The notes under the pieces were generated by a model. It was not told where the DNA came from and made no database searches. It was given only the letters and a program-made list of their open reading frames with translations. This document shows positions 1 to 51,386 of a stretch of 51,386 nt of DNA, one piece after another. The DNA is taken from the NCBI GenBank assembly GCA_015152525.1, contig SUTU01000016.1:1-51386 (forward strand), read 5' to 3'. The stretch is from Cyanobacteria bacterium SIG28 (lineage in GTDB: Bacteria > Cyanobacteriota > Vampirovibrionia > Gastranaerophilales > Gastranaerophilaceae). The position numbers were made by a program, and so were the translations under genes. The first letter of the stretch is position 1, and each line of letters opens with the position of its first letter.

Positions 1-1
1 A

Positions 2-427
2 CTAGAACTAATATCTGGGGATTTACCCTTTACCAATGAATACCAAACAAAGCCTGTTGACTTGGCTTTTTGGGATGGTGATGAATTAAATATTATGGAA
101 ATTAAAGCGGGTGGTAATCTTGATAGTAGTAATGCACCATCAAATGCTAAAAAGCTTTTAACTATTTATACAGGTTTGAACTATAGAAAAACAAAACCTT
201 ATTTTGCAACTATTTATCATAAAGATGGTGAAGGCAGAACTTGGTCAGGTTCGATTAAAAAATATCTGCAATATCCTCATATGTTCTTGGTTGGCTCTGC
301 TTTTTGGAATAAAATTTTACCAGAAGGCATTGATTTTAATGAATTCACAAGAATATATAATGAAGCAATCAATCAAATCAATTTGAACGAACGATTAAAT
401 GATATGATTAGAAGTTGTTCTGATTAA
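2..427 (+). CDS. Type II restriction endonuclease, C-terminal part (5' end outside window)
   Basis: The frame is open from the left edge of the window, so this is the C-terminal ~141 residues of a longer protein. A PD-(D/E)xK nuclease core is visible: D20 in the stretch KPVDLAFW, then E33-I-K35 in MEIKAGGNLD, twelve residues later. A K/GG/LD context after the ExK is typical of type II restriction enzymes; it resembles the TdeIII family from memory, but the recognition site cannot be read from sequence. It converges on, and overlaps by 33 bp, a DNA methyltransferase gene on the other strand, the usual pairing of a restriction-modification system. The only internal start-like codon near the beginning (TTG at 62) lies after the catalytic Asp and is not the true start. 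Restriction role is confident, family is tentative. Confidence 0.72.
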   Translation, partial: LELISGDLPFTNEYQTKPVDLAFWDGDELNIMEIKAGGNLDSSNAPSNAKKLLTIYTGLNYRKTKPYFATIYHKDGEGRTWSGSIKKYLQYPHMFLVGSAFWNKILPEGIDFNEFTRIYNEAINQINLNERLNDMIRSCSD

Positions 428-1129
428 TTTTTGTTCATACGCTTTAAATCTTCTAATTGTTGCATCAAAATATTCTTTGTCTAATTCCATACCAATAAAA
501 TTACGATTTAGGTTTTGAGCAGCAATACCTGTTGAACCCACTCCCATAAATGGATCAAGAATCGTATCACCTTCATTTGATGCAATTTTAATAATTTTTT
601 CTAATAATTTTACAGGTTTTTGTGCAGGATGTTTGGGATACTTCAAACGTTCCGGTTGCATGCAAATTGGAGTTTCAAAAAAGTTGTGCATTTCTTTTTG
701 ATTAGAAAAATTCCAATTATGACCTTTATTCCACATGCAAACTATTAATTCACAACTATTTAAAAAACCATTCTTGTAAATTTTAGGAGCAGGATTTGTT
801 TTATGCCATACTGCGAACTGAAATGTATCAAATTCGCTGTCAAACGCTTCATGCCATTTGCCAATTTGATTATATGTGGTAAATGCGAAAATATTGCCTT
901 TGGGCTTGATAATTCTTTTAAAATTTTCTAAAAGGTCTTTGGGTTCAATTTCAGTCTTATCCCAATCTGCTAAATCGTTATTTAATGCAGAACGTCCTGG
1001 TAAATCGATATTTCCTGTTGAATATTTTGCAATATTGTAAGGTGGATCTGTTAATATTAAATCAATGGATTTATCAGGAATATCATTTAATAATTTAAAG
1101 CAGTCTCCATATCTTAAATCGTATGCCAT
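395..1129 (-). CDS. DNA methyltransferase (N6-adenine/N4-cytosine, beta-type order)
   Basis: A 244-aa SAM-dependent DNA methyltransferase. The catalytic motif TDPPYN lies near the N-terminus (~residue 28-33) and the SAM-binding motif DPFMGVGSTG near the C-terminus (~192-201), the order that defines the beta group of amino-methyltransferases. The length fits a stand-alone modification enzyme without a separate large recognition domain. It is expected to protect host DNA from the convergent restriction endonuclease, with which it overlaps at the 3' end. The start ATG at 1129 has a strong AAAGGAG ribosome site. Target base and sequence cannot be decided by reading. Confidence 0.9.
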   Translation of the reverse strand: MAYDLRYGDCFKLLNDIPDKSIDLILTDPPYNIAKYSTGNIDLPGRSALNNDLADWDKTEIEPKDLLENFKRIIKPKGNIFAFTTYNQIGKWHEAFDSEFDTFQFAVWHKTNPAPKIYKNGFLNSCELIVCMWNKGHNWNFSNQKEMHNFFETPICMQPERLKYPKHPAQKPVKLLEKIIKIASNEGDTILDPFMGVGSTGIAAQNLNRNFIGMELDKEYFDATIRRFKAYEQKLIRTTSNHII

Positions 1130-1233
1130 AATTTCTCCTTTTTTTCATGATAACTTAAACAAGTTTAAAAATCCTTGTTTGTGTTTATTTGTGTAGCAAG
1201 CGATTTAGCAAAATACATTTCAAAAATGTATTT

Positions 1234-1872
1234 TTATTCGGTTAAAAATTTTATGAATAAACTAACTGCCAAAGCTTCTATTTTATTTTCTCGTTTTTTA
1301 TCTGGATTGGTTTCAAAATGATTTTGTATTTTATAAAATACATCAAGAACATAATCTAAATCTTTTAATGGATTAGCAGGTTTGTCGTTATTAAGAATTT
1401 TATCTAATCCCTTTAAAACAGTAATATAATTTTCATATTTTTCTGTGTCAATATCAAATATAATGTTTGCCATAGCCAATCCGTAACCAATGGCATCTAG
1501 TAAATTAGATACATTTAGTGCTTGTTCATTTGTTTGATACAAAATATCTGTTTTAAAATAAATATTTCTTGAATATAAAGAATTAATTGCATTAAATGAA
1601 ACTGCATAATTATTTTGGTTTTGTATTTTCTGCCATAACGCTTCACAAAAAGCTTGCAAGTTTTGATTTATTTCGTGTGGCAATAAATTATCTATATGGG
1701 TGGTACCTTGCAAATCATAATCTGAACGCATTTTATTTGTTGCATACTCATAATCAATTTGGCTACAAAAACTTTTAATTTCCAATAATACTGCTTTTTT
1801 ATTTTGATTACTCTCATATGTTAATGCGTATAAGCCTTTATTTAATAAATTGTAGTATATTTCTTTATTCAT
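1234..1872 (-). CDS. Hypothetical protein, 212 aa, next to the restriction-modification pair
   Basis: Not recognised. A soluble, mixed alpha-helical protein with no signal peptide, membrane segment or metal-binding cluster. It is Asn/Lys/Tyr-rich like its neighbours, so no compositional sign of recent transfer. A GAGG ribosome site precedes the ATG at 1872. It lies on the same strand as, and upstream of, the methyltransferase with a 104-nt gap, so the two may be co-transcribed. The gap holds an AT-only hairpin (arms 1210-1220 and 1224-1234) that could weaken read-through. Location inside a restriction-modification/HEPN neighbourhood suggests a defence-related role, but nothing in the protein itself shows it. 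Confidence 0.65.
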   Translation of the reverse strand: MNKEIYYNLLNKGLYALTYESNQNKKAVLLEIKSFCSQIDYEYATNKMRSDYDLQGTTHIDNLLPHEINQNLQAFCEALWQKIQNQNNYAVSFNAINSLYSRNIYFKTDILYQTNEQALNVSNLLDAIGYGLAMANIIFDIDTEKYENYITVLKGLDKILNNDKPANPLKDLDYVLDVFYKIQNHFETNPDKKRENKIEALAVSLFIKFLTE

Positions 1873-1995
1873 AATTTACCTCTTTATTTTTTATTATATC
1901 ATATCGCATCTAGATATTTTGTTTATATATGTCATTTCAACTTGACTTCCAACTGCTTGCAAGTGATGAATAGCACAACCCAAAGGAGGTTGTGT

Positions 1996-2214
1996 ATGGG
2001 AGAAAGATTTGTTATCAAAAGAAAAGATTTTAAAAAGTTAGAACGATATGCTGAAAATATCTACAACACAGCAGTTGTTATTGATTATTTTTGTTCATCA
2101 CAAAAGGAATATGAAGAACTTTATAACCTAGCACCTGTTGTTAAAAACTTACGTCGTGATGCAGACCAAGTTAATGCGTTTTTTATAAATTATTCTGAAA
2201 GTATTTACGAATAA
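1996..2214 (+). CDS. Small helical hypothetical protein, 72 aa
   Basis: Starts at the ATG at 1996, chosen because AAAGGAGG (1982-1989) sits 6 nt upstream; the longer frame from 1942 has no ribosome site. The product begins MGERFVIKRKDFKKLER and is predicted to be nearly all helix, with a basic first third and a Tyr/Asp/Glu-rich rest. No known motif. It ends 38 nt before the HEPN-motif gene, but that gene has its own promoter-like box, so the two need not form an operon. Confidence 0.6.
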   Translation: MGERFVIKRKDFKKLERYAENIYNTAVVIDYFCSSQKEYEELYNLAPVVKNLRRDADQVNAFFINYSESIYE

Positions 2215-2240
2215 ATATTTAGCTTTCATTTTTTATTAAT

Positions 2241-2252
2241 TATAATATTTAT
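2241..2252 (+). promoter_or_regulatory. -10 box placed for a leaderless mRNA (HEPN gene)
   Basis: A consensus TATAAT (2241-2246) is followed by exactly 6 nt and then the ATG at 2253. There is no Shine-Dalgarno sequence. Transcription from this box would start on or next to the A of the start codon. Confidence 0.6.
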
Positions 2253-2828
2253 ATGGATAAAACAAGAATAAAACCAAATAAATCAGAACTTAAATTTTTA
2301 AAATTAGCATATACGAGATTTTATGATTTATATGAAATAATTACGCATGATGATTTTTTTGAAACAGACAAGGAAATAAGATTTTTTTACATAAATAACA
2401 TTGTTTCTGTATATTCAGAATTACTTTCTTATGAGCCAATTCAATACATAATAGAATTAATAAAACATAAAAGACCACCTATGGAAACCGAAATTAGTAG
2501 TGAACTTTTAAAATTCATTAGAAATATTCTAGTTCACTTCCCACTATTTTCTTGTTGGGATGATGTATGGATAAATTCCGACATTGTGCAATGGGCAAAA
2601 AAAGATGGTTTTATAAATAAATTTTTAAGTAAATACGCTGGGCACAATGAAATAAAATACAGAATGTGGATTCCAAGCAAGAAAAAAATGATTTATGTTG
2701 ATATAAATTTCCCTAAAGAATATAAAAACAATAAAATTTACTTAAAAGATATTGTAAATGAAAAACAAGGTGTAATTTTTTTGTGTGGGTTAATGAAAAA
2801 TATATTAGATACTCAACTTGAAAAGTAA
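2253..2828 (+). CDS. HEPN-motif protein (putative RNase, defence or toxin type)
   Basis: 191 aa, helical. The sequence has R90-N91-I-L-V-H95, an exact match to the R-[NDHQ]-x3-H signature of HEPN ribonucleases, followed by a Phe/Pro/Trp-rich stretch (FPLFSCWDDVW). It somewhat resembles the HEPN family named after pEK499 p136, from memory only. HEPN proteins commonly cut RNA and act as toxins, abortive-infection effectors or partners of nucleotidyltransferase antitoxins; no nucleotidyltransferase gene is visible next door. The gene sits ~1.1 kb from the restriction-modification pair. Translation probably begins without a leader because TATAAT ends 6 nt before the ATG. The motif is seen directly; the activity is inferred. 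Confidence 0.5.
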   Translation: MDKTRIKPNKSELKFLKLAYTRFYDLYEIITHDDFFETDKEIRFFYINNIVSVYSELLSYEPIQYIIELIKHKRPPMETEISSELLKFIRNILVHFPLFSCWDDVWINSDIVQWAKKDGFINKFLSKYAGHNEIKYRMWIPSKKKMIYVDINFPKEYKNNKIYLKDIVNEKQGVIFLCGLMKNILDTQLEK

Positions 2829-3012
2829 ACATTTTAATTAAAAAGCCAATAGCATTGATTAATAAAAATTGCTTTTAAATTACATTCAATAAATTACATC
2901 GGTGGAATAATTATTCCTAAATTTGCTTAATTTCGTAATTTTTACAAAATTAGGTTCAAAGTCTTTCTGCAACTTATTTTAAGCCGAAATTACCCAAATG
3001 TAATTAAAGCAC

Positions 3013-3039
3013 AATAAATTACATTTTATGTAATTTATT
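3013..3039. repeat. Perfect AT-rich inverted repeat
   Basis: AATAAATTACAT (3013-3024), a TTT loop and its exact reverse complement ATGTAATTTATT (3028-3039). Single copies of the same 12-mer or its complement occur near 2886, 3119 and 3310. Function unknown; the spacing is too irregular for plasmid iterons. Confidence 0.55.
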
Positions 3040-3403
3040 CAAAACTTCCCTCAAAGTCGGAAGCACATATCACAAGTGGGAAGTAACCCCTTCCCTCAAA
3101 AGTGGGAAGATGTAATCAATGTAATTTATTAACAAAACTTCATGAAATACATATAACCCAATAACCAACGGACATTTTGGCACTTTTTATCCTCAAATCC
3201 ACCCCAAGCGAAGTACGCAAAAGCGACAGAAAGGATACAATTACATTGTCTCAAAAATTTTGAGGGAAGTAAGCTGATATTCAAACACCAAGCGAGTTAC
3301 ACCCCAATAAAATAAATTACATTTTTTTGAAAATGTCCTGTCTGCCTATAGACATCTTAATATTTACGGAAATATATGTATTTTTTTGTCCATTGTATTT
3401 TAA

Positions 3404-3533
3404 TGTCCGTTTTGGTTGGAAGTGTTTTCCGTCATTGCGAGGGCAAAAGTCCGAAACAAGCTAGCTCGTGCCGACTTTAAACTGTCGGAAGTTTAGAAAT
3501 CCAAACTGGACGAAAACGGTCTTTTGATGGACT
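3404..3533. repeat. Composite repeat unit A, copy 1
   Basis: Begins TGTCCGTTTTGGTTGGAAGT (3404-3423) and ends in the CTGGACGAAAACGG region, an imperfect inverted counterpart of the beginning, and runs into CGGTCTTTTGATGGACT (3517-3533). The cargo between includes a GTCATTGCGAGGGC word. Related units start at 4131, 5169 and 6844. Confidence 0.55.
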
Positions 3534-3642
3534 TTGTTTTCCAATGTTCCTCCCCAAAGGGGGAGGTTAGGTGGGGTGCAATACAAAATCGTTCCCCCTC
3601 TAACTCCCCCCCACTGGGGGAGAATGTCCTTAGCTTATTTAA

Positions 3643-3684
3643 ATTTGAGCCAAGTCCGTAAAAAGTCCAATTTGGGAATTTTGA
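3643..3684. repeat. 42-bp repeat, copy 1
   Basis: A 42-bp word containing AAGTCCGTAAAAAGTCC is identical base for base to positions 5351-5392. A third copy with about four differences lies at 7131-7171. It forms the right-hand end of the composite repeat units. Confidence 0.75.
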
Positions 3685-3744
3685 CTATTAATGTAAAAAT
3701 CTTTTTATATTATAATTATCCTATATTAAAAAGGGTGGTGTATT

Positions 3745-4050
3745 ATGAAAATAAATCCTATTCAACAAAATAATAATCAAAATTTCAAAGGTAAAATTAA
3801 ACTAATTAATTTAAAGAATGACTTATTTAAAGAAGATTATAATAAACTAGTAGAATTAAATACTAGAATTTTAAAAGAGCAATATGACATTACACTTATT
3901 AAAAATTCTTTTGGGCAGTTTATAACTAAAATAAATCATGATAATTCTAATAGTATAGAATTAAAGCCTTTATCTTTTCAACATTATAATCAAACAATAC
4001 CAGAATTTATTGAAAGTTTAATGAATTTAATTGATTTAAAGAAGCAATAA
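3745..4050 (+). CDS. Small lineage-type protein with NFKG N-terminal tag, 101 aa
   Basis: Starts at 3745 behind a GGTGG-type ribosome site. The N-terminus reads MKINPIQQNNNQNFKGK: Met, an Ile/Asn stretch, then the tetrapeptide NFKG. Similar tags occur in two other proteins of this region (SFSG at 4346-4918, NFG at 7601-8278), and I associate this signature with Gastranaerophilales proteins from memory. The rest is a basic, Asn/Leu/Ile-rich soluble domain without recognised motifs or membrane segments. It stands alone between repeat units. Function unknown. Confidence 0.6.
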   Translation: MKINPIQQNNNQNFKGKIKLINLKNDLFKEDYNKLVELNTRILKEQYDITLIKNSFGQFITKINHDNSNSIELKPLSFQHYNQTIPEFIESLMNLIDLKKQ

Positions 4051-4060
4051 AATTTTTATT

Positions 4061-4098
4061 TTATCAAACTCACTGTTCTTTCTTCTCAAATTGAGTGT
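4061..4098. repeat. Leader-type repeat, copy 1
   Basis: The word TTATCAAACTCACTGTTCTT plus a CTTCTCAAATTGAGTGT tail. Similar copies are at 5047-5081, 5117-5160 and 6793-6836. In three of the four places (here, 5117, 6793) it precedes a TGTCCGTTTTG unit by a few dozen bases, so the two move or persist together. Confidence 0.6.
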
Positions 4099-4130
4099 CA
4101 AAACACAACATTTAAATTTCTGTATTTTAT

Positions 4131-4231
4131 TGTCCGTTTTGCTCGGAAGTCAAATTTTGTAAGTTGGGCATACTTGCCCAACAACACTAAATCTTAGCGG
4201 TCGGAAGTTTAGAATTTCAAACCGGACGAAA
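4131..4231. repeat. Composite repeat unit A, copy 2, with REP palindrome
   Basis: Starts TGTCCGTTTTGCTCGGAAGT (4131-4150), carries the palindrome at 4163-4182 and ends in CCGGACGAAAAGGGACTTTT. The first 20 bases are identical to 5169-5188. Confidence 0.65.
4163..4182. repeat. REP-like palindrome, copy 1
   Basis: GTTGGGCA, TACT loop, TGCCCAAC: a perfect 8-bp stem. The same hairpin occurs at 5201-5220 and, with one base changed in the loop, at 6211-6230 and, inverted, 6509-6528. Confidence 0.8.
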
Positions 4232-4345
4232 AGGGACTTTTCTTGCACTTTTTTGCACACTTTTGCATTAACCTTGCACAAAATTGCACTGTTTTTGCAC
4301 AGATTTCACAAAATGTGTCGGGTTTAAACTCACCTATAAGTTGCA

Positions 4346-4918
4346 TTATTTTTGCATCATTTCTCTAGCAAGTTGTATATTTTTATTTAATTTATCTATA
4401 TCTTTATAATTTTTAGAAATAGCTGCTTTAGCAGATTCATTTATAGCATCGATAAATATAAGCCAATTCCTCTTTATTTCCATATTTTCATCTTCAAACG
4501 GCTCTAGACGCTCCTCACTATCATTAAATGCTTCAAATCGTGCTTGTAAAAAAGCCAATGCATCTTTTGCAAATTGTGAATACTCATCATTGACAGAATG
4601 TTTATCAAGAATACGATTTATACGTTCTACTTCTGTTTGAAAGAATTCTATTCTCCCTAGATGGTTCATATATTCGCCTGCAATCATTTTCATACTACTA
4701 TCTATAGAATCATTTTTTCTATTAAACAAGCCTAAAAATAATGCAAGAGGTACTAATAAAGGGAGTAATAAAATTTCTGCCAACCCCTTAGCACACTCTT
4801 TTGCTTGTTGGTTTTTGATAGCAGGCTTAACACCAGAAAAAGAAACATTTTGTTTAATTCTATGTATATTGTTTTGTTTATAATTTGAATTATTATAATT
4901 TACACTAGAAATATTCAT
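4346..4918 (-). CDS. Lineage-type protein with SFSG N-terminal tag and membrane segment, 190 aa
   Basis: The N-terminus is Asn/Tyr-rich (MNISSVNYNNSNYKQNN) and leads to NVSFSG at about residues 24-29, the same kind of tag as the 3745 protein. A strongly hydrophobic Leu/Pro stretch at about 47-66 (LAEILLLPLLVPLALFLGLF) should span or insert in a membrane; the remaining ~120 residues are charged and helical, possibly coiled coil. AGGAG lies 8 nt before the ATG at 4918. Upstream sequence has two TTTGTAAC words. Function unknown. Confidence 0.65.
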   Translation of the reverse strand: MNISSVNYNNSNYKQNNIHRIKQNVSFSGVKPAIKNQQAKECAKGLAEILLLPLLVPLALFLGLFNRKNDSIDSSMKMIAGEYMNHLGRIEFFQTEVERINRILDKHSVNDEYSQFAKDALAFLQARFEAFNDSEERLEPFEDENMEIKRNWLIFIDAINESAKAAISKNYKDIDKLNKNIQLAREMMQK

Positions 4919-5088
4919 CTACACACTCCTAAATAAGACTTTTTATACATACTATAAAACAATACAAACAAATTAATTGACTATTTTTTTTTATTCGTTA
5001 CAAATTGTTACAAATAGCTTGTAGATTGAGATAAAACAAACAAAAGTTATCAAACCAACTGTATTTTCTTCTCAAATCGAGCAGGTAG

Positions 5089-5108
5089 GGTGCATCGTTT
5101 GATGCACC
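5089..5108 (-). repeat. GGTGC-type hairpin repeat, variant stem
   Basis: GGTGCATC, GTTT loop, GATGCACC, flanked on the plus strand by GTAG. Read on the minus strand it ends GATGCACCCTAC, matching the ACGCACCCTAC end of the copies at 5402 and 7471, while both stem arms differ from those copies together. Confidence 0.65.
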
Positions 5109-5116
5109 AACAAAAA

Positions 5117-5220
5117 TTATCAACTCAACTGTTCTTTCTTCTCACATCGAGTGTTAAAATACATTTATTGTCCGTTTTGCTCGGAAGTGTATTTTTGTAA
5201 GTTGGGCATACTTGCCCAAC
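5117..5220. repeat. Leader-type repeat plus unit A, copy 3, with REP palindrome
   Basis: Leader word (5117-5160), TGTCCGTTTTGCTCGGAAGT (5169-5188) and the palindrome (5201-5220) in the same order as at 4061-4182. The ~35 bases around the palindrome are almost identical to those at 4159-4195. A frame called here (5154-5378, minus) is only repeat sequence. Confidence 0.7.
5201..5220. repeat. REP-like palindrome, copy 2
   Basis: Identical to 4163-4182, including the TACT loop. Confidence 0.8.
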
Positions 5221-5350
5221 AACACTAAATCATGGCGATTGGAAGTGAGTTGAAAATCAAAATTCAAATTACTCCAAAAGTAACATTTGTTACTCACTAG
5301 ATTCCATATCACCCCATCCGCCTTTGACACCTTCCCCCTACAGGGAAGGG

Positions 5351-5392
5351 ATTTGAGCCAAGTCCGTAAAAAGTCCAATTTGGGAATTTTGA
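5351..5392. repeat. 42-bp repeat, copy 2
   Basis: Identical to 3643-3684 over all 42 bases and directly followed by a GGTGCGT hairpin (5402-5419). Confidence 0.75.
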
Positions 5393-5401
5393 TTTTAAAA
5401 A

Positions 5402-5419
5402 GGTGCGTATAAACGCACC
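5402..5419. repeat. GGTGCGT hairpin repeat
   Basis: GGTGCGT, ATAA loop, ACGCACC, then CTAC. An identical hairpin with the same loop lies at 7471-7488, and a decayed copy at 7181-7205. Confidence 0.7.
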
Positions 5420-5605
5420 CTACTGTTTTAACTAATAAAAATTATATCTATTATTACAAAATGTAACTTTTTTTAAAAATTTAGGCAATTATAAATCTTC
5501 ATCAGATTTAATAGGAATGTTAGTGATAGTTTTTAAGAAAGAATTATTAGTGAAAGTTGTAAGACATCAAGTATCACAAGTTAAAAAATATAAAGGAGTT
5601 TAGAA

Positions 5606-6037
5606 ATGGTAAATTTTGCAGATTGTGTGTCAAAAGTTCAATGCCGTAATTTAGTAACAAATACCCCAACAAAAAATGGTATAAAAACTGTATTAGAAAA
5701 GACCGTCTCTAATGGTAAAAGATTAGATAGCTTTAGCGAAACAATTAATGTTGCAGTACAAAATAGAGCAATGTTTTCAATGGGGGCAAAAGAAAAGAGT
5801 CAAAATTGGCTACAAAAATTTATTAAAAAAGGTCTATTGCCTAATGACAAACCTTTTGCTACCGAAATGCTAGATTCAAAATTTGAACCTTGTGGGATTC
5901 CTGTTGGAGTTAAAGAGATGATAGTAATCACCCCTGAGTATGCAAAGCCTTTACCAAGTGCTGAAATTATCAAAAAAGAATTACAAGAAACTTTGCAGCA
6001 AAACCCAAAAGCAAAAAATATATTACAAGGAAATTGA
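5606..6037 (+). CDS. Hypothetical protein, 143 aa
   Basis: Not recognised. AAAGGAG stands about 7 nt before the ATG at 5606, and the coding style matches its neighbours. The product is soluble with no signal peptide; it has three Cys (one each near the start and in FEPCGIP) and a C-terminal charged helix (SAEIIKKELQETLQQNPKAK). It sits alone, between the 5351-5419 repeats and the RAYT gene. A 250-nt upstream region contains a TTACAAAATGTAAC inverted word near 5454-5467, a possible operator. Confidence 0.6.
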   Translation: MVNFADCVSKVQCRNLVTNTPTKNGIKTVLEKTVSNGKRLDSFSETINVAVQNRAMFSMGAKEKSQNWLQKFIKKGLLPNDKPFATEMLDSKFEPCGIPVGVKEMIVITPEYAKPLPSAEIIKKELQETLQQNPKAKNILQGN

Positions 6038-6210
6038 CTAGAGGATAAAATTCAGTTAGAAGATCTGTCAAGAAGGTTTAATAATCTAAAAAAGTAGATT
6101 AAGTCTGCTCTTTTGCTTTAATTGATTAATATAGTTTACCAGAATAAATCTTTTTGCCATTTCTCATTATTGAAAATGTTTGGTAATTGTCAGTTTTTTC
6201 AGGTTTGTCG

Positions 6211-6230
6211 GTTGGGCATACCTGCCCAAC
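6211..6230. repeat. REP-like palindrome, copy 3, over the RAYT promoter
   Basis: GTTGGGCA, TACC loop, TGCCCAAC, preceded by TTGTCG. The -35 position of the promoter for the downstream transposase (6222-6227 for a 17-bp spacer) falls inside the right arm. Confidence 0.8.
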
Positions 6231-6241
6231 AATTAATTTTA

Positions 6242-6256
6242 TGCTAATATCAATTT
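6242..6256 (+). promoter_or_regulatory. Extended -10 box for leaderless RAYT mRNA
   Basis: TGC followed by TAATAT (6245-6250), then exactly 6 nt to the ATG at 6257, with no ribosome site. Confidence 0.55.
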
Positions 6257-6793
6257 ATGAATTATCGTAGAGCTTTTGTTCCTAATGGATATTTACATAT
6301 TATAATTACTTCTTATGATAGAAAACCAATATTTATTGAGAATATTGATATTTTAAGAACAGCTTTTAAAAACACAAAAACAATTTATGAATTTGAAATA
6401 ATCGCAATATGTGTATTGCCTAATCATATTCATTTAATATTACATCCAAACAATATTGAACAATATCCGCAAATTATTTCTTCTATAAAACATTATTTTT
6501 CAAGAAATGTTGGGCAGGTATGCCCAACCGACAATTTGAAGATTGGTTATAAGAATAAACGAGAGAAAGGAATCTTTCAAAGACGATATTGGGAACATAC
6601 TATCAGAGATGAAAACGAATTAAACAATCATATAAACTATATTCACTATAACCCTGTAAAGCATAAATTAGTTCAAAATGTCAAAGATTGGGAGTATTCT
6701 TCTTTTCATAAGTTTGTTGAAAATAATTTGTATGACAAAAATTGGGGTAATGTTAAAGAAATAGAAAACATTATTAACTTAGATTATGAATAA
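6257..6793 (+). CDS. REP-associated tyrosine transposase (RAYT, IS200/TnpA-like)
   Basis: 178 aa, full length for the family. The HUH nuclease motif is at H57-I-H59 in LPNHIHLILHP, and the family's Tyr motif is in NYIHYNPVKH (Y128 or Y131; Y128 is the better match). RAYTs are single-copy HUH enzymes that bind and cut REP palindromes and are thought to spread them. The matching palindrome lies just upstream (6211-6230), and another copy lies inside the coding sequence at 6509-6528. There it is read in frame as VGQVCPT (residues 85-91), in the variable loop between the HUH and Tyr motifs, so the protein stays open. All catalytic parts are present, so the enzyme may be active. Confidence 0.88.
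   Translation: MNYRRAFVPNGYLHIIITSYDRKPIFIENIDILRTAFKNTKTIYEFEIIAICVLPNHIHLILHPNNIEQYPQIISSIKHYFSRNVGQVCPTDNLKIGYKNKREKGIFQRRYWEHTIRDENELNNHINYIHYNPVKHKLVQNVKDWEYSSFHKFVENNLYDKNWGNVKEIENIINLDYE
6509..6528. repeat. REP-like palindrome, copy 4, inside the RAYT reading frame
   Basis: GTTGGGCA, GGTA loop, TGCCCAAC, followed by CGACAA. It is the reverse complement of 6205-6230 over 26 bases, so the homology extends beyond the stem and the copy is inverted relative to the upstream one. Confidence 0.85.
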
Positions 6794-6972
6794 TTCTCAA
6801 ACTCATTGTTCTTTTTTCTCAAATCAAATGTTAAAATATATTTTGTCTGTTTTGCGAAATCGGGCAAGGGCAATTTTTTAGGAGAAAGCTAGAACACTAG
6901 CGAGTTTAAGGGGTAGGAATTTCGCAAACTAGTTGCAAAACAAAACGGACGAAAACGGACTTTTAATGGACT
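6793..6972. repeat. Leader-type repeat plus unit A, copy 4
   Basis: Leader word at 6793-6836, TGTCTGTTTTGCG at 6844, and CAAAACGGACGAAAACGG near 6940-6958. CGGACTTTTAATGGACT (6956-6972) is a 17-bp imperfect inverted match (14 of 17) to AGTCCGTAAAAAGTCCT at 7140-7156, bounding a 201-bp cassette. Confidence 0.6.
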
Positions 6973-6991
6973 AAAAATTCTTAAATTTTGC

Positions 6992-7129
6992 TCGTCATCC
7001 TCGAGCTTTTTTCAACAAACTTACTAGTTATAAGTTATTACATCCTTAATTATATTTACCCCCGAGGGGATCTAGCTTATTGATAGCTTAAATCAGCTGG
7101 ATTCCCGAACCTTCGGTTCGAGAATGACA
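6992..7129. repeat. Two hairpin repeats of the GGAT...GATGACA family
   Basis: The clear copy is 7095-7129: flank GCTGG, arm ATTC-C-CGAACC, loop TTC, arm GGTTCG-A-GAAT, flank GACA. To its left an inverted, long-loop copy seems to run from GTCATCC (6994) to GGATCTAGC (7076); its pairing is weaker. The same family occurs at 43498-43695. Confidence 0.6.
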
Positions 7130-7130
7130 A

Positions 7131-7205
7131 AATGAGCTAAGTCCGTAAAAAGTCCTATTTGAGAATTTTGACATTAAAAAGGTGCGTATATGAACTACAC
7201 CCTAC
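7131..7205. repeat. 42-bp repeat copy 3 and decayed GGTGCGT hairpin
   Basis: A diverged copy of the 3643-3684 word (7131-7171), followed by GGTGCGTATATGAACTACAC (7181-7200), a GGTGCGT hairpin whose right arm has decayed. The order 42-bp word then hairpin is the same as at 5351-5419. Confidence 0.6.
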
Positions 7206-7600
7206 AAAACTTTTAGATGAAAATATAAAAAGTGTATGATGCTTATAAATGCGTCGTAACAAATTATTCTCTGTTAGCATCAACCGAAGTGTTGAAATTC
7301 AGAGCAATTAATAGAAAATGTAGGGTGGAAAATGTTTTAAGTTGGTAGTTTAAAAATAATTTAACGCACATTTCCACCATTAAATTTTTGGTGGGTATGA
7401 ATGTTTAATCATTATATAATTCAATGTTTATCGTATTTCCTACCTTATACAACTTATTGTATCATAGAATGGTGCGTATAAACGCACCCTACTACTACTT
7501 ATAGATTTTAAATGCAATACAGTAAACATACTTCATATTGTATAGTATGTATTTAATTTTAAAATCATTTAATTAAGGTATTTTGCATTCATTATATTTT
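7206..7600. other. Non-coding stretch with one hairpin repeat
   Basis: No gene seen. It contains an exact GGTGCGT/ATAA/ACGCACC hairpin at 7471-7488 followed by CTACTACT, and a TAGGGTGGAAAATG/TTTCCACC pair around 7321-7380 that could be a long-loop relative. Confidence 0.55.
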
Positions 7601-8278
7601 TTAACCCTTTGCTCGTAAGTTTTTCAACTCATTTTGCTGAGGTGTATCTTTTAATAGATTTGCTAATAGATTTACATAAGGGTGAGAATCGTCAATAACA
7701 GTTGCTCTAAACATTGGTGTAACGTCATTTAAGACTTCAACTTTATCTATCGGAATATCATCAAGATAAATATATTCAATCGCCTCTTTACGGTTATTAT
7801 AAATACGAGATTTAGTTGCCGGCGTCATACCCTTCAAATGTTTTTGCTCATTTATATCAATTTCAGCTTCTTGATTTTTCGAAGCTCGTTGTTTAAAAAA
7901 AGTCTTTTGACTTCTTATTTTTAACTTTTCCTTATCAAGGTTTTTAGTCGGAATTTTCAATATTGCAAATTTATTCACCCAAACATTAAGTACTTCAGAT
8001 TTGCAACCAACTTTATCCAGCAATGCTTGCCACAAAGGCTCCGGATAACGTTCATCATTCCAAACTTTATTTATACCCCAATTTTTAAAAAAGTTTTGTA
8101 AATCTACAGCAAAAATTGCACTTTGATCAATATAACCATCTCTGGTAGTACCACATAAATAGCCGTCAGAAAGCATCTTTTCATAACTATACTTTCTTGT
8201 AAAATGATATATGTATCTTGGGATTTTTTTACGCCCAAAATTTATATTAGGACTAATCTGACTATAATTGTTTATCAT
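7601..8278 (-). CDS. Lineage-type protein with NFG tag, possible ADP-ribosyltransferase-like fold
   Basis: 225 aa. The N-terminus MINNYSQISPNINFGRKK again shows an Asn-rich lead ending in NFG, as in the 3745 and 4346 proteins. Directly after comes YIYHFTRKYSYEKMLSDGYL, which resembles the first strand and helix (YHxT...ILxDGxL) of DarT, KptA and other ART-fold proteins, and later EAIEYIYLDDIPIDKVEVL, which resembles their E-x-L/V strand before the last motif. This is a weak, by-eye similarity; no full catalytic triad can be assigned. No ribosome site is clear before the ATG at 8278. The upstream region is shared with the divergent gene at 8459. Confidence 0.5.
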   Translation of the reverse strand: MINNYSQISPNINFGRKKIPRYIYHFTRKYSYEKMLSDGYLCGTTRDGYIDQSAIFAVDLQNFFKNWGINKVWNDERYPEPLWQALLDKVGCKSEVLNVWVNKFAILKIPTKNLDKEKLKIRSQKTFFKQRASKNQEAEIDINEQKHLKGMTPATKSRIYNNRKEAIEYIYLDDIPIDKVEVLNDVTPMFRATVIDDSHPYVNLLANLLKDTPQQNELKNLRAKG

Positions 8279-8367
8279 AATTATTCACACAAAACCTGCT
8301 AAAAAATAAATTTGCTAAAAACAAACACGCTAACGTATATTATATTAGTGCGGATTTTTAACATTTT

Positions 8368-8440
8368 TGTTAAGAAATGTAACAAAAAAAACAAGTTGTG
8401 AAATTATGATTTTTTTATATACTTTATATCTATGTAAGAT
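8368..8440 (+). promoter_or_regulatory. Shared upstream architecture, copy 1
   Basis: TGTTAAG (8368-8374), TGTAACA (8378-8384), 36 nt, ACTTTATA (8421-8428), 6 nt, TAAGAT (8435-8440). TGTTA and TAACA form an inverted pair. The same words recur before the genes at 29213 and 42009. Confidence 0.45.
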
Positions 8441-8458
8441 AAATAAAGGTATAAGAAA

Positions 8459-8899
8459 ATGTCATCCTCAGCTTTAGAACTACATTTATTGAATATAACG
8501 TCTAAGCTTAATGCGTACACATTAGAATCAATGTGTATGTCAGATGATCAAGAAGCTAACCAAAAGAAATTATCTAAACAAGTTAAATATGAAGAAGCTT
8601 GGAATAAAGAATATGATAAAGCTTTAGACGAAGATAAGTCATCAGATCTTGTAATGTGCGGTAAAACTTTTATCGCTAAAAAAACAGCAGGTACTGAATT
8701 ACAAGCAGAACAATGGGCTATTTACAAAGTTGCAGAATATGATGCAGAATTATCTTTAGAGCTTGCTGATTTAGACATGGATTACGATTCTACAATCACA
8801 ATGATAAATACATTAATGGAAAAATTGAACGCTGATAAAGAAAGCGTTAAACAACAATTAGCTACAGAAGTAAGCGATACACATGAATTAAATCAATAA
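8459..8899 (+). CDS. Small acidic helical protein, 146 aa
   Basis: Not recognised. Starts at 8459 with AAAGG about 9 nt upstream. The product is soluble, acidic and predicted to be mostly helix, with coiled-coil-like heptads in the middle and a second helix near the C-terminus (TITMINTLMEKLNADKESVKQQL). The overall look is like a small helical-bundle or chaperone-type protein, but no family can be named. Three Cys-free catalytic motifs were looked for and none found. It shares its upstream architecture with the 54-aa gene at 29213 and the Gly/Cys-rich protein at 42009, so the three may be co-regulated. Confidence 0.6.
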   Translation: MSSSALELHLLNITSKLNAYTLESMCMSDDQEANQKKLSKQVKYEEAWNKEYDKALDEDKSSDLVMCGKTFIAKKTAGTELQAEQWAIYKVAEYDAELSLELADLDMDYDSTITMINTLMEKLNADKESVKQQLATEVSDTHELNQ

Positions 8900-8913
8900 T
8901 ATAAAGTAAACAG

Positions 8914-9732
8914 TTAATACACTTTAGATGCGTTTAACATTAAAGACGCAATAGTCATAGGTCCAACCCCACCGGGTACCGGTGAAATATAGGCTGTTGA
9001 TTCAGCAACAGTTGCATAATCAACATCGCCAGTAAGTTGATTGTTGGCATCTCTGAAAATCCCAACATCAACTACCACAGAATTTTTCTTAACCATCTTA
9101 CATCTTACAACTTTTTTACCTACCGCTGATATCACAATATCTGCGGTTTTTATTTTGTTTTCAATGTCTTTTGTATATGAATGGCAAACTGTTACTGTTG
9201 CATTACGTTTTAATAACATTTGTAGCATTGGTTTTCCAACAATATTAGAACGTCCTATTACAACAACGTCAGCGCCTTCTAATTGTATATTATACTCATC
9301 CAATAACATTATTATGCCTTGCGGAGTAGCCGGATAATAATACGGTTCAAGCCCTATTGCAAGACGACCGACATTTTCCGGTGTAAAACCATCGACATCC
9401 TTCTTGGCTGAAATTGCCGTAACTACAGAGTTTTTGTCTATATGTTCAGGTAATGGTAGTTGAACCAAAATTCCCGTTACGTCGTCATTATTATTTAATT
9501 CTTGAATTTTAGTTAAAAGTTCATCTTGAGTTGTTGTTTCAGGAAGTTTAATCACTGTAGAAAGAATACCGACTTTTTCCGCCGCTTTCTGCTTATTCTT
9601 AACATAAATTTCACTTGCAGAATCATTTCCTACAAGAATAACAGCTAAATGAGGTTTTTTACCGTTTAAAGCCACTTCTTGTTTAATTCTATCCAAAATT
9701 TTATTAGCAACCGCTTTCCCGTCAAGATTCAT
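8914..9732 (-). CDS. folD: Bifunctional methylenetetrahydrofolate dehydrogenase/cyclohydrolase
   Basis: 272 aa, close to the usual 280. FolD converts 5,10-methylene-THF to 10-formyl-THF in the cytoplasm, using NAD(P). Seen: the substrate region YVKNKQKAAEKVGI with its catalytic Lys, the Rossmann motif VVIGRSNIVGKPM, and the C-terminal PVPGGVGPMT signature. The start is the ATG at 9732 with AGGAG nine nt upstream, and it overlaps the stop of the CooC-like gene by one base (TAATG), so the two are translationally coupled. Confidence 0.95.
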   Translation of the reverse strand: MNLDGKAVANKILDRIKQEVALNGKKPHLAVILVGNDSASEIYVKNKQKAAEKVGILSTVIKLPETTTQDELLTKIQELNNNDDVTGILVQLPLPEHIDKNSVVTAISAKKDVDGFTPENVGRLAIGLEPYYYPATPQGIIMLLDEYNIQLEGADVVVIGRSNIVGKPMLQMLLKRNATVTVCHSYTKDIENKIKTADIVISAVGKKVVRCKMVKKNSVVVDVGIFRDANNQLTGDVDYATVAESTAYISPVPGGVGPMTIASLMLNASKVY

Positions 9733-10484
9733 TAAAAATTCTCCTGTGGTAAATTTAATCTAAAATAAAGTTGTTTCACCGCTTCAAAAACCGTATTTGA
9801 AGCTCTGTCAAGAGAGCCGTTGACTAATTCTTCAGTTAACGGAATAGAACCGATAACGTCAACGTCAGACTCTTTAGCTTGTTCATATATTTCACTTAAA
9901 TCTTGATTACCAACTTTGTTAATAACAATACTTAATTGTCCACCGGCTGCATATTTTGCAGAATATTCCGCAATTCTTTTAGCTAAATTCACTGACTCAG
10001 CTGTAGGATTTGTAACAATAAGCGTTTGATCAATATTAGTATCAACAAGTTGAATAAGATATTTTAAATCAAATTCACAATCAAAAATTACAAAATCATA
10101 ACGTTCAATCAACTTTAACAAAGCATCATTCAATTGACCCGTAATAGGACATCTGCAGTCTTTTGAGCCTGTTAGCCAAGATACAATAATATCTGTATTA
10201 TCATCAATCGACACTACAATGTCTTCAAGCGCCCATTCAACATATTCTTGTTTTGTCATTTGTTGAGGGATACCGGTTTTATATTCGTGTTTTCCGCTTC
10301 TTATACCGTAAATTGTATTACGTATATCAAGTCCAAACGTATGACCTAATTCGCCACTCAAATCATTATCGAACAGTAAAATACTTTTTTCAGGAAATTT
10401 CTCACGTAACACTTGCAAGAAAGCCTTTGTTAGAGTTGTCTTTCCGGATCCGCTTTTCCCAGTTATTGCAATTTTTTTAGCCAA
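9732..10484 (-). CDS. CooC-like MinD/ParA-family ATPase (nickel insertion type)
   Basis: 250 aa from the TTG start at 10484, chosen because GAGGA is 7 nt upstream and the product then begins MAKKIAITGKSGSGKTT; the TTG two codons earlier is too close to the ribosome site. The P-loop is GKSGSGKTT, keeping the first Lys of the deviant Walker A motif. A Cys-x-Cys pair (DCRCPITG, about residues 110-112) sits where CooC proteins bind nickel. CooC matures the Ni cluster of carbon monoxide dehydrogenase. No CODH gene lies in the window; the partner here is folD, directly downstream. An extended -10 (TGC TAGAAT) is visible about 22 nt upstream. Confidence 0.72.
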   Translation of the reverse strand: MAKKIAITGKSGSGKTTLTKAFLQVLREKFPEKSILLFDNDLSGELGHTFGLDIRNTIYGIRSGKHEYKTGIPQQMTKQEYVEWALEDIVVSIDDNTDIIVSWLTGSKDCRCPITGQLNDALLKLIERYDFVIFDCEFDLKYLIQLVDTNIDQTLIVTNPTAESVNLAKRIAEYSAKYAAGGQLSIVINKVGNQDLSEIYEQAKESDVDVIGSIPLTEELVNGSLDRASNTVFEAVKQLYFRLNLPQENF

Positions 10485-10547
10485 AATCAATTCCTCTTTT
10501 TTATTATTCTAGCATAAATATCGGTTTTAATAATATTGTTATAAAAA

Positions 10548-10581
10548 ATGGCGCCCAAATATTAAAATATTTGGGCGCCAT
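10548..10581 (-). terminator. Intrinsic terminator for the coiled-coil protein gene
   Basis: ATGGCGCCCAAATATT and its reverse complement form a 16-bp stem with a one-base loop. On the minus strand the stem is followed by TTTTTATAAC. Confidence 0.85.
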
Positions 10582-10599
10582 TACTATAAAAAAAACAAA

Positions 10600-10947
10600 T
10601 TACTTATTCAATAAACCTTTCCAGTAATTTTTTTCAGCTTCTATAGCTTTTTTTCTGGCATCTTGTCTTGCTTCTGCATCAGCTTTAGCTTTTTCTAAAG
10701 CTGCTTTTTGTTCTGCTTGTCTTTTTTGTAATTCAGCTCTTTGCTCGGCTTGTTTCTTTTCCATTTCTGTTTTTTTTGCAGCATTTGCTTTTTGTTGAGC
10801 TTCAATCTTAGAATTTAATTCTTTCTCTTTTTGAGTAATCGGAGAAAGTTTTTTGTTAACATAGTTTTCTAATCTTGATTCAGCCGCTACTGCAGTTAAA
10901 GCTGATGATATAGCAACAACGGTTAATAATGATAATATTTTTTTCAT
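10600..10947 (-). CDS. Exported coiled-coil protein, 115 aa
   Basis: An N-terminal signal peptide (MKKILSLLTVVAISSALTAVAA, cleavage likely after AVA-A) precedes a highly charged Lys/Glu/Gln/Ala-rich region from about residue 35 to 105 with repeated KQAEQRAEL-like units, which should form one long coiled coil. It is therefore a periplasmic or surface small coiled-coil protein. Low complexity prevents family assignment. A good ribosome site (AAAGGAG) precedes the ATG, and a strong terminator follows, so it is a single-gene unit. Confidence 0.75.
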   Translation of the reverse strand: MKKILSLLTVVAISSALTAVAAESRLENYVNKKLSPITQKEKELNSKIEAQQKANAAKKTEMEKKQAEQRAELQKRQAEQKAALEKAKADAEARQDARKKAIEAEKNYWKGLLNK

Positions 10948-11006
10948 ACATAAACTCCTTTCTTACTAATAACGTTATTGTATTCTACAAATTTTCTTTT
11001 TTCAAG

Positions 11007-11018
11007 TATAATATAAAT
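11007..11018 (+). promoter_or_regulatory. -10 box for leaderless glycosyltransferase mRNA
   Basis: TATAAT (11007-11012), 6 nt, then ATG at 11019. No ribosome site. Confidence 0.6.
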
Positions 11019-11738
11019 ATGAGTGCAGAGTTATTTGGTTTTAATATTGATAATTACAAATTTGAAGAAGCTGTGTCCGTTGCTAAAGAATTAATTGACG
11101 GAAAAAAAGTTTCACAAGTTATTACCATTAATCCGGAGATGTTTGAATATTCTAATTCGGATTCAGAATTTTCTAACATAATCAAAGAAGCTGAAATGGT
11201 TATACCTGACGGTATCGGGGTTAAAATTGCTTTAAAAATAAATGGTAATAATATTGACAGAATTCCCGGAATAGATTTTGCAAAAAGACTTTTACAAGAA
11301 TCTGCTAAAAATAACATCCCTGTAGCTATCATTGGCGCTAAAGAAGAAATTATAACTCGTGCTATTGAGAACTTAGAAAAGGAAATAAGCGGATTAAATA
11401 TAGTTTATTATCAAAACGGATATTTTGATAACGACAAAGAAATTTATGATAACTTATTAACTAAATCACCAAAATTAGTTCTTGTTGCACTTGGCTCACC
11501 TAAACAAGAAAAATTTATATACAATGCAAAAAGTATTCTAAAACCTTGTTTAATGGTTGGTATTGGCGGAAGTTTAGACGTTTGGTCCGGAAATATAAAA
11601 AGAGCGCCACTCATATTCCAAAAGTTGGGATTAGAGTGGCTATACAGAACCATTACGCAACCATCCAGATTAAAACGTATTTTCCCAACATTACCGGTGT
11701 TTATTATAAAAGCAATTAATTACAAGTTTTCTAAATAG
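11019..11738 (+). CDS. WecG/TagA/CpsF-family glycosyltransferase
   Basis: 239 aa from the ATG at 11019; longer frames start inside the promoter. Family GT26 enzymes transfer N-acetylmannosamine-type sugars onto an undecaprenyl-diphosphate-linked GlcNAc at the cytoplasmic side of the membrane during cell-surface polymer synthesis. Seen: ITINPEM (T36) and VIPDGIGV with the conserved Asp (D64), then LGSPKQEKF and GGSLDVWSGNIKRAP, all family signatures. The C-terminus (LKLEWLYRTI-like region and a basic tail) is the usual membrane-associating end. The transketolase half-gene follows after 9 nt and is probably co-transcribed. Exact sugar is unknown. Confidence 0.88.
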   Translation: MSAELFGFNIDNYKFEEAVSVAKELIDGKKVSQVITINPEMFEYSNSDSEFSNIIKEAEMVIPDGIGVKIALKINGNNIDRIPGIDFAKRLLQESAKNNIPVAIIGAKEEIITRAIENLEKEISGLNIVYYQNGYFDNDKEIYDNLLTKSPKLVLVALGSPKQEKFIYNAKSILKPCLMVGIGGSLDVWSGNIKRAPLIFQKLGLEWLYRTITQPSRLKRIFPTLPVFIIKAINYKFSK

Positions 11739-11747
11739 GAGTTTCAA

Positions 11748-12575
11748 ATGTTATCAAATGTTGAAATTGAAGAATTAAAAAAAACTGCACTCAATGTAAG
11801 AAAAAACATTTTAAAAATGATTCACTCAGCTAAATCAGGACATCCGGGCGGTTCTTTATCCGGAGCTGATATTTTAACATTGTTATATAAAAAGGTTTTA
11901 AACATTCCTACAGATTGGGATAAATCAGAAAATTTCAACACCAGAGATAGATTTATTTTATCAAAAGGTCATGCTTCACCGGTTTTATATGCAGTTTTGG
12001 CTGAAATCGGATTTATCGAAGAAGCTGAGTTAATGACTTTCAGAAAACTAAATTCCAGACTACAAGGACATCCGTCAAGGAATTATATCCATGGTGTAGA
12101 GGCTTCTACAGGTTCTTTAGGTCAAGGGCTCTCACTCGGTTGCGGTATTGCAATGGGATTAAAACTCGATAGCATTAACGCTAAAACTTTTGTATATTTA
12201 GGCGATGGCGAATTACAAGAAGGTTCTTGCTGGGAAGCTTTTATGCAAGCAGGGCATAGAAAACTTAACAATTTGATTGCTATTATTGATAGAAATAAAC
12301 TACAGATTGACGGTTGTACGGAAGATGTCATGTCTTTAGGTGATGTGGCTTCTAAAATCAATCAATTTGGCTGGAATACATGCGAAATCAACGGACACGA
12401 TTTTAATGAGATTTACGAAGCTTGTGAAACAGCTAAAAAATCAGACAAACCGTTTGCTATCATTGCCAACACAATTAAAGGTAAAGGAGTTTCATTTATG
12501 GAAAATCAGGCAGGTTGGCATGGAAAAGCACCTAATGACGAACAATTAAATCAGGCTTTGGAGGAGTTAAAATAA
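11748..12575 (+). CDS. Transketolase, N-terminal (TPP-binding) subunit
   Basis: 275 aa, the length of the N-terminal half of split transketolases. Transketolase moves two-carbon units in the pentose phosphate pathway and needs thiamine diphosphate. Seen: [12 protein letters not shown] near residue 30, [17 protein letters not shown], and the TPP/Mg motif GDGELQEG with the following NKLQIDG. The pyrimidine-binding and C-terminal domains are missing, and the next gene is not a C-terminal half but a small Cys-rich protein; the partner must be elsewhere in the genome. GGAG ribosome site 7 nt before the ATG. Confidence 0.92.
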
Positions 12576-12781
12576 TGACTAAAACATGTCCTTTTAGTGC
12601 CGGTAAAGAATGTAACTCTGATTGTCCGTTATTTGTTGCACCTGATGACTTAAATGAATTTGTTGCAGCAAGACTCGGCTCAATTGGTGTTATTGATAGA
12701 ACCAACGGTTCCTGCTCTCTCAAAGTTTTGGCTTTGAGTCAAAGCAGAGTTATTTTTGAAAACACTAAAACGAGAGGTTAA
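12575..12781 (+). CDS. Small Cys-rich protein, 68 aa
   Basis: Overlaps the transketolase stop by one base (TAATG) with GGAGG/GGAG upstream, so it is translated with it. The N-terminus has four Cys in CPFSAGKECNSDCPLFV and one later (GSCSLKVL), spacing C-x7-C-x3-C, which could hold a zinc or Fe-S site. The rest is a short mixed domain. No family recognised. Its coupling to an unpaired transketolase half is notable. Confidence 0.6.
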   Translation: MTKTCPFSAGKECNSDCPLFVAPDDLNEFVAARLGSIGVIDRTNGSCSLKVLALSQSRVIFENTKTRG

Positions 12782-12784
12782 ATT

Positions 12785-16519
<3,735 letters not shown>

Positions 16520-16523
16520 TTTA

Positions 16524-17048
16524 TTAGCCTATATCAGCATTTTCTGCTGAATCTTCTACTTCACTTTCAGAAAACACTCTTACATCGGATATTGTTCCGT
16601 TAAATTTATACGTTTTGCCTTCTAAAGTTACAGGCAATCCCATTTTAATTTTATTACCGCCTACAACTGCACCATCTTTAGTAATTTTAGCGGTATCAAC
16701 TATTGTAATTACAGCATCAAATAATGAAGGTTGTGCCGGATCAGGTACTAAAATATTTTTAGACACCGGAGAAAATGTTTTTCTGGACTGAGAAGTTACT
16801 GATAATACGTCTAATTCTGTATATGGAACATTTCTTATTGAAATAAAAGTTTTTTCTTCCGGCTTGATAGGAAATGCATCACCTGTTACAGTTACACCTC
16901 TCAAAAATACCTGAAAAGTTATTTTTGAAGTCGCTTCAATTTGTTTATCTGCTGTTTGTCTAAATTTTTTAGCAGTGCATACGCCTACTATTAGCACTAT
17001 TAGAACACCCAATATAATAATTAAATCAACAAAACTAAAACGTTTCAT
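16524..17048 (-). CDS. DUF4330 family membrane-anchored protein
   Basis: 174 aa. One N-terminal membrane anchor (LIIILGVLIVLIVGVCTA, about residues 9-26), then an extracytoplasmic beta-rich domain. The segment KIKMGLPVTLEGKTYKF with a following SDV is what I recognise from DUF4330, found in cyanobacteria and some Firmicutes. Function is unknown. The ribosome site is GAGGAG. It sits between rfaE1 and the O-antigen ligase in a tight operon, so a part in surface glycan assembly or export is plausible. Confidence 0.75.
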   Translation of the reverse strand: MKRFSFVDLIIILGVLIVLIVGVCTAKKFRQTADKQIEATSKITFQVFLRGVTVTGDAFPIKPEEKTFISIRNVPYTELDVLSVTSQSRKTFSPVSKNILVPDPAQPSLFDAVITIVDTAKITKDGAVVGGNKIKMGLPVTLEGKTYKFNGTISDVRVFSESEVEDSAENADIG

Positions 17049-17060
17049 TTAAACTCTCCT

Positions 17061-18080
17061 CTATATTTCTAAATTAATTTTTTCCGGTATTGAAGCCAAT
17101 ATTTCACTTATTGTAGTAGTTGCACAACCAAATTGTTTAACAACAATTCCGGCTGCAATATTTCCTATAATAGCTGCATATACAGGGTCAGCACCTACAG
17201 CCAAAGCTAAAGAATATGTTGCAGTTACGGTATCACCTGCACCTGTAACATCAAAAACTTCTGCTTTATTGAATACAGGAATATGAGTATATTTATCACC
17301 CTTTTCAATAACTACCATACCTTCTGCGCCACAGGTTATCAAAACATTTTCAGCATCAGTATCAGAAATCAACTTGTTACCAGCCTTTATAAAATCTGAT
17401 TTACTTCTCAAATAAAAACCGACATGCTTTTGCGTATCAGGTAAATTTGGCGTCATAGAATAAAGCCCTTTATATCTGTGTAAATCCTTTTGAGCATCAA
17501 CTATAACTTTTTTACCGTATTTTTTTGCAACATCCATTGTCGTTTTTATTACATTATCAGTTAAAGTTCCGATATGATAGTCAGAAAGAATAACTACATC
17601 AAAATCCGGCACCATTTTTTCAATCTCTTTTAACAATAAGTCTTCAGTAGTTTTAGAAATAGGTTCGTTAGTTTGCCTGTCAATACGAACAATCTGTTGA
17701 GTTATTGAGTGAGAGCAAGAACCTGAAATTCTTGTCTTGGTAATAGTTTTACGAGTGGAATCAGACACCAAAGAATCATGCTTTATATTTGCATTTGCAA
17801 ACGCATCTTTCAAATCATAGGATTGATAGTCTTCACCAATAACACCAATAACACTAACCTTCCCATCATTAAGTTTTGAAACGTTATGAGCTGCGTTAGA
17901 AGCAGCACCTAATATATGTTTTGTATGTGTATGTTGAAGAATCAATACCGGTGCTTCACGAGAAATACGTTCGGTGTCGCCGTAAACCATCTCATCTAAA
18001 GCCATATCACCTATTACTAAAACCTTTGCTTGATTTAATTTCTTAATAAATCCAACTAATTTTTCAAAATCAATACTCAT
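17061..18080 (-). CDS. rfaE1: D-glycero-beta-D-manno-heptose-7-phosphate kinase (PfkB family)
   Basis: 339 aa, kinase-only form (the cytidylyltransferase half of HldE is absent). It phosphorylates heptose-7-P at C1 on the way to ADP-heptose for the LPS inner core. Seen: GDMALDEMVYGDTERISREA near the N-terminus, the hallmark of this subgroup of PfkB kinases, and the C-terminal PfkB motif DVTGAGDTVTATY with the catalytic Asp. First gene of an operon with DUF4330, O-antigen ligase and ligA. It implies a heptose-containing outer-membrane glycolipid. Confidence 0.9.
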   Translation of the reverse strand: MSIDFEKLVGFIKKLNQAKVLVIGDMALDEMVYGDTERISREAPVLILQHTHTKHILGAASNAAHNVSKLNDGKVSVIGVIGEDYQSYDLKDAFANANIKHDSLVSDSTRKTITKTRISGSCSHSITQQIVRIDRQTNEPISKTTEDLLLKEIEKMVPDFDVVILSDYHIGTLTDNVIKTTMDVAKKYGKKVIVDAQKDLHRYKGLYSMTPNLPDTQKHVGFYLRSKSDFIKAGNKLISDTDAENVLITCGAEGMVVIEKGDKYTHIPVFNKAEVFDVTGAGDTVTATYSLALAVGADPVYAAIIGNIAAGIVVKQFGCATTTISEILASIPEKINLEI

Positions 18081-18163
18081 AAATTTTCTCTCTATTGATT
18101 GCTTATAATCCGAATATCGTATATAATGATAACATAAAAAAGGAAGAGAAGTAATAATTTAAA

Positions 18164-18943
18164 ATGGCAGGAAAAGATAGTTTCAATAACAATGATCCGT
18201 TAGATATTAGCGAATTAGCCGCTCTCAATAACGATATTTCACCGGAATTTATTGAGCAATTACAAAATCGCTTATCGCAAAATTCTGATTATTTTGACAA
18301 TACGGAAAAAAATATTTCTAACGACGGCGATCTTTTTGAGGAAGTTAATACAAGTGTTGCTGTTGAAACAGAAGAAGTTGAAGAAGATGTTGGCATCGAA
18401 TTCAAAGCAGAGTTTGAAGAAGACTCTGATACAAATGAAACCAGTATCAAAACTTCAGTTGAAACAGAAGAAAATACAACAGAAAATACAGAAGAGGCTT
18501 CCGCTGCAAACACAGGAAGTTCTGCTGATATTGAAAACCTTACCAACGGAAATATTACAGAAAAGCCTATAAATAAAGAACAAATTAAATATAATGAAAG
18601 TTTAGATTATATTGACGGAAATGTAAAATATTCAAAATATGTTATATACATAGCGCCGGAAAACAAAGATTTTATTGAGAGTTTAACTGTTAAAGAACGC
18701 AAAAATTTAATTAACAGAATTTTAAGAGAGCAAGACGATATAACAATAACCAAGAGAAGATTAGGGCTAATTAACGCAGTTATAAAACATGCTGTTATTG
18801 CAATTTTAACATTAGCAATATCAATACCGACTATTTATATTGTTATAAACAGTTCATTAGAAACTTCTATAAACAATTACAAGCGCTCAGAAAAAATCTT
18901 CCAAACCCTATATCGAGAAAAGGGAAGAATTCAAAAGAGATAG
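18164..18943 (+). CDS. Acidic tail-anchored-like membrane protein, 259 aa
   Basis: Not recognised. The first ~140 residues are strongly acidic, low complexity (Glu/Thr/Asn) and probably disordered; residues ~145-205 form a short mixed domain with many Lys/Arg; a single membrane helix (AVIAILTLAISIPTIYIVI) follows at about 211-229, leaving a ~30-residue charged end. The topology suggests a cytoplasmic protein held by a C-terminal membrane helix. It ends 5 nt before the convergent gene at 18949, with no terminator between them. A TATAAT-like box lies near 18121. Confidence 0.6.
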   Translation: MAGKDSFNNNDPLDISELAALNNDISPEFIEQLQNRLSQNSDYFDNTEKNISNDGDLFEEVNTSVAVETEEVEEDVGIEFKAEFEEDSDTNETSIKTSVETEENTTENTEEASAANTGSSADIENLTNGNITEKPINKEQIKYNESLDYIDGNVKYSKYVIYIAPENKDFIESLTVKERKNLINRILREQDDITITKRRLGLINAVIKHAVIAILTLAISIPTIYIVINSSLETSINNYKRSEKIFQTLYREKGRIQKR

Positions 18944-18948
18944 GTAAA

Positions 18949-19653
18949 TTAACTTTCTATCATATCTGAAACCGATGTTGCAATAGCTTTTCCCAGTTTA
19001 TAACCAGCAATTGAAGCACCTACAAATAACAAACCTTTACCTACTGCCGGTACACTTTTTAACGACAGTTTCCCGAAAAGTTTTTTTGTATTACAAAAAT
19101 CATTCAACGCATCAACTTGTTCTGATATAAACAAGTTCTTTTTATAGAGCCCTTCTCTTGTTTTTTGTACAGTATTACCGTTAACTTTTTCAGTATAAGG
19201 CATGCCTAAATACTCTTTACCAAGACGTTCAAATCCAAACATTGTTGTCAATGCCGTAAATTCTATAAACCCGTCTTTAGGTTTATTCTCCGAATTTGCT
19301 AAAACATTATATGCACTTACACCACAAATTATCGGATTAACATTATTTGCCGTAAAATTAACTACTTTTCCAATTCCATTCATTATCTTATTTGTATTAG
19401 ATAAATTCTTTATTGCTTCACCTGCACCTTTAGCACCATTTCTTAATTCTGTATCCTTTGAAACCATAGCTAACGCTTGAGCTGCTTTAGCACCCTTTAA
19501 AGTTTGTCCGGCAGCAATATCAACATTCATCAATCCGTAAATCGGATCGTTATTCATTGCATCGGCACCACGCTTCAATCGTCTTCCTGAGAAAACGAAG
19601 CTTGATGCCATTACCGGGGCAAATAATGCAATTGTCGGAATTGCGCTAGACAT
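18949..19653 (-). CDS. Hypothetical membrane-associated protein, 234 aa
   Basis: Ala/Gly/Asn-rich. The first ~20 residues are hydrophobic (IPTIALFAPVMASSFVFSG) and end in FSGRR, which loosely recalls the SFSG-type tags of the 3-8 kb proteins; a second weak hydrophobic segment is near the C-terminus (GKGLLFVGASIAGYKLG). AAAGG ribosome site before the ATG. The body contains the phrase NVNPIICGVSAYNVLANS, which I associate with proteins of this lineage from memory, with no function known. Confidence 0.55.
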   Translation of the reverse strand: MSSAIPTIALFAPVMASSFVFSGRRLKRGADAMNNDPIYGLMNVDIAAGQTLKGAKAAQALAMVSKDTELRNGAKGAGEAIKNLSNTNKIMNGIGKVVNFTANNVNPIICGVSAYNVLANSENKPKDGFIEFTALTTMFGFERLGKEYLGMPYTEKVNGNTVQKTREGLYKKNLFISEQVDALNDFCNTKKLFGKLSLKSVPAVGKGLLFVGASIAGYKLGKAIATSVSDMIES

Positions 19654-19740
19654 TAATAATACCTTTACACACTTATAGTTATACTACAATTATATAAAGT
19701 ATTTTGCGAAGAAAAAATTGCTCAATTTAAAAAGAATATT

Positions 19741-19772
19741 AAAAAAAGTTTACAATAGACTTTTTTATTTTT
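19741..19772 (-). terminator. AT-rich terminator-like hairpin after the CorC-like gene
   Basis: AAAAAAAGT and ACTTTTTT arms around a 9-nt loop, followed on the minus strand by a T-run. Weak because only the AGT/ACT step adds stability. Confidence 0.35.
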
Positions 19773-19797
19773 TTCGCCTTTTTTGCAAAATAATAAA

Positions 19798-21141
19798 CTA
19801 AACGTCTTCTTGCGAAACAACTGCCTCAGAAACTTGTTCTTTACAAACTTTTAATTTAATTATTCTTGCACCGTCAACTTCTACAACAGTAAACGTCAAA
19901 CCGTTAAAGCTAACAGAATCATCAATATTAGCAATCCTACCTAAAAGTTTTACCACTAAACCTGCAATAGTTTCTACATCGTCTTCTTCAAATAAAGCTT
20001 CTTCTAAATTAAAATACTCAACAAGCTCGTCAATGCGCATCATCGCATTTGCTATATAAGTATTTTCATCAACTTTTTCTATTGCAGACTCTTCTTCGTC
20101 AAATTCGTCTTGAACTTCACCTATAATTTCTTCTAAAACATCTTCTAATGTTATTAAACCTGAAGTTCCACCAAATTCATCTACTACAACTGCCATTTGA
20201 CCATGTGATTTTTTAAATTCAATTATTAAGTTATCTAAAGTCATGGTCTCAGGAACCAGTAGCAACGGTCTTAATAATTTTTCCATTGAATAAGCTTCAG
20301 AGGTCATAGATAAAGCATACAAGTCTTTAACGTGCACAAAGCCTAAAATCTTATCTATATTTTCTTCATATACAGGATAACGTGTATATTGGTTTTCAAG
20401 CGCAAATTTACTAAGTTCTTCATATGTAATATCTGATGGAATACACATCATATCCGTTCTTGGAATCATAACTTGCTTAGCCATCAAATCAGAAAACTTA
20501 AACATGTTATGCAACATCTCTGCTTCGGTTTCATTTAAAACTCCCTCATTATAACTTGCATCGACAAGCATATCTAATTCTTCTGTTGAATGAGCAAGAG
20601 AAGTTTCTTCCGAAGTCAAATCACAAGCTGCTAAAATCCTGTCGCCGGAAGCCAATAACAGCCATACAAAAGGCTTAAACAACGTAATAAACACCTGCAT
20701 TGGTGTTGCAACTGAAAGTGCTACCGTGTCAGGGTGTTTAAGTGCAAGACATTTTGGCAACTGTTCGCCAAGCAAAACGTGGAAATAAGTTACTAAAACA
20801 AATGAAATAGGAACTGCTATTGCATGTGCTACAATAGTTGCACCATTTGTTTGGATTAAACTTATTATAGGTGTTATCAATTTAACAACAGTACCCTCTG
20901 CTACCCAACCTAGAGCGATACTGGCTATTGTTACACCTAATTGAGCTGCTGCCAACATTTTATTTGTATTATCTACAAGTGATAATGCTTTTTTAGCTCT
21001 TTTATCACCCTCATTCACTAGTTGTTCAAGACGAGTTCTTCTTACTTTAACCAAAGCAAATTCGCCAGCCACAAAAAAGGCATTAACAAAAAGTAAAAAA
21101 GCTACAATAAATATATTTAAAATAATTTCCGACGGGTTCAT
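19798..21141 (-). CDS. HlyC/CorC (CNNM/DUF21) family membrane protein
   Basis: 447 aa. N-terminal CNNM transmembrane domain with about four helices and the signature VRRTRLEQLVNEG, then a pair of CBS domains (from MIPRTDMMCIPSD through VHVKDLY and MAVVVDEFGGTSGLITLEDV), then the C-terminal CorC_HlyC domain. CNNM/CorC proteins are linked to Mg2+ export and sensing of ATP-Mg through the CBS pair; the old hemolysin name is misleading. Single gene, divergent from DUF3326. Confidence 0.9.
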   Translation of the reverse strand: MNPSEIILNIFIVAFLLFVNAFFVAGEFALVKVRRTRLEQLVNEGDKRAKKALSLVDNTNKMLAAAQLGVTIASIALGWVAEGTVVKLITPIISLIQTNGATIVAHAIAVPISFVLVTYFHVLLGEQLPKCLALKHPDTVALSVATPMQVFITLFKPFVWLLLASGDRILAACDLTSEETSLAHSTEELDMLVDASYNEGVLNETEAEMLHNMFKFSDLMAKQVMIPRTDMMCIPSDITYEELSKFALENQYTRYPVYEENIDKILGFVHVKDLYALSMTSEAYSMEKLLRPLLLVPETMTLDNLIIEFKKSHGQMAVVVDEFGGTSGLITLEDVLEEIIGEVQDEFDEEESAIEKVDENTYIANAMMRIDELVEYFNLEEALFEEDDVETIAGLVVKLLGRIANIDDSVSFNGLTFTVVEVDGARIIKLKVCKEQVSEAVVSQEDV

Positions 21142-21231
21142 TTGTTATAAAGCACCTTTAATTAACATGGATAATCTTACACCAGATAAGAATATTTTGC
21201 AAACTTCTGGACAGTTTTAATACAAGTGTAA

Positions 21232-21243
21232 TATAATCGAAGA
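21232..21243 (+). promoter_or_regulatory. -10 box for leaderless DUF3326 mRNA
   Basis: TATAAT (21232-21237), 6 nt, ATG at 21244. A -35-like TGGACA lies 18 nt upstream (21208-21213). Confidence 0.65.
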
Positions 21244-22191
21244 ATGAAAAACGGTGCTTTTATAATACCTACAGGAATTGGTGCTAATATCGGCGGTTTT
21301 GCCGGTGATGCAAGCATCTGGGCAAGAGAATTATCTAAAAAAACAAAACTGCTTGTTAACCCTAATGTTGTTAACGCTGCTTGTTTTTCCGGCATTACAG
21401 AAAACATGTTATACGTAGAAGGATTTATTTTAGATGATTTTTTCAAAGGCAGATGCGGACTTTTGGACTCTAAAAAAAATAAAATCGGCGTTGTTTTTGA
21501 TAAATCAATATCAGAAGATGTTTTAAATATTCATATAAATACAATAAATGCGGTAAAAACGGTTTATGGTATAGATATTTATGGTTATGAAATTACTAAA
21601 GACAATGTAGGTGTAGAATTTTTTATCAATAAATCGGGCGAATCCGTTGGTAACGTTAAAAACTTAGACACGATTAGAAATTCTGCCCAAAATCTTATAA
21701 ACAAAGGTTGTGATGCAATAGCAATAGTTTGTCATTTTCCGGAAGATCAAGGAGACGATTACGCAAACGGGATTGGTGTTGATCCGGTTGGCGGTGTTGA
21801 AGCTATTATTTCTCATTACATCTCAAAAGAATTAAAAATTCCTTGCGCACATGCGCCGGCTTTCTCTGATTTTTCAATATCAACAAAATTAGTTAACCCT
21901 AAATGTGCAGCAGAATATATAACACCGACTTTTTTACCTTGCATATTAATAGGACTTTCTCAAGCGCCTAAACCTGACTATAATCTTAACGGATTAACCG
22001 TTAAAGATTTAGATTTTATCGTCATGCCTTTTAACTCTTTAGGTTGTATACCGGTTTTGGAGATGAATAAACTTCACAAAGACATTTTTGTAATCTCCGA
22101 AAACAAAACTATCTTAGACGTTGCAGCTGAGAAATTAAAAATCAAATGTAAGGTTATAGAAAGCTATCAAGAACTAATAGACTCTATTTAA
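21244..22191 (+). CDS. DUF3326 family protein
   Basis: 315 aa, full length. The N-terminus (FIIPTGIGANIGGFAGDA) and the later VDPVGGVEAIISH segment are those of DUF3326, a family I know mainly from cyanobacteria and plants; its biochemical role is unknown. It has a Gly-rich N-terminal loop that could bind a nucleotide or phosphate, and a HAPAFSD motif about two thirds along. It converges with glmU, overlapping its stop by 8 bp. Presence here supports a cyanobacterial affiliation. Confidence 0.82.
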   Translation: MKNGAFIIPTGIGANIGGFAGDASIWARELSKKTKLLVNPNVVNAACFSGITENMLYVEGFILDDFFKGRCGLLDSKKNKIGVVFDKSISEDVLNIHINTINAVKTVYGIDIYGYEITKDNVGVEFFINKSGESVGNVKNLDTIRNSAQNLINKGCDAIAIVCHFPEDQGDDYANGIGVDPVGGVEAIISHYISKELKIPCAHAPAFSDFSISTKLVNPKCAAEYITPTFLPCILIGLSQAPKPDYNLNGLTVKDLDFIVMPFNSLGCIPVLEMNKLHKDIFVISENKTILDVAAEKLKIKCKVIESYQELIDSI

Positions 22192-23461
22192 AACGTTTAA
22201 CCCAAGCTTCTATTACTTTTAACGGTGCACGAGTTAAAGCTAACCCCCATGCCGGAATATTTTTTGTTATACAGCTTAAAGCCGCAACATTGGCGCCGTT
22301 TTCAATAGTAACAGGTGCTACTAAAACCGAATTTGAGCCGATTTTTACTTCATCTTCAATAATTGTTTTTGATTTAGTTTTTGTAAGCGGATTATAATTT
22401 GCAGTAATAGTACCGGCACCAATATTAACATTTGAGCCGATTTCACTATCTCCCAAATAAGATAGATGACAAGCATTAGTATTAGATTTTATTGTAGTTT
22501 TCTTCACTTCTACAAAATTACCTATCTTTACGTTATCTTCTAATACAACATCACCTCTTAAATGTGCAAAAGGTCCGATTTTACAATTCTTTCCTATTTT
22601 ATTTTTGCCATTCAAATAACAGCAAGGATAAATAATAGTATCAGCTTCAATTTCTGTTTCCGGACTTATCCAAGTTGTTTCCGGTGATACAATTTGAACC
22701 CCGTTATCTAAATGACATTCAATAATTCTTTGGTTTAAAATCTTTGTAGCTTCCGCTAAATGAGCTTTAGAATTTATACCGAAAATCTCGTCATTGTTGT
22801 TTAAAATATAAGCGTTAACCTTCAAAGAATTAGCATTCGCCCATTTTATAATATCTGTTAAATAGTATTCACCTTGTGCATTATTAGTTTTTAATTCACC
22901 AAAAGCCGACTTAATTTTTGCCCAATTTAAGCAATAAATTCCGGCGTTAACTTCTTTTACGGATTTCTGTTCCAAAGTCGCATCTTTTTCTTCTACAATA
23001 GAGTTTAAACTTCCGTCTTGGTTTCTTATAATTCTGCCGTAATTAGTAGGATTGTCAAAAATTGCACTCATTACTGTTAAATCTGAGTTTTGCTGTTTGT
23101 GGCTATTAATAAATTCTTTTAGAGTCTCATCGGTTATCAAGGGTGTATCACCACAAAGAATAATAACTTCGCCATCAAAATCTTCTAAATACGGTAAAAC
23201 CATACTTACAGCATGCCCCGTTCCGAGTTGCGGTGATTGCAACACGCACTTTGAATTAGGTGAAACTTTTGTAATATATTCTTCAACTCTTTCAGCTTGA
23301 TGACCTACAATAATAAAATTTTCATCAACCATTTCTGTATTATTAACAGCATCAACAACATATTCCAACAAAGTTTTATCAAAAATAGTATGCAAAACTT
23401 TTGGTGTTGAAGATTTCATTCTTGTACCTTTTCCTGCAGCCAAAATTATAGATTTTATCAT
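22184..23461 (-). CDS. glmU: Bifunctional UDP-GlcNAc pyrophosphorylase/GlcN-1-P acetyltransferase
   Basis: 425 aa from the ATG at 23461 (AGAGGAG upstream); the longer frame from 23497 has no ribosome site. The N-terminal uridylyltransferase domain shows LAAGKGTRMKS, LQSPQLGTGHAV and CGDTPL; the C-terminal left-handed beta helix shows the hexapeptide repeats and IGPFAHLRG and SYLGDSEIGSNVNIGAG of the acetyltransferase site. It makes UDP-GlcNAc for peptidoglycan and LPS. About 30 residues shorter than E. coli GlmU, mainly at the C-terminus. Confidence 0.95.
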   Translation of the reverse strand: MIKSIILAAGKGTRMKSSTPKVLHTIFDKTLLEYVVDAVNNTEMVDENFIIVGHQAERVEEYITKVSPNSKCVLQSPQLGTGHAVSMVLPYLEDFDGEVIILCGDTPLITDETLKEFINSHKQQNSDLTVMSAIFDNPTNYGRIIRNQDGSLNSIVEEKDATLEQKSVKEVNAGIYCLNWAKIKSAFGELKTNNAQGEYYLTDIIKWANANSLKVNAYILNNNDEIFGINSKAHLAEATKILNQRIIECHLDNGVQIVSPETTWISPETEIEADTIIYPCCYLNGKNKIGKNCKIGPFAHLRGDVVLEDNVKIGNFVEVKKTTIKSNTNACHLSYLGDSEIGSNVNIGAGTITANYNPLTKTKSKTIIEDEVKIGSNSVLVAPVTIENGANVAALSCITKNIPAWGLALTRAPLKVIEAWVKRFK

Positions 23462-23600
23462 TATCTTACTCCTCTTTGTAAAAAAATTATAACACAAAGA
23501 TTAGAAGATATTAAGGAATAGGGAGGGGGATGTAAATATAAATGTGCTGGTCGATCCGGGCTAGAAGCTTCTAGTAAAAAGACAGAGAGATAAATATTTA

Positions 23601-23855
23601 TCAGATAAAACTATACGCTACTATTTTATCTATATTAATATGCAACCAGTCAAATTTTGATTCTGACTCACAAATCCCTTCATAAGTATCTTGGATATTA
23701 CAAACCGTTGCGTCCGTTAAATTAACATAATCCTCTTTATTACATTCAGAGCACTCATAAACATTACCGATTATTTGATAATTATTTGTCAAAATAATTA
23801 CACGATTTGTGTTACTTTTTTCCATAATTTGTTTAAATTGTTTAATTCTATCCAT
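23601..23855 (-). CDS. Small beta-rich protein, possibly LSm-like, 84 aa
   Basis: After a short basic helix (MDRIKQFKQIMEK) come strands VIILTNNYQIIGNVYEC, YVNLTDATVCN and WLHINIDKIVAYSFI. The order helix, then a strand carrying a Gly mid-way, then a D/N-rich turn and a last strand with IVAYSF resembles Sm/Hfq-like folds, but the Hfq signature (YKHAI) is absent, so this is only a fold guess. Three Cys (two in CSEC) could bind metal. TAGGAG ribosome site. Isolated gene. Confidence 0.5.
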   Translation of the reverse strand: MDRIKQFKQIMEKSNTNRVIILTNNYQIIGNVYECSECNKEDYVNLTDATVCNIQDTYEGICESESKFDWLHINIDKIVAYSFI

Positions 23856-23920
23856 AATAAAACTCCTATATCATACTTATAGGTTTAAACAATTTATTTT
23901 TTTATATAACCACCAATCGG

Positions 23921-24910
23921 CTATAAAATCATCGCATTAAAATCACGTGAATCATTATACTGAAACATATGGATAAATGTATAAAGCATTTTTGCTGAAA
24001 AGCGTTTTGTACCAACTTCTAACATTGCTCTTAAAGCGTCTTTATTCGAAGTTACATGCACGGAAGTTCTGTTATATGCCAAATTGTCATAATAATTTGC
24101 TACATTTATTATTTGTGAAAGTTCGTTAATATAGTCATTGGACAAGCCTTCCGGATAACCTGAGCCATCATTATTTTCATGATGTTCTAAAGCACCCAGT
24201 GCAATCTCTTCCGGTAAACCTAACACATTCTTTATGATTTCATAGCCTAAAACAGTATGTTCAGCAACTTCCTCTTCATTTATAGTTATCAATGCAGGTC
24301 TATCAGTATTTTTTATTCTCACTTTCCCAATATCATGCAAAAGTCCGGCTAAAATAACTTCCTCTAACGTTAATTTTCCGTAATCAATTCTCTTCGCTAT
24401 CAGTCCTGATATTATTGCAACATTAAGTGGATGACAAATTTCATATTCACCCAAAAATCTAACTTGTGAGCCCTTTTTAGATTTATACAATTGTTTAAAA
24501 ACATCAGAGATGATTATACCAACCAACGAATTTAGTTTAATAAGTCCTTCTTCAAAATAACCTAACAAGAATAAATCTAACGTTTTTTTGTAAAAGTATT
24601 TTATTTTAGTTTGCACATCCATTTTTAAAACACAATCACGATTTATAACTGTTTCAAACTCTGAAACATTCAAAGAATCAAACGAAAAATTTGTCAATTT
24701 TTTCAAACTTGTTCTTGACGGTGCTTTCTCATTTTTAATTACCTCACCTGTATAATCCTCAGTATACAGATTAGGATAGTTTTTTAGCATAATAAGCTTA
24801 CCGGGAGTCAAAACCTCACCGGCATCCATTATCTTTGCATTGGCTTCATTATACAAGTCAAAAGGTAAAATCTTAAATTTACTTAATTCATTAGATGTTA
24901 CAACTCTCAT
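23921..24910 (-). CDS. HD-GYP domain protein, putative cyclic-di-GMP phosphodiesterase
   Basis: 329 aa. About 140 N-terminal residues form an unassigned domain. Then an HD-GYP domain: H160, the HDIGK motif (H192-D193), HH at 243-244 and GYP at 251-253. Such proteins hydrolyse c-di-GMP or related cyclic dinucleotides and control surface behaviour. No receiver domain is recognisable. Transcription is probably leaderless (see 24911-24925). The gene stands alone ahead of nothing obvious; the permeases upstream have their own unit. Confidence 0.82.
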   Translation of the reverse strand: MRVVTSNELSKFKILPFDLYNEANAKIMDAGEVLTPGKLIMLKNYPNLYTEDYTGEVIKNEKAPSRTSLKKLTNFSFDSLNVSEFETVINRDCVLKMDVQTKIKYFYKKTLDLFLLGYFEEGLIKLNSLVGIIISDVFKQLYKSKKGSQVRFLGEYEICHPLNVAIISGLIAKRIDYGKLTLEEVILAGLLHDIGKVRIKNTDRPALITINEEEVAEHTVLGYEIIKNVLGLPEEIALGALEHHENNDGSGYPEGLSNDYINELSQIINVANYYDNLAYNRTSVHVTSNKDALRAMLEVGTKRFSAKMLYTFIHMFQYNDSRDFNAMIL

Positions 24911-24925
24911 ACTAAGATTATACCA
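24911..24925 (-). promoter_or_regulatory. Extended -10 box for leaderless HD-GYP mRNA
   Basis: On the minus strand: TGG, TATAAT (24917-24922), 6 nt, then ATG at 24910. No ribosome site. Confidence 0.6.
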
Positions 24926-24962
24926 TTTGTTTTTAGTTTTTCATAGTATATTTGTTCTATTT

Positions 24963-26501
24963 TTACAACAATCCGGAATCTTCTTTCCTTTTTTGTTTAT
25001 AGCTATAAAAAGCGTATATTAACAAGCCTACAGCCAACCAGATTATAAAATATACTGCAGAAGTTGCTTTTGCGCTAAACTTGCAATACATCAAAGATAA
25101 GCAAGTCAGAATACCCAAAATTGGAAACCAAGGACAAAACGGAACTTTGAATGGACGTTCTCTATCAGGTTCAGTTTTACGCAAAATCAAAACTGCTATA
25201 CAAATTATAATAAACGAAGTAAATGTTCCAAAATTACACAATTCTGCTGATATATTCAAATCCATAAATAATGCGCAAATTATTACAACCAAACCTGAAA
25301 CCCAAGTTAGTAAATGTGGAGTTTTAAATTTTGGATGAATTGCGTTTAGTTTTTTAGGTAAAAAATTATCTCTGCTCATCGCAAAAAGAATTCTTGTAGT
25401 GCCCAATTGGTAAATTAACAACACAGAAGTCAATGCACACAATGCACCTACCGAAATTAATCCTGCATACCAATTAATATTCAAGTATCGCATTGCATGT
25501 GCTAATGGTGCTTGAGTATCAATTGCAGAGAACGGAACAACGCCTGTTAAAACCAATGCCGCCATTATATACAAAATTGTACACAACACTAAAGTCCCTA
25601 AAATAGCTATCGGCAAATCTCTCTGAGGGTTTTTAGTTTCCTCTGCTGCTGTTGATATTGCATCAAAACCAATATAAGCAAAGAAAATTACAAACGCACC
25701 CGTAAATATTCCTTCAATACCGTTTGGCGCAAAAGGCATCCAGTTTTCAGGTTTTACATAAAAAGCACCAACCAGAATAAACGATAGAATTATGAACATA
25801 TTCACACCTACCATTATTGTTGCAACTTTAGTAGATTCTTTTATCCCTTTTATCAACAAAAGAGTTAGTATCAAAACAATAGTTATAGCAGGAATATTTA
25901 TTGCAAAAGGTATTTCCAAACCAAATGGTAACTGCAAAAACGGCATTTTATCATGCACATCCCAACCGTTGCGAGCGCATATTTCATACATTGTTCTATA
26001 ATCATTTCTCAACCATAGAGGACAATTTACTACAAAATCAGGTAAAATATGTTTGAAACCCTTCAGTAATTGCACAAAATAACCGGTCCAAGCACTCGCA
26101 ACCGTAATATTACCAATTGCATATTCAAGCATTAAAATCCAACCGACCATCCATGCCATAAATTCACCCATAGTAGCGTAGGTATATGTATAAGCACTAC
26201 CGGCTACAGGTATCATCGCCGCAATTTCAGAATAAGACAATGCTGAAAACAAGCTTGCAATCGCTGCCAAAATCATTGAAACAACAATCGCTGCACCTGC
26301 ACCTGCACCATCAGAACTTCCAACAATCGCACTTCCGATTATTGTGAAAATTCCGGTTCCAACTACTGCACCAATACCTATTATTATCAGGTCAAAAACA
26401 TTCAAGGTTTTCTTCAAACCTGATTGAGAACCTTCATCAATTAATTCTTGAGGTGATTTACATTTTAGTAAATTATTGAATAATATTTGTATTTTTTTCA
26501 T
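24963..26501 (-). CDS. APC-family amino acid permease (CAT-like), second of a tandem pair
   Basis: 512 aa, about twelve to fourteen membrane helices. The first helix carries GIGAVVGTGIF, the substrate-site motif of APC transporters, and VFFAYIGFDAISTAAEE is the typical helix-8 region of cationic amino acid transporters. It closely resembles the upstream gene, including the shared ERPFKVPFCPW stretch near the C-terminus, so the two come from a tandem duplication. Its start overlaps the upstream gene by 29 bp. Substrate not decidable; cationic or branched amino acids are likely. Confidence 0.9.
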   Translation of the reverse strand: MKKIQILFNNLLKCKSPQELIDEGSQSGLKKTLNVFDLIIIGIGAVVGTGIFTIIGSAIVGSSDGAGAGAAIVVSMILAAIASLFSALSYSEIAAMIPVAGSAYTYTYATMGEFMAWMVGWILMLEYAIGNITVASAWTGYFVQLLKGFKHILPDFVVNCPLWLRNDYRTMYEICARNGWDVHDKMPFLQLPFGLEIPFAINIPAITIVLILTLLLIKGIKESTKVATIMVGVNMFIILSFILVGAFYVKPENWMPFAPNGIEGIFTGAFVIFFAYIGFDAISTAAEETKNPQRDLPIAILGTLVLCTILYIMAALVLTGVVPFSAIDTQAPLAHAMRYLNINWYAGLISVGALCALTSVLLIYQLGTTRILFAMSRDNFLPKKLNAIHPKFKTPHLLTWVSGLVVIICALFMDLNISAELCNFGTFTSFIIICIAVLILRKTEPDRERPFKVPFCPWFPILGILTCLSLMYCKFSAKATSAVYFIIWLAVGLLIYAFYSYKQKRKEDSGLL

Positions 26502-28068
26502 CTTTTGCTATTTCTTCGGTTGTAACTTGTAATAATCTTTCGGCTTCTCTGTTTTTTCTATAGCCATATGTTAAATAGATTACTGCACCCATTATAACCC
26601 AAACAATAAATAATAGGGTAGAAAGAATTGCAGTTTCACCTTTTGCTATAACCATAGAATAAATCATCAAACCGCCACAACATAAGATACCCATTAATGG
26701 CATCCAAGGACAAAATGGAACTTTGAATGGTCGTTCTCTGTCAGGATCAATTTTTCTTAAAATCAATATCGCAACGCATACAATTATAAATGAAGTAAAT
26801 GTACCAAAATTACAAAGAGAGGCTGCAACATTCAAATCTAAAAATAAAGTTCCTACAATCCCTACTAAACCTACTGTTATAGTTAAAACGTGAGGTGTAT
26901 TAAACTTTTTGTGCATTTTTTGGAAAACTTTAGGTAAAAAGTTATCTCTGCTCATTGCATATAAAACTCTTGTCGCTGCCATTTGTAGAACCAACAAAAC
27001 GGAAGTTAACCCTGCAATTGAACCTATTGAAATTAATCCGGCTACCCAATCTTGCCCTACTGCTGACATTGCATATGCCATTGGCGCTTTCAATAATCCT
27101 TCCGGTATTACAACACCACTTGTTGGTTGTAAACCTGTTAACACAAGTGCTACAAGCACGTAAACCACTGTTGTTATCAAAAGTGAACCAATAATACCAA
27201 TAGGCAAGTCTTTTTGCGGATTTTTACATTCTTCTGCAGCTGTCGCCAAAGCATCAAATCCAATATAAGCAAAGAATATGATAAACGCACCCATAAACAC
27301 ACCTTCAAAACCGTTTGGTGCAAAAGGTGTCCAGTTTTCAGGTTTTATAAAAAATGCGCCTGATAAAACAAAAAGCGCTATAACACCCAATTTTACAGCA
27401 ACCATTATACCAGCCATTTTAGCAGAATCTTTTGTGCCTTTTACTAAAATTGCTGTTATTAAAGTTATCATTATTATAGCCGGTAAGTTTATTGAAATTG
27501 GCATTCCTAATACATGAGGTATAACCGTATGCGGTTCCAGTCCTTGTGCTGTATAATAATGAGCTGCTGAGCGATAATCACTTATTAACCAAGCAGGCGG
27601 ATCAACAAACCATGCCGGTAAAATTGATGAAAAACCTTTTATAAACTGCATAAAATGATTTGTCCAAGCGCAAGCTACAGCAATAAACCCAATTGCATAT
27701 TCCAACATTAAAATCCAGCCGATAAGCCAAGCCATACATTCACCCAAGGTTGCAAATGTATAGGTATAAGCACCGCCCGCTACAGGAATCATTGTTGAAA
27801 ATTCACTATAACAAAGTGCTGAAAAAATACAAGCAATAGCTGCAATGACCATTGAAACCATTAATGCAGGACCTGCACCTGTTTCCGGATCTGCTGCTGC
27901 CGTACCGACTACTGCAAATATTCCGGAACCAATAATTGCGCCAACACCAAGAATAATTAAATCCCAGACACCTAAGGTTTTCTCTAAACCGCCGTCTTTA
28001 GCACCAGCCAAAGCTTCATCCGGACTTTTACGAGTTAACATCTTGGTTAGAATTTCTTTCAATATCAT
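26473..28068 (-). CDS. APC-family amino acid permease (CAT-like), first of a tandem pair
   Basis: 531 aa from the ATG at 28068, with AAGGA upstream; 22 further in-frame codons have no ribosome site. Motifs: GVGAIIGSGIF in helix 1, FAYIGFDALATAAEE mid-protein, and the C-terminal ERPFKVPFCPW shared with its paralogue. About 12 helices plus a longer C-terminal tail than the paralogue. Moves amino acids across the inner membrane. A terminator separates it from glyQ upstream, so the pair has its own promoter or relies on read-through. Confidence 0.9.
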   Translation of the reverse strand: MILKEILTKMLTRKSPDEALAGAKDGGLEKTLGVWDLIILGVGAIIGSGIFAVVGTAAADPETGAGPALMVSMVIAAIACIFSALCYSEFSTMIPVAGGAYTYTFATLGECMAWLIGWILMLEYAIGFIAVACAWTNHFMQFIKGFSSILPAWFVDPPAWLISDYRSAAHYYTAQGLEPHTVIPHVLGMPISINLPAIIMITLITAILVKGTKDSAKMAGIMVAVKLGVIALFVLSGAFFIKPENWTPFAPNGFEGVFMGAFIIFFAYIGFDALATAAEECKNPQKDLPIGIIGSLLITTVVYVLVALVLTGLQPTSGVVIPEGLLKAPMAYAMSAVGQDWVAGLISIGSIAGLTSVLLVLQMAATRVLYAMSRDNFLPKVFQKMHKKFNTPHVLTITVGLVGIVGTLFLDLNVAASLCNFGTFTSFIIVCVAILILRKIDPDRERPFKVPFCPWMPLMGILCCGGLMIYSMVIAKGETAILSTLLFIVWVIMGAVIYLTYGYRKNREAERLLQVTTEEIAKDEKNTNIIQ

Positions 28069-28106
28069 TCGGCTATCCTTTCGGTTTTTTAATTGAAAAT
28101 AAAAAA

Positions 28107-28130
28107 TGGAAAATTGTCTTATACAATTTC
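28107..28130 (-). terminator. Terminator after glyQ
   Basis: GGAAAATTGT, CTTAT loop, ACAATTTCC; on the minus strand followed by ATTTTTTATTTTC. Confidence 0.6.
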
Positions 28131-28159
28131 CCACTTTCTATTTATAAATTGTATGTAAA

Positions 28160-29032
28160 TTATTTACAAAGTGGGAACCCAAGCTTTTCACGTTGTTTGA
28201 CGTACAAATTGGCAACAGCGGATGCCATGGTTCGCACTCGATTAATAAAGTTTATTCTTTCATCCTTGCTAATAACACCACGTGCATCTAATAAATTAAA
28301 TGTATGAGAGCATTTAAGCACATAATCATAAGCAGGTAAAACAAGTTCTGCATCAATACAGTTATCAACTTCTTTTTGATAAGCATCAAACAAGCTAAAT
28401 AACCTTTCTGCGTTTGAATGTTCAAAGTTATATTTAGATTGTTCTATCTCATTTTGAAGATAAATATCACCATATTTTAAATTATTATTCCACATTATAT
28501 CAAATACGGATTCTTTATTTTGAATATACATCGCTATACGTTCAAGACCGTAAGTAATCTCCAGCGCTACAGGTTTAACTTCTAAACCGCCAACTTGTTG
28601 GAAGTATGTAAATTGAGTAATTTCCATACCGTCAAGCCAAACTTCCCAACCTACACCGGCAGCACCTAAAGTTGGTGATTCCCAGTTATCCTCAACAAAT
28701 CTTACATCATGTTTAGACAAATCAATACCCATTGCCTCTAAACTCTTTAAATAAAGTTCTTGCGCATTATCCGGTGATGGTTTTAAGATAACCTGATACT
28801 GGAAATAATGTCCCAAGCGGTTCGGATTTTCACCATAACGAGCATCGGTAGGTCGTCTGCAAGGTTCAACCATTGCTGTTGAATAAGGTTCAGGTCCTAA
28901 GGCTCTTAAAAAAGTTGCAGGGTTCATTGTGGAAGCACCCTTTTCAATATCATAAGGTTGTTGAATGATACAACCGTAATCGGACCAGAAACCTGATAAT
29001 TTTAGTATTAAGTCTTGAAAATTTAATGCCAT
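28160..29032 (-). CDS. glyQ: Glycine-tRNA ligase, alpha subunit
   Basis: 290 aa, standard length. The N-terminal [17 protein letters not shown] and the following [24 protein letters not shown] are the class II catalytic core of the bacterial alpha2-beta2 enzyme. It charges tRNA-Gly with GlyS. GlyS is normally directly downstream, but here the downstream genes are permeases behind a terminator, so glyS must be elsewhere. Ribosome site GGA before ATG 29032. Confidence 0.95.
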
Positions 29033-29124
29033 TTTTATTCCAACATTGTATTATTTACACTTATTAAATTATACACACAAAATTCCCAGTAAGCAAATTT
29101 TAACACCTATTTTATATTAACTTT

Positions 29125-29185
29125 TGTTAAGATTTTTTGTAACACTGAAATTGAGTATATTTTTAAAACTTTATAAATATAAGAT
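29125..29185 (+). promoter_or_regulatory. Shared upstream architecture, copy 2
   Basis: TGTTAAG (29125-29131), TGTAACA (29138-29144), 23 nt, ACTTTATA (29168-29175), 4 nt, TAAGAT (29180-29185). Confidence 0.45.
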
Positions 29186-29212
29186 AGTTATAAAGTTATG
29201 GAGCTAATCATT

Positions 29213-29377
29213 ATGGAAAACGCTAATACACTTAAAATTATAGCTTGCGAAGAATCTTCTTTAGAAGCTTTTGCAATATATCTAAAAGAACATTCAAAAA
29301 AAGTAAACAACAAAACTAATAACGAACATAACTATTTCGTTAATTGTTTAAGCTCAGCTTATGAAGTTGTTTCTTAA
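29213..29377 (+). CDS. Small protein, 54 aa
   Basis: ATG at 29213 with GGAG about 9 nt upstream; stop TAA at 29375-29377. The product begins MENANTLKIIACEESSLEAF and ends SSAYEVVS, a mostly helical soluble peptide with two Cys. It has its own ribosome site and the promoter-like architecture at 29125-29185, and the EF-hand protein gene starts 36 nt later, so the two are likely one unit. No family recognised. Confidence 0.55.
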   Translation: MENANTLKIIACEESSLEAFAIYLKEHSKKVNNKTNNEHNYFVNCLSSAYEVVS

Positions 29378-29413
29378 ACGAAAATTCAAGTTAAGTAAGA
29401 TGAGAGTAGATAG

Positions 29414-30604
29414 ATGGTAGAACATATTAACAGAGTACCGTTAAGATATAAAGGCAAAAAAGGCGTTTCTGACTTTGCTTTATGGGCAGGTAGAAACTCT
29501 GTTACTGCGTCTATTGAAAAGGGAATGTTTGAAAATTTCAGAAATCAACTATTTGCATGTGGTATTTTTAACATTCTAAATGAAATTACTTGTTATGCAG
29601 CTCAATCTGCTGGTGGTGGCGGTTCTGCAGAAGATGAAACCGAAAAAACACCGGTAGAAGATATTATAGCTGATGCAACTAAAGATATTGATATTCCGGA
29701 AGATCAAAAAGCTGGTTTAAATAAAGAACTTACGCAAAAAGCAAATAATTACAGAAGTATTTATTCTGATATGACAGATGAAAAGCTTACTGAAAAACTT
29801 AAGCTTTATGCAAAAGCTTGGGTTTCAAACACATCTGCAAAACCAGCAACAGAAGAAGCTAAAACAGAAGTTGGAAAAATCATAGGTGGAAATTACACTC
29901 TTGCAGAGCATGACATTGAAAAACTTGCTAAAAGATACGAAATTTTAACTAATGAAAAAGTTGATGCAGATGCTATAAAGCCAGAAATTCTAAACATGGC
30001 AAGAGGATTAGCCGGTGCTGCTCAAGCAGAAGAATTTTCCTCAGAATTGTTAAAAAATCCAAAAGAAAATAAAGATAAAAAAATAAAATTAACTGAAGTT
30101 TCAGATGCAATGGAGAAAGATAGCACAGATGATTTTAACAACGCATTCTTAAACTATGGTCAACAACAAGTTGATAGTTATGACGAAAACAAAGATGGCA
30201 AAGTTAGCTATTTTGAATTCGAAAAAGAAGAAAAAGCTAATGCCAATAGAAAAAAGGAAGAATTCAAAAGTGCTGTTTCAATAGCAACATTTGAAACTTT
30301 AGACCAAAACGGTGATAACTACCTTGATAAAGAGGAAATGGCATCACTAGCTTGGGCAGTGTCCAAATTTAACGATGTTGACCCAAATAGAACGGCTAAC
30401 GACATAACCGCACAAGAAATTGCCGGATATGTATCAGCTTTAGCACACATTGGTGCAGCTGCTGATATGAAAGCAAACGTTGAAGATTATACAACAGAAG
30501 AAATTCAAAAATATTGGGATCAGAATGGAAAAGACGGTGCTCTAAGTGAAGCAAATTTAAAAGGATTAATAAAAACTGCTTACGAAATCTTCAAAAAAGA
30601 CTAA
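29414..30604 (+). CDS. EF-hand domain protein, 396 aa
   Basis: Two good EF-hand loops: DENKDGKVSYFEF (about residues 257-269) and DQNGDNYLDKEE (about 298-309), with a third, degenerate one (DQNGKDGALSEAN) near the C-terminus. These bind Ca2+ with Asp/Asn at positions 1, 3, 5 and Glu at 12. The first ~75 residues include a hydrophobic Gly-rich stretch (SAGGGGSAED); no clear signal peptide. The remainder is acidic and helical with many Lys/Glu. Calcium-binding proteins of this kind are rare in bacteria and usually surface-associated or regulatory. Followed by a strong terminator. Confidence 0.8.
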   Translation: MVEHINRVPLRYKGKKGVSDFALWAGRNSVTASIEKGMFENFRNQLFACGIFNILNEITCYAAQSAGGGGSAEDETEKTPVEDIIADATKDIDIPEDQKAGLNKELTQKANNYRSIYSDMTDEKLTEKLKLYAKAWVSNTSAKPATEEAKTEVGKIIGGNYTLAEHDIEKLAKRYEILTNEKVDADAIKPEILNMARGLAGAAQAEEFSSELLKNPKENKDKKIKLTEVSDAMEKDSTDDFNNAFLNYGQQQVDSYDENKDGKVSYFEFEKEEKANANRKKEEFKSAVSIATFETLDQNGDNYLDKEEMASLAWAVSKFNDVDPNRTANDITAQEIAGYVSALAHIGAAADMKANVEDYTTEEIQKYWDQNGKDGALSEANLKGLIKTAYEIFKKD

Positions 30605-30618
30605 GGTTTATATCAAAC

Positions 30619-30652
30619 AGACGAGGCGCCAAAGGCGCCTCGTCTGTTTTTT
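30619..30652 (+). terminator. Intrinsic terminator for the EF-hand gene
   Basis: AGACGAGGCGCC, AAA loop, GGCGCCTCGTCT, then GTTTTTTT. A very stable 12-bp GC-rich stem. Confidence 0.92.
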
Positions 30653-32091
30653 TATTTTTCAATATCTTCACTGTTTTCAAGAACATTCTGTAAAATCTTC
30701 TTAGAAGTTTTCGGATCCGCTATTGTTGCATTACCTCTAATACAACCGCCTTCACAGCACATAACCTCTATAATATTACCATCAGGACATACACCGTCTT
30801 TAGCATATTTCTTAAGTTGTTTAGCGGTATCTTTATTTAACCCGTTTATAATTACAGGTTTAACTTCACAAGTTGCACAGAATTGAACAGCCTCTGCAAC
30901 ACCACCGATAACAGGGAATTTTCTTCCTTGTTTAGATGGTTGAACTGCATCAACTGCTTCTTCACAGTCAAGAATTTCAATACCCATACCAATAAAGATT
31001 GCACCCAATTCCTTTGCATTTAATACAAAGTCAACATTTTCATTTTCTCTTGCTTCTTGTTTTTTAGCAACACAAGGGCTTACGAAAATAAGTTTTGCAT
31101 TCGGATGTTCTTTTTTAGCAATTTCCGCTGTGTAATACATTGGTGTATGAGTTGTTGACTCATAAGGTTTAATTTCCGGTGCGTGTTTTTTAATAAACTC
31201 ATTATAACCTGCACAGCAAGACGTTGTCATAAACGGTTGACCTTCTTCCATTCTCTCAGCCAACTCTGCAGCTTCTTTACGAGTTGTTATATCAGCACCT
31301 TGAGCAACTTCATAAACATGGTTAAATCCAATTTTCTTGATTGCAGTTTTTAACTGTCCTATAGTTCCCGGGAATTGAGTCATTATTGCCGGTGCAAACA
31401 TTATAACTGTTTCTTTTTTATCTCTTATAAGTTTTAAGATATCAATAATCTGACTCTTTTCATGAACTGCACCAAATGGGCATTTTGAAACACATTTACC
31501 GCAAGAGATACATTTATCAAAATCAATCCTTGCAGTTCCGTCAGAGTTTTTAGAAATAGCGCCTACCGGACAATTATCCTCACAAGGAACTGCAACTTTT
31601 ACAATAGCATTGTAAGGGCAAGCCGCAACGCACATTTTACAAGATTTGCACTTAGTATAATCAATTACTGATTTACCGTCAACAACAGTTATTGCACCAA
31701 ATTTACAAGCTGCTTGGCAAGGCCTTGCAATACAACCTTGACACAAATCAGTTACCTTAACTTGGTTTGGCACACAAGCTTTACATGCTGCTTCTAAAAC
31801 TGTCAAAGGTTTATCATCTAGAACCTCTCTATCTAATGCCATTTTTGCGTATTCAGCTAAAGACATTGTATCGTCATCTTCTTCAATAGGAAAACCCAGT
31901 CCAGCTATTACTCTGTCTTTTATTATTTTTCTTTCTTTATATATACAGCATCTGTAAGGAACTTCCGCACCCTTTGGACGCATATCAAAAGGTATTAGCC
32001 TTGTTTTCTTTTCAAATTCTTGAGACCAAAAGGCTTTTACCAATCTAATTAAAATCTCTTTCTTTAAATTAGTTGTATTATTACTTGTCAT
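30652..32091 (-). CDS. [FeFe] hydrogenase, group-B-like monomeric enzyme
   Basis: 479 aa. The N-terminal region has the RCCIYKER segment of group B [FeFe] hydrogenases (TIGR04105-like, from memory), then several [4Fe-4S] Cys clusters (C103-C129, C148-C154, C170/C174, C194-C204). The H-cluster motifs follow: TTSCCAG (289-295), SPCVAKKQE (C340), and EVMCCEGGC (C446, C450). L1 has SCCAG where the classic enzymes have SCCP. It probably exchanges electrons between ferredoxin and H2 in the cytoplasm. Last gene of the redox operon; the terminator of the convergent EF-hand gene lies just beyond. Confidence 0.88.
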   Translation of the reverse strand: MTSNNTTNLKKEILIRLVKAFWSQEFEKKTRLIPFDMRPKGAEVPYRCCIYKERKIIKDRVIAGLGFPIEEDDDTMSLAEYAKMALDREVLDDKPLTVLEAACKACVPNQVKVTDLCQGCIARPCQAACKFGAITVVDGKSVIDYTKCKSCKMCVAACPYNAIVKVAVPCEDNCPVGAISKNSDGTARIDFDKCISCGKCVSKCPFGAVHEKSQIIDILKLIRDKKETVIMFAPAIMTQFPGTIGQLKTAIKKIGFNHVYEVAQGADITTRKEAAELAERMEEGQPFMTTSCCAGYNEFIKKHAPEIKPYESTTHTPMYYTAEIAKKEHPNAKLIFVSPCVAKKQEARENENVDFVLNAKELGAIFIGMGIEILDCEEAVDAVQPSKQGRKFPVIGGVAEAVQFCATCEVKPVIINGLNKDTAKQLKKYAKDGVCPDGNIIEVMCCEGGCIRGNATIADPKTSKKILQNVLENSEDIEK

Positions 32092-32092
32092 T

Positions 32093-32347
32093 CTATGCCA
32101 ATTGCCTTTCTATTTCCGCTAAAACACTTTCAACAGTTGCTTCTTGTACGATTTCATTATTAACCTTAACATAAGGTGCTTTTGAAAATTCCCAATTTGT
32201 AGAACATACGCCTAAGCAAGGGCTACCTTCTACTACAACAGCATCACCATATTTTTCTTTAACAACTTCATTTAAGCCTTGTAAATTAGACGAACCCATT
32301 ACAAAACATGTTGTTCCTAAACAAACTTTTACTACAACTTTTTCCAT
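32093..32347 (-). CDS. Thioredoxin-like [2Fe-2S] protein
   Basis: 84 aa with the Cys pattern CLGTTC near residue 9-14 and CLGVC near 44-48, the two pairs of the NuoE/[2Fe-2S] thioredoxin-like fold. Such proteins pass electrons to or from hydrogenases (HydC/HydA partner). Gap to the hydrogenase gene is one nt. GAGG ribosome site. Confidence 0.82.
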   Translation of the reverse strand: MEKVVVKVCLGTTCFVMGSSNLQGLNEVVKEKYGDAVVVEGSPCLGVCSTNWEFSKAPYVKVNNEIVQEATVESVLAEIERQLA

Positions 32348-32356
32348 TTTTCTACC

Positions 32357-33514
32357 TCACATATATTTAATTACAACTTTTTTCATATATTTTGTTGTTA
32401 AAACTTGCTCAATTTTCTTTATAATATTTTTTCTAATTTCAATCTCTATCGGCATATTCGGATCATAATGCGCTTGATTTATTTTAGCTCCAACCATAAA
32501 AGTTATACAGTCAGAGTCTAACATAAAATCAATTAACTTTCCAGCAGCATCTTCTGCTATTATTCCCTTTTCCAAATCATCAAGTACCTTTGTTAAGGTT
32601 AAAATACCTTCGGTTACTAAGTCAATACCCTCCATATATGAAACAGCCGGTAACTTACCAATATTGAGCGACATGTCCACTTTTATAGGAATATTTAACT
32701 CCCTTGAAATTAATGAAGCTGTTGTTCCGCCACAAATAGCTTTTTTACCTTTAAAGCTTTTAAAAAGGTTTGCATAATAATTGTCTTTATTTTGGTGATA
32801 AGGCGGACCGGTAAAAATAATAGAGTTTCGGGGCTGTCTAAAGTAAACACAAAAGCAGGAAACATCATCCTTTGGTTTTCTATCCGGTTCTGTTAAAATA
32901 GCTTGACGAACAATCGTTTTACTCAAATCTCTACTTGATATTTCCGGATCTTCTTGTAATTCATCTAATATTATTTTTATCAAGCCTTCACGTCGTAAGC
33001 CTAATTTCAAGTTTCTTGAACCTAAAGCGGCTTGAGTAACACCGTCAGAACAGAAGATTAATCGATCGCCTTCTTTTAATTTTATATTATATAAGTGCAT
33101 GTGCCTGTTTGGAAAATTTACAGAATCTACAACCGTACACTCAGGCTCCATAACTTTACCATCGCTTATCCATATAAATTGAGGATTACCTTCTTCTACG
33201 ATTTTAACTTTACCATCTTCCTTACAGTGCATTGCCGAAAAAGTTGAATAACTTATCTTACGAACCTGGCATACCGGTAAAGAGTTCATAACAATTTCAC
33301 AAGCTTTTTTTATATCAACTTCTTCTTCAATAAAACGAAGAAGCATTGTTGCAGTCATTGATGCCAATATGTTAGCTTTAATTCCGCTACCTAAACCGTC
33401 AGATAAAACCGCAATTAAACGACCTGTTTCAGGAAACCTTTTTGATGCAAAATAATCCCCATAAGCATTTTGGTTATATTTTTTTTCTTGAGCAAAATCC
33501 ACATCAACAAACAT
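32357..33514 (-). CDS. SpoIIE/PP2C-type serine phosphatase with extra C-terminal domain
   Basis: 385 aa. The N-terminal two-thirds is a PPM/SpoIIE-type phosphatase: VLSDGLGSGIKAN (the first metal-binding Asp), EEGNPQFIWI, IFCSDGVTQAALGSRN, and KPKDDVSCFCVYF near residue 215-225. It dephosphorylates Ser/Thr of a partner, often an anti-sigma antagonist. The last ~155 residues, starting around NSIIFTGPPYHQNK, form a separate domain without recognised relatives, with a Gly-rich loop (KKAICGGTTASL). It follows directly, with a one-base overlap, on the sensory hydrogenase gene, so it is the likely output module of that sensor. Confidence 0.85.
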   Translation of the reverse strand: MFVDVDFAQEKKYNQNAYGDYFASKRFPETGRLIAVLSDGLGSGIKANILASMTATMLLRFIEEEVDIKKACEIVMNSLPVCQVRKISYSTFSAMHCKEDGKVKIVEEGNPQFIWISDGKVMEPECTVVDSVNFPNRHMHLYNIKLKEGDRLIFCSDGVTQAALGSRNLKLGLRREGLIKIILDELQEDPEISSRDLSKTIVRQAILTEPDRKPKDDVSCFCVYFRQPRNSIIFTGPPYHQNKDNYYANLFKSFKGKKAICGGTTASLISRELNIPIKVDMSLNIGKLPAVSYMEGIDLVTEGILTLTKVLDDLEKGIIAEDAAGKLIDFMLDSDCITFMVGAKINQAHYDPNMPIEIEIRKNIIKKIEQVLTTKYMKKVVIKYM

Positions 33515-35232
33515 TATTTTTCACCACTATTATTAGAATAATCATCTGCAATTGAGCTTAAAAGTTTTTCGGTTTCAACCATATGTTCACCTAATAAACA
33601 AGCAATCTCTTGAACTGTTGCAATGTTTTTTGTAATAACATCTTTTGCTTTTTTAGCAATTTTTTCCCTATCCATTTCGTTTGCAGTTACGTCAGTTATT
33701 ATAGCGCCAACGATTTCATTTTCTTCTATAACAAAAGCATTTATGTCATAAAGTTTACCATTTACTGAATAATGTTCCTTGTGAATATCTTTTCCTGTTT
33801 TTAACATTTTTTCAAATATATTGCTAAATGAAACTATTCTCTCTATAGAAGCGCCTTTTACACCTTCAGGACGTTCTTTAAAGATTTCATACATTTCACC
33901 ACAAAACATTTGCATAAACTTGTCATTAGATTCAAGAATATTCAAATCTTTATCAACCATAACTATAGCAGCAGGCATACATCTTAGCATTGTTGCAGAC
34001 TTTTTCATTGCAAGTTTACGCATATAAGAAACGCACATCGAAGATTCTGCATCGCCGTCTAATAAAGCACAAGCCAAATCCCTACAAGTTGCATAACCAC
34101 ATCCGCCACAATTTAGTTCATCTTCTTCTTTAATCTTACCGAATTTTTTCATAGCTGAAGCTATTTCGTCAGGTGAATATTCGTTCTTCTTAGGGATTAT
34201 CGGTTCAAATTGTTCCTCAACCACAACCGAAGGACGAGTCGGAATTTCTTCTCTGAATTTTATTTTCGATAAAATCTCTGATTTAATCAAAATGCCTGAA
34301 CGTTTTGTTGATTTTCCAGGACCGTTTACACAACCTGTATCGCAAGAAAGTGCTTCTAAAAATATTTTTTTATCAGTTTTATCAACCTTAAACCCGTCTA
34401 AGGTTTCGTCGAAAGGTTTTAAACCACTTACATTAACTAATACGGTATTATCGTCAACCCCGCACAATTTTATAGTTTCATTCATTCCGCCTTCAATTGG
34501 ATATAAAGCTCCTTCACAAGATGCTTCCGGTATAAATTTATCCTCAGAAGTTACTCTGATTTCCTCAATATTTATAAACTCGTCTTTTATCCAGAAATTT
34601 AATTCATCAAATGTTAAAGCAAAATCTATTAGTTCCGGATGTTTATCAGCTTCTTTCTTTTTGCCGATACACGGACCTATAAATACTATTGAAATATCAT
34701 CACCATAAATAGTTTTAAGATACTTTGCATGAGTTAAAGCAGGTGAAGCAAACGGAGTAATATTTTTTGCAAATTTAGGTTTATATTTAAGGACATAGTC
34801 AACTATTACAGGACATGCGCTTGATATAAACAACCCCTTTTCTTGTTCTTTTAACCATTCATTTGTCTTAACTGAAACTTCCTGAGCACCCAAAGCCGTT
34901 TCACTAACCGCATAAAAACCCAAGCGTTTAAGCAATGCTATCATCTTTGATGATTCAAGACCGTATATACCTGCCCAACTTGGTGCTAAAGAGACATAAA
35001 CTCTCTTCCCGCTAAACATTAATGACTTAACTTTCTCTATATCGTTCCGAACTCTTTTTGCGTTAGACGGACACGCTATTACACAATGACCGCAAGCGAT
35101 ACATTTTTCATCAATAACAGAAGCACTTCCGTTTTGGATTTTAATAGCTTTTACTTGACATTCTCTAACACACTTATAGCAATCATGGCACTCATTTTTC
35201 AGAGTATAAACCGGATACAATTCGTTAGTCAT
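33514..35232 (-). CDS. Sensory-type [FeFe] hydrogenase with PAS domain (HydS/HsfB-like)
   Basis: 572 aa. Two N-terminal [4Fe-4S] ferredoxin motifs (C15-C25 and C44-C54), an H-cluster domain with weakened motifs (SSACP 137-141; GPCIGKK with C188; ALSCDTGC with C297/C301), then a [4Fe-4S] domain (C375, C378, C383, C400) and a PAS domain (~412-520) with a C-terminal helix. The loss of the second Cys of L1 and the attached PAS fit the group C sensory hydrogenases rather than an H2-producing enzyme. It should sense H2 and signal through the phosphatase encoded next. Confidence 0.85.
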   Translation of the reverse strand: MTNELYPVYTLKNECHDCYKCVRECQVKAIKIQNGSASVIDEKCIACGHCVIACPSNAKRVRNDIEKVKSLMFSGKRVYVSLAPSWAGIYGLESSKMIALLKRLGFYAVSETALGAQEVSVKTNEWLKEQEKGLFISSACPVIVDYVLKYKPKFAKNITPFASPALTHAKYLKTIYGDDISIVFIGPCIGKKKEADKHPELIDFALTFDELNFWIKDEFINIEEIRVTSEDKFIPEASCEGALYPIEGGMNETIKLCGVDDNTVLVNVSGLKPFDETLDGFKVDKTDKKIFLEALSCDTGCVNGPGKSTKRSGILIKSEILSKIKFREEIPTRPSVVVEEQFEPIIPKKNEYSPDEIASAMKKFGKIKEEDELNCGGCGYATCRDLACALLDGDAESSMCVSYMRKLAMKKSATMLRCMPAAIVMVDKDLNILESNDKFMQMFCGEMYEIFKERPEGVKGASIERIVSFSNIFEKMLKTGKDIHKEHYSVNGKLYDINAFVIEENEIVGAIITDVTANEMDREKIAKKAKDVITKNIATVQEIACLLGEHMVETEKLLSSIADDYSNNSGEK

Positions 35233-35467
35233 TTTTCAAACTTTCCAATATTACCATCAATTTTTCTTCATCAACATTATTATATATTTTATCATCAATA
35301 TAGATGTTTGGTCCAACTTCACATTTATTTTCACATAATGCGCCATATAACTCTATTTTTGCATCTAAATTGTTATCTTCAATAAATTTTTCTATTATTT
35401 CAGCGTTTTTGTAGTTACCTCTTGCAAAACAAGCACTACCCATGCAAATCTTAATCTCTGTCGTCAT
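35225..35467 (-). CDS. Thioredoxin-like [2Fe-2S] protein
   Basis: 80 aa. Cys pattern CMGSAC (about 9-14) and LCENKC (about 44-50), as in NuoE-like [2Fe-2S] proteins, resembling the 32093 protein in size but not close in sequence. It overlaps rex by 17 bp and the sensory hydrogenase gene by 8 bp, so it is tightly coupled to both and may feed electrons to the sensor. Confidence 0.8.
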   Translation of the reverse strand: MTTEIKICMGSACFARGNYKNAEIIEKFIEDNNLDAKIELYGALCENKCEVGPNIYIDDKIYNNVDEEKLMVILESLKND

Positions 35468-36089
35468 CTACAACCTTGTCCTCTGCAACAAACTGTAAGA
35501 AATTTCCTATTAAATTTTCATTCCAAACTCTTACATTCTTTTTAACTTTTAATACTCGTGGGGTAAAATTCCAAATATATTTTATACCTGCTTCAACCAG
35601 CATATCGGCACAGTTTTGAGCGACCTCTTTGGGAACTGTTAAAATTGCAATATCAACCCCAAGTTTTTGAACTAAGTTAGGCAATTCTGAAAAATGAAAA
35701 ACTTCTTTTGAATTTATCATCATGCCTATCTTTAAAGGATTATTATCAAAAAGTGCAAGAATATTAAGTCCGTAATCTTTTAAATCTTCGTATTTAATCA
35801 ATGCCGTACCAATATTACCTGCACCTATAATAAAAGCATTTTTCGGTTTTTTAAACCCTAAAGTTTCTTCAATACTTCGACGTAATTTCTTCACCTCATA
35901 TCCGATTTTACATTTACCTACATTATTAACCATTTTTATATCTTTACGAACTTGCGAATTATCGATATTCAATAATTCAGCAATCCTAGGGCTTGAAACA
36001 TATTCAAGCCCGGATTGTTCACATTCCAAAAGTATAAAATGATATAAAGTAAGTCGTTTTATAACTTTTTCGGATAAATTTTGGTTCAT
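35451..36089 (-). CDS. rex: Redox-sensing transcriptional repressor Rex
   Basis: 212 aa. N-terminal winged helix with SPRIAELLNIDNSQVRKDI, and a C-terminal Rossmann domain with FIIGAGNIGTAL, then FTPRVLKV and the domain-swapped C-terminal helix. Rex binds NADH and NAD+ and releases DNA when NADH is high, turning on fermentation genes. It lies 9 nt after adhE, its classic target, in the same operon. No convincing full Rex operator (TTGTTAA-n4-TTAACAA-type) could be found upstream of adhE; only a half-site at 38840-38846. Confidence 0.93.
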   Translation of the reverse strand: MNQNLSEKVIKRLTLYHFILLECEQSGLEYVSSPRIAELLNIDNSQVRKDIKMVNNVGKCKIGYEVKKLRRSIEETLGFKKPKNAFIIGAGNIGTALIKYEDLKDYGLNILALFDNNPLKIGMMINSKEVFHFSELPNLVQKLGVDIAILTVPKEVAQNCADMLVEAGIKYIWNFTPRVLKVKKNVRVWNENLIGNFLQFVAEDKVVDDDRD

Positions 36090-36098
36090 AATCAGCCC

Positions 36099-38729
36099 TT
36101 ATACATTTCCGTAATAAGCGTCAATGTAGATTTGCTTAATTTCGTCTAATAAAGGATAAGCTGGGTTTGCACCTGTACATTGGTCATCAAATGCTAATTC
36201 TACCAATTCATCCAAGTTTGCCATAAATGTTTTTTCATCTACACCAAAATCTTTAATTGATTTAGGTAAGTTCAAATCATTTTTCAAGCTTGTAATAGCA
36301 TCTAACAACAATTGTACTTTCTCATCATCATTATTTCCGCCTAAACCTAAGTTATCAGCTATTTGACCATACTTAGCTTTAGCATTAGGGAATTTGTATT
36401 GAGGGAAAATACATTGTTTTCTTGGCTTATCTGTAGCATTGTATTTGATAACTTGGTTAATCAACAATGCGTTAGCTACACCGTGAGGAACATTGTACAT
36501 AGCACCCAATTTGTGAGCCATAGAGTGGCATAATCCTAAGAATGAGTTTGCAAATGCCATACCTGCTATTGTTGCAGCATAGTGCATTTTTTCTCTGGCA
36601 ATAGGATCTTTTGCACCTTCGTTGTATGAACGTCTTAAGTATTTAAAGATTAACTTAGTAGCTTCTAAAGCATTTGAATTTGTAAAGTTTGTTGCTAATG
36701 CTGATACATATGCTTCAATTGAGTGAACTAAAGCATCGATACCAGAAGCTGAAGTTAAGCCTTTTGGCATACCGTCAACAAAGTTAGGGTCAATAATTGC
36801 CATATTTGGTGTTAAAGCATAGTCTGCAATTGCATATTTTACGTGAGTTTCATCATCTGTAATAATTGCAAACGGTGTAACTTCAGAACCTGTACCTGAT
36901 GTTGTAGGAATACAAACCATAGTAGCTTTTTTACCCAAATCAGGAATTTTACAAATTCTTTTTCTAATATCCATAAATCTCATTGAAATATCTTCAAAAA
37001 CTGTATCAGGTTGTTCATACATTAACCAAATAATCTTAGCTGCGTCCATTGGAGAACCACCACCTAAAGCAATGATTACATCAGGTTCATAAGGTTTTAC
37101 AATATCCATAGCTTGGTTAATTGTAGAGATAGTAGGATCCGGTTTAACATCAAAGAAGATTTGATGATCAATACCAACTTCGTCTAATACTTTAACGATT
37201 TGATCTACTGCACCTGAATTGAACAAGAATCTATCTGTTACGATGAATGCACGTTTTTTACCTTCAAGTTCACGTAATGCCAAATCAATAGCACCTCTTT
37301 TAAAGTAAACTTTAGGTGGAACTTTGAACCATAACATATTTTCTCTCCTTTCAGCAACAGTTTTGTAGTTTAACAAGTGTTCAACGCCAACGTTACCGCT
37401 GACAGCATTTCCGCCCCAAGAACCACAGCCAAGAGTTAATGATGGTTCTAATTTAAAGTTGTATAAATCACCAATACCACCTTGTGATGAAGGAGAATTG
37501 ATTAATAATCTACAAGTTGGAATTGTTTCTGCAAAAAGATTAATTCTGTCTTGTATTCTTTCATCTGTATACAAAGCTGCAGAGTGTCCGGCACCACCGA
37601 TTAATACTAATTTGTGAGCTTTTTCTACTGCATCTTCAAAGTTTTTAGCTTTATACATAGCTAAAATTGGAGATAATTTTTCGTGAGCAAATGAATTGTT
37701 TACATCTACTTCTTTTTCTTCGCCAATCAAAACTTTAATATCTTTATCAACTGTTATACCAGCCATTTCTGCAATTTTATAAGCAGGTTGACCTACGATT
37801 GCAGGGTTTACTGTACCGGCTTCAGTTAGAATAATCTTAGCTACTTTTTCAGATTCTTTTGAATTTAAAATATAAGCGCCACGATATTCAAATTCTTTTT
37901 TAACTGTTTCATAAACATCTTCTACAATAATAACTGATTGTTCAGATGCACAAATCATACCATTGTCAAAAGTTTTTGACATAAGGATTGAAGAAACAGC
38001 CATTTGGATATTAGCAGTTTCATCAATTACTGCAGGAACGTTACCAGGGCCTACACCTAAAGCAGGTTTACCTGAAGAATATGCAGCTTTAACCATACCA
38101 GGACCACCTGTAGCTAAAATACAAGCAATGTCAGGGTGATGCAATAAAGCATTTGATAATTCCATTGAAGGTTGATCAATCCAACCGATTAAATCAGCAG
38201 GTGCACCAGCAGCAACAGCAGCTTCTAAAACTAATTTAGCAGCAGCAATTGTACAATTTTTTGCTCTTGGGTGTGGTGAGAAAACAATTGCGTTTCTTGT
38301 TTTTAATGAAATTAATGACTTAAATATTGCTGTTGAAGTAGGGTTAGTTGTAGGAATGATACCTGCAATTACACCTAAAGGTTCAGCAACAACTTTAATA
38401 CCGTTTGTTTTATCTTCACTTATAATGCCGCAAGTTTTAGCGTATTTGTGTTTGTTATAAATGTATTCTGAAGCAAAGTGGTTTTTAATAATCTTATCTT
38501 CAACAATACCCATGCCGGTATCTTCAACAGCCATTTTGGCAAGAGGAATTCTTGCTTTATCAGCAGCAGCTGCAGCAGCTTTGAAAATTTTGTCAACTTG
38601 TTCTTGAGTAAATTGAGAGTAAATCTCTTGTGCTTTTTTTGCTCTTTCAATTAACTGATTAAGAGCTTCTAAACTATCAACAGTTGAAACTGTCTCAGTT
38701 TTTGCTTTTTTTGTTTTTGTTTCTGTCAT
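36099..38729 (-). CDS. adhE: Bifunctional acetaldehyde/alcohol dehydrogenase
   Basis: 876 aa, normal length. The N-terminal CoA-acylating aldehyde dehydrogenase has its active Cys at C260 in MICASEQS; the C-terminal iron-dependent alcohol dehydrogenase starts around residue 450 and shows [10 protein letters not shown] and the iron-binding [19 protein letters not shown]. AdhE reduces acetyl-CoA to ethanol, using two NADH, and forms cytoplasmic spirosomes in other bacteria. It heads the redox operon. AAAAGGAG ribosome site, 8 nt from the ATG. Confidence 0.97.
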
Positions 38730-38772
38730 TTTTTATGCTCCTTTTTAAATCGTGATTTTTTTCCTTGTTTAT

Positions 38773-38801
38773 AATTTATTGCAAAAAAACTTTAATGTCA
38801 A
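38773..38801 (-). promoter_or_regulatory. Promoter of the adhE-rex-hydrogenase operon
   Basis: On the minus strand TTGACA (38796-38801), 17 nt, TAAATT (38773-38778). Leads to a ~35-nt leader plus ribosome site. A TTGTTAA half-site (38840-38846) lies upstream of the -35. Confidence 0.5.
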
Positions 38802-38859
38802 GAACAAATGTAAAAATGACACTAATTATTTTTACATTATTGTTAAAACTTACTCGATT

Positions 38860-39131
38860 TATATATTTTGATGTGTTTTGAGTTTTGAGGTTTTATTCTT
38901 CCACTTTTATGGGTACACTTCACAAAGCCAATTCTTTTTAATAAAAGATTCGGCGAAGCCGAAAGATAAAAAACGGCTGAGCAAAGCGAAGACGTAGAAA
39001 ACAATTGCGTCTTTTCTTCTTTTTTTGGTACTTTTTTTCTTCTTTGGCTCGCAAATAAAGAAGAAAAAAAGTACAAGTATAAAACATACAAAATGAAAAA
39101 TATTATTAATACAAACACATCAAAATATATA
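38860..39131. mobile_element. MITE-like element with 19-bp perfect terminal inverted repeats
   Basis: TATATATTTTGATGTGTTT (38860-38878) and its exact reverse complement (39113-39131) bound 272 bp without a gene. Inside are three further hairpins: TTCGGC-GAA-GCCGAA (38949-38963), AAGACG/CGTCTT (38989-39013), and an 18-bp perfect inverted repeat starting GTACTTTTTTTCTTCTTT (39028-39045 with 39057-39074). A TA at each edge could be a Tc1/IS630-type target duplication, but the ends are AT-rich so this is uncertain. A frame called on the minus strand here is not a gene. Confidence 0.55.
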
Positions 39132-39165
39132 TTTTAAAGTAACAATACTAATATTTTATTTATTG

Positions 39166-39177
39166 TATAATAACGCT
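39166..39177 (+). promoter_or_regulatory. -10 box for leaderless antiporter mRNA
   Basis: TATAAT (39166-39171), 6 nt, ATG at 39178. No ribosome site. It lies 35 bp beyond the end of the MITE-like element. Confidence 0.6.
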
Positions 39178-40767
39178 ATGTCTATTTTAATATTATTCAG
39201 CGCAATAGTTATCTTATCTTGTTTAATAACAAACAAGTTTTCAGACAAACTAGGGATGCCTTCGTTAGTTCTTTTTATGTTTTTGGGTATCTTATTCGGT
39301 TCAGACGGAATTTTAAAAATTTCGTTTGATAATTATGATTTAACTTCACAGTTATGTACAATCGGTTTATTATTCATTATTTTTTACGGAGGTTTTTGCA
39401 CTAAAAAACCCAGTAATCGAGTAGCTTTACAAGCCAGCTTGTTATCTTCTATAGGTACACTGTTAACAGCATTCTTTTGTATTGTTTTTTGCTATTACGG
39501 ATTAAAAATACCTTTTGCAGAAAGTTTTTTAATAGGTGCTGTTATAAGTTCTACTGATGCCGCTTCTGTATTTTCAATACTCCGTTCAAAACGCTTAAAT
39601 TTAAAGTTCAACACAGCGCCTTTATTAGAGATTGAAAGCGGTAGTAATGACCCATTTGCTTATATTTTAACATTATTAGGAATAGTTTTAATACAAGGTA
39701 ACAGCTTTAACCACATGTTGCCATTGCTTTTCAAACAAATTATTTTTGGTATTGTTTTGGGAACATTTATCGCATACGGAGCTATATTAATATTCAAAAA
39801 AACTCGTTTATTAACAGAAGGCACAAGCACTTTATTTTTGGTTTCAATAGTTTTATTTTCGTACGCTATACCAGACTTACTCCAAGGTAACGGTTTCTTG
39901 AGCGCATATATTGCAGGGATTATACTTGGAAATAGTGAATTTAAAAGCAAAGCAAACTTGATACATTTCTTTGACGGAATAACTGCACTTTTCCAAGTTT
40001 TGATATTCTTCTTAATAGGTTTTTTATCTTTCCCGCATAAAATACCTGAAATTTTAATTCCGGCAGTTTTAATTATGAGTTTCCTGACGTTTATCGCAAG
40101 ACCATTAGCAGTAACATTCTTAATGAAACCTTTTGGTGCGGCTTGGAATCAAATTTTATTTATTTCTGCAGCCGGTTTAAGAGGTGCTGCATCCATCGTA
40201 TTTGCAATAATTGCAGTTGCAAACAATTCATCTGTAGTTTACGATTTATTCCATATAGTATTTGTAGTAGTCTTATTATCCGTAACTCTACAAGGCTCTT
40301 TTTTACCTTACCTAGCAAAAAAATTAAATATGTTTGACCGTTTTAGCGATGTTCGAAAAACCTTTAACGATTATCATAACGAAGCTGCTATTTCATTAAG
40401 TAAAGTTAATATCAACGAAACTCATCCTTGGAATAATCACAAAATAAAAGAAATTTTTGTAGGTGAAAATTCTCTGATACTTTCAATTATAAGAAATAAT
40501 AAAAATATAATCCCTAAAGGCAGCACCGTTATAACTGAAAACGATGAAATTTTAATTGGTACAACCGTTAAAAATACTGATTTTGAAATAAACCTTTGTG
40601 AAACTGTTATTGATAAAAATCACGAATGGCTGGATAAAAAAATAAGCGCTATTAATTGTCCAACCGATTTTTTAATAGTTTTAATAAAACGTGGCGAAAA
40701 GCATTTTGTTCCAAACGGTAATACAAAAATATTATTAGATGATACTGTTATTTATCAAGAGAATTAA
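39178..40767 (+). CDS. Potassium/proton antiporter (NhaP2/CPA1 type) with RCK C-terminal domain
   Basis: 529 aa from ATG 39178; the frame from TTG 39163 starts inside the -10 box. About twelve membrane helices of the Na/H exchanger fold, with ISSTDAASVFSIL and ESGSNDPFAYILT carrying the conserved acidic ion-site residues. The C-terminal ~150 residues (from INETHPWNNHKIKE) form a TrkA_C-like domain typical of NhaP2-type K+/H+ antiporters. Contributes to pH and potassium homeostasis. Bidirectional terminator downstream. Confidence 0.88.
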   Translation: MSILILFSAIVILSCLITNKFSDKLGMPSLVLFMFLGILFGSDGILKISFDNYDLTSQLCTIGLLFIIFYGGFCTKKPSNRVALQASLLSSIGTLLTAFFCIVFCYYGLKIPFAESFLIGAVISSTDAASVFSILRSKRLNLKFNTAPLLEIESGSNDPFAYILTLLGIVLIQGNSFNHMLPLLFKQIIFGIVLGTFIAYGAILIFKKTRLLTEGTSTLFLVSIVLFSYAIPDLLQGNGFLSAYIAGIILGNSEFKSKANLIHFFDGITALFQVLIFFLIGFLSFPHKIPEILIPAVLIMSFLTFIARPLAVTFLMKPFGAAWNQILFISAAGLRGAASIVFAIIAVANNSSVVYDLFHIVFVVVLLSVTLQGSFLPYLAKKLNMFDRFSDVRKTFNDYHNEAAISLSKVNINETHPWNNHKIKEIFVGENSLILSIIRNNKNIIPKGSTVITENDEILIGTTVKNTDFEINLCETVIDKNHEWLDKKISAINCPTDFLIVLIKRGEKHFVPNGNTKILLDDTVIYQEN

Positions 40768-40775
40768 AAAAACAG

Positions 40776-40808
40776 AACGGCGGAAATTCATAAAGAATTT
40801 CCGCCGTT
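40776..40808. terminator. Bidirectional terminator
   Basis: AACGGCGGAAATTC, ATAAA loop, GAATTTCCGCCGTT. T-rich on both sides; serves the antiporter (+) and the prohibitin-like gene (-). Confidence 0.9.
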
Positions 40809-40827
40809 ATTTTTATTAACTATCGTT

Positions 40828-41616
40828 TTATTTTGCACTTACATTTATGAATGGTACTGAGTTACCTAACATATATTGTGGCATTTTACCATCCCATTTT
40901 TGTACAGCTTCATATTGTACTAATGATTTGTTTTGAGATAAAGCTTGTGCTCTTATTGCCATTGATCTAGCCTCTGCTTCTGCAGCAATAACTTTTTGTT
41001 TAGCTTCTTCTTGAACCTGAACTGTTTTATTTTTTGCTCTCAAAGCTTCTTGCTCAGCAGTAACTTTGCTTTCAATTGCTTTTTCGAATACATTTGAATA
41101 ATTAATCTCTGTCATTTGGAAATCTGTTACATTGATATAATTATCAGTCAATTGAGATTGAAGTTTAAACAGTATATCACCGGTTGCTTTTTCCCTGTTT
41201 GCAATCAAATCTTGAGCATTCCATTTCCCAATAATATCTTTTATTGTACCTTCAACTACCGGTGTAAGAATTTTAGAAGAATAGTCTAAACCAACTTCTT
41301 GGAATAATTTATTAACATTTGCCGGTTGCACATTAAAGTTTAAAACGTATGTGATTTGAGCTTGTTGAATATCTTTTGTATAAACGGCAGTAGTCAATGT
41401 AATTTTTTGAGTCTTAACATCCATTGTTTTGAATTTCTGAATAAAAGGAAATATAAAATGTAAACCTTCTCCATAACTTTCAGGTTCAACTTGACCTAAA
41501 CGAATTTTAATTCCACGTTCACCTGGTCCAACCATAACAAAAGGATTACATAACACAATAAAACACACTAAAAGACATAACACCAAAATAGGTATTCCCA
41601 AAAATTTTCTATCCAT
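40828..41616 (-). CDS. Prohibitin-like SPFH/Band 7 protein
   Basis: 262 aa. One N-terminal membrane anchor (about 5-24), then an SPFH domain beginning with GPGERGIKIRLGQVEPES and GLHFIFPF, and a C-terminal coiled coil rich in Ala/Glu/Lys/Gln (EQEALRAKNKTVQVQEE). SPFH proteins build ring or microdomain scaffolds in the membrane. The sequence is closest to the prohibitin subgroup by eye. Co-directional with the small membrane gene 21 nt upstream. Confidence 0.88.
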   Translation of the reverse strand: MDRKFLGIPILVLCLLVCFIVLCNPFVMVGPGERGIKIRLGQVEPESYGEGLHFIFPFIQKFKTMDVKTQKITLTTAVYTKDIQQAQITYVLNFNVQPANVNKLFQEVGLDYSSKILTPVVEGTIKDIIGKWNAQDLIANREKATGDILFKLQSQLTDNYINVTDFQMTEINYSNVFEKAIESKVTAEQEALRAKNKTVQVQEEAKQKVIAAEAEARSMAIRAQALSQNKSLVQYEAVQKWDGKMPQYMLGNSVPFINVSAK

Positions 41617-41637
41617 TTTTCCCCTTTCTCTCTCACA

Positions 41638-41829
41638 CTATTTCAAGGCAAAAAGAGCCAACGCTACATAAACAGCAGCTACTATCAGAACAAATATTCC
41701 AAAAGCTACAAGCATCTGTTTACCGTATTTTTGATATAAATTTACACCCATAATATAACTGAGTGTTACTATACAAAGATTTATTAAAACAATTAAAGAA
41801 ATTAATAAAAATAAAACTCTTATAATCAT
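41638..41829 (-). CDS. Small membrane protein, 63 aa
   Basis: From ATG 41829 with GAGAGGG 7 nt upstream; the longer frame from 41862 lacks a site. Two hydrophobic helices (about 3-28 and 39-61). It precedes the prohibitin-like gene in what is likely a two-gene unit. No family recognised. Confidence 0.6.
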   Translation of the reverse strand: MIIRVLFLLISLIVLINLCIVTLSYIMGVNLYQKYGKQMLVAFGIFVLIVAAVYVALALFALK

Positions 41830-41916
41830 ATAAACCCTCTCACTTATTTGAATATATTCCAATTTAAAATTAAATAAATCATTTGAAAAGTCGATTTAAA
41901 ATTTTTATAGCTAATA

Positions 41917-41985
41917 TTAAGTTTTGTAACAATTATTTTAAGTGTTGAAATTTGGTTACATATATAAACTTTATATATATAAGAT
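41917..41985 (+). promoter_or_regulatory. Shared upstream architecture, copy 3
   Basis: TTAAG (41917-41921), TGTAACA (41925-41931), 36 nt, ACTTTATA (41968-41975), 4 nt, TAAGAT (41980-41985). Confidence 0.45.
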
Positions 41986-42008
41986 GTAAGAATAATGAGG
42001 GCAAAAAA

Positions 42009-43328
42009 ATGACTTCCTTCTGGTGGCAACACAATAGCAGACCTAGCGTTCGCAACTTCGGCGACAATTGCTTCTATAGCGATAGTGATTATAAACGTTT
42101 CAACAGAGCAAGATATGGTTCTATTTGGAGCGGATGCGGATGCTGTTGCAACACAGGTTGGCGACCATCATTAAGGCTTGGAAACTTCGGCTGTTTTGGC
42201 GGCTGGAGAGGTTTAAATATAGAAAACTTTAAAGGCGGTTTCGGCTTCGGCTTCGGAATTGGCGTTAGCAATATCGTAACTGCAGGCATCGGCTTATTAG
42301 GCGGTTGGCTTGCAGAAAGTATTGTTTCCGGAAAATGGAGCAAAAGAAAAGAAGATAAACCGGAAAAGCCACCAAAAGCTGAAACTCCGGAAACAAGAAC
42401 ACCGGAAACTACAACTAAAGTTAACGAGGATCTTGAAATTTATACAGCATTAAATAAAAGGGCTAATAAATTATTGGCTAAAGCTGATGTTACAGAAAAA
42501 GAAATAGCAGCTCTAATCGCTGATATTAAAGCTGTTAGCGGTGATAAACTACTTGACGAGGTTCAAAATGACTTAGATAATGAAAATTATAATGAGCTAC
42601 TAGGTAGATTAAATGCGAAGAAAGCTGAACTTGCTAAAAAATCAGAAGGATTGCAACCACCAGGCAATGATGATAATGGATCAACCCCAAAAGAAGATTT
42701 AACAACCAGAGCAAATACAGTTCTTAGTAATAAAGAAGCTACTGCTGAAGAAATACAAGGTTTAATTGACGAAATCAACGAATTACCAGAAGTAGAAAAA
42801 AATAAATACCAAGAGCTTCTAACTCAGTTAGAAACAAAACTAGGAAAGCTCAACAAGCCTGACAATAAAGGGCAAGAAACAGTTGAAGAAGACGACGATA
42901 AAACAACTGAAACAGACCCTTATGTTAATCCGGATAATTACACAGACTATGACGGTAAAACTAAAATAGATGGCAAACAAATAGTAAGAGCTGTTGACAT
43001 TGAAGGCAGAAAAACCGGTATAAGAGATGTGGTAGACAGTGATGGTGGTACGATAACAACCACTGATGGAAGCAACATTCCTCAATCAATCACACTACGT
43101 GATGACGTCTTAGAAAAAGATATCACATACAAATACACAAGACAAGACGGAAACAGCTACATTTACACAGACGACACTAGCAAGCAAGAATATAAACTAC
43201 AATATAAGAAGGCAACTGATGAATACGTATTAGTACAACACAAAGGCATGACCGGCAGTGGTAAAGTTGCACACAGCATAGAAAAGAAAGAAGAAGAAGA
43301 AGAAGAAACAACAACAGCAGCAGCATAA
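42009..43328 (+). CDS. Gly/Cys/Trp-rich N-terminus, repeat-containing acidic protein, 439 aa
   Basis: From ATG 42009 (GAGGG 7 nt upstream). Residues 1-75 are rich in Phe, Trp, Gly, Asn and have a Cys cluster (GCGCCCNTGW); then a hydrophobic Gly segment (VTAGIGLLGGWLAESIV). Next come two copies of a helical ~55-residue repeat (RANKLLAKADVTEKEIAALI and RANTVLSNKEATAEEIQGLI), an acidic linker, a beta-rich domain with TTTDGSNIPQS, and a Glu-run end. There is no standard signal peptide. It looks like a membrane- or surface-attached structural protein. Unrecognised. Followed by a hairpin terminator near 43367-43400. Confidence 0.6.
   Translation: MTSFWWQHNSRPSVRNFGDNCFYSDSDYKRFNRARYGSIWSGCGCCCNTGWRPSLRLGNFGCFGGWRGLNIENFKGGFGFGFGIGVSNIVTAGIGLLGGWLAESIVSGKWSKRKEDKPEKPPKAETPETRTPETTTKVNEDLEIYTALNKRANKLLAKADVTEKEIAALIADIKAVSGDKLLDEVQNDLDNENYNELLGRLNAKKAELAKKSEGLQPPGNDDNGSTPKEDLTTRANTVLSNKEATAEEIQGLIDEINELPEVEKNKYQELLTQLETKLGKLNKPDNKGQETVEEDDDKTTETDPYVNPDNYTDYDGKTKIDGKQIVRAVDIEGRKTGIRDVVDSDGGTITTTDGSNIPQSITLRDDVLEKDITYKYTRQDGNSYIYTDDTSKQEYKLQYKKATDEYVLVQHKGMTGSGKVAHSIEKKEEEEEETTTAAA
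43287..43325 (+). repeat. Trinucleotide microsatellite at the gene's 3' end
   Basis: GAA repeated six times, then ACA and GCA runs, coding EEEEEETTTAAA. In-frame, so length change would alter only the acidic tail. Confidence 0.7.
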
Positions 43329-43366
43329 TAACTTACTGAATAATAGCTATAAGCTTAACAAAAAAC

Positions 43367-43400
43367 CATACGTTAAACAAAAATTTACCGTATGATTTTT
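43367..43400 (+). terminator. Terminator-like hairpin
   Basis: CATACG and CGTATG arms around a loop that itself pairs partly, then ATTTTT. Confidence 0.55.
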
Positions 43401-43497
43401 ATCATTCTAAAAACGTCATTCTTAAACCGTTAGGTTTGGGAATGTGGCTAATAAAGAAATATTAGCGCTGTAATCCTTATTCATATTTTTTACATAG

Positions 43498-43530
43498 GCT
43501 GGATCCCCAGCCTTCGGCTGAGGATGACAG
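43498..43530. repeat. GGAT...GATGACAG hairpin, copy 1
   Basis: GCT GG ATCC-C-CAGCC, TTC loop, GGCTG-A-GGAT GACAG. Stem of nine pairs with one mismatch. Confidence 0.8.
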
Positions 43531-43555
43531 ACAAGCCGGTAGTTATCACCGACCA

Positions 43556-43592
43556 GCTGGATTGCTTCAACCTAAAAGGTTTCGCAATGACA
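43556..43592. repeat. GGAT-type hairpin, fully changed stem, copy 2
   Basis: Flanks GCTGG and GACAG are kept, but the arms are ATTGC-TTC-AACCT and AGGTT-TC-GCAAT around AAA: a different stem that still pairs. Confidence 0.7.
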
Positions 43593-43621
43593 GGATTTGT
43601 TAATTTAACGATATTTTAATT

Positions 43622-43655
43622 AGCTTGATCCCCAGCCTTCGGCTGAGGATGACAG
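43622..43655. repeat. GGAT...GATGACAG hairpin, copy 3
   Basis: Same stem as 43498-43530 with a GCTTG flank instead of GCTGG. Confidence 0.8.
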
Positions 43656-43663
43656 GAGTAAAA

Positions 43664-43695
43664 CCGGATCTCCGACCTTCGGTCGAAGATGACAG
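43664..43695. repeat. GGAT-type hairpin, compensated stem, copy 4
   Basis: ATCT-C-CGACC, TTC loop, GGTCG-A-AGAT, then GACAG. Arms changed together relative to copies 1 and 3. Confidence 0.75.
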
Positions 43696-43786
43696 CGAGC
43701 CAGTAAGCAACATCAACCAACCCTTACCCTCACTGCCCAGTCTGTCGTCCACACAAACCAACTGAAATACCTTTACCCCTTTACCA

Positions 43787-44002
43787 CTAAAAGTCCCAGC
43801 CTTTTGACTTTATAAAAGTGTATCTTGTTGGTTCTTCTTTAATTTCATTTTCATCAGGTTGTTCAGCTTTACTATTCAAAAGAAACTCGCCAAGATTCGA
43901 ACCCGGATTTGTAATATAAAAATTATCATTCTTAGGTTCAATTATACTACCGGATGTCAATAGACGGGTTACAATTTGTTCAGATGTTAGTTCTGCTGTC
44001 AT
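43787..44002 (-). CDS. Small hypothetical protein, 71 aa, divergent from flagellin
   Basis: Start set at ATG 44002 because AGAGG lies 7 nt upstream; the frame opens earlier but without a site. The product (MTAELTSEQIVTRLLTSGSI...) is soluble, acidic, with a helical N-terminus and a C-terminal basic/aromatic end. Not recognised. It faces away from the flagellin gene across a ~280-nt region. Confidence 0.5.
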   Translation of the reverse strand: MTAELTSEQIVTRLLTSGSIIEPKNDNFYITNPGSNLGEFLLNSKAEQPDENEIKEEPTRYTFIKSKGWDF

Positions 44003-44281
44003 TTTCATACCTCTAATCAGTAATACAAATCTAACATCAAAAGGGTTTATATTCAAGTTCTTGTCAAATATCCAACTTAAGTTAGAGAAATTTCGGACTA
44101 AATTACAATGTAATTTAGGTACAAAATGACTTAAGATGTCAATGTAAAGGTAGAGAAAGTATATTCTACCAAACCCCAACATAGTTAGGCTTACGGATAA
44201 AATCCATAGGCTTAGTTAAAGTTGAATCAATTACAAAAATTGAATATATCAAGGAAGAAATTTAAGAAAAGGAGATTGAAA

Positions 44282-45373
44282 ATGGCTTCAATTACAATTA
44301 ACACAAACCTTGCGTCATTGACCGCGCAACGGAACTTGTCTCAAGCGACTACCGGTATGAACACCGCAATGGAAAGATTGACAACAGGTTTCAGAATCAA
44401 CTCTGGTAAAGACGATGCTGCAGGCTCTGCTGTATCAAACTTGATGGAAGCACAAATTTCAGGTTATGATGTTGCTGAATCAAACACTGCAATGGGGTTA
44501 ACATTATTAGACACTGCAGAAGGTATCTTAGACATCGTTGGTGATTATGTTGGACGTATCAGAGATTTGACAGAACAAGCTGCCAACGGCACATACGGTA
44601 CTTCATCTTTAGAAGCTATCAAAACAGAAGTTCGACAAAGAATGCTTGAAATCAACCGTTTATGCGACGTTATTGATTACAACGGTATTAAGTTATTAGA
44701 CGGTACCAGCACAGCTGTAACCTCTCAAGCAGGTATCAACCTACAAGTTGGTAACAACACAGGTGCTGCTAACATTATCAACTTAGATTACACATTATTT
44801 AAATCAGCTAAGATTACCGCACTACTTATCATGGGCAACCAAAATTCACAAGGTTATAACGGACAAAATATAACCGACTGGGCTAAGAGAAACGATGATG
44901 CAGGTATTAGCGGTGCTCTTTGGGCAAGACTTAATAACACATCTATAACAGATGGTAATACAACTTACGACTATTCAACAAGTAATTATAAAAATATATT
45001 AGAATCAACTTATGACCCTAACAACGATGCTAATACAGTAAATAATCAAAACAGCTGTATTACAGCGATATGCGATGCAGTATACACAGATGATGCTACT
45101 GCAAGAGATTTCTTATGTTTCTTAGATGATGCTATAGAAAACATCTCTGCAAGAAGCGCTTTAATCGGTGCATATATGAACCGTGTAGAATCAGCTGTTG
45201 ATGCAATTGGTGTACAAAAGGAGAATATCGTATCAGCTAACTCTTCTATTAAGGACGCTGACGTTGCAGAAGAATCTTCTTCATATTTGAAATATCAAAT
45301 ATTACAACAATCTTGTGCAACATTGCTTTCAACTGCAAACCAACAACCTCAAATAGCATTAAACTTATTATAA
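44282..45373 (+). CDS. Flagellin
   Basis: 363 aa from ATG 44282 (AAAGGAG upstream). The N-terminal D0/D1 helices carry INTNLASLTAQRNLSQ, ERLTTGFRINSGKDDAAGS and MEAQISG, and the C-terminal partner helices carry KENIVSANSSIKDADVAEES and a LLSTANQQPQIALNLL end; the short central region makes a compact filament protein. It should be exported by a flagellar type III system, but no other flagellar gene is in the window. No sigma-28 box could be confirmed in the upstream ~280 nt. Strong terminator after it. Confidence 0.95.
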   Translation: MASITINTNLASLTAQRNLSQATTGMNTAMERLTTGFRINSGKDDAAGSAVSNLMEAQISGYDVAESNTAMGLTLLDTAEGILDIVGDYVGRIRDLTEQAANGTYGTSSLEAIKTEVRQRMLEINRLCDVIDYNGIKLLDGTSTAVTSQAGINLQVGNNTGAANIINLDYTLFKSAKITALLIMGNQNSQGYNGQNITDWAKRNDDAGISGALWARLNNTSITDGNTTYDYSTSNYKNILESTYDPNNDANTVNNQNSCITAICDAVYTDDATARDFLCFLDDAIENISARSALIGAYMNRVESAVDAIGVQKENIVSANSSIKDADVAEESSSYLKYQILQQSCATLLSTANQQPQIALNLL

Positions 45374-45399
45374 TAATAAATTTTATGTGATTTATGTAA

Positions 45400-45429
45400 T
45401 TGAAGCCCCCGCTTATGCGGGGGCTTCAA
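45400..45429 (+). terminator. Intrinsic terminator for flagellin
   Basis: TTGAAGCCCCCGC, TTAT loop, GCGGGGGCTTCAA, then TGTATTATTTT. Confidence 0.9.
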
Positions 45430-45433
45430 TGTA

Positions 45434-46177
45434 TTATTTTAAAATTGTATAAACTAAAACTGCAACCGAAACACTTAAATTCAAAGACTCTACAGTCGGA
45501 TCCATTTCAATAGTTACATTTTTTGTCGCAAAAGTTTTTAACTCATCAGATAACCCGTCAGCTTCAGAACCAAACATTATTAGCACTTTTTCCGGCGCAA
45601 CATAGTCTTTTAAGTTAACAACATTTTCACCCTTAGGCAAAGTAGCCACTCGTTCAAAGCCACAGAACAATTCTTCCAGCTCAACTAAATTATTGATTGA
45701 AATAACCGGAATTTTCCATAAATTTCCTACAGCCGAGCGGACACATTTTGGATTATATAAATCAACCGTGTTCCCGTATAAAACAATGCCGTCAACTCCA
45801 AAAGCAACCGAAGTTCGCAAGATTGTTCCTAAATTTCCCGCATCTTTTATTCCTTCCAATAAAAGCACCTTCTTAGCGTTTCTTAAATCCTCAGCAGAGT
45901 ACTTTAATTGTTCAGCAACAGCAACCACTTTGGGCGCACTCTTTGCGTCTGAAATCTTTGATAAAACAGCCTCTGTAGTTTCAATCACATTATTACCACT
46001 GTAAGAATTTGTATTTTCTTCTGTGAAAATATATCGTAAAACTAAACCTGCTTGTATCGCTTCATTTATGCCTTTTTCACCCTCAATCAGAAAACATCCG
46101 GCTTCTTCTCTATATTTATTTTTTAGTAATTTTGCCGTTTCTTTAACTAATTCATTATTTACAGAAGTTATTTTCAT
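45434..46177 (-). CDS. SpoU/TrmH-family RNA 2'-O-methyltransferase
   Basis: 247 aa. SPOUT-class knot: LEGIKDAGNLGTILRTS (motif 1), IMFGSEADGLSDEL (motif 2) and the C-terminal SLNLSVSVAVLVY (motif 3), all with the expected Asn, Glu-Gly-Leu and Ser-Leu-Asn residues. It methylates a ribose in rRNA or tRNA; the exact site is unknown. The start overlaps the aminopeptidase stop by 4 bp (ATGA), indicating coupling. Confidence 0.93.
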   Translation of the reverse strand: MKITSVNNELVKETAKLLKNKYREEAGCFLIEGEKGINEAIQAGLVLRYIFTEENTNSYSGNNVIETTEAVLSKISDAKSAPKVVAVAEQLKYSAEDLRNAKKVLLLEGIKDAGNLGTILRTSVAFGVDGIVLYGNTVDLYNPKCVRSAVGNLWKIPVISINNLVELEELFCGFERVATLPKGENVVNLKDYVAPEKVLIMFGSEADGLSDELKTFATKNVTIEMDPTVESLNLSVSVAVLVYTILK

Positions 46178-47646
46178 AGTATTTCAAACTCCTCAAGCCA
46201 TTTTTGTTCTTTAGAATCCAAGTACTTATAATCGATTAGTTTACCTTCAAATCCCATTTTGGTAAAAGATTTGTTTCGTCCTTTACACCTATAACAAGAA
46301 TTTTCTAATCTTACCCCAAAATATTTTGGATTGTAAAGCCCAGGTTCTATCGTAAAACACATATTATCTTCAAATTTTTCTCTTGCGATTTTTGCATAAC
46401 TCAAAGACGGTGGTGCTTCATGAACATTTATTCCGATACCATGCCCTAAACCGTGAGAAAAACCGAATCCGAACACTTGATTATCAAGGATTTTATGAGC
46501 TTTAGAATTAAGTCCAAAACCGGTCATAGCTCTGGAATTATACGCATTCAGAAACGCTTTCAAAACAAGAGTATAAACTTGTTTTTGAAGTTTTGACGGT
46601 TTACCTTTCACAAAAACTCTGGTAATATCCGTTGCTAAACCGCTGTCATAATAAGCACCACAGTCTATCAAAACCAAATCGCCTTCATGTAAAATTTTAT
46701 TTTTGGAATTTTTAGAATAATGAGCTAAGGCAGAATTTTCATTAATGGCAACTATAGATTTAAAACTCAAAGACTTAGCACCATACTTCACAAATTCTTT
46801 TTTTAACTGTTTTGCAATATCATACTCTGAAATATCTTTTTTTGTTTCAATATATTCCCTTATCGCATTTACAGCCATATCAGTCTTATTAAAAGCTTTT
46901 TTATAAGCTTCTATTTCTTCATCTGTTTTAACTGATTTTAATTTTTTTACCACTGAAGCTTTATGAATAGGATATTTTATCAAGCTATAATCATAAGCAT
47001 TTATTAAATTCTTATCCACAATAAGCTCTTCATCAAATTGAGTCAAATAATCTTCACAAGCCTTATTGTCGGTAAACAAAATAAAATCATCTTCTTTGAC
47101 AATCATTTTTGCCCATATTTTAGAAGAAAAATCCACCGTATAATCTCTATATCCGGTTAAATAAGAAACTTCCTCCAAGTTGGTTATCAAAATCGGCTTT
47201 TCAGATTTAAAGATTTTGGGTTCAAATGCCACAACATAATCAGAGGTATGCAATTCTGTAAAATTATTTATAGGATCTTCTTTTAAAAGTTTAATATTAT
47301 ACCCATTAAACGATTCCAGTCTTGCTTGCGAAACCTTCTTTGCCACAATTCCCAAAGTCTTGGAAGGTTCTATCAACTTCCTGATTTCATCATCCTGAAT
47401 TTGTCCAAATCCCAATTTTACAACCGTAATACCTTTTTTAACCTCATTATCCGCTTGAATATGATAACGACCGTCAACAAAAAGATAAATATTATCTTCA
47501 GTAATCAAAGCATCGCCGGTCGAACCGCTAAAACCGGTTAACGAATATCTGGCATTTTCATTTAAAGAGGAATACTCCACTAAGTATTCGTTAGTGGAGT
47601 TTACCAATAAATAATCTACCTCAAGTTGTTTTAATAACTCTCTCAC
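46174..47646 (-). CDS. M24B metallopeptidase (Xaa-Pro aminopeptidase-like)
   Basis: 490 aa from the GTG at 47646, preceded by GAGGG 6 nt upstream; no in-frame ATG fits better. N-terminal creatinase-type domain, then the pita-bread catalytic domain with all five metal ligands visible: LIDCGAYYDSGLATDITR (two Asp), HGLGHGIGI (His), FTIEPGLY (Glu) and VRLENS (Glu). It removes N-terminal residues ahead of proline. Closer to the two-domain eukaryote-like or PepP2 type than to short PepQ. Operon with the RNA methyltransferase. Confidence 0.9.
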   Translation of the reverse strand: MRELLKQLEVDYLLVNSTNEYLVEYSSLNENARYSLTGFSGSTGDALITEDNIYLFVDGRYHIQADNEVKKGITVVKLGFGQIQDDEIRKLIEPSKTLGIVAKKVSQARLESFNGYNIKLLKEDPINNFTELHTSDYVVAFEPKIFKSEKPILITNLEEVSYLTGYRDYTVDFSSKIWAKMIVKEDDFILFTDNKACEDYLTQFDEELIVDKNLINAYDYSLIKYPIHKASVVKKLKSVKTDEEIEAYKKAFNKTDMAVNAIREYIETKKDISEYDIAKQLKKEFVKYGAKSLSFKSIVAINENSALAHYSKNSKNKILHEGDLVLIDCGAYYDSGLATDITRVFVKGKPSKLQKQVYTLVLKAFLNAYNSRAMTGFGLNSKAHKILDNQVFGFGFSHGLGHGIGINVHEAPPSLSYAKIAREKFEDNMCFTIEPGLYNPKYFGVRLENSCYRCKGRNKSFTKMGFEGKLIDYKYLDSKEQKWLEEFEIL

Positions 47647-47715
47647 ACAAAACCCTCGCCCTGTTTTAAATAAAGTAAAAACAAATCTCACCCATTAAAG
47701 AGCTGAGTTTTTTTA

Positions 47716-47994
47716 TTATTCATCAATACCTGTACATTTAATTAAATGCCAACCGAATTGAGTTTCTACAGGCGCAGAAATTTGACCTTCTTCTAGCGCA
47801 AAAGCTGCATCTTCAAAAGGTTTAACCATCATACCTTTACCAAACCAACGTAAATCACCGCCATCACGACCTGAAGGACATTTTGAATAATCACGTGCTA
47901 AATCTTCAAAAGAAATACCTTTTTCAATATCTAATAAAAGGTTTTCAGCTTCTTCTTTTGTTGCAACTAAAATGTGGCTTGCTCTAATCTTCAT
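47716..47994 (-). CDS. Single-domain parvulin peptidyl-prolyl isomerase
   Basis: 92 aa, one PpiC rotamase domain without signal peptide: RASHILVATKEEAENLL, SGRDGGDLRWFGKGMM, PFEDAAFALEEGQIS and TQFGWHLIKC. Cytoplasmic folding helper. AAGGAG ribosome site 7 nt from ATG. Confidence 0.92.
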   Translation of the reverse strand: MKIRASHILVATKEEAENLLLDIEKGISFEDLARDYSKCPSGRDGGDLRWFGKGMMVKPFEDAAFALEEGQISAPVETQFGWHLIKCTGIDE

Positions 47995-48264
47995 AATATT
48001 CTCCTTAAAAAATTATAACCCTAAATATTATATATAAAAAACAGCACATAAACAAACATTAAATACAGCTTTAAATAAAGCTCATTATTATCGATTAAGG
48101 GTAATAAATACAATTAATAGTTTTTTTATATAACCTCTTATATCAGGCTATCTATACTCCAAAATCCTTAATATTGTTACTAAATTTGGTAATATTAAGA
48201 ATTGTAAATTCTTTTTAAAACAAAATGCTTGACATAAATTTCTTATGTGCAATAATATAAATAC

Positions 48265-48408
48265 ACACTTTAAGTGTAGTCGAAACACTAAATAGCAAAG
48301 TAAAAACCCCAAAAATCATATAAACTCCTAGATAATAAACACTAAAAAAAAAGACCATTAGGATGCAGAAAACAAAACCCACCTGACACACACCGGGTGG
48401 TTTTTTTT
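48265..48408 (+). ncRNA. Candidate small RNA between a promoter and a terminator
   Basis: TTGACA (48229-48234), an 18-nt spacer, TAATAT (48253-48258) and, ~140 nt later, CCACC...GGTGG followed by eight T. No open frame longer than seven codons lies between (MQKTKPT, stop at 48382-48384, with the AGG touching the ATG). Early part has an ACACTT-T-AAGTGT hairpin. Not matched to 6S, SRP or tmRNA. Confidence 0.45.
48379..48408 (+). terminator. Intrinsic terminator of the candidate small RNA
   Basis: CCACC, 12-nt loop, GGTGG, TTTTTTTT. Confidence 0.75.
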
Positions 48409-48439
48409 ATATACAATAGTAAAAATTTAATACACTAAA

Positions 48440-48919
48440 CTATTCAACAACCTGTTTAAGATTATCTTTTTTACCCGCATCAACAGCAAGGCTATCGCAA
48501 CGTTCATTATATTCGTGTCCGGCATGACCTTTAACCCAAATAAAACTAACGTCATGTTGTTCTTTAGCTTTCAATAGACGTTTCCACAACTCTACATTTT
48601 TAACAGGAGTTTTGCCGGCCGTTTTCCAGCCTTTTGCAATCCAGTTATCAATCCATTTGTTATTAAAAGCATCTACTACATATTTGCTGTCAGAATATAC
48701 TATAACTTCACATTGTTTTTTTAAAGCTTCCAAACCTACTATAACAGCAAGAAGCTCCATTTGATTATTAGTCGTTGTTTGATATCCTTGTGAAAATTCT
48801 TTTTCATGTTTTATGCCATTTGCATCAACATAAACTAATATTGCGCCGTAGCCACCTACACCGGGGTTCCCACTACAAGCACCATCTGTATATAAATTAA
48901 CTTTTATTTTCTCGCTCAT
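48440..48919 (-). CDS. rnhA: Ribonuclease HI
   Basis: 159 aa. Catalytic residues visible: D12 in [14 protein letters not shown] in [11 protein letters not shown] in VYSDSKYV and D in ERCDSLAV, plus the handle region [15 protein letters not shown]. It removes RNA from RNA-DNA hybrids during replication. Transcription likely leaderless (see 48920-48934). Its 3' end faces the small RNA terminator. Confidence 0.96.
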
Positions 48920-48934
48920 AGAATTATTTTAGCA
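48920..48934 (-). promoter_or_regulatory. Extended -10 box for leaderless rnhA mRNA
   Basis: On the minus strand TGC, TAAAAT (48926-48931), 6 nt, ATG at 48919. Nearly the same box as for rsmH. Confidence 0.6.
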
Positions 48935-48996
48935 AAAAAATAGTCGAAATCTAATCGACTATTTTTTATTATATTATCTATTAATAATATTTATAC

Positions 48997-49278
48997 TTAA
49001 GCTGCAATACCTTGGATTTCTGAAATAAGATATTTTGCAACCCATTCGAAATCTTTGTTATCAGAAGCAGCTTTTTTAAGATATTCAATAGAAGCTTCGC
49101 CAATTCTGATAAGAGTCATTGCTACCACACCTCTTTTTACACCACGTACAACTTGAAGTTGGTCAACCAATTCCGGTACAACTGCAGAACCTTGATCTAC
49201 AAGCATATTTTCTAATTTATTTTTTGTTGTGTTATCTGCTGTTTCAAGTTTAACCAAAATATCATTTACTAATGGCAT
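48997..49278 (-). CDS. Small HEAT-repeat-like protein, 93 aa
   Basis: Helical, with the phrase DQGSAVVPELVDQLQVVRGVKRGVVAMTLIRIGEASIEYLK, in which PxLxxxL and xxAxxxLxxIG resemble one to two HEAT repeats. Soluble, likely a protein-binding module. AAGGAGAT ribosome site close to the ATG at 49278. Its upstream region includes ACTTTATA and TATAAGAT words at a different spacing from the three shared-architecture genes. Confidence 0.6.
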   Translation of the reverse strand: MPLVNDILVKLETADNTTKNKLENMLVDQGSAVVPELVDQLQVVRGVKRGVVAMTLIRIGEASIEYLKKAASDNKDFEWVAKYLISEIQGIAA

Positions 49279-49423
49279 ATTATATCTCCTTCATATTAAT
49301 CTTATATTTAATATTCACATTATAAAGTAAAATTTTTCAAATATCGGATTTCTTAATCTAATCTTTATATGCAAATTAACAATTGTAAATTTTCTATAAA
49401 ATTAATGTTATTAATCATAATCA

Positions 49424-49438
49424 TGCTAAAATTTTTAT
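49424..49438 (+). promoter_or_regulatory. Extended -10 box for leaderless rsmH mRNA
   Basis: TGC, TAAAAT (49427-49432), 6 nt, ATG at 49439. No ribosome site. Confidence 0.6.
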
Positions 49439-50365
49439 ATGAGCGAATTTAAACACTATACTGTAATGCTAAACGAGGCCGTTGATGCACTTGAATGTCA
49501 AGACGGCAAGATTTATGTAGATTGCACTCTCGGTGGTGGCGGTCATAGCGAACTTATCTTAAAAAGAATATCGCCAAACGGGAGATTAATCGCTTTTGAC
49601 ATCGATAATGAAGCTATAAACCATGCTCAAAAGAGATTGGAAGATTATTCGAATTTAACAATAGTAAAATCATCTTACACAAATATAAGAGAAGAATTAA
49701 AAAAACTTGGAATAGAAAAGATTACCGGTGGTGTAGTTATTGACTTGGGAGCATCCTACCACCAGTTAACAAAAGCTGAGCGAGGATTTTCTTTTTCAAA
49801 AGATGCACCTTTAGACATGCGTTTTAACATGCAAGCTGATTTTTCTGCATATGATGTCGTAAACACTTATAAGGAAGCTGATTTAGTACGTATATTCAGC
49901 GAATATGGGGAAGAACGTTTTTCAAAAAGAATTGCGAAAAAAATCATCGAAACACGTGCTAAAAAGAAAATTCAGACTACAGGAGAACTTGCAAGTCTTA
50001 TTATAAGTGCAACACCAAGTATTAAGTCTTCAATTCATCCTGCAACCAGAGTTTTTCAAGCTATTAGAATTGAAGTTAACAATGAGTTAAAAAATGTAAA
50101 TTTTGTATTGCATGAAATATTGGATTTATTAGATAAAGGTGCTATAATTTCTGTTATAAGTTTTCATTCTTTAGAAGATAGAATAGTTAAGCAAGTTCTA
50201 AAGTTTGAGAGTCAAAAATGCAGATGTAATGAAATGATTTGCAAATGTCCGCCACCAAAGATAGAGTTAGTAAACAAAAAACCTATTATGGCATCGGATG
50301 AGGAGATTAAAGAAAATCCGCCTTCAAGGAGTGCTAAATTGAGAGTAGCGAGGTGTATTTTCTAG
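49439..50365 (+). CDS. rsmH: 16S rRNA (cytosine-1402 N4)-methyltransferase
   Basis: 308 aa. SAM-binding VDCTLGGGGHSELIL, DLGASYHQL, the catalytic-domain helices with GFSFSKDAPLDMRFN, and the C-terminal VISFHSLEDRIVK. It methylates C1402 in the decoding centre. Usually the first genes of the dcw (division and cell wall) cluster; here it is followed by an FtsL-like gene, but the rest of the cluster is absent. Confidence 0.96.
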   Translation: MSEFKHYTVMLNEAVDALECQDGKIYVDCTLGGGGHSELILKRISPNGRLIAFDIDNEAINHAQKRLEDYSNLTIVKSSYTNIREELKKLGIEKITGGVVIDLGASYHQLTKAERGFSFSKDAPLDMRFNMQADFSAYDVVNTYKEADLVRIFSEYGEERFSKRIAKKIIETRAKKKIQTTGELASLIISATPSIKSSIHPATRVFQAIRIEVNNELKNVNFVLHEILDLLDKGAIISVISFHSLEDRIVKQVLKFESQKCRCNEMICKCPPPKIELVNKKPIMASDEEIKENPPSRSAKLRVARCIF

Positions 50366-50391
50366 GCTATCGGAGTTTTGGGAGTAGGTAA

Positions 50392-50949
50392 TTGGTATAC
50401 GCTTTAAAAAGTTATAGCAATAATCAACAAAATAATAGAGCTGGGAAGAGGAGTGCGCTTGATTCATTTGTGAAAAAGTTCGCAAGTGAGCCTGTTGCGC
50501 CTTATAAAACTTATCAAAAAGAAAAAAAATCTTTTATTGATAAGTCTATTCAAAATTTAGCTGTTAATAGTATAATAGAAGGGTATTTTCCTAAAGAAAA
50601 TGTGGTTCGACAAATGGCTATCAAAAGGGTTAACAAATTATTATGCGTGCTTATAACTATGCTTATTGCTGTTGCAGTAGTAAGTTATTATTTCGTGATT
50701 TCTTGCGAAATGAAGCTCAATGATTTAGGCAGACAAACTGTTATGCTTAATAATGAAAATACGGAACTGCAAAATAAATTGGATCAGCTAAAATCGTTTA
50801 GCAATGTAGATAAAACATTCCAACAAAATAAAATGCTTAAACGTGCAGGTCAAGTTATTGAAACTCAAGCTGTTACAGTAGAACAAGCACCGCCAATAAC
50901 ACATAGAACTACAAAAAGAAAAATATTTAACCACGCTATTGGGTTTTAA
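50392..50949 (+). CDS. FtsL-like division protein (single membrane helix, coiled coil)
   Basis: 185 aa from a TTG start at 50392, with GGAG 7 nt upstream. A basic N-terminal tail of ~80 residues, one membrane helix (VNKLLCVLITMLIAVAVVSYYFVI, about 80-103), a coiled coil (LNDLGRQTVMLNNENTELQNKL) and a Pro/Thr-rich end. Position right after rsmH and this topology fit FtsL, which links early and late divisome proteins in the periplasm. Sequence similarity alone would not name it. Terminator after it. Confidence 0.68.
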   Translation: MVYALKSYSNNQQNNRAGKRSALDSFVKKFASEPVAPYKTYQKEKKSFIDKSIQNLAVNSIIEGYFPKENVVRQMAIKRVNKLLCVLITMLIAVAVVSYYFVISCEMKLNDLGRQTVMLNNENTELQNKLDQLKSFSNVDKTFQQNKMLKRAGQVIETQAVTVEQAPPITHRTTKRKIFNHAIGF

Positions 50950-50962
50950 ACCAACAAAAAAA

Positions 50963-50989
50963 AGCTCTCAAAGAAGAGAGCTAAAATTT
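50963..50989 (+). terminator. Intrinsic terminator after the FtsL-like gene
   Basis: AGCTCTC, AAAGAA loop, GAGAGCT, then AAAATTTTT. Confidence 0.7.
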
Positions 50990-51123
50990 TTGTAAGATGT
51001 AAGATAGTTATATAAGAGAGATAAGCTTATTTATTATATTAGAGTGTAAAGTTCTTTTTTTAGACAGTTTGTATGGTTAAAGCATTACTGGTCGTTTGTC
51101 GGTATGTATTTGTATAACCTTTT

Positions 51124-51372
51124 TTACTGTGCAACGGCTTCTGTTTCAATATACTTGGCTGATTTAGCGACAACACCGTAACAAACCATTGTCAAACGAT
51201 TATTCAACGCTAACATCGTCTTAAAATGATTTGCTGACATTGTCATAGCATCATACATATCATCTGCTGATACTTTTGACACCAAAGAGTCTGCATCATG
51301 GTTGTCAACTTTTTCTTGTGCGTATTTTTCTACCAATAATTTGTCAATAAAATCTCTTGCGCCAACAGCCAT
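51124..51372 (-). CDS. Small helical hypothetical protein, 82 aa
   Basis: Complete in the window; AGGAG is 9 nt before the ATG at 51372. The product is nearly all helix, with MAVGARDFIDKLLVEKYAQE at the start and an uncharged, Met/Ala-rich middle; no motif. Its promoter lies outside the window. Confidence 0.55.
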   Translation of the reverse strand: MAVGARDFIDKLLVEKYAQEKVDNHDADSLVSKVSADDMYDAMTMSANHFKTMLALNNRLTMVCYGVVAKSAKYIETEAVAQ

Positions 51373-51386
51373 AATGTTATACTCCT

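Follow-up and report, generated by a model that had tools for sequence, protein, structure and literature searches.

The RAYT locus of the window (the whole stretch of 51,386 nucleotides that was analysed) is best read, with a probability of roughly 0.6, as a REPtron in which the right-hand REP has its place within the coding sequence of the RAYT and not after its stop codon. In the canonical REPtron (Nunvar et al. 2010, PMC2817692), one REP stands on each side of the RAYT, the two being inverted relative to each other. The host belongs to Candidatus Gastranaerophilales and has a genome of 1.89 Mb. Elsewhere this genome has two more full-length RAYTs (L002, L003), besides two that are partial or decayed. 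The features discussed below are the following:

6257 to 6793, + strand: RAYT / TnpA_REP (Y1 HUH transposase), 178 aa; PF01797 match (E = 2e-12) and structure match to 4er8
6207 to 6230, + strand: upstream REP, made up of a GTCG tag (6207-6210) and a palindrome (6211-6230); inverted partner of the in-gene REP
6509 to 6532, - strand: in-gene REP, made up of a palindrome (6509-6528) and the tag CGAC (6529-6532; GTCG on the - strand); from palindrome and match searches, its 8-bp stem fold and synonymous conservation
6245 to 6250, + strand: -10-like hexamer TAATAT, at -12 from the ATG, between the upstream REP and the gene; from a scan of 65 RAYTs
5201 to 5220, + strand: relative of the REP with one change and a GTAA tag, within a longer intergenic repeat
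4163 to 4182, + strand: relative of the REP with one change and a GTAA tag, within a longer intergenic repeat

Besides its profile match to PF01797, the protein encoded at 6257-6793 keeps an intact HUH motif (H57-x-H59) and an intact tyrosine at the catalytic position (Tyr128, within YIHYNP). The best PDB match of its AlphaFold model (pLDDT 83) is 4er8 (E = 1.9e-13, TM 0.77/0.83), a RAYT bound to a REP hairpin. The HUH-Tyr Y1 transposase fold, nearest to TnpA_REP by both PF01797 and 4er8, comes together with inverted REPs that carry a GTAG-like tetranucleotide (GTCG, GTAG or GTAA across the clade), and both traits place the gene among the RAYTs, which are domesticated bacterial transposases.

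Inside the gene, the REP is complete, tag included. The palindrome GTTGGGCAGGTATGCCCAAC at 6509-6528, inside the open reading frame, is an exact inverted copy of 6211-6230; GTCG precedes the upstream palindrome, CGAC follows the in-gene one, and each copy folds into an 8-bp stem with a 4-nt loop. The preliminary description had reported a 26-bp inverted match to a palindrome at 6205-6230. The inverted match is indeed there, but its length is 27 nt when exact (+251 to +278 of the gene, the 4-base tag included) and 30 nt at 97% when extended (6205-6234 against 6505-6534). The same description had correctly read the segment as VGQVCPT, in a frame that stays open and with both motifs intact. These residues lie between the HUH and Tyr motifs, after the helix 67-86 and before the strand 112-116 of the predicted structure, within its least confident inner stretch; the REP-coded peptide probably occupies a flexible loop at the surface, where it is tolerated. 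The probability that the match arose by chance is practically nil, given the 27 exact nucleotides: the inverted-match score is 27 here versus 7-12 for the gene bodies of RAYTs without an in-gene REP, the reversed pattern has 0 hits in the genome versus 10 for the real one (both counts coming from pattern searches), and the REP's codon set has a probability of about 1e-4 for its residues under the window's codon usage.

The architecture was surveyed in 125 different RAYT genes, by asking where the 120-150 nt upstream of each gene have their best inverted match. For 55 RAYTs, nearly all of them from other clades and with L002 and L003 among them, that match (the upstream REP's inverted partner) falls directly after the stop codon. 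In the window's clade it falls, with few exceptions, within the coding sequence, at the loop (+251 to +285), and an inverted downstream partner is typically missing. No such palindrome follows the RAYT stop codon in the window, so the two-sided flanking of the canonical REPtron is not found there. What the preliminary description had missed is that the usual downstream partner is replaced here by the in-gene copy. When a REP does follow the stop codon in this clade, it often has the same orientation as the upstream one (L053, L061, L113). One gene inside clade B (L118) has a downstream partner and a degenerate in-gene copy, and in L058 the in-gene copy is degenerate, the upstream REP is kept and the downstream partner is absent. 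On the tree, the in-gene state is confined to a few groups (A/B/C, D and E, see below). Among about 40 RAYTs from other families of cyanobacteria it was not seen, in a test that requires an upstream match within 150 nt and would miss cases like those of subclass 2.4 (see below), and this survey leaves in-gene REPs unsupported as a phylum-wide feature of RAYTs. The locus shares with the canonical REPtron (PMC2817692) the RAYT fold and motifs and the inverted pair of GTAG/GTCG-tagged REPs, one of them directly upstream, but the second REP is outside the gene there and inside it here. REPINs and BIMEs are also composed of two REPs in inverted orientation, and arrays or doublets occur in L134 and L092; here, however, some 280 nt separate the two REPs, and the 5' half of the RAYT gene lies between them.

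The window's RAYT clade is supported at 100/98 (100/99 with the loop columns removed), and the in-gene REP is found in nearly all of its complete members (36 genes, taken from MAG assemblies and correlated in sequence). The palindrome is placed at +252 to +261 from the ATG, or at +213 in L019, where there is a deletion further upstream in the gene. Several sequence types occur: type A (VGQVCPT, GTTGGGCA..TGCCCAAC), type B (VGVETPTY, GTTGGGGT..ACCCCAAC) and type C (L061). The alignment of homologues, proposed earlier as a check, finds the segment common to the whole clade, across related gut bacteria, with the same codons, and not with the unrelated codon choice that would have spoken for coincidence. 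The in-gene REP is ancestral to its clade and not a recent one-off insertion in this strain. Comparing the copies in relatives, the other check proposed, shows that the upstream REP is usually of the same type as the in-gene one (most pairs). L061 and L134 are exceptions in which the two types differ, L113 has an additional upstream REP type, and L020, L047 and L053 have no good upstream partner. The type-B genomes G003, G006, G041 and G042 contain only two exact type-B copies, namely the upstream and in-gene pair, so the agreement cannot be explained there by matching to dispersed copies. The concerted change of the pair could nevertheless result from gene conversion and not from selection. 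One contig that carries a Gastranaerophilales-type RAYT and several of its REPs (L056, JAMPCZ010000017.1) is titled Muribaculaceae (Bacteroidota), perhaps because of a horizontal transfer or a binning error.

Two other groups carry in-gene REPs. In clade D (L092, L144, L147, L151) the in-gene REP is GTCGG..CCGAC, read VGLVKPTY or VGLVNPTY, and it may have a common origin with A/B/C (p-AU = 0.60). In clade E (L145, L150) it is GTGGGC..GCCCAC and is read in another frame; this clade is probably separate and would then represent a second origin (p-AU = 0.078). One origin for all in-gene REPs was set aside on the frame and the p-AU value of clade E, which do not amount to a firm rejection.

Judging by the synonymous differences, the in-gene REP is held at the nucleotide level. 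Among the 15 type-A genes these differences amount to 0.10 in the seven REP codons versus 0.30 elsewhere, and the 0.10 comes mostly from one CAA/CAG site; among the nine type-B genes they amount to 0.025 versus 0.35. In both types the REP codons are among the windows with the lowest synonymous difference of the whole gene. The REP codons GGG, ACC and TGC are rare (in the window, GGG makes up 7.8% of Gly codons and ACC 12% of Thr codons) and yet fixed or nearly so. A constraint acting on VGQVCPT as a peptide, to which the conservation of this peptide within type A could be ascribed, is hardly credible in view of these codons and of the other types, which encode VGVETPTY or VGLVKPTY and retain the hairpin.

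The loop is 18-20 residues long in the carriers (25 in L019) versus 17-23 in the RAYTs without a REP. Since these lengths are about equal, a simple insertion that lengthened the protein is not supported for the window's clade. It did occur in L092 (G051:C202:1-2600), a 201-aa RAYT in which this loop contains an in-frame REP doublet, and in L134 (G178:C4:70000-72800), a 199-aa RAYT with a small REP array inside the reading frame, again in this loop. The earlier suggestion that the repeat inserted in a tolerant loop is therefore supported as regards the loop, which is the least certain inner part of the model, varies in length and holds these arrays and doublets. It is not supported as a recent insertion, because the segment is clade-wide, its codons are the same throughout and the loop has not grown in length. 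A more general version of this idea is that a REP once landed in the loop, has no role, and has been kept similar to other REPs by gene conversion or repeated re-insertion. The tolerance of the loop to insertions (L092, L134), the known presence of REPs in unrelated genes (PMC3733652) and the recombination of REPs with each other at junctions speak for this alternative. Yet, it seems unlikely, since the REP is at a fixed place in nearly all complete genes of the clade, its synonymous sites are constrained, the pairs agree even in genomes without other exact copies and the inverted downstream partner is typically missing.

The truncated copies of the gene provide a further line of evidence. Damaged copies break at the in-gene REP more than elsewhere: 7 of the 12 inner breakpoints of truncated copies from the in-gene clades fall in or at the REP (L070, L078, L087, L088, L090, L135, L139; binomial p = 3e-6 for 35 of 534 nt), in a small set whose boundaries come from local alignments and whose counted junctions were chosen after seeing them. 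In L078, one of these copies, both REPs mark the limits of a half-gene. Breaks near the loop were also seen in the L033 group, whose RAYTs have no in-gene REP (L094, L137, L138, L153); a foreign REP sits at the junction in two of these, so REPs may land in this loop quite generally. In G319 (L137, L139), REP variants with a longer inner stretch (TACACTTCA..) were observed at half-RAYT junctions.

For cleavage, which takes place beside the REP, TnpA_REP enzymes require single-stranded DNA with the GTAG tag and the hairpin (PMC8266576). Since the in-gene copy keeps both tag and hairpin, the simplest reading is that it is the right-hand substrate of the RAYT. It would then be a candidate substrate that moved into the gene, and recognition or processing of its hairpin by the RAYT protein, with the upstream REP as the other half of the pair, would be the reason why this hairpin was retained. 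The cis role that we infer would have a cost, as processing at the in-gene REP would split the gene, which fits the half-genes mentioned above.

The preliminary description had also considered the coding copy as the source of the repeats. As an ancestral source of the upstream and dispersed REPs, the coding copy could account for the loop of the carriers not being longer, for type-A REPs being commoner in genomes with a type-A RAYT (8.1 versus 2.2, p = 0.004) and for the 67 nt that the in-gene array of L134 has in common with the intergenic array directly downstream. Nevertheless, REPs tagged in the same way accompany other RAYT clades whose genes contain none, so a coding source is unneeded, and the dispersed 'TACTT' copies in this genome have other flanks and a GTAA tag. 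In several relatives the upstream and in-gene copies are the sole two exact ones of the genome, and we regard such an origin as highly improbable. REP copy number is low in the Gastranaerophilales genomes examined, a point that weighs against the main reading. The longer intergenic repeats around 4163-4182 and 5201-5220 have 'tgtccgttttgctcggaagt' in common, and a further palindrome with a CTAC tag at 7469-7491 of the window (GGTGCGTATAAACGCACCCTAC) is similar to the REPs beside the family RAYTs L027 and L130. At 1501-1650 of L038 (G000:C26, REP at 28515) a RAYT locus survives as a remnant, in which the upstream REP and roughly 20 nt from the start of the gene are followed by a pair of REPs from another class.

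Of the 65 Gastranaerophilales RAYTs that were scanned, most have a -10-like hexamer at exactly -12 from the ATG, and the upstream REP occupies the place of the -35 box. This suggests that RAYT transcripts are leaderless and start after the upstream REP, which would probably not be part of the mRNA. Control at the RNA level was also considered: the in-gene copy in the mRNA would pair with the upstream copy (30 nt complementary), or fold alone and be bound by the RAYT, and the gene would limit its own translation. The region 6195-6560 does fold far better than its shuffles (z = -7.7). Yet, the leaderless transcript suggested by the -10-like box weakens the duplex of the two copies, strong as it is in silico, and the upstream and downstream copies of canonical RAYTs could pair as well; such a control is very improbable.

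The bare phenomenon of a REP inside a tnpAREP gene is already known: REPs that keep the frame between the HuH and Y motifs are typical of TnpAY1 subclass 2.4 and present in some members of subclass 2.8, according to Quentin et al. 2018 (PMC6006769). The window's gene resembles subclass 2.4, as described there, in its in-frame REP between these motifs. However, the Y motif reads YIHYNP in the window's gene and clade but YIxNNP in subclass 2.4, whose variable insertion is located between beta3 and alphaC, whereas here the strand 57-64 is directly followed by the helix 67-86 and the REP residues come after it (alphaC:beta4 side). Moreover, the in-gene REPs of subclass 2.4 are additional to flanking ones, while here the in-gene REP replaces the inverted downstream partner. 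Relative to the accessible text of that paper, the different loop, the replacement of the 3' partner, the co-change of the pair, the DNA-level constraint and the breakpoints are new. Intragenic REPs and Rickettsia palindromic elements (PMC3733652) are likewise short palindromes in frame in protein genes, but they occur in unrelated genes and at varying sites, whereas the host gene here is the presumed cognate transposase and the single site is conserved in the clade.

These results bear on the question of how RAYT enzymes and REPs stay matched over long times. It seems rather improbable, though conceivable, that a transposase carrying its own target site in its coding sequence is a maintained design, in which enzyme and one site would be inseparable and excess activity would cut the enzyme's own gene, so that the system would limit itself and the specificity between enzyme and repeat would be locked. 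A clade in which one REP is locked in the gene, changes together with its partner and is constrained as DNA provides a natural test, in which RAYT types and REP pairs could be swapped in a cleavage assay, and one short stretch separates selection on the DNA site from selection on the peptide.
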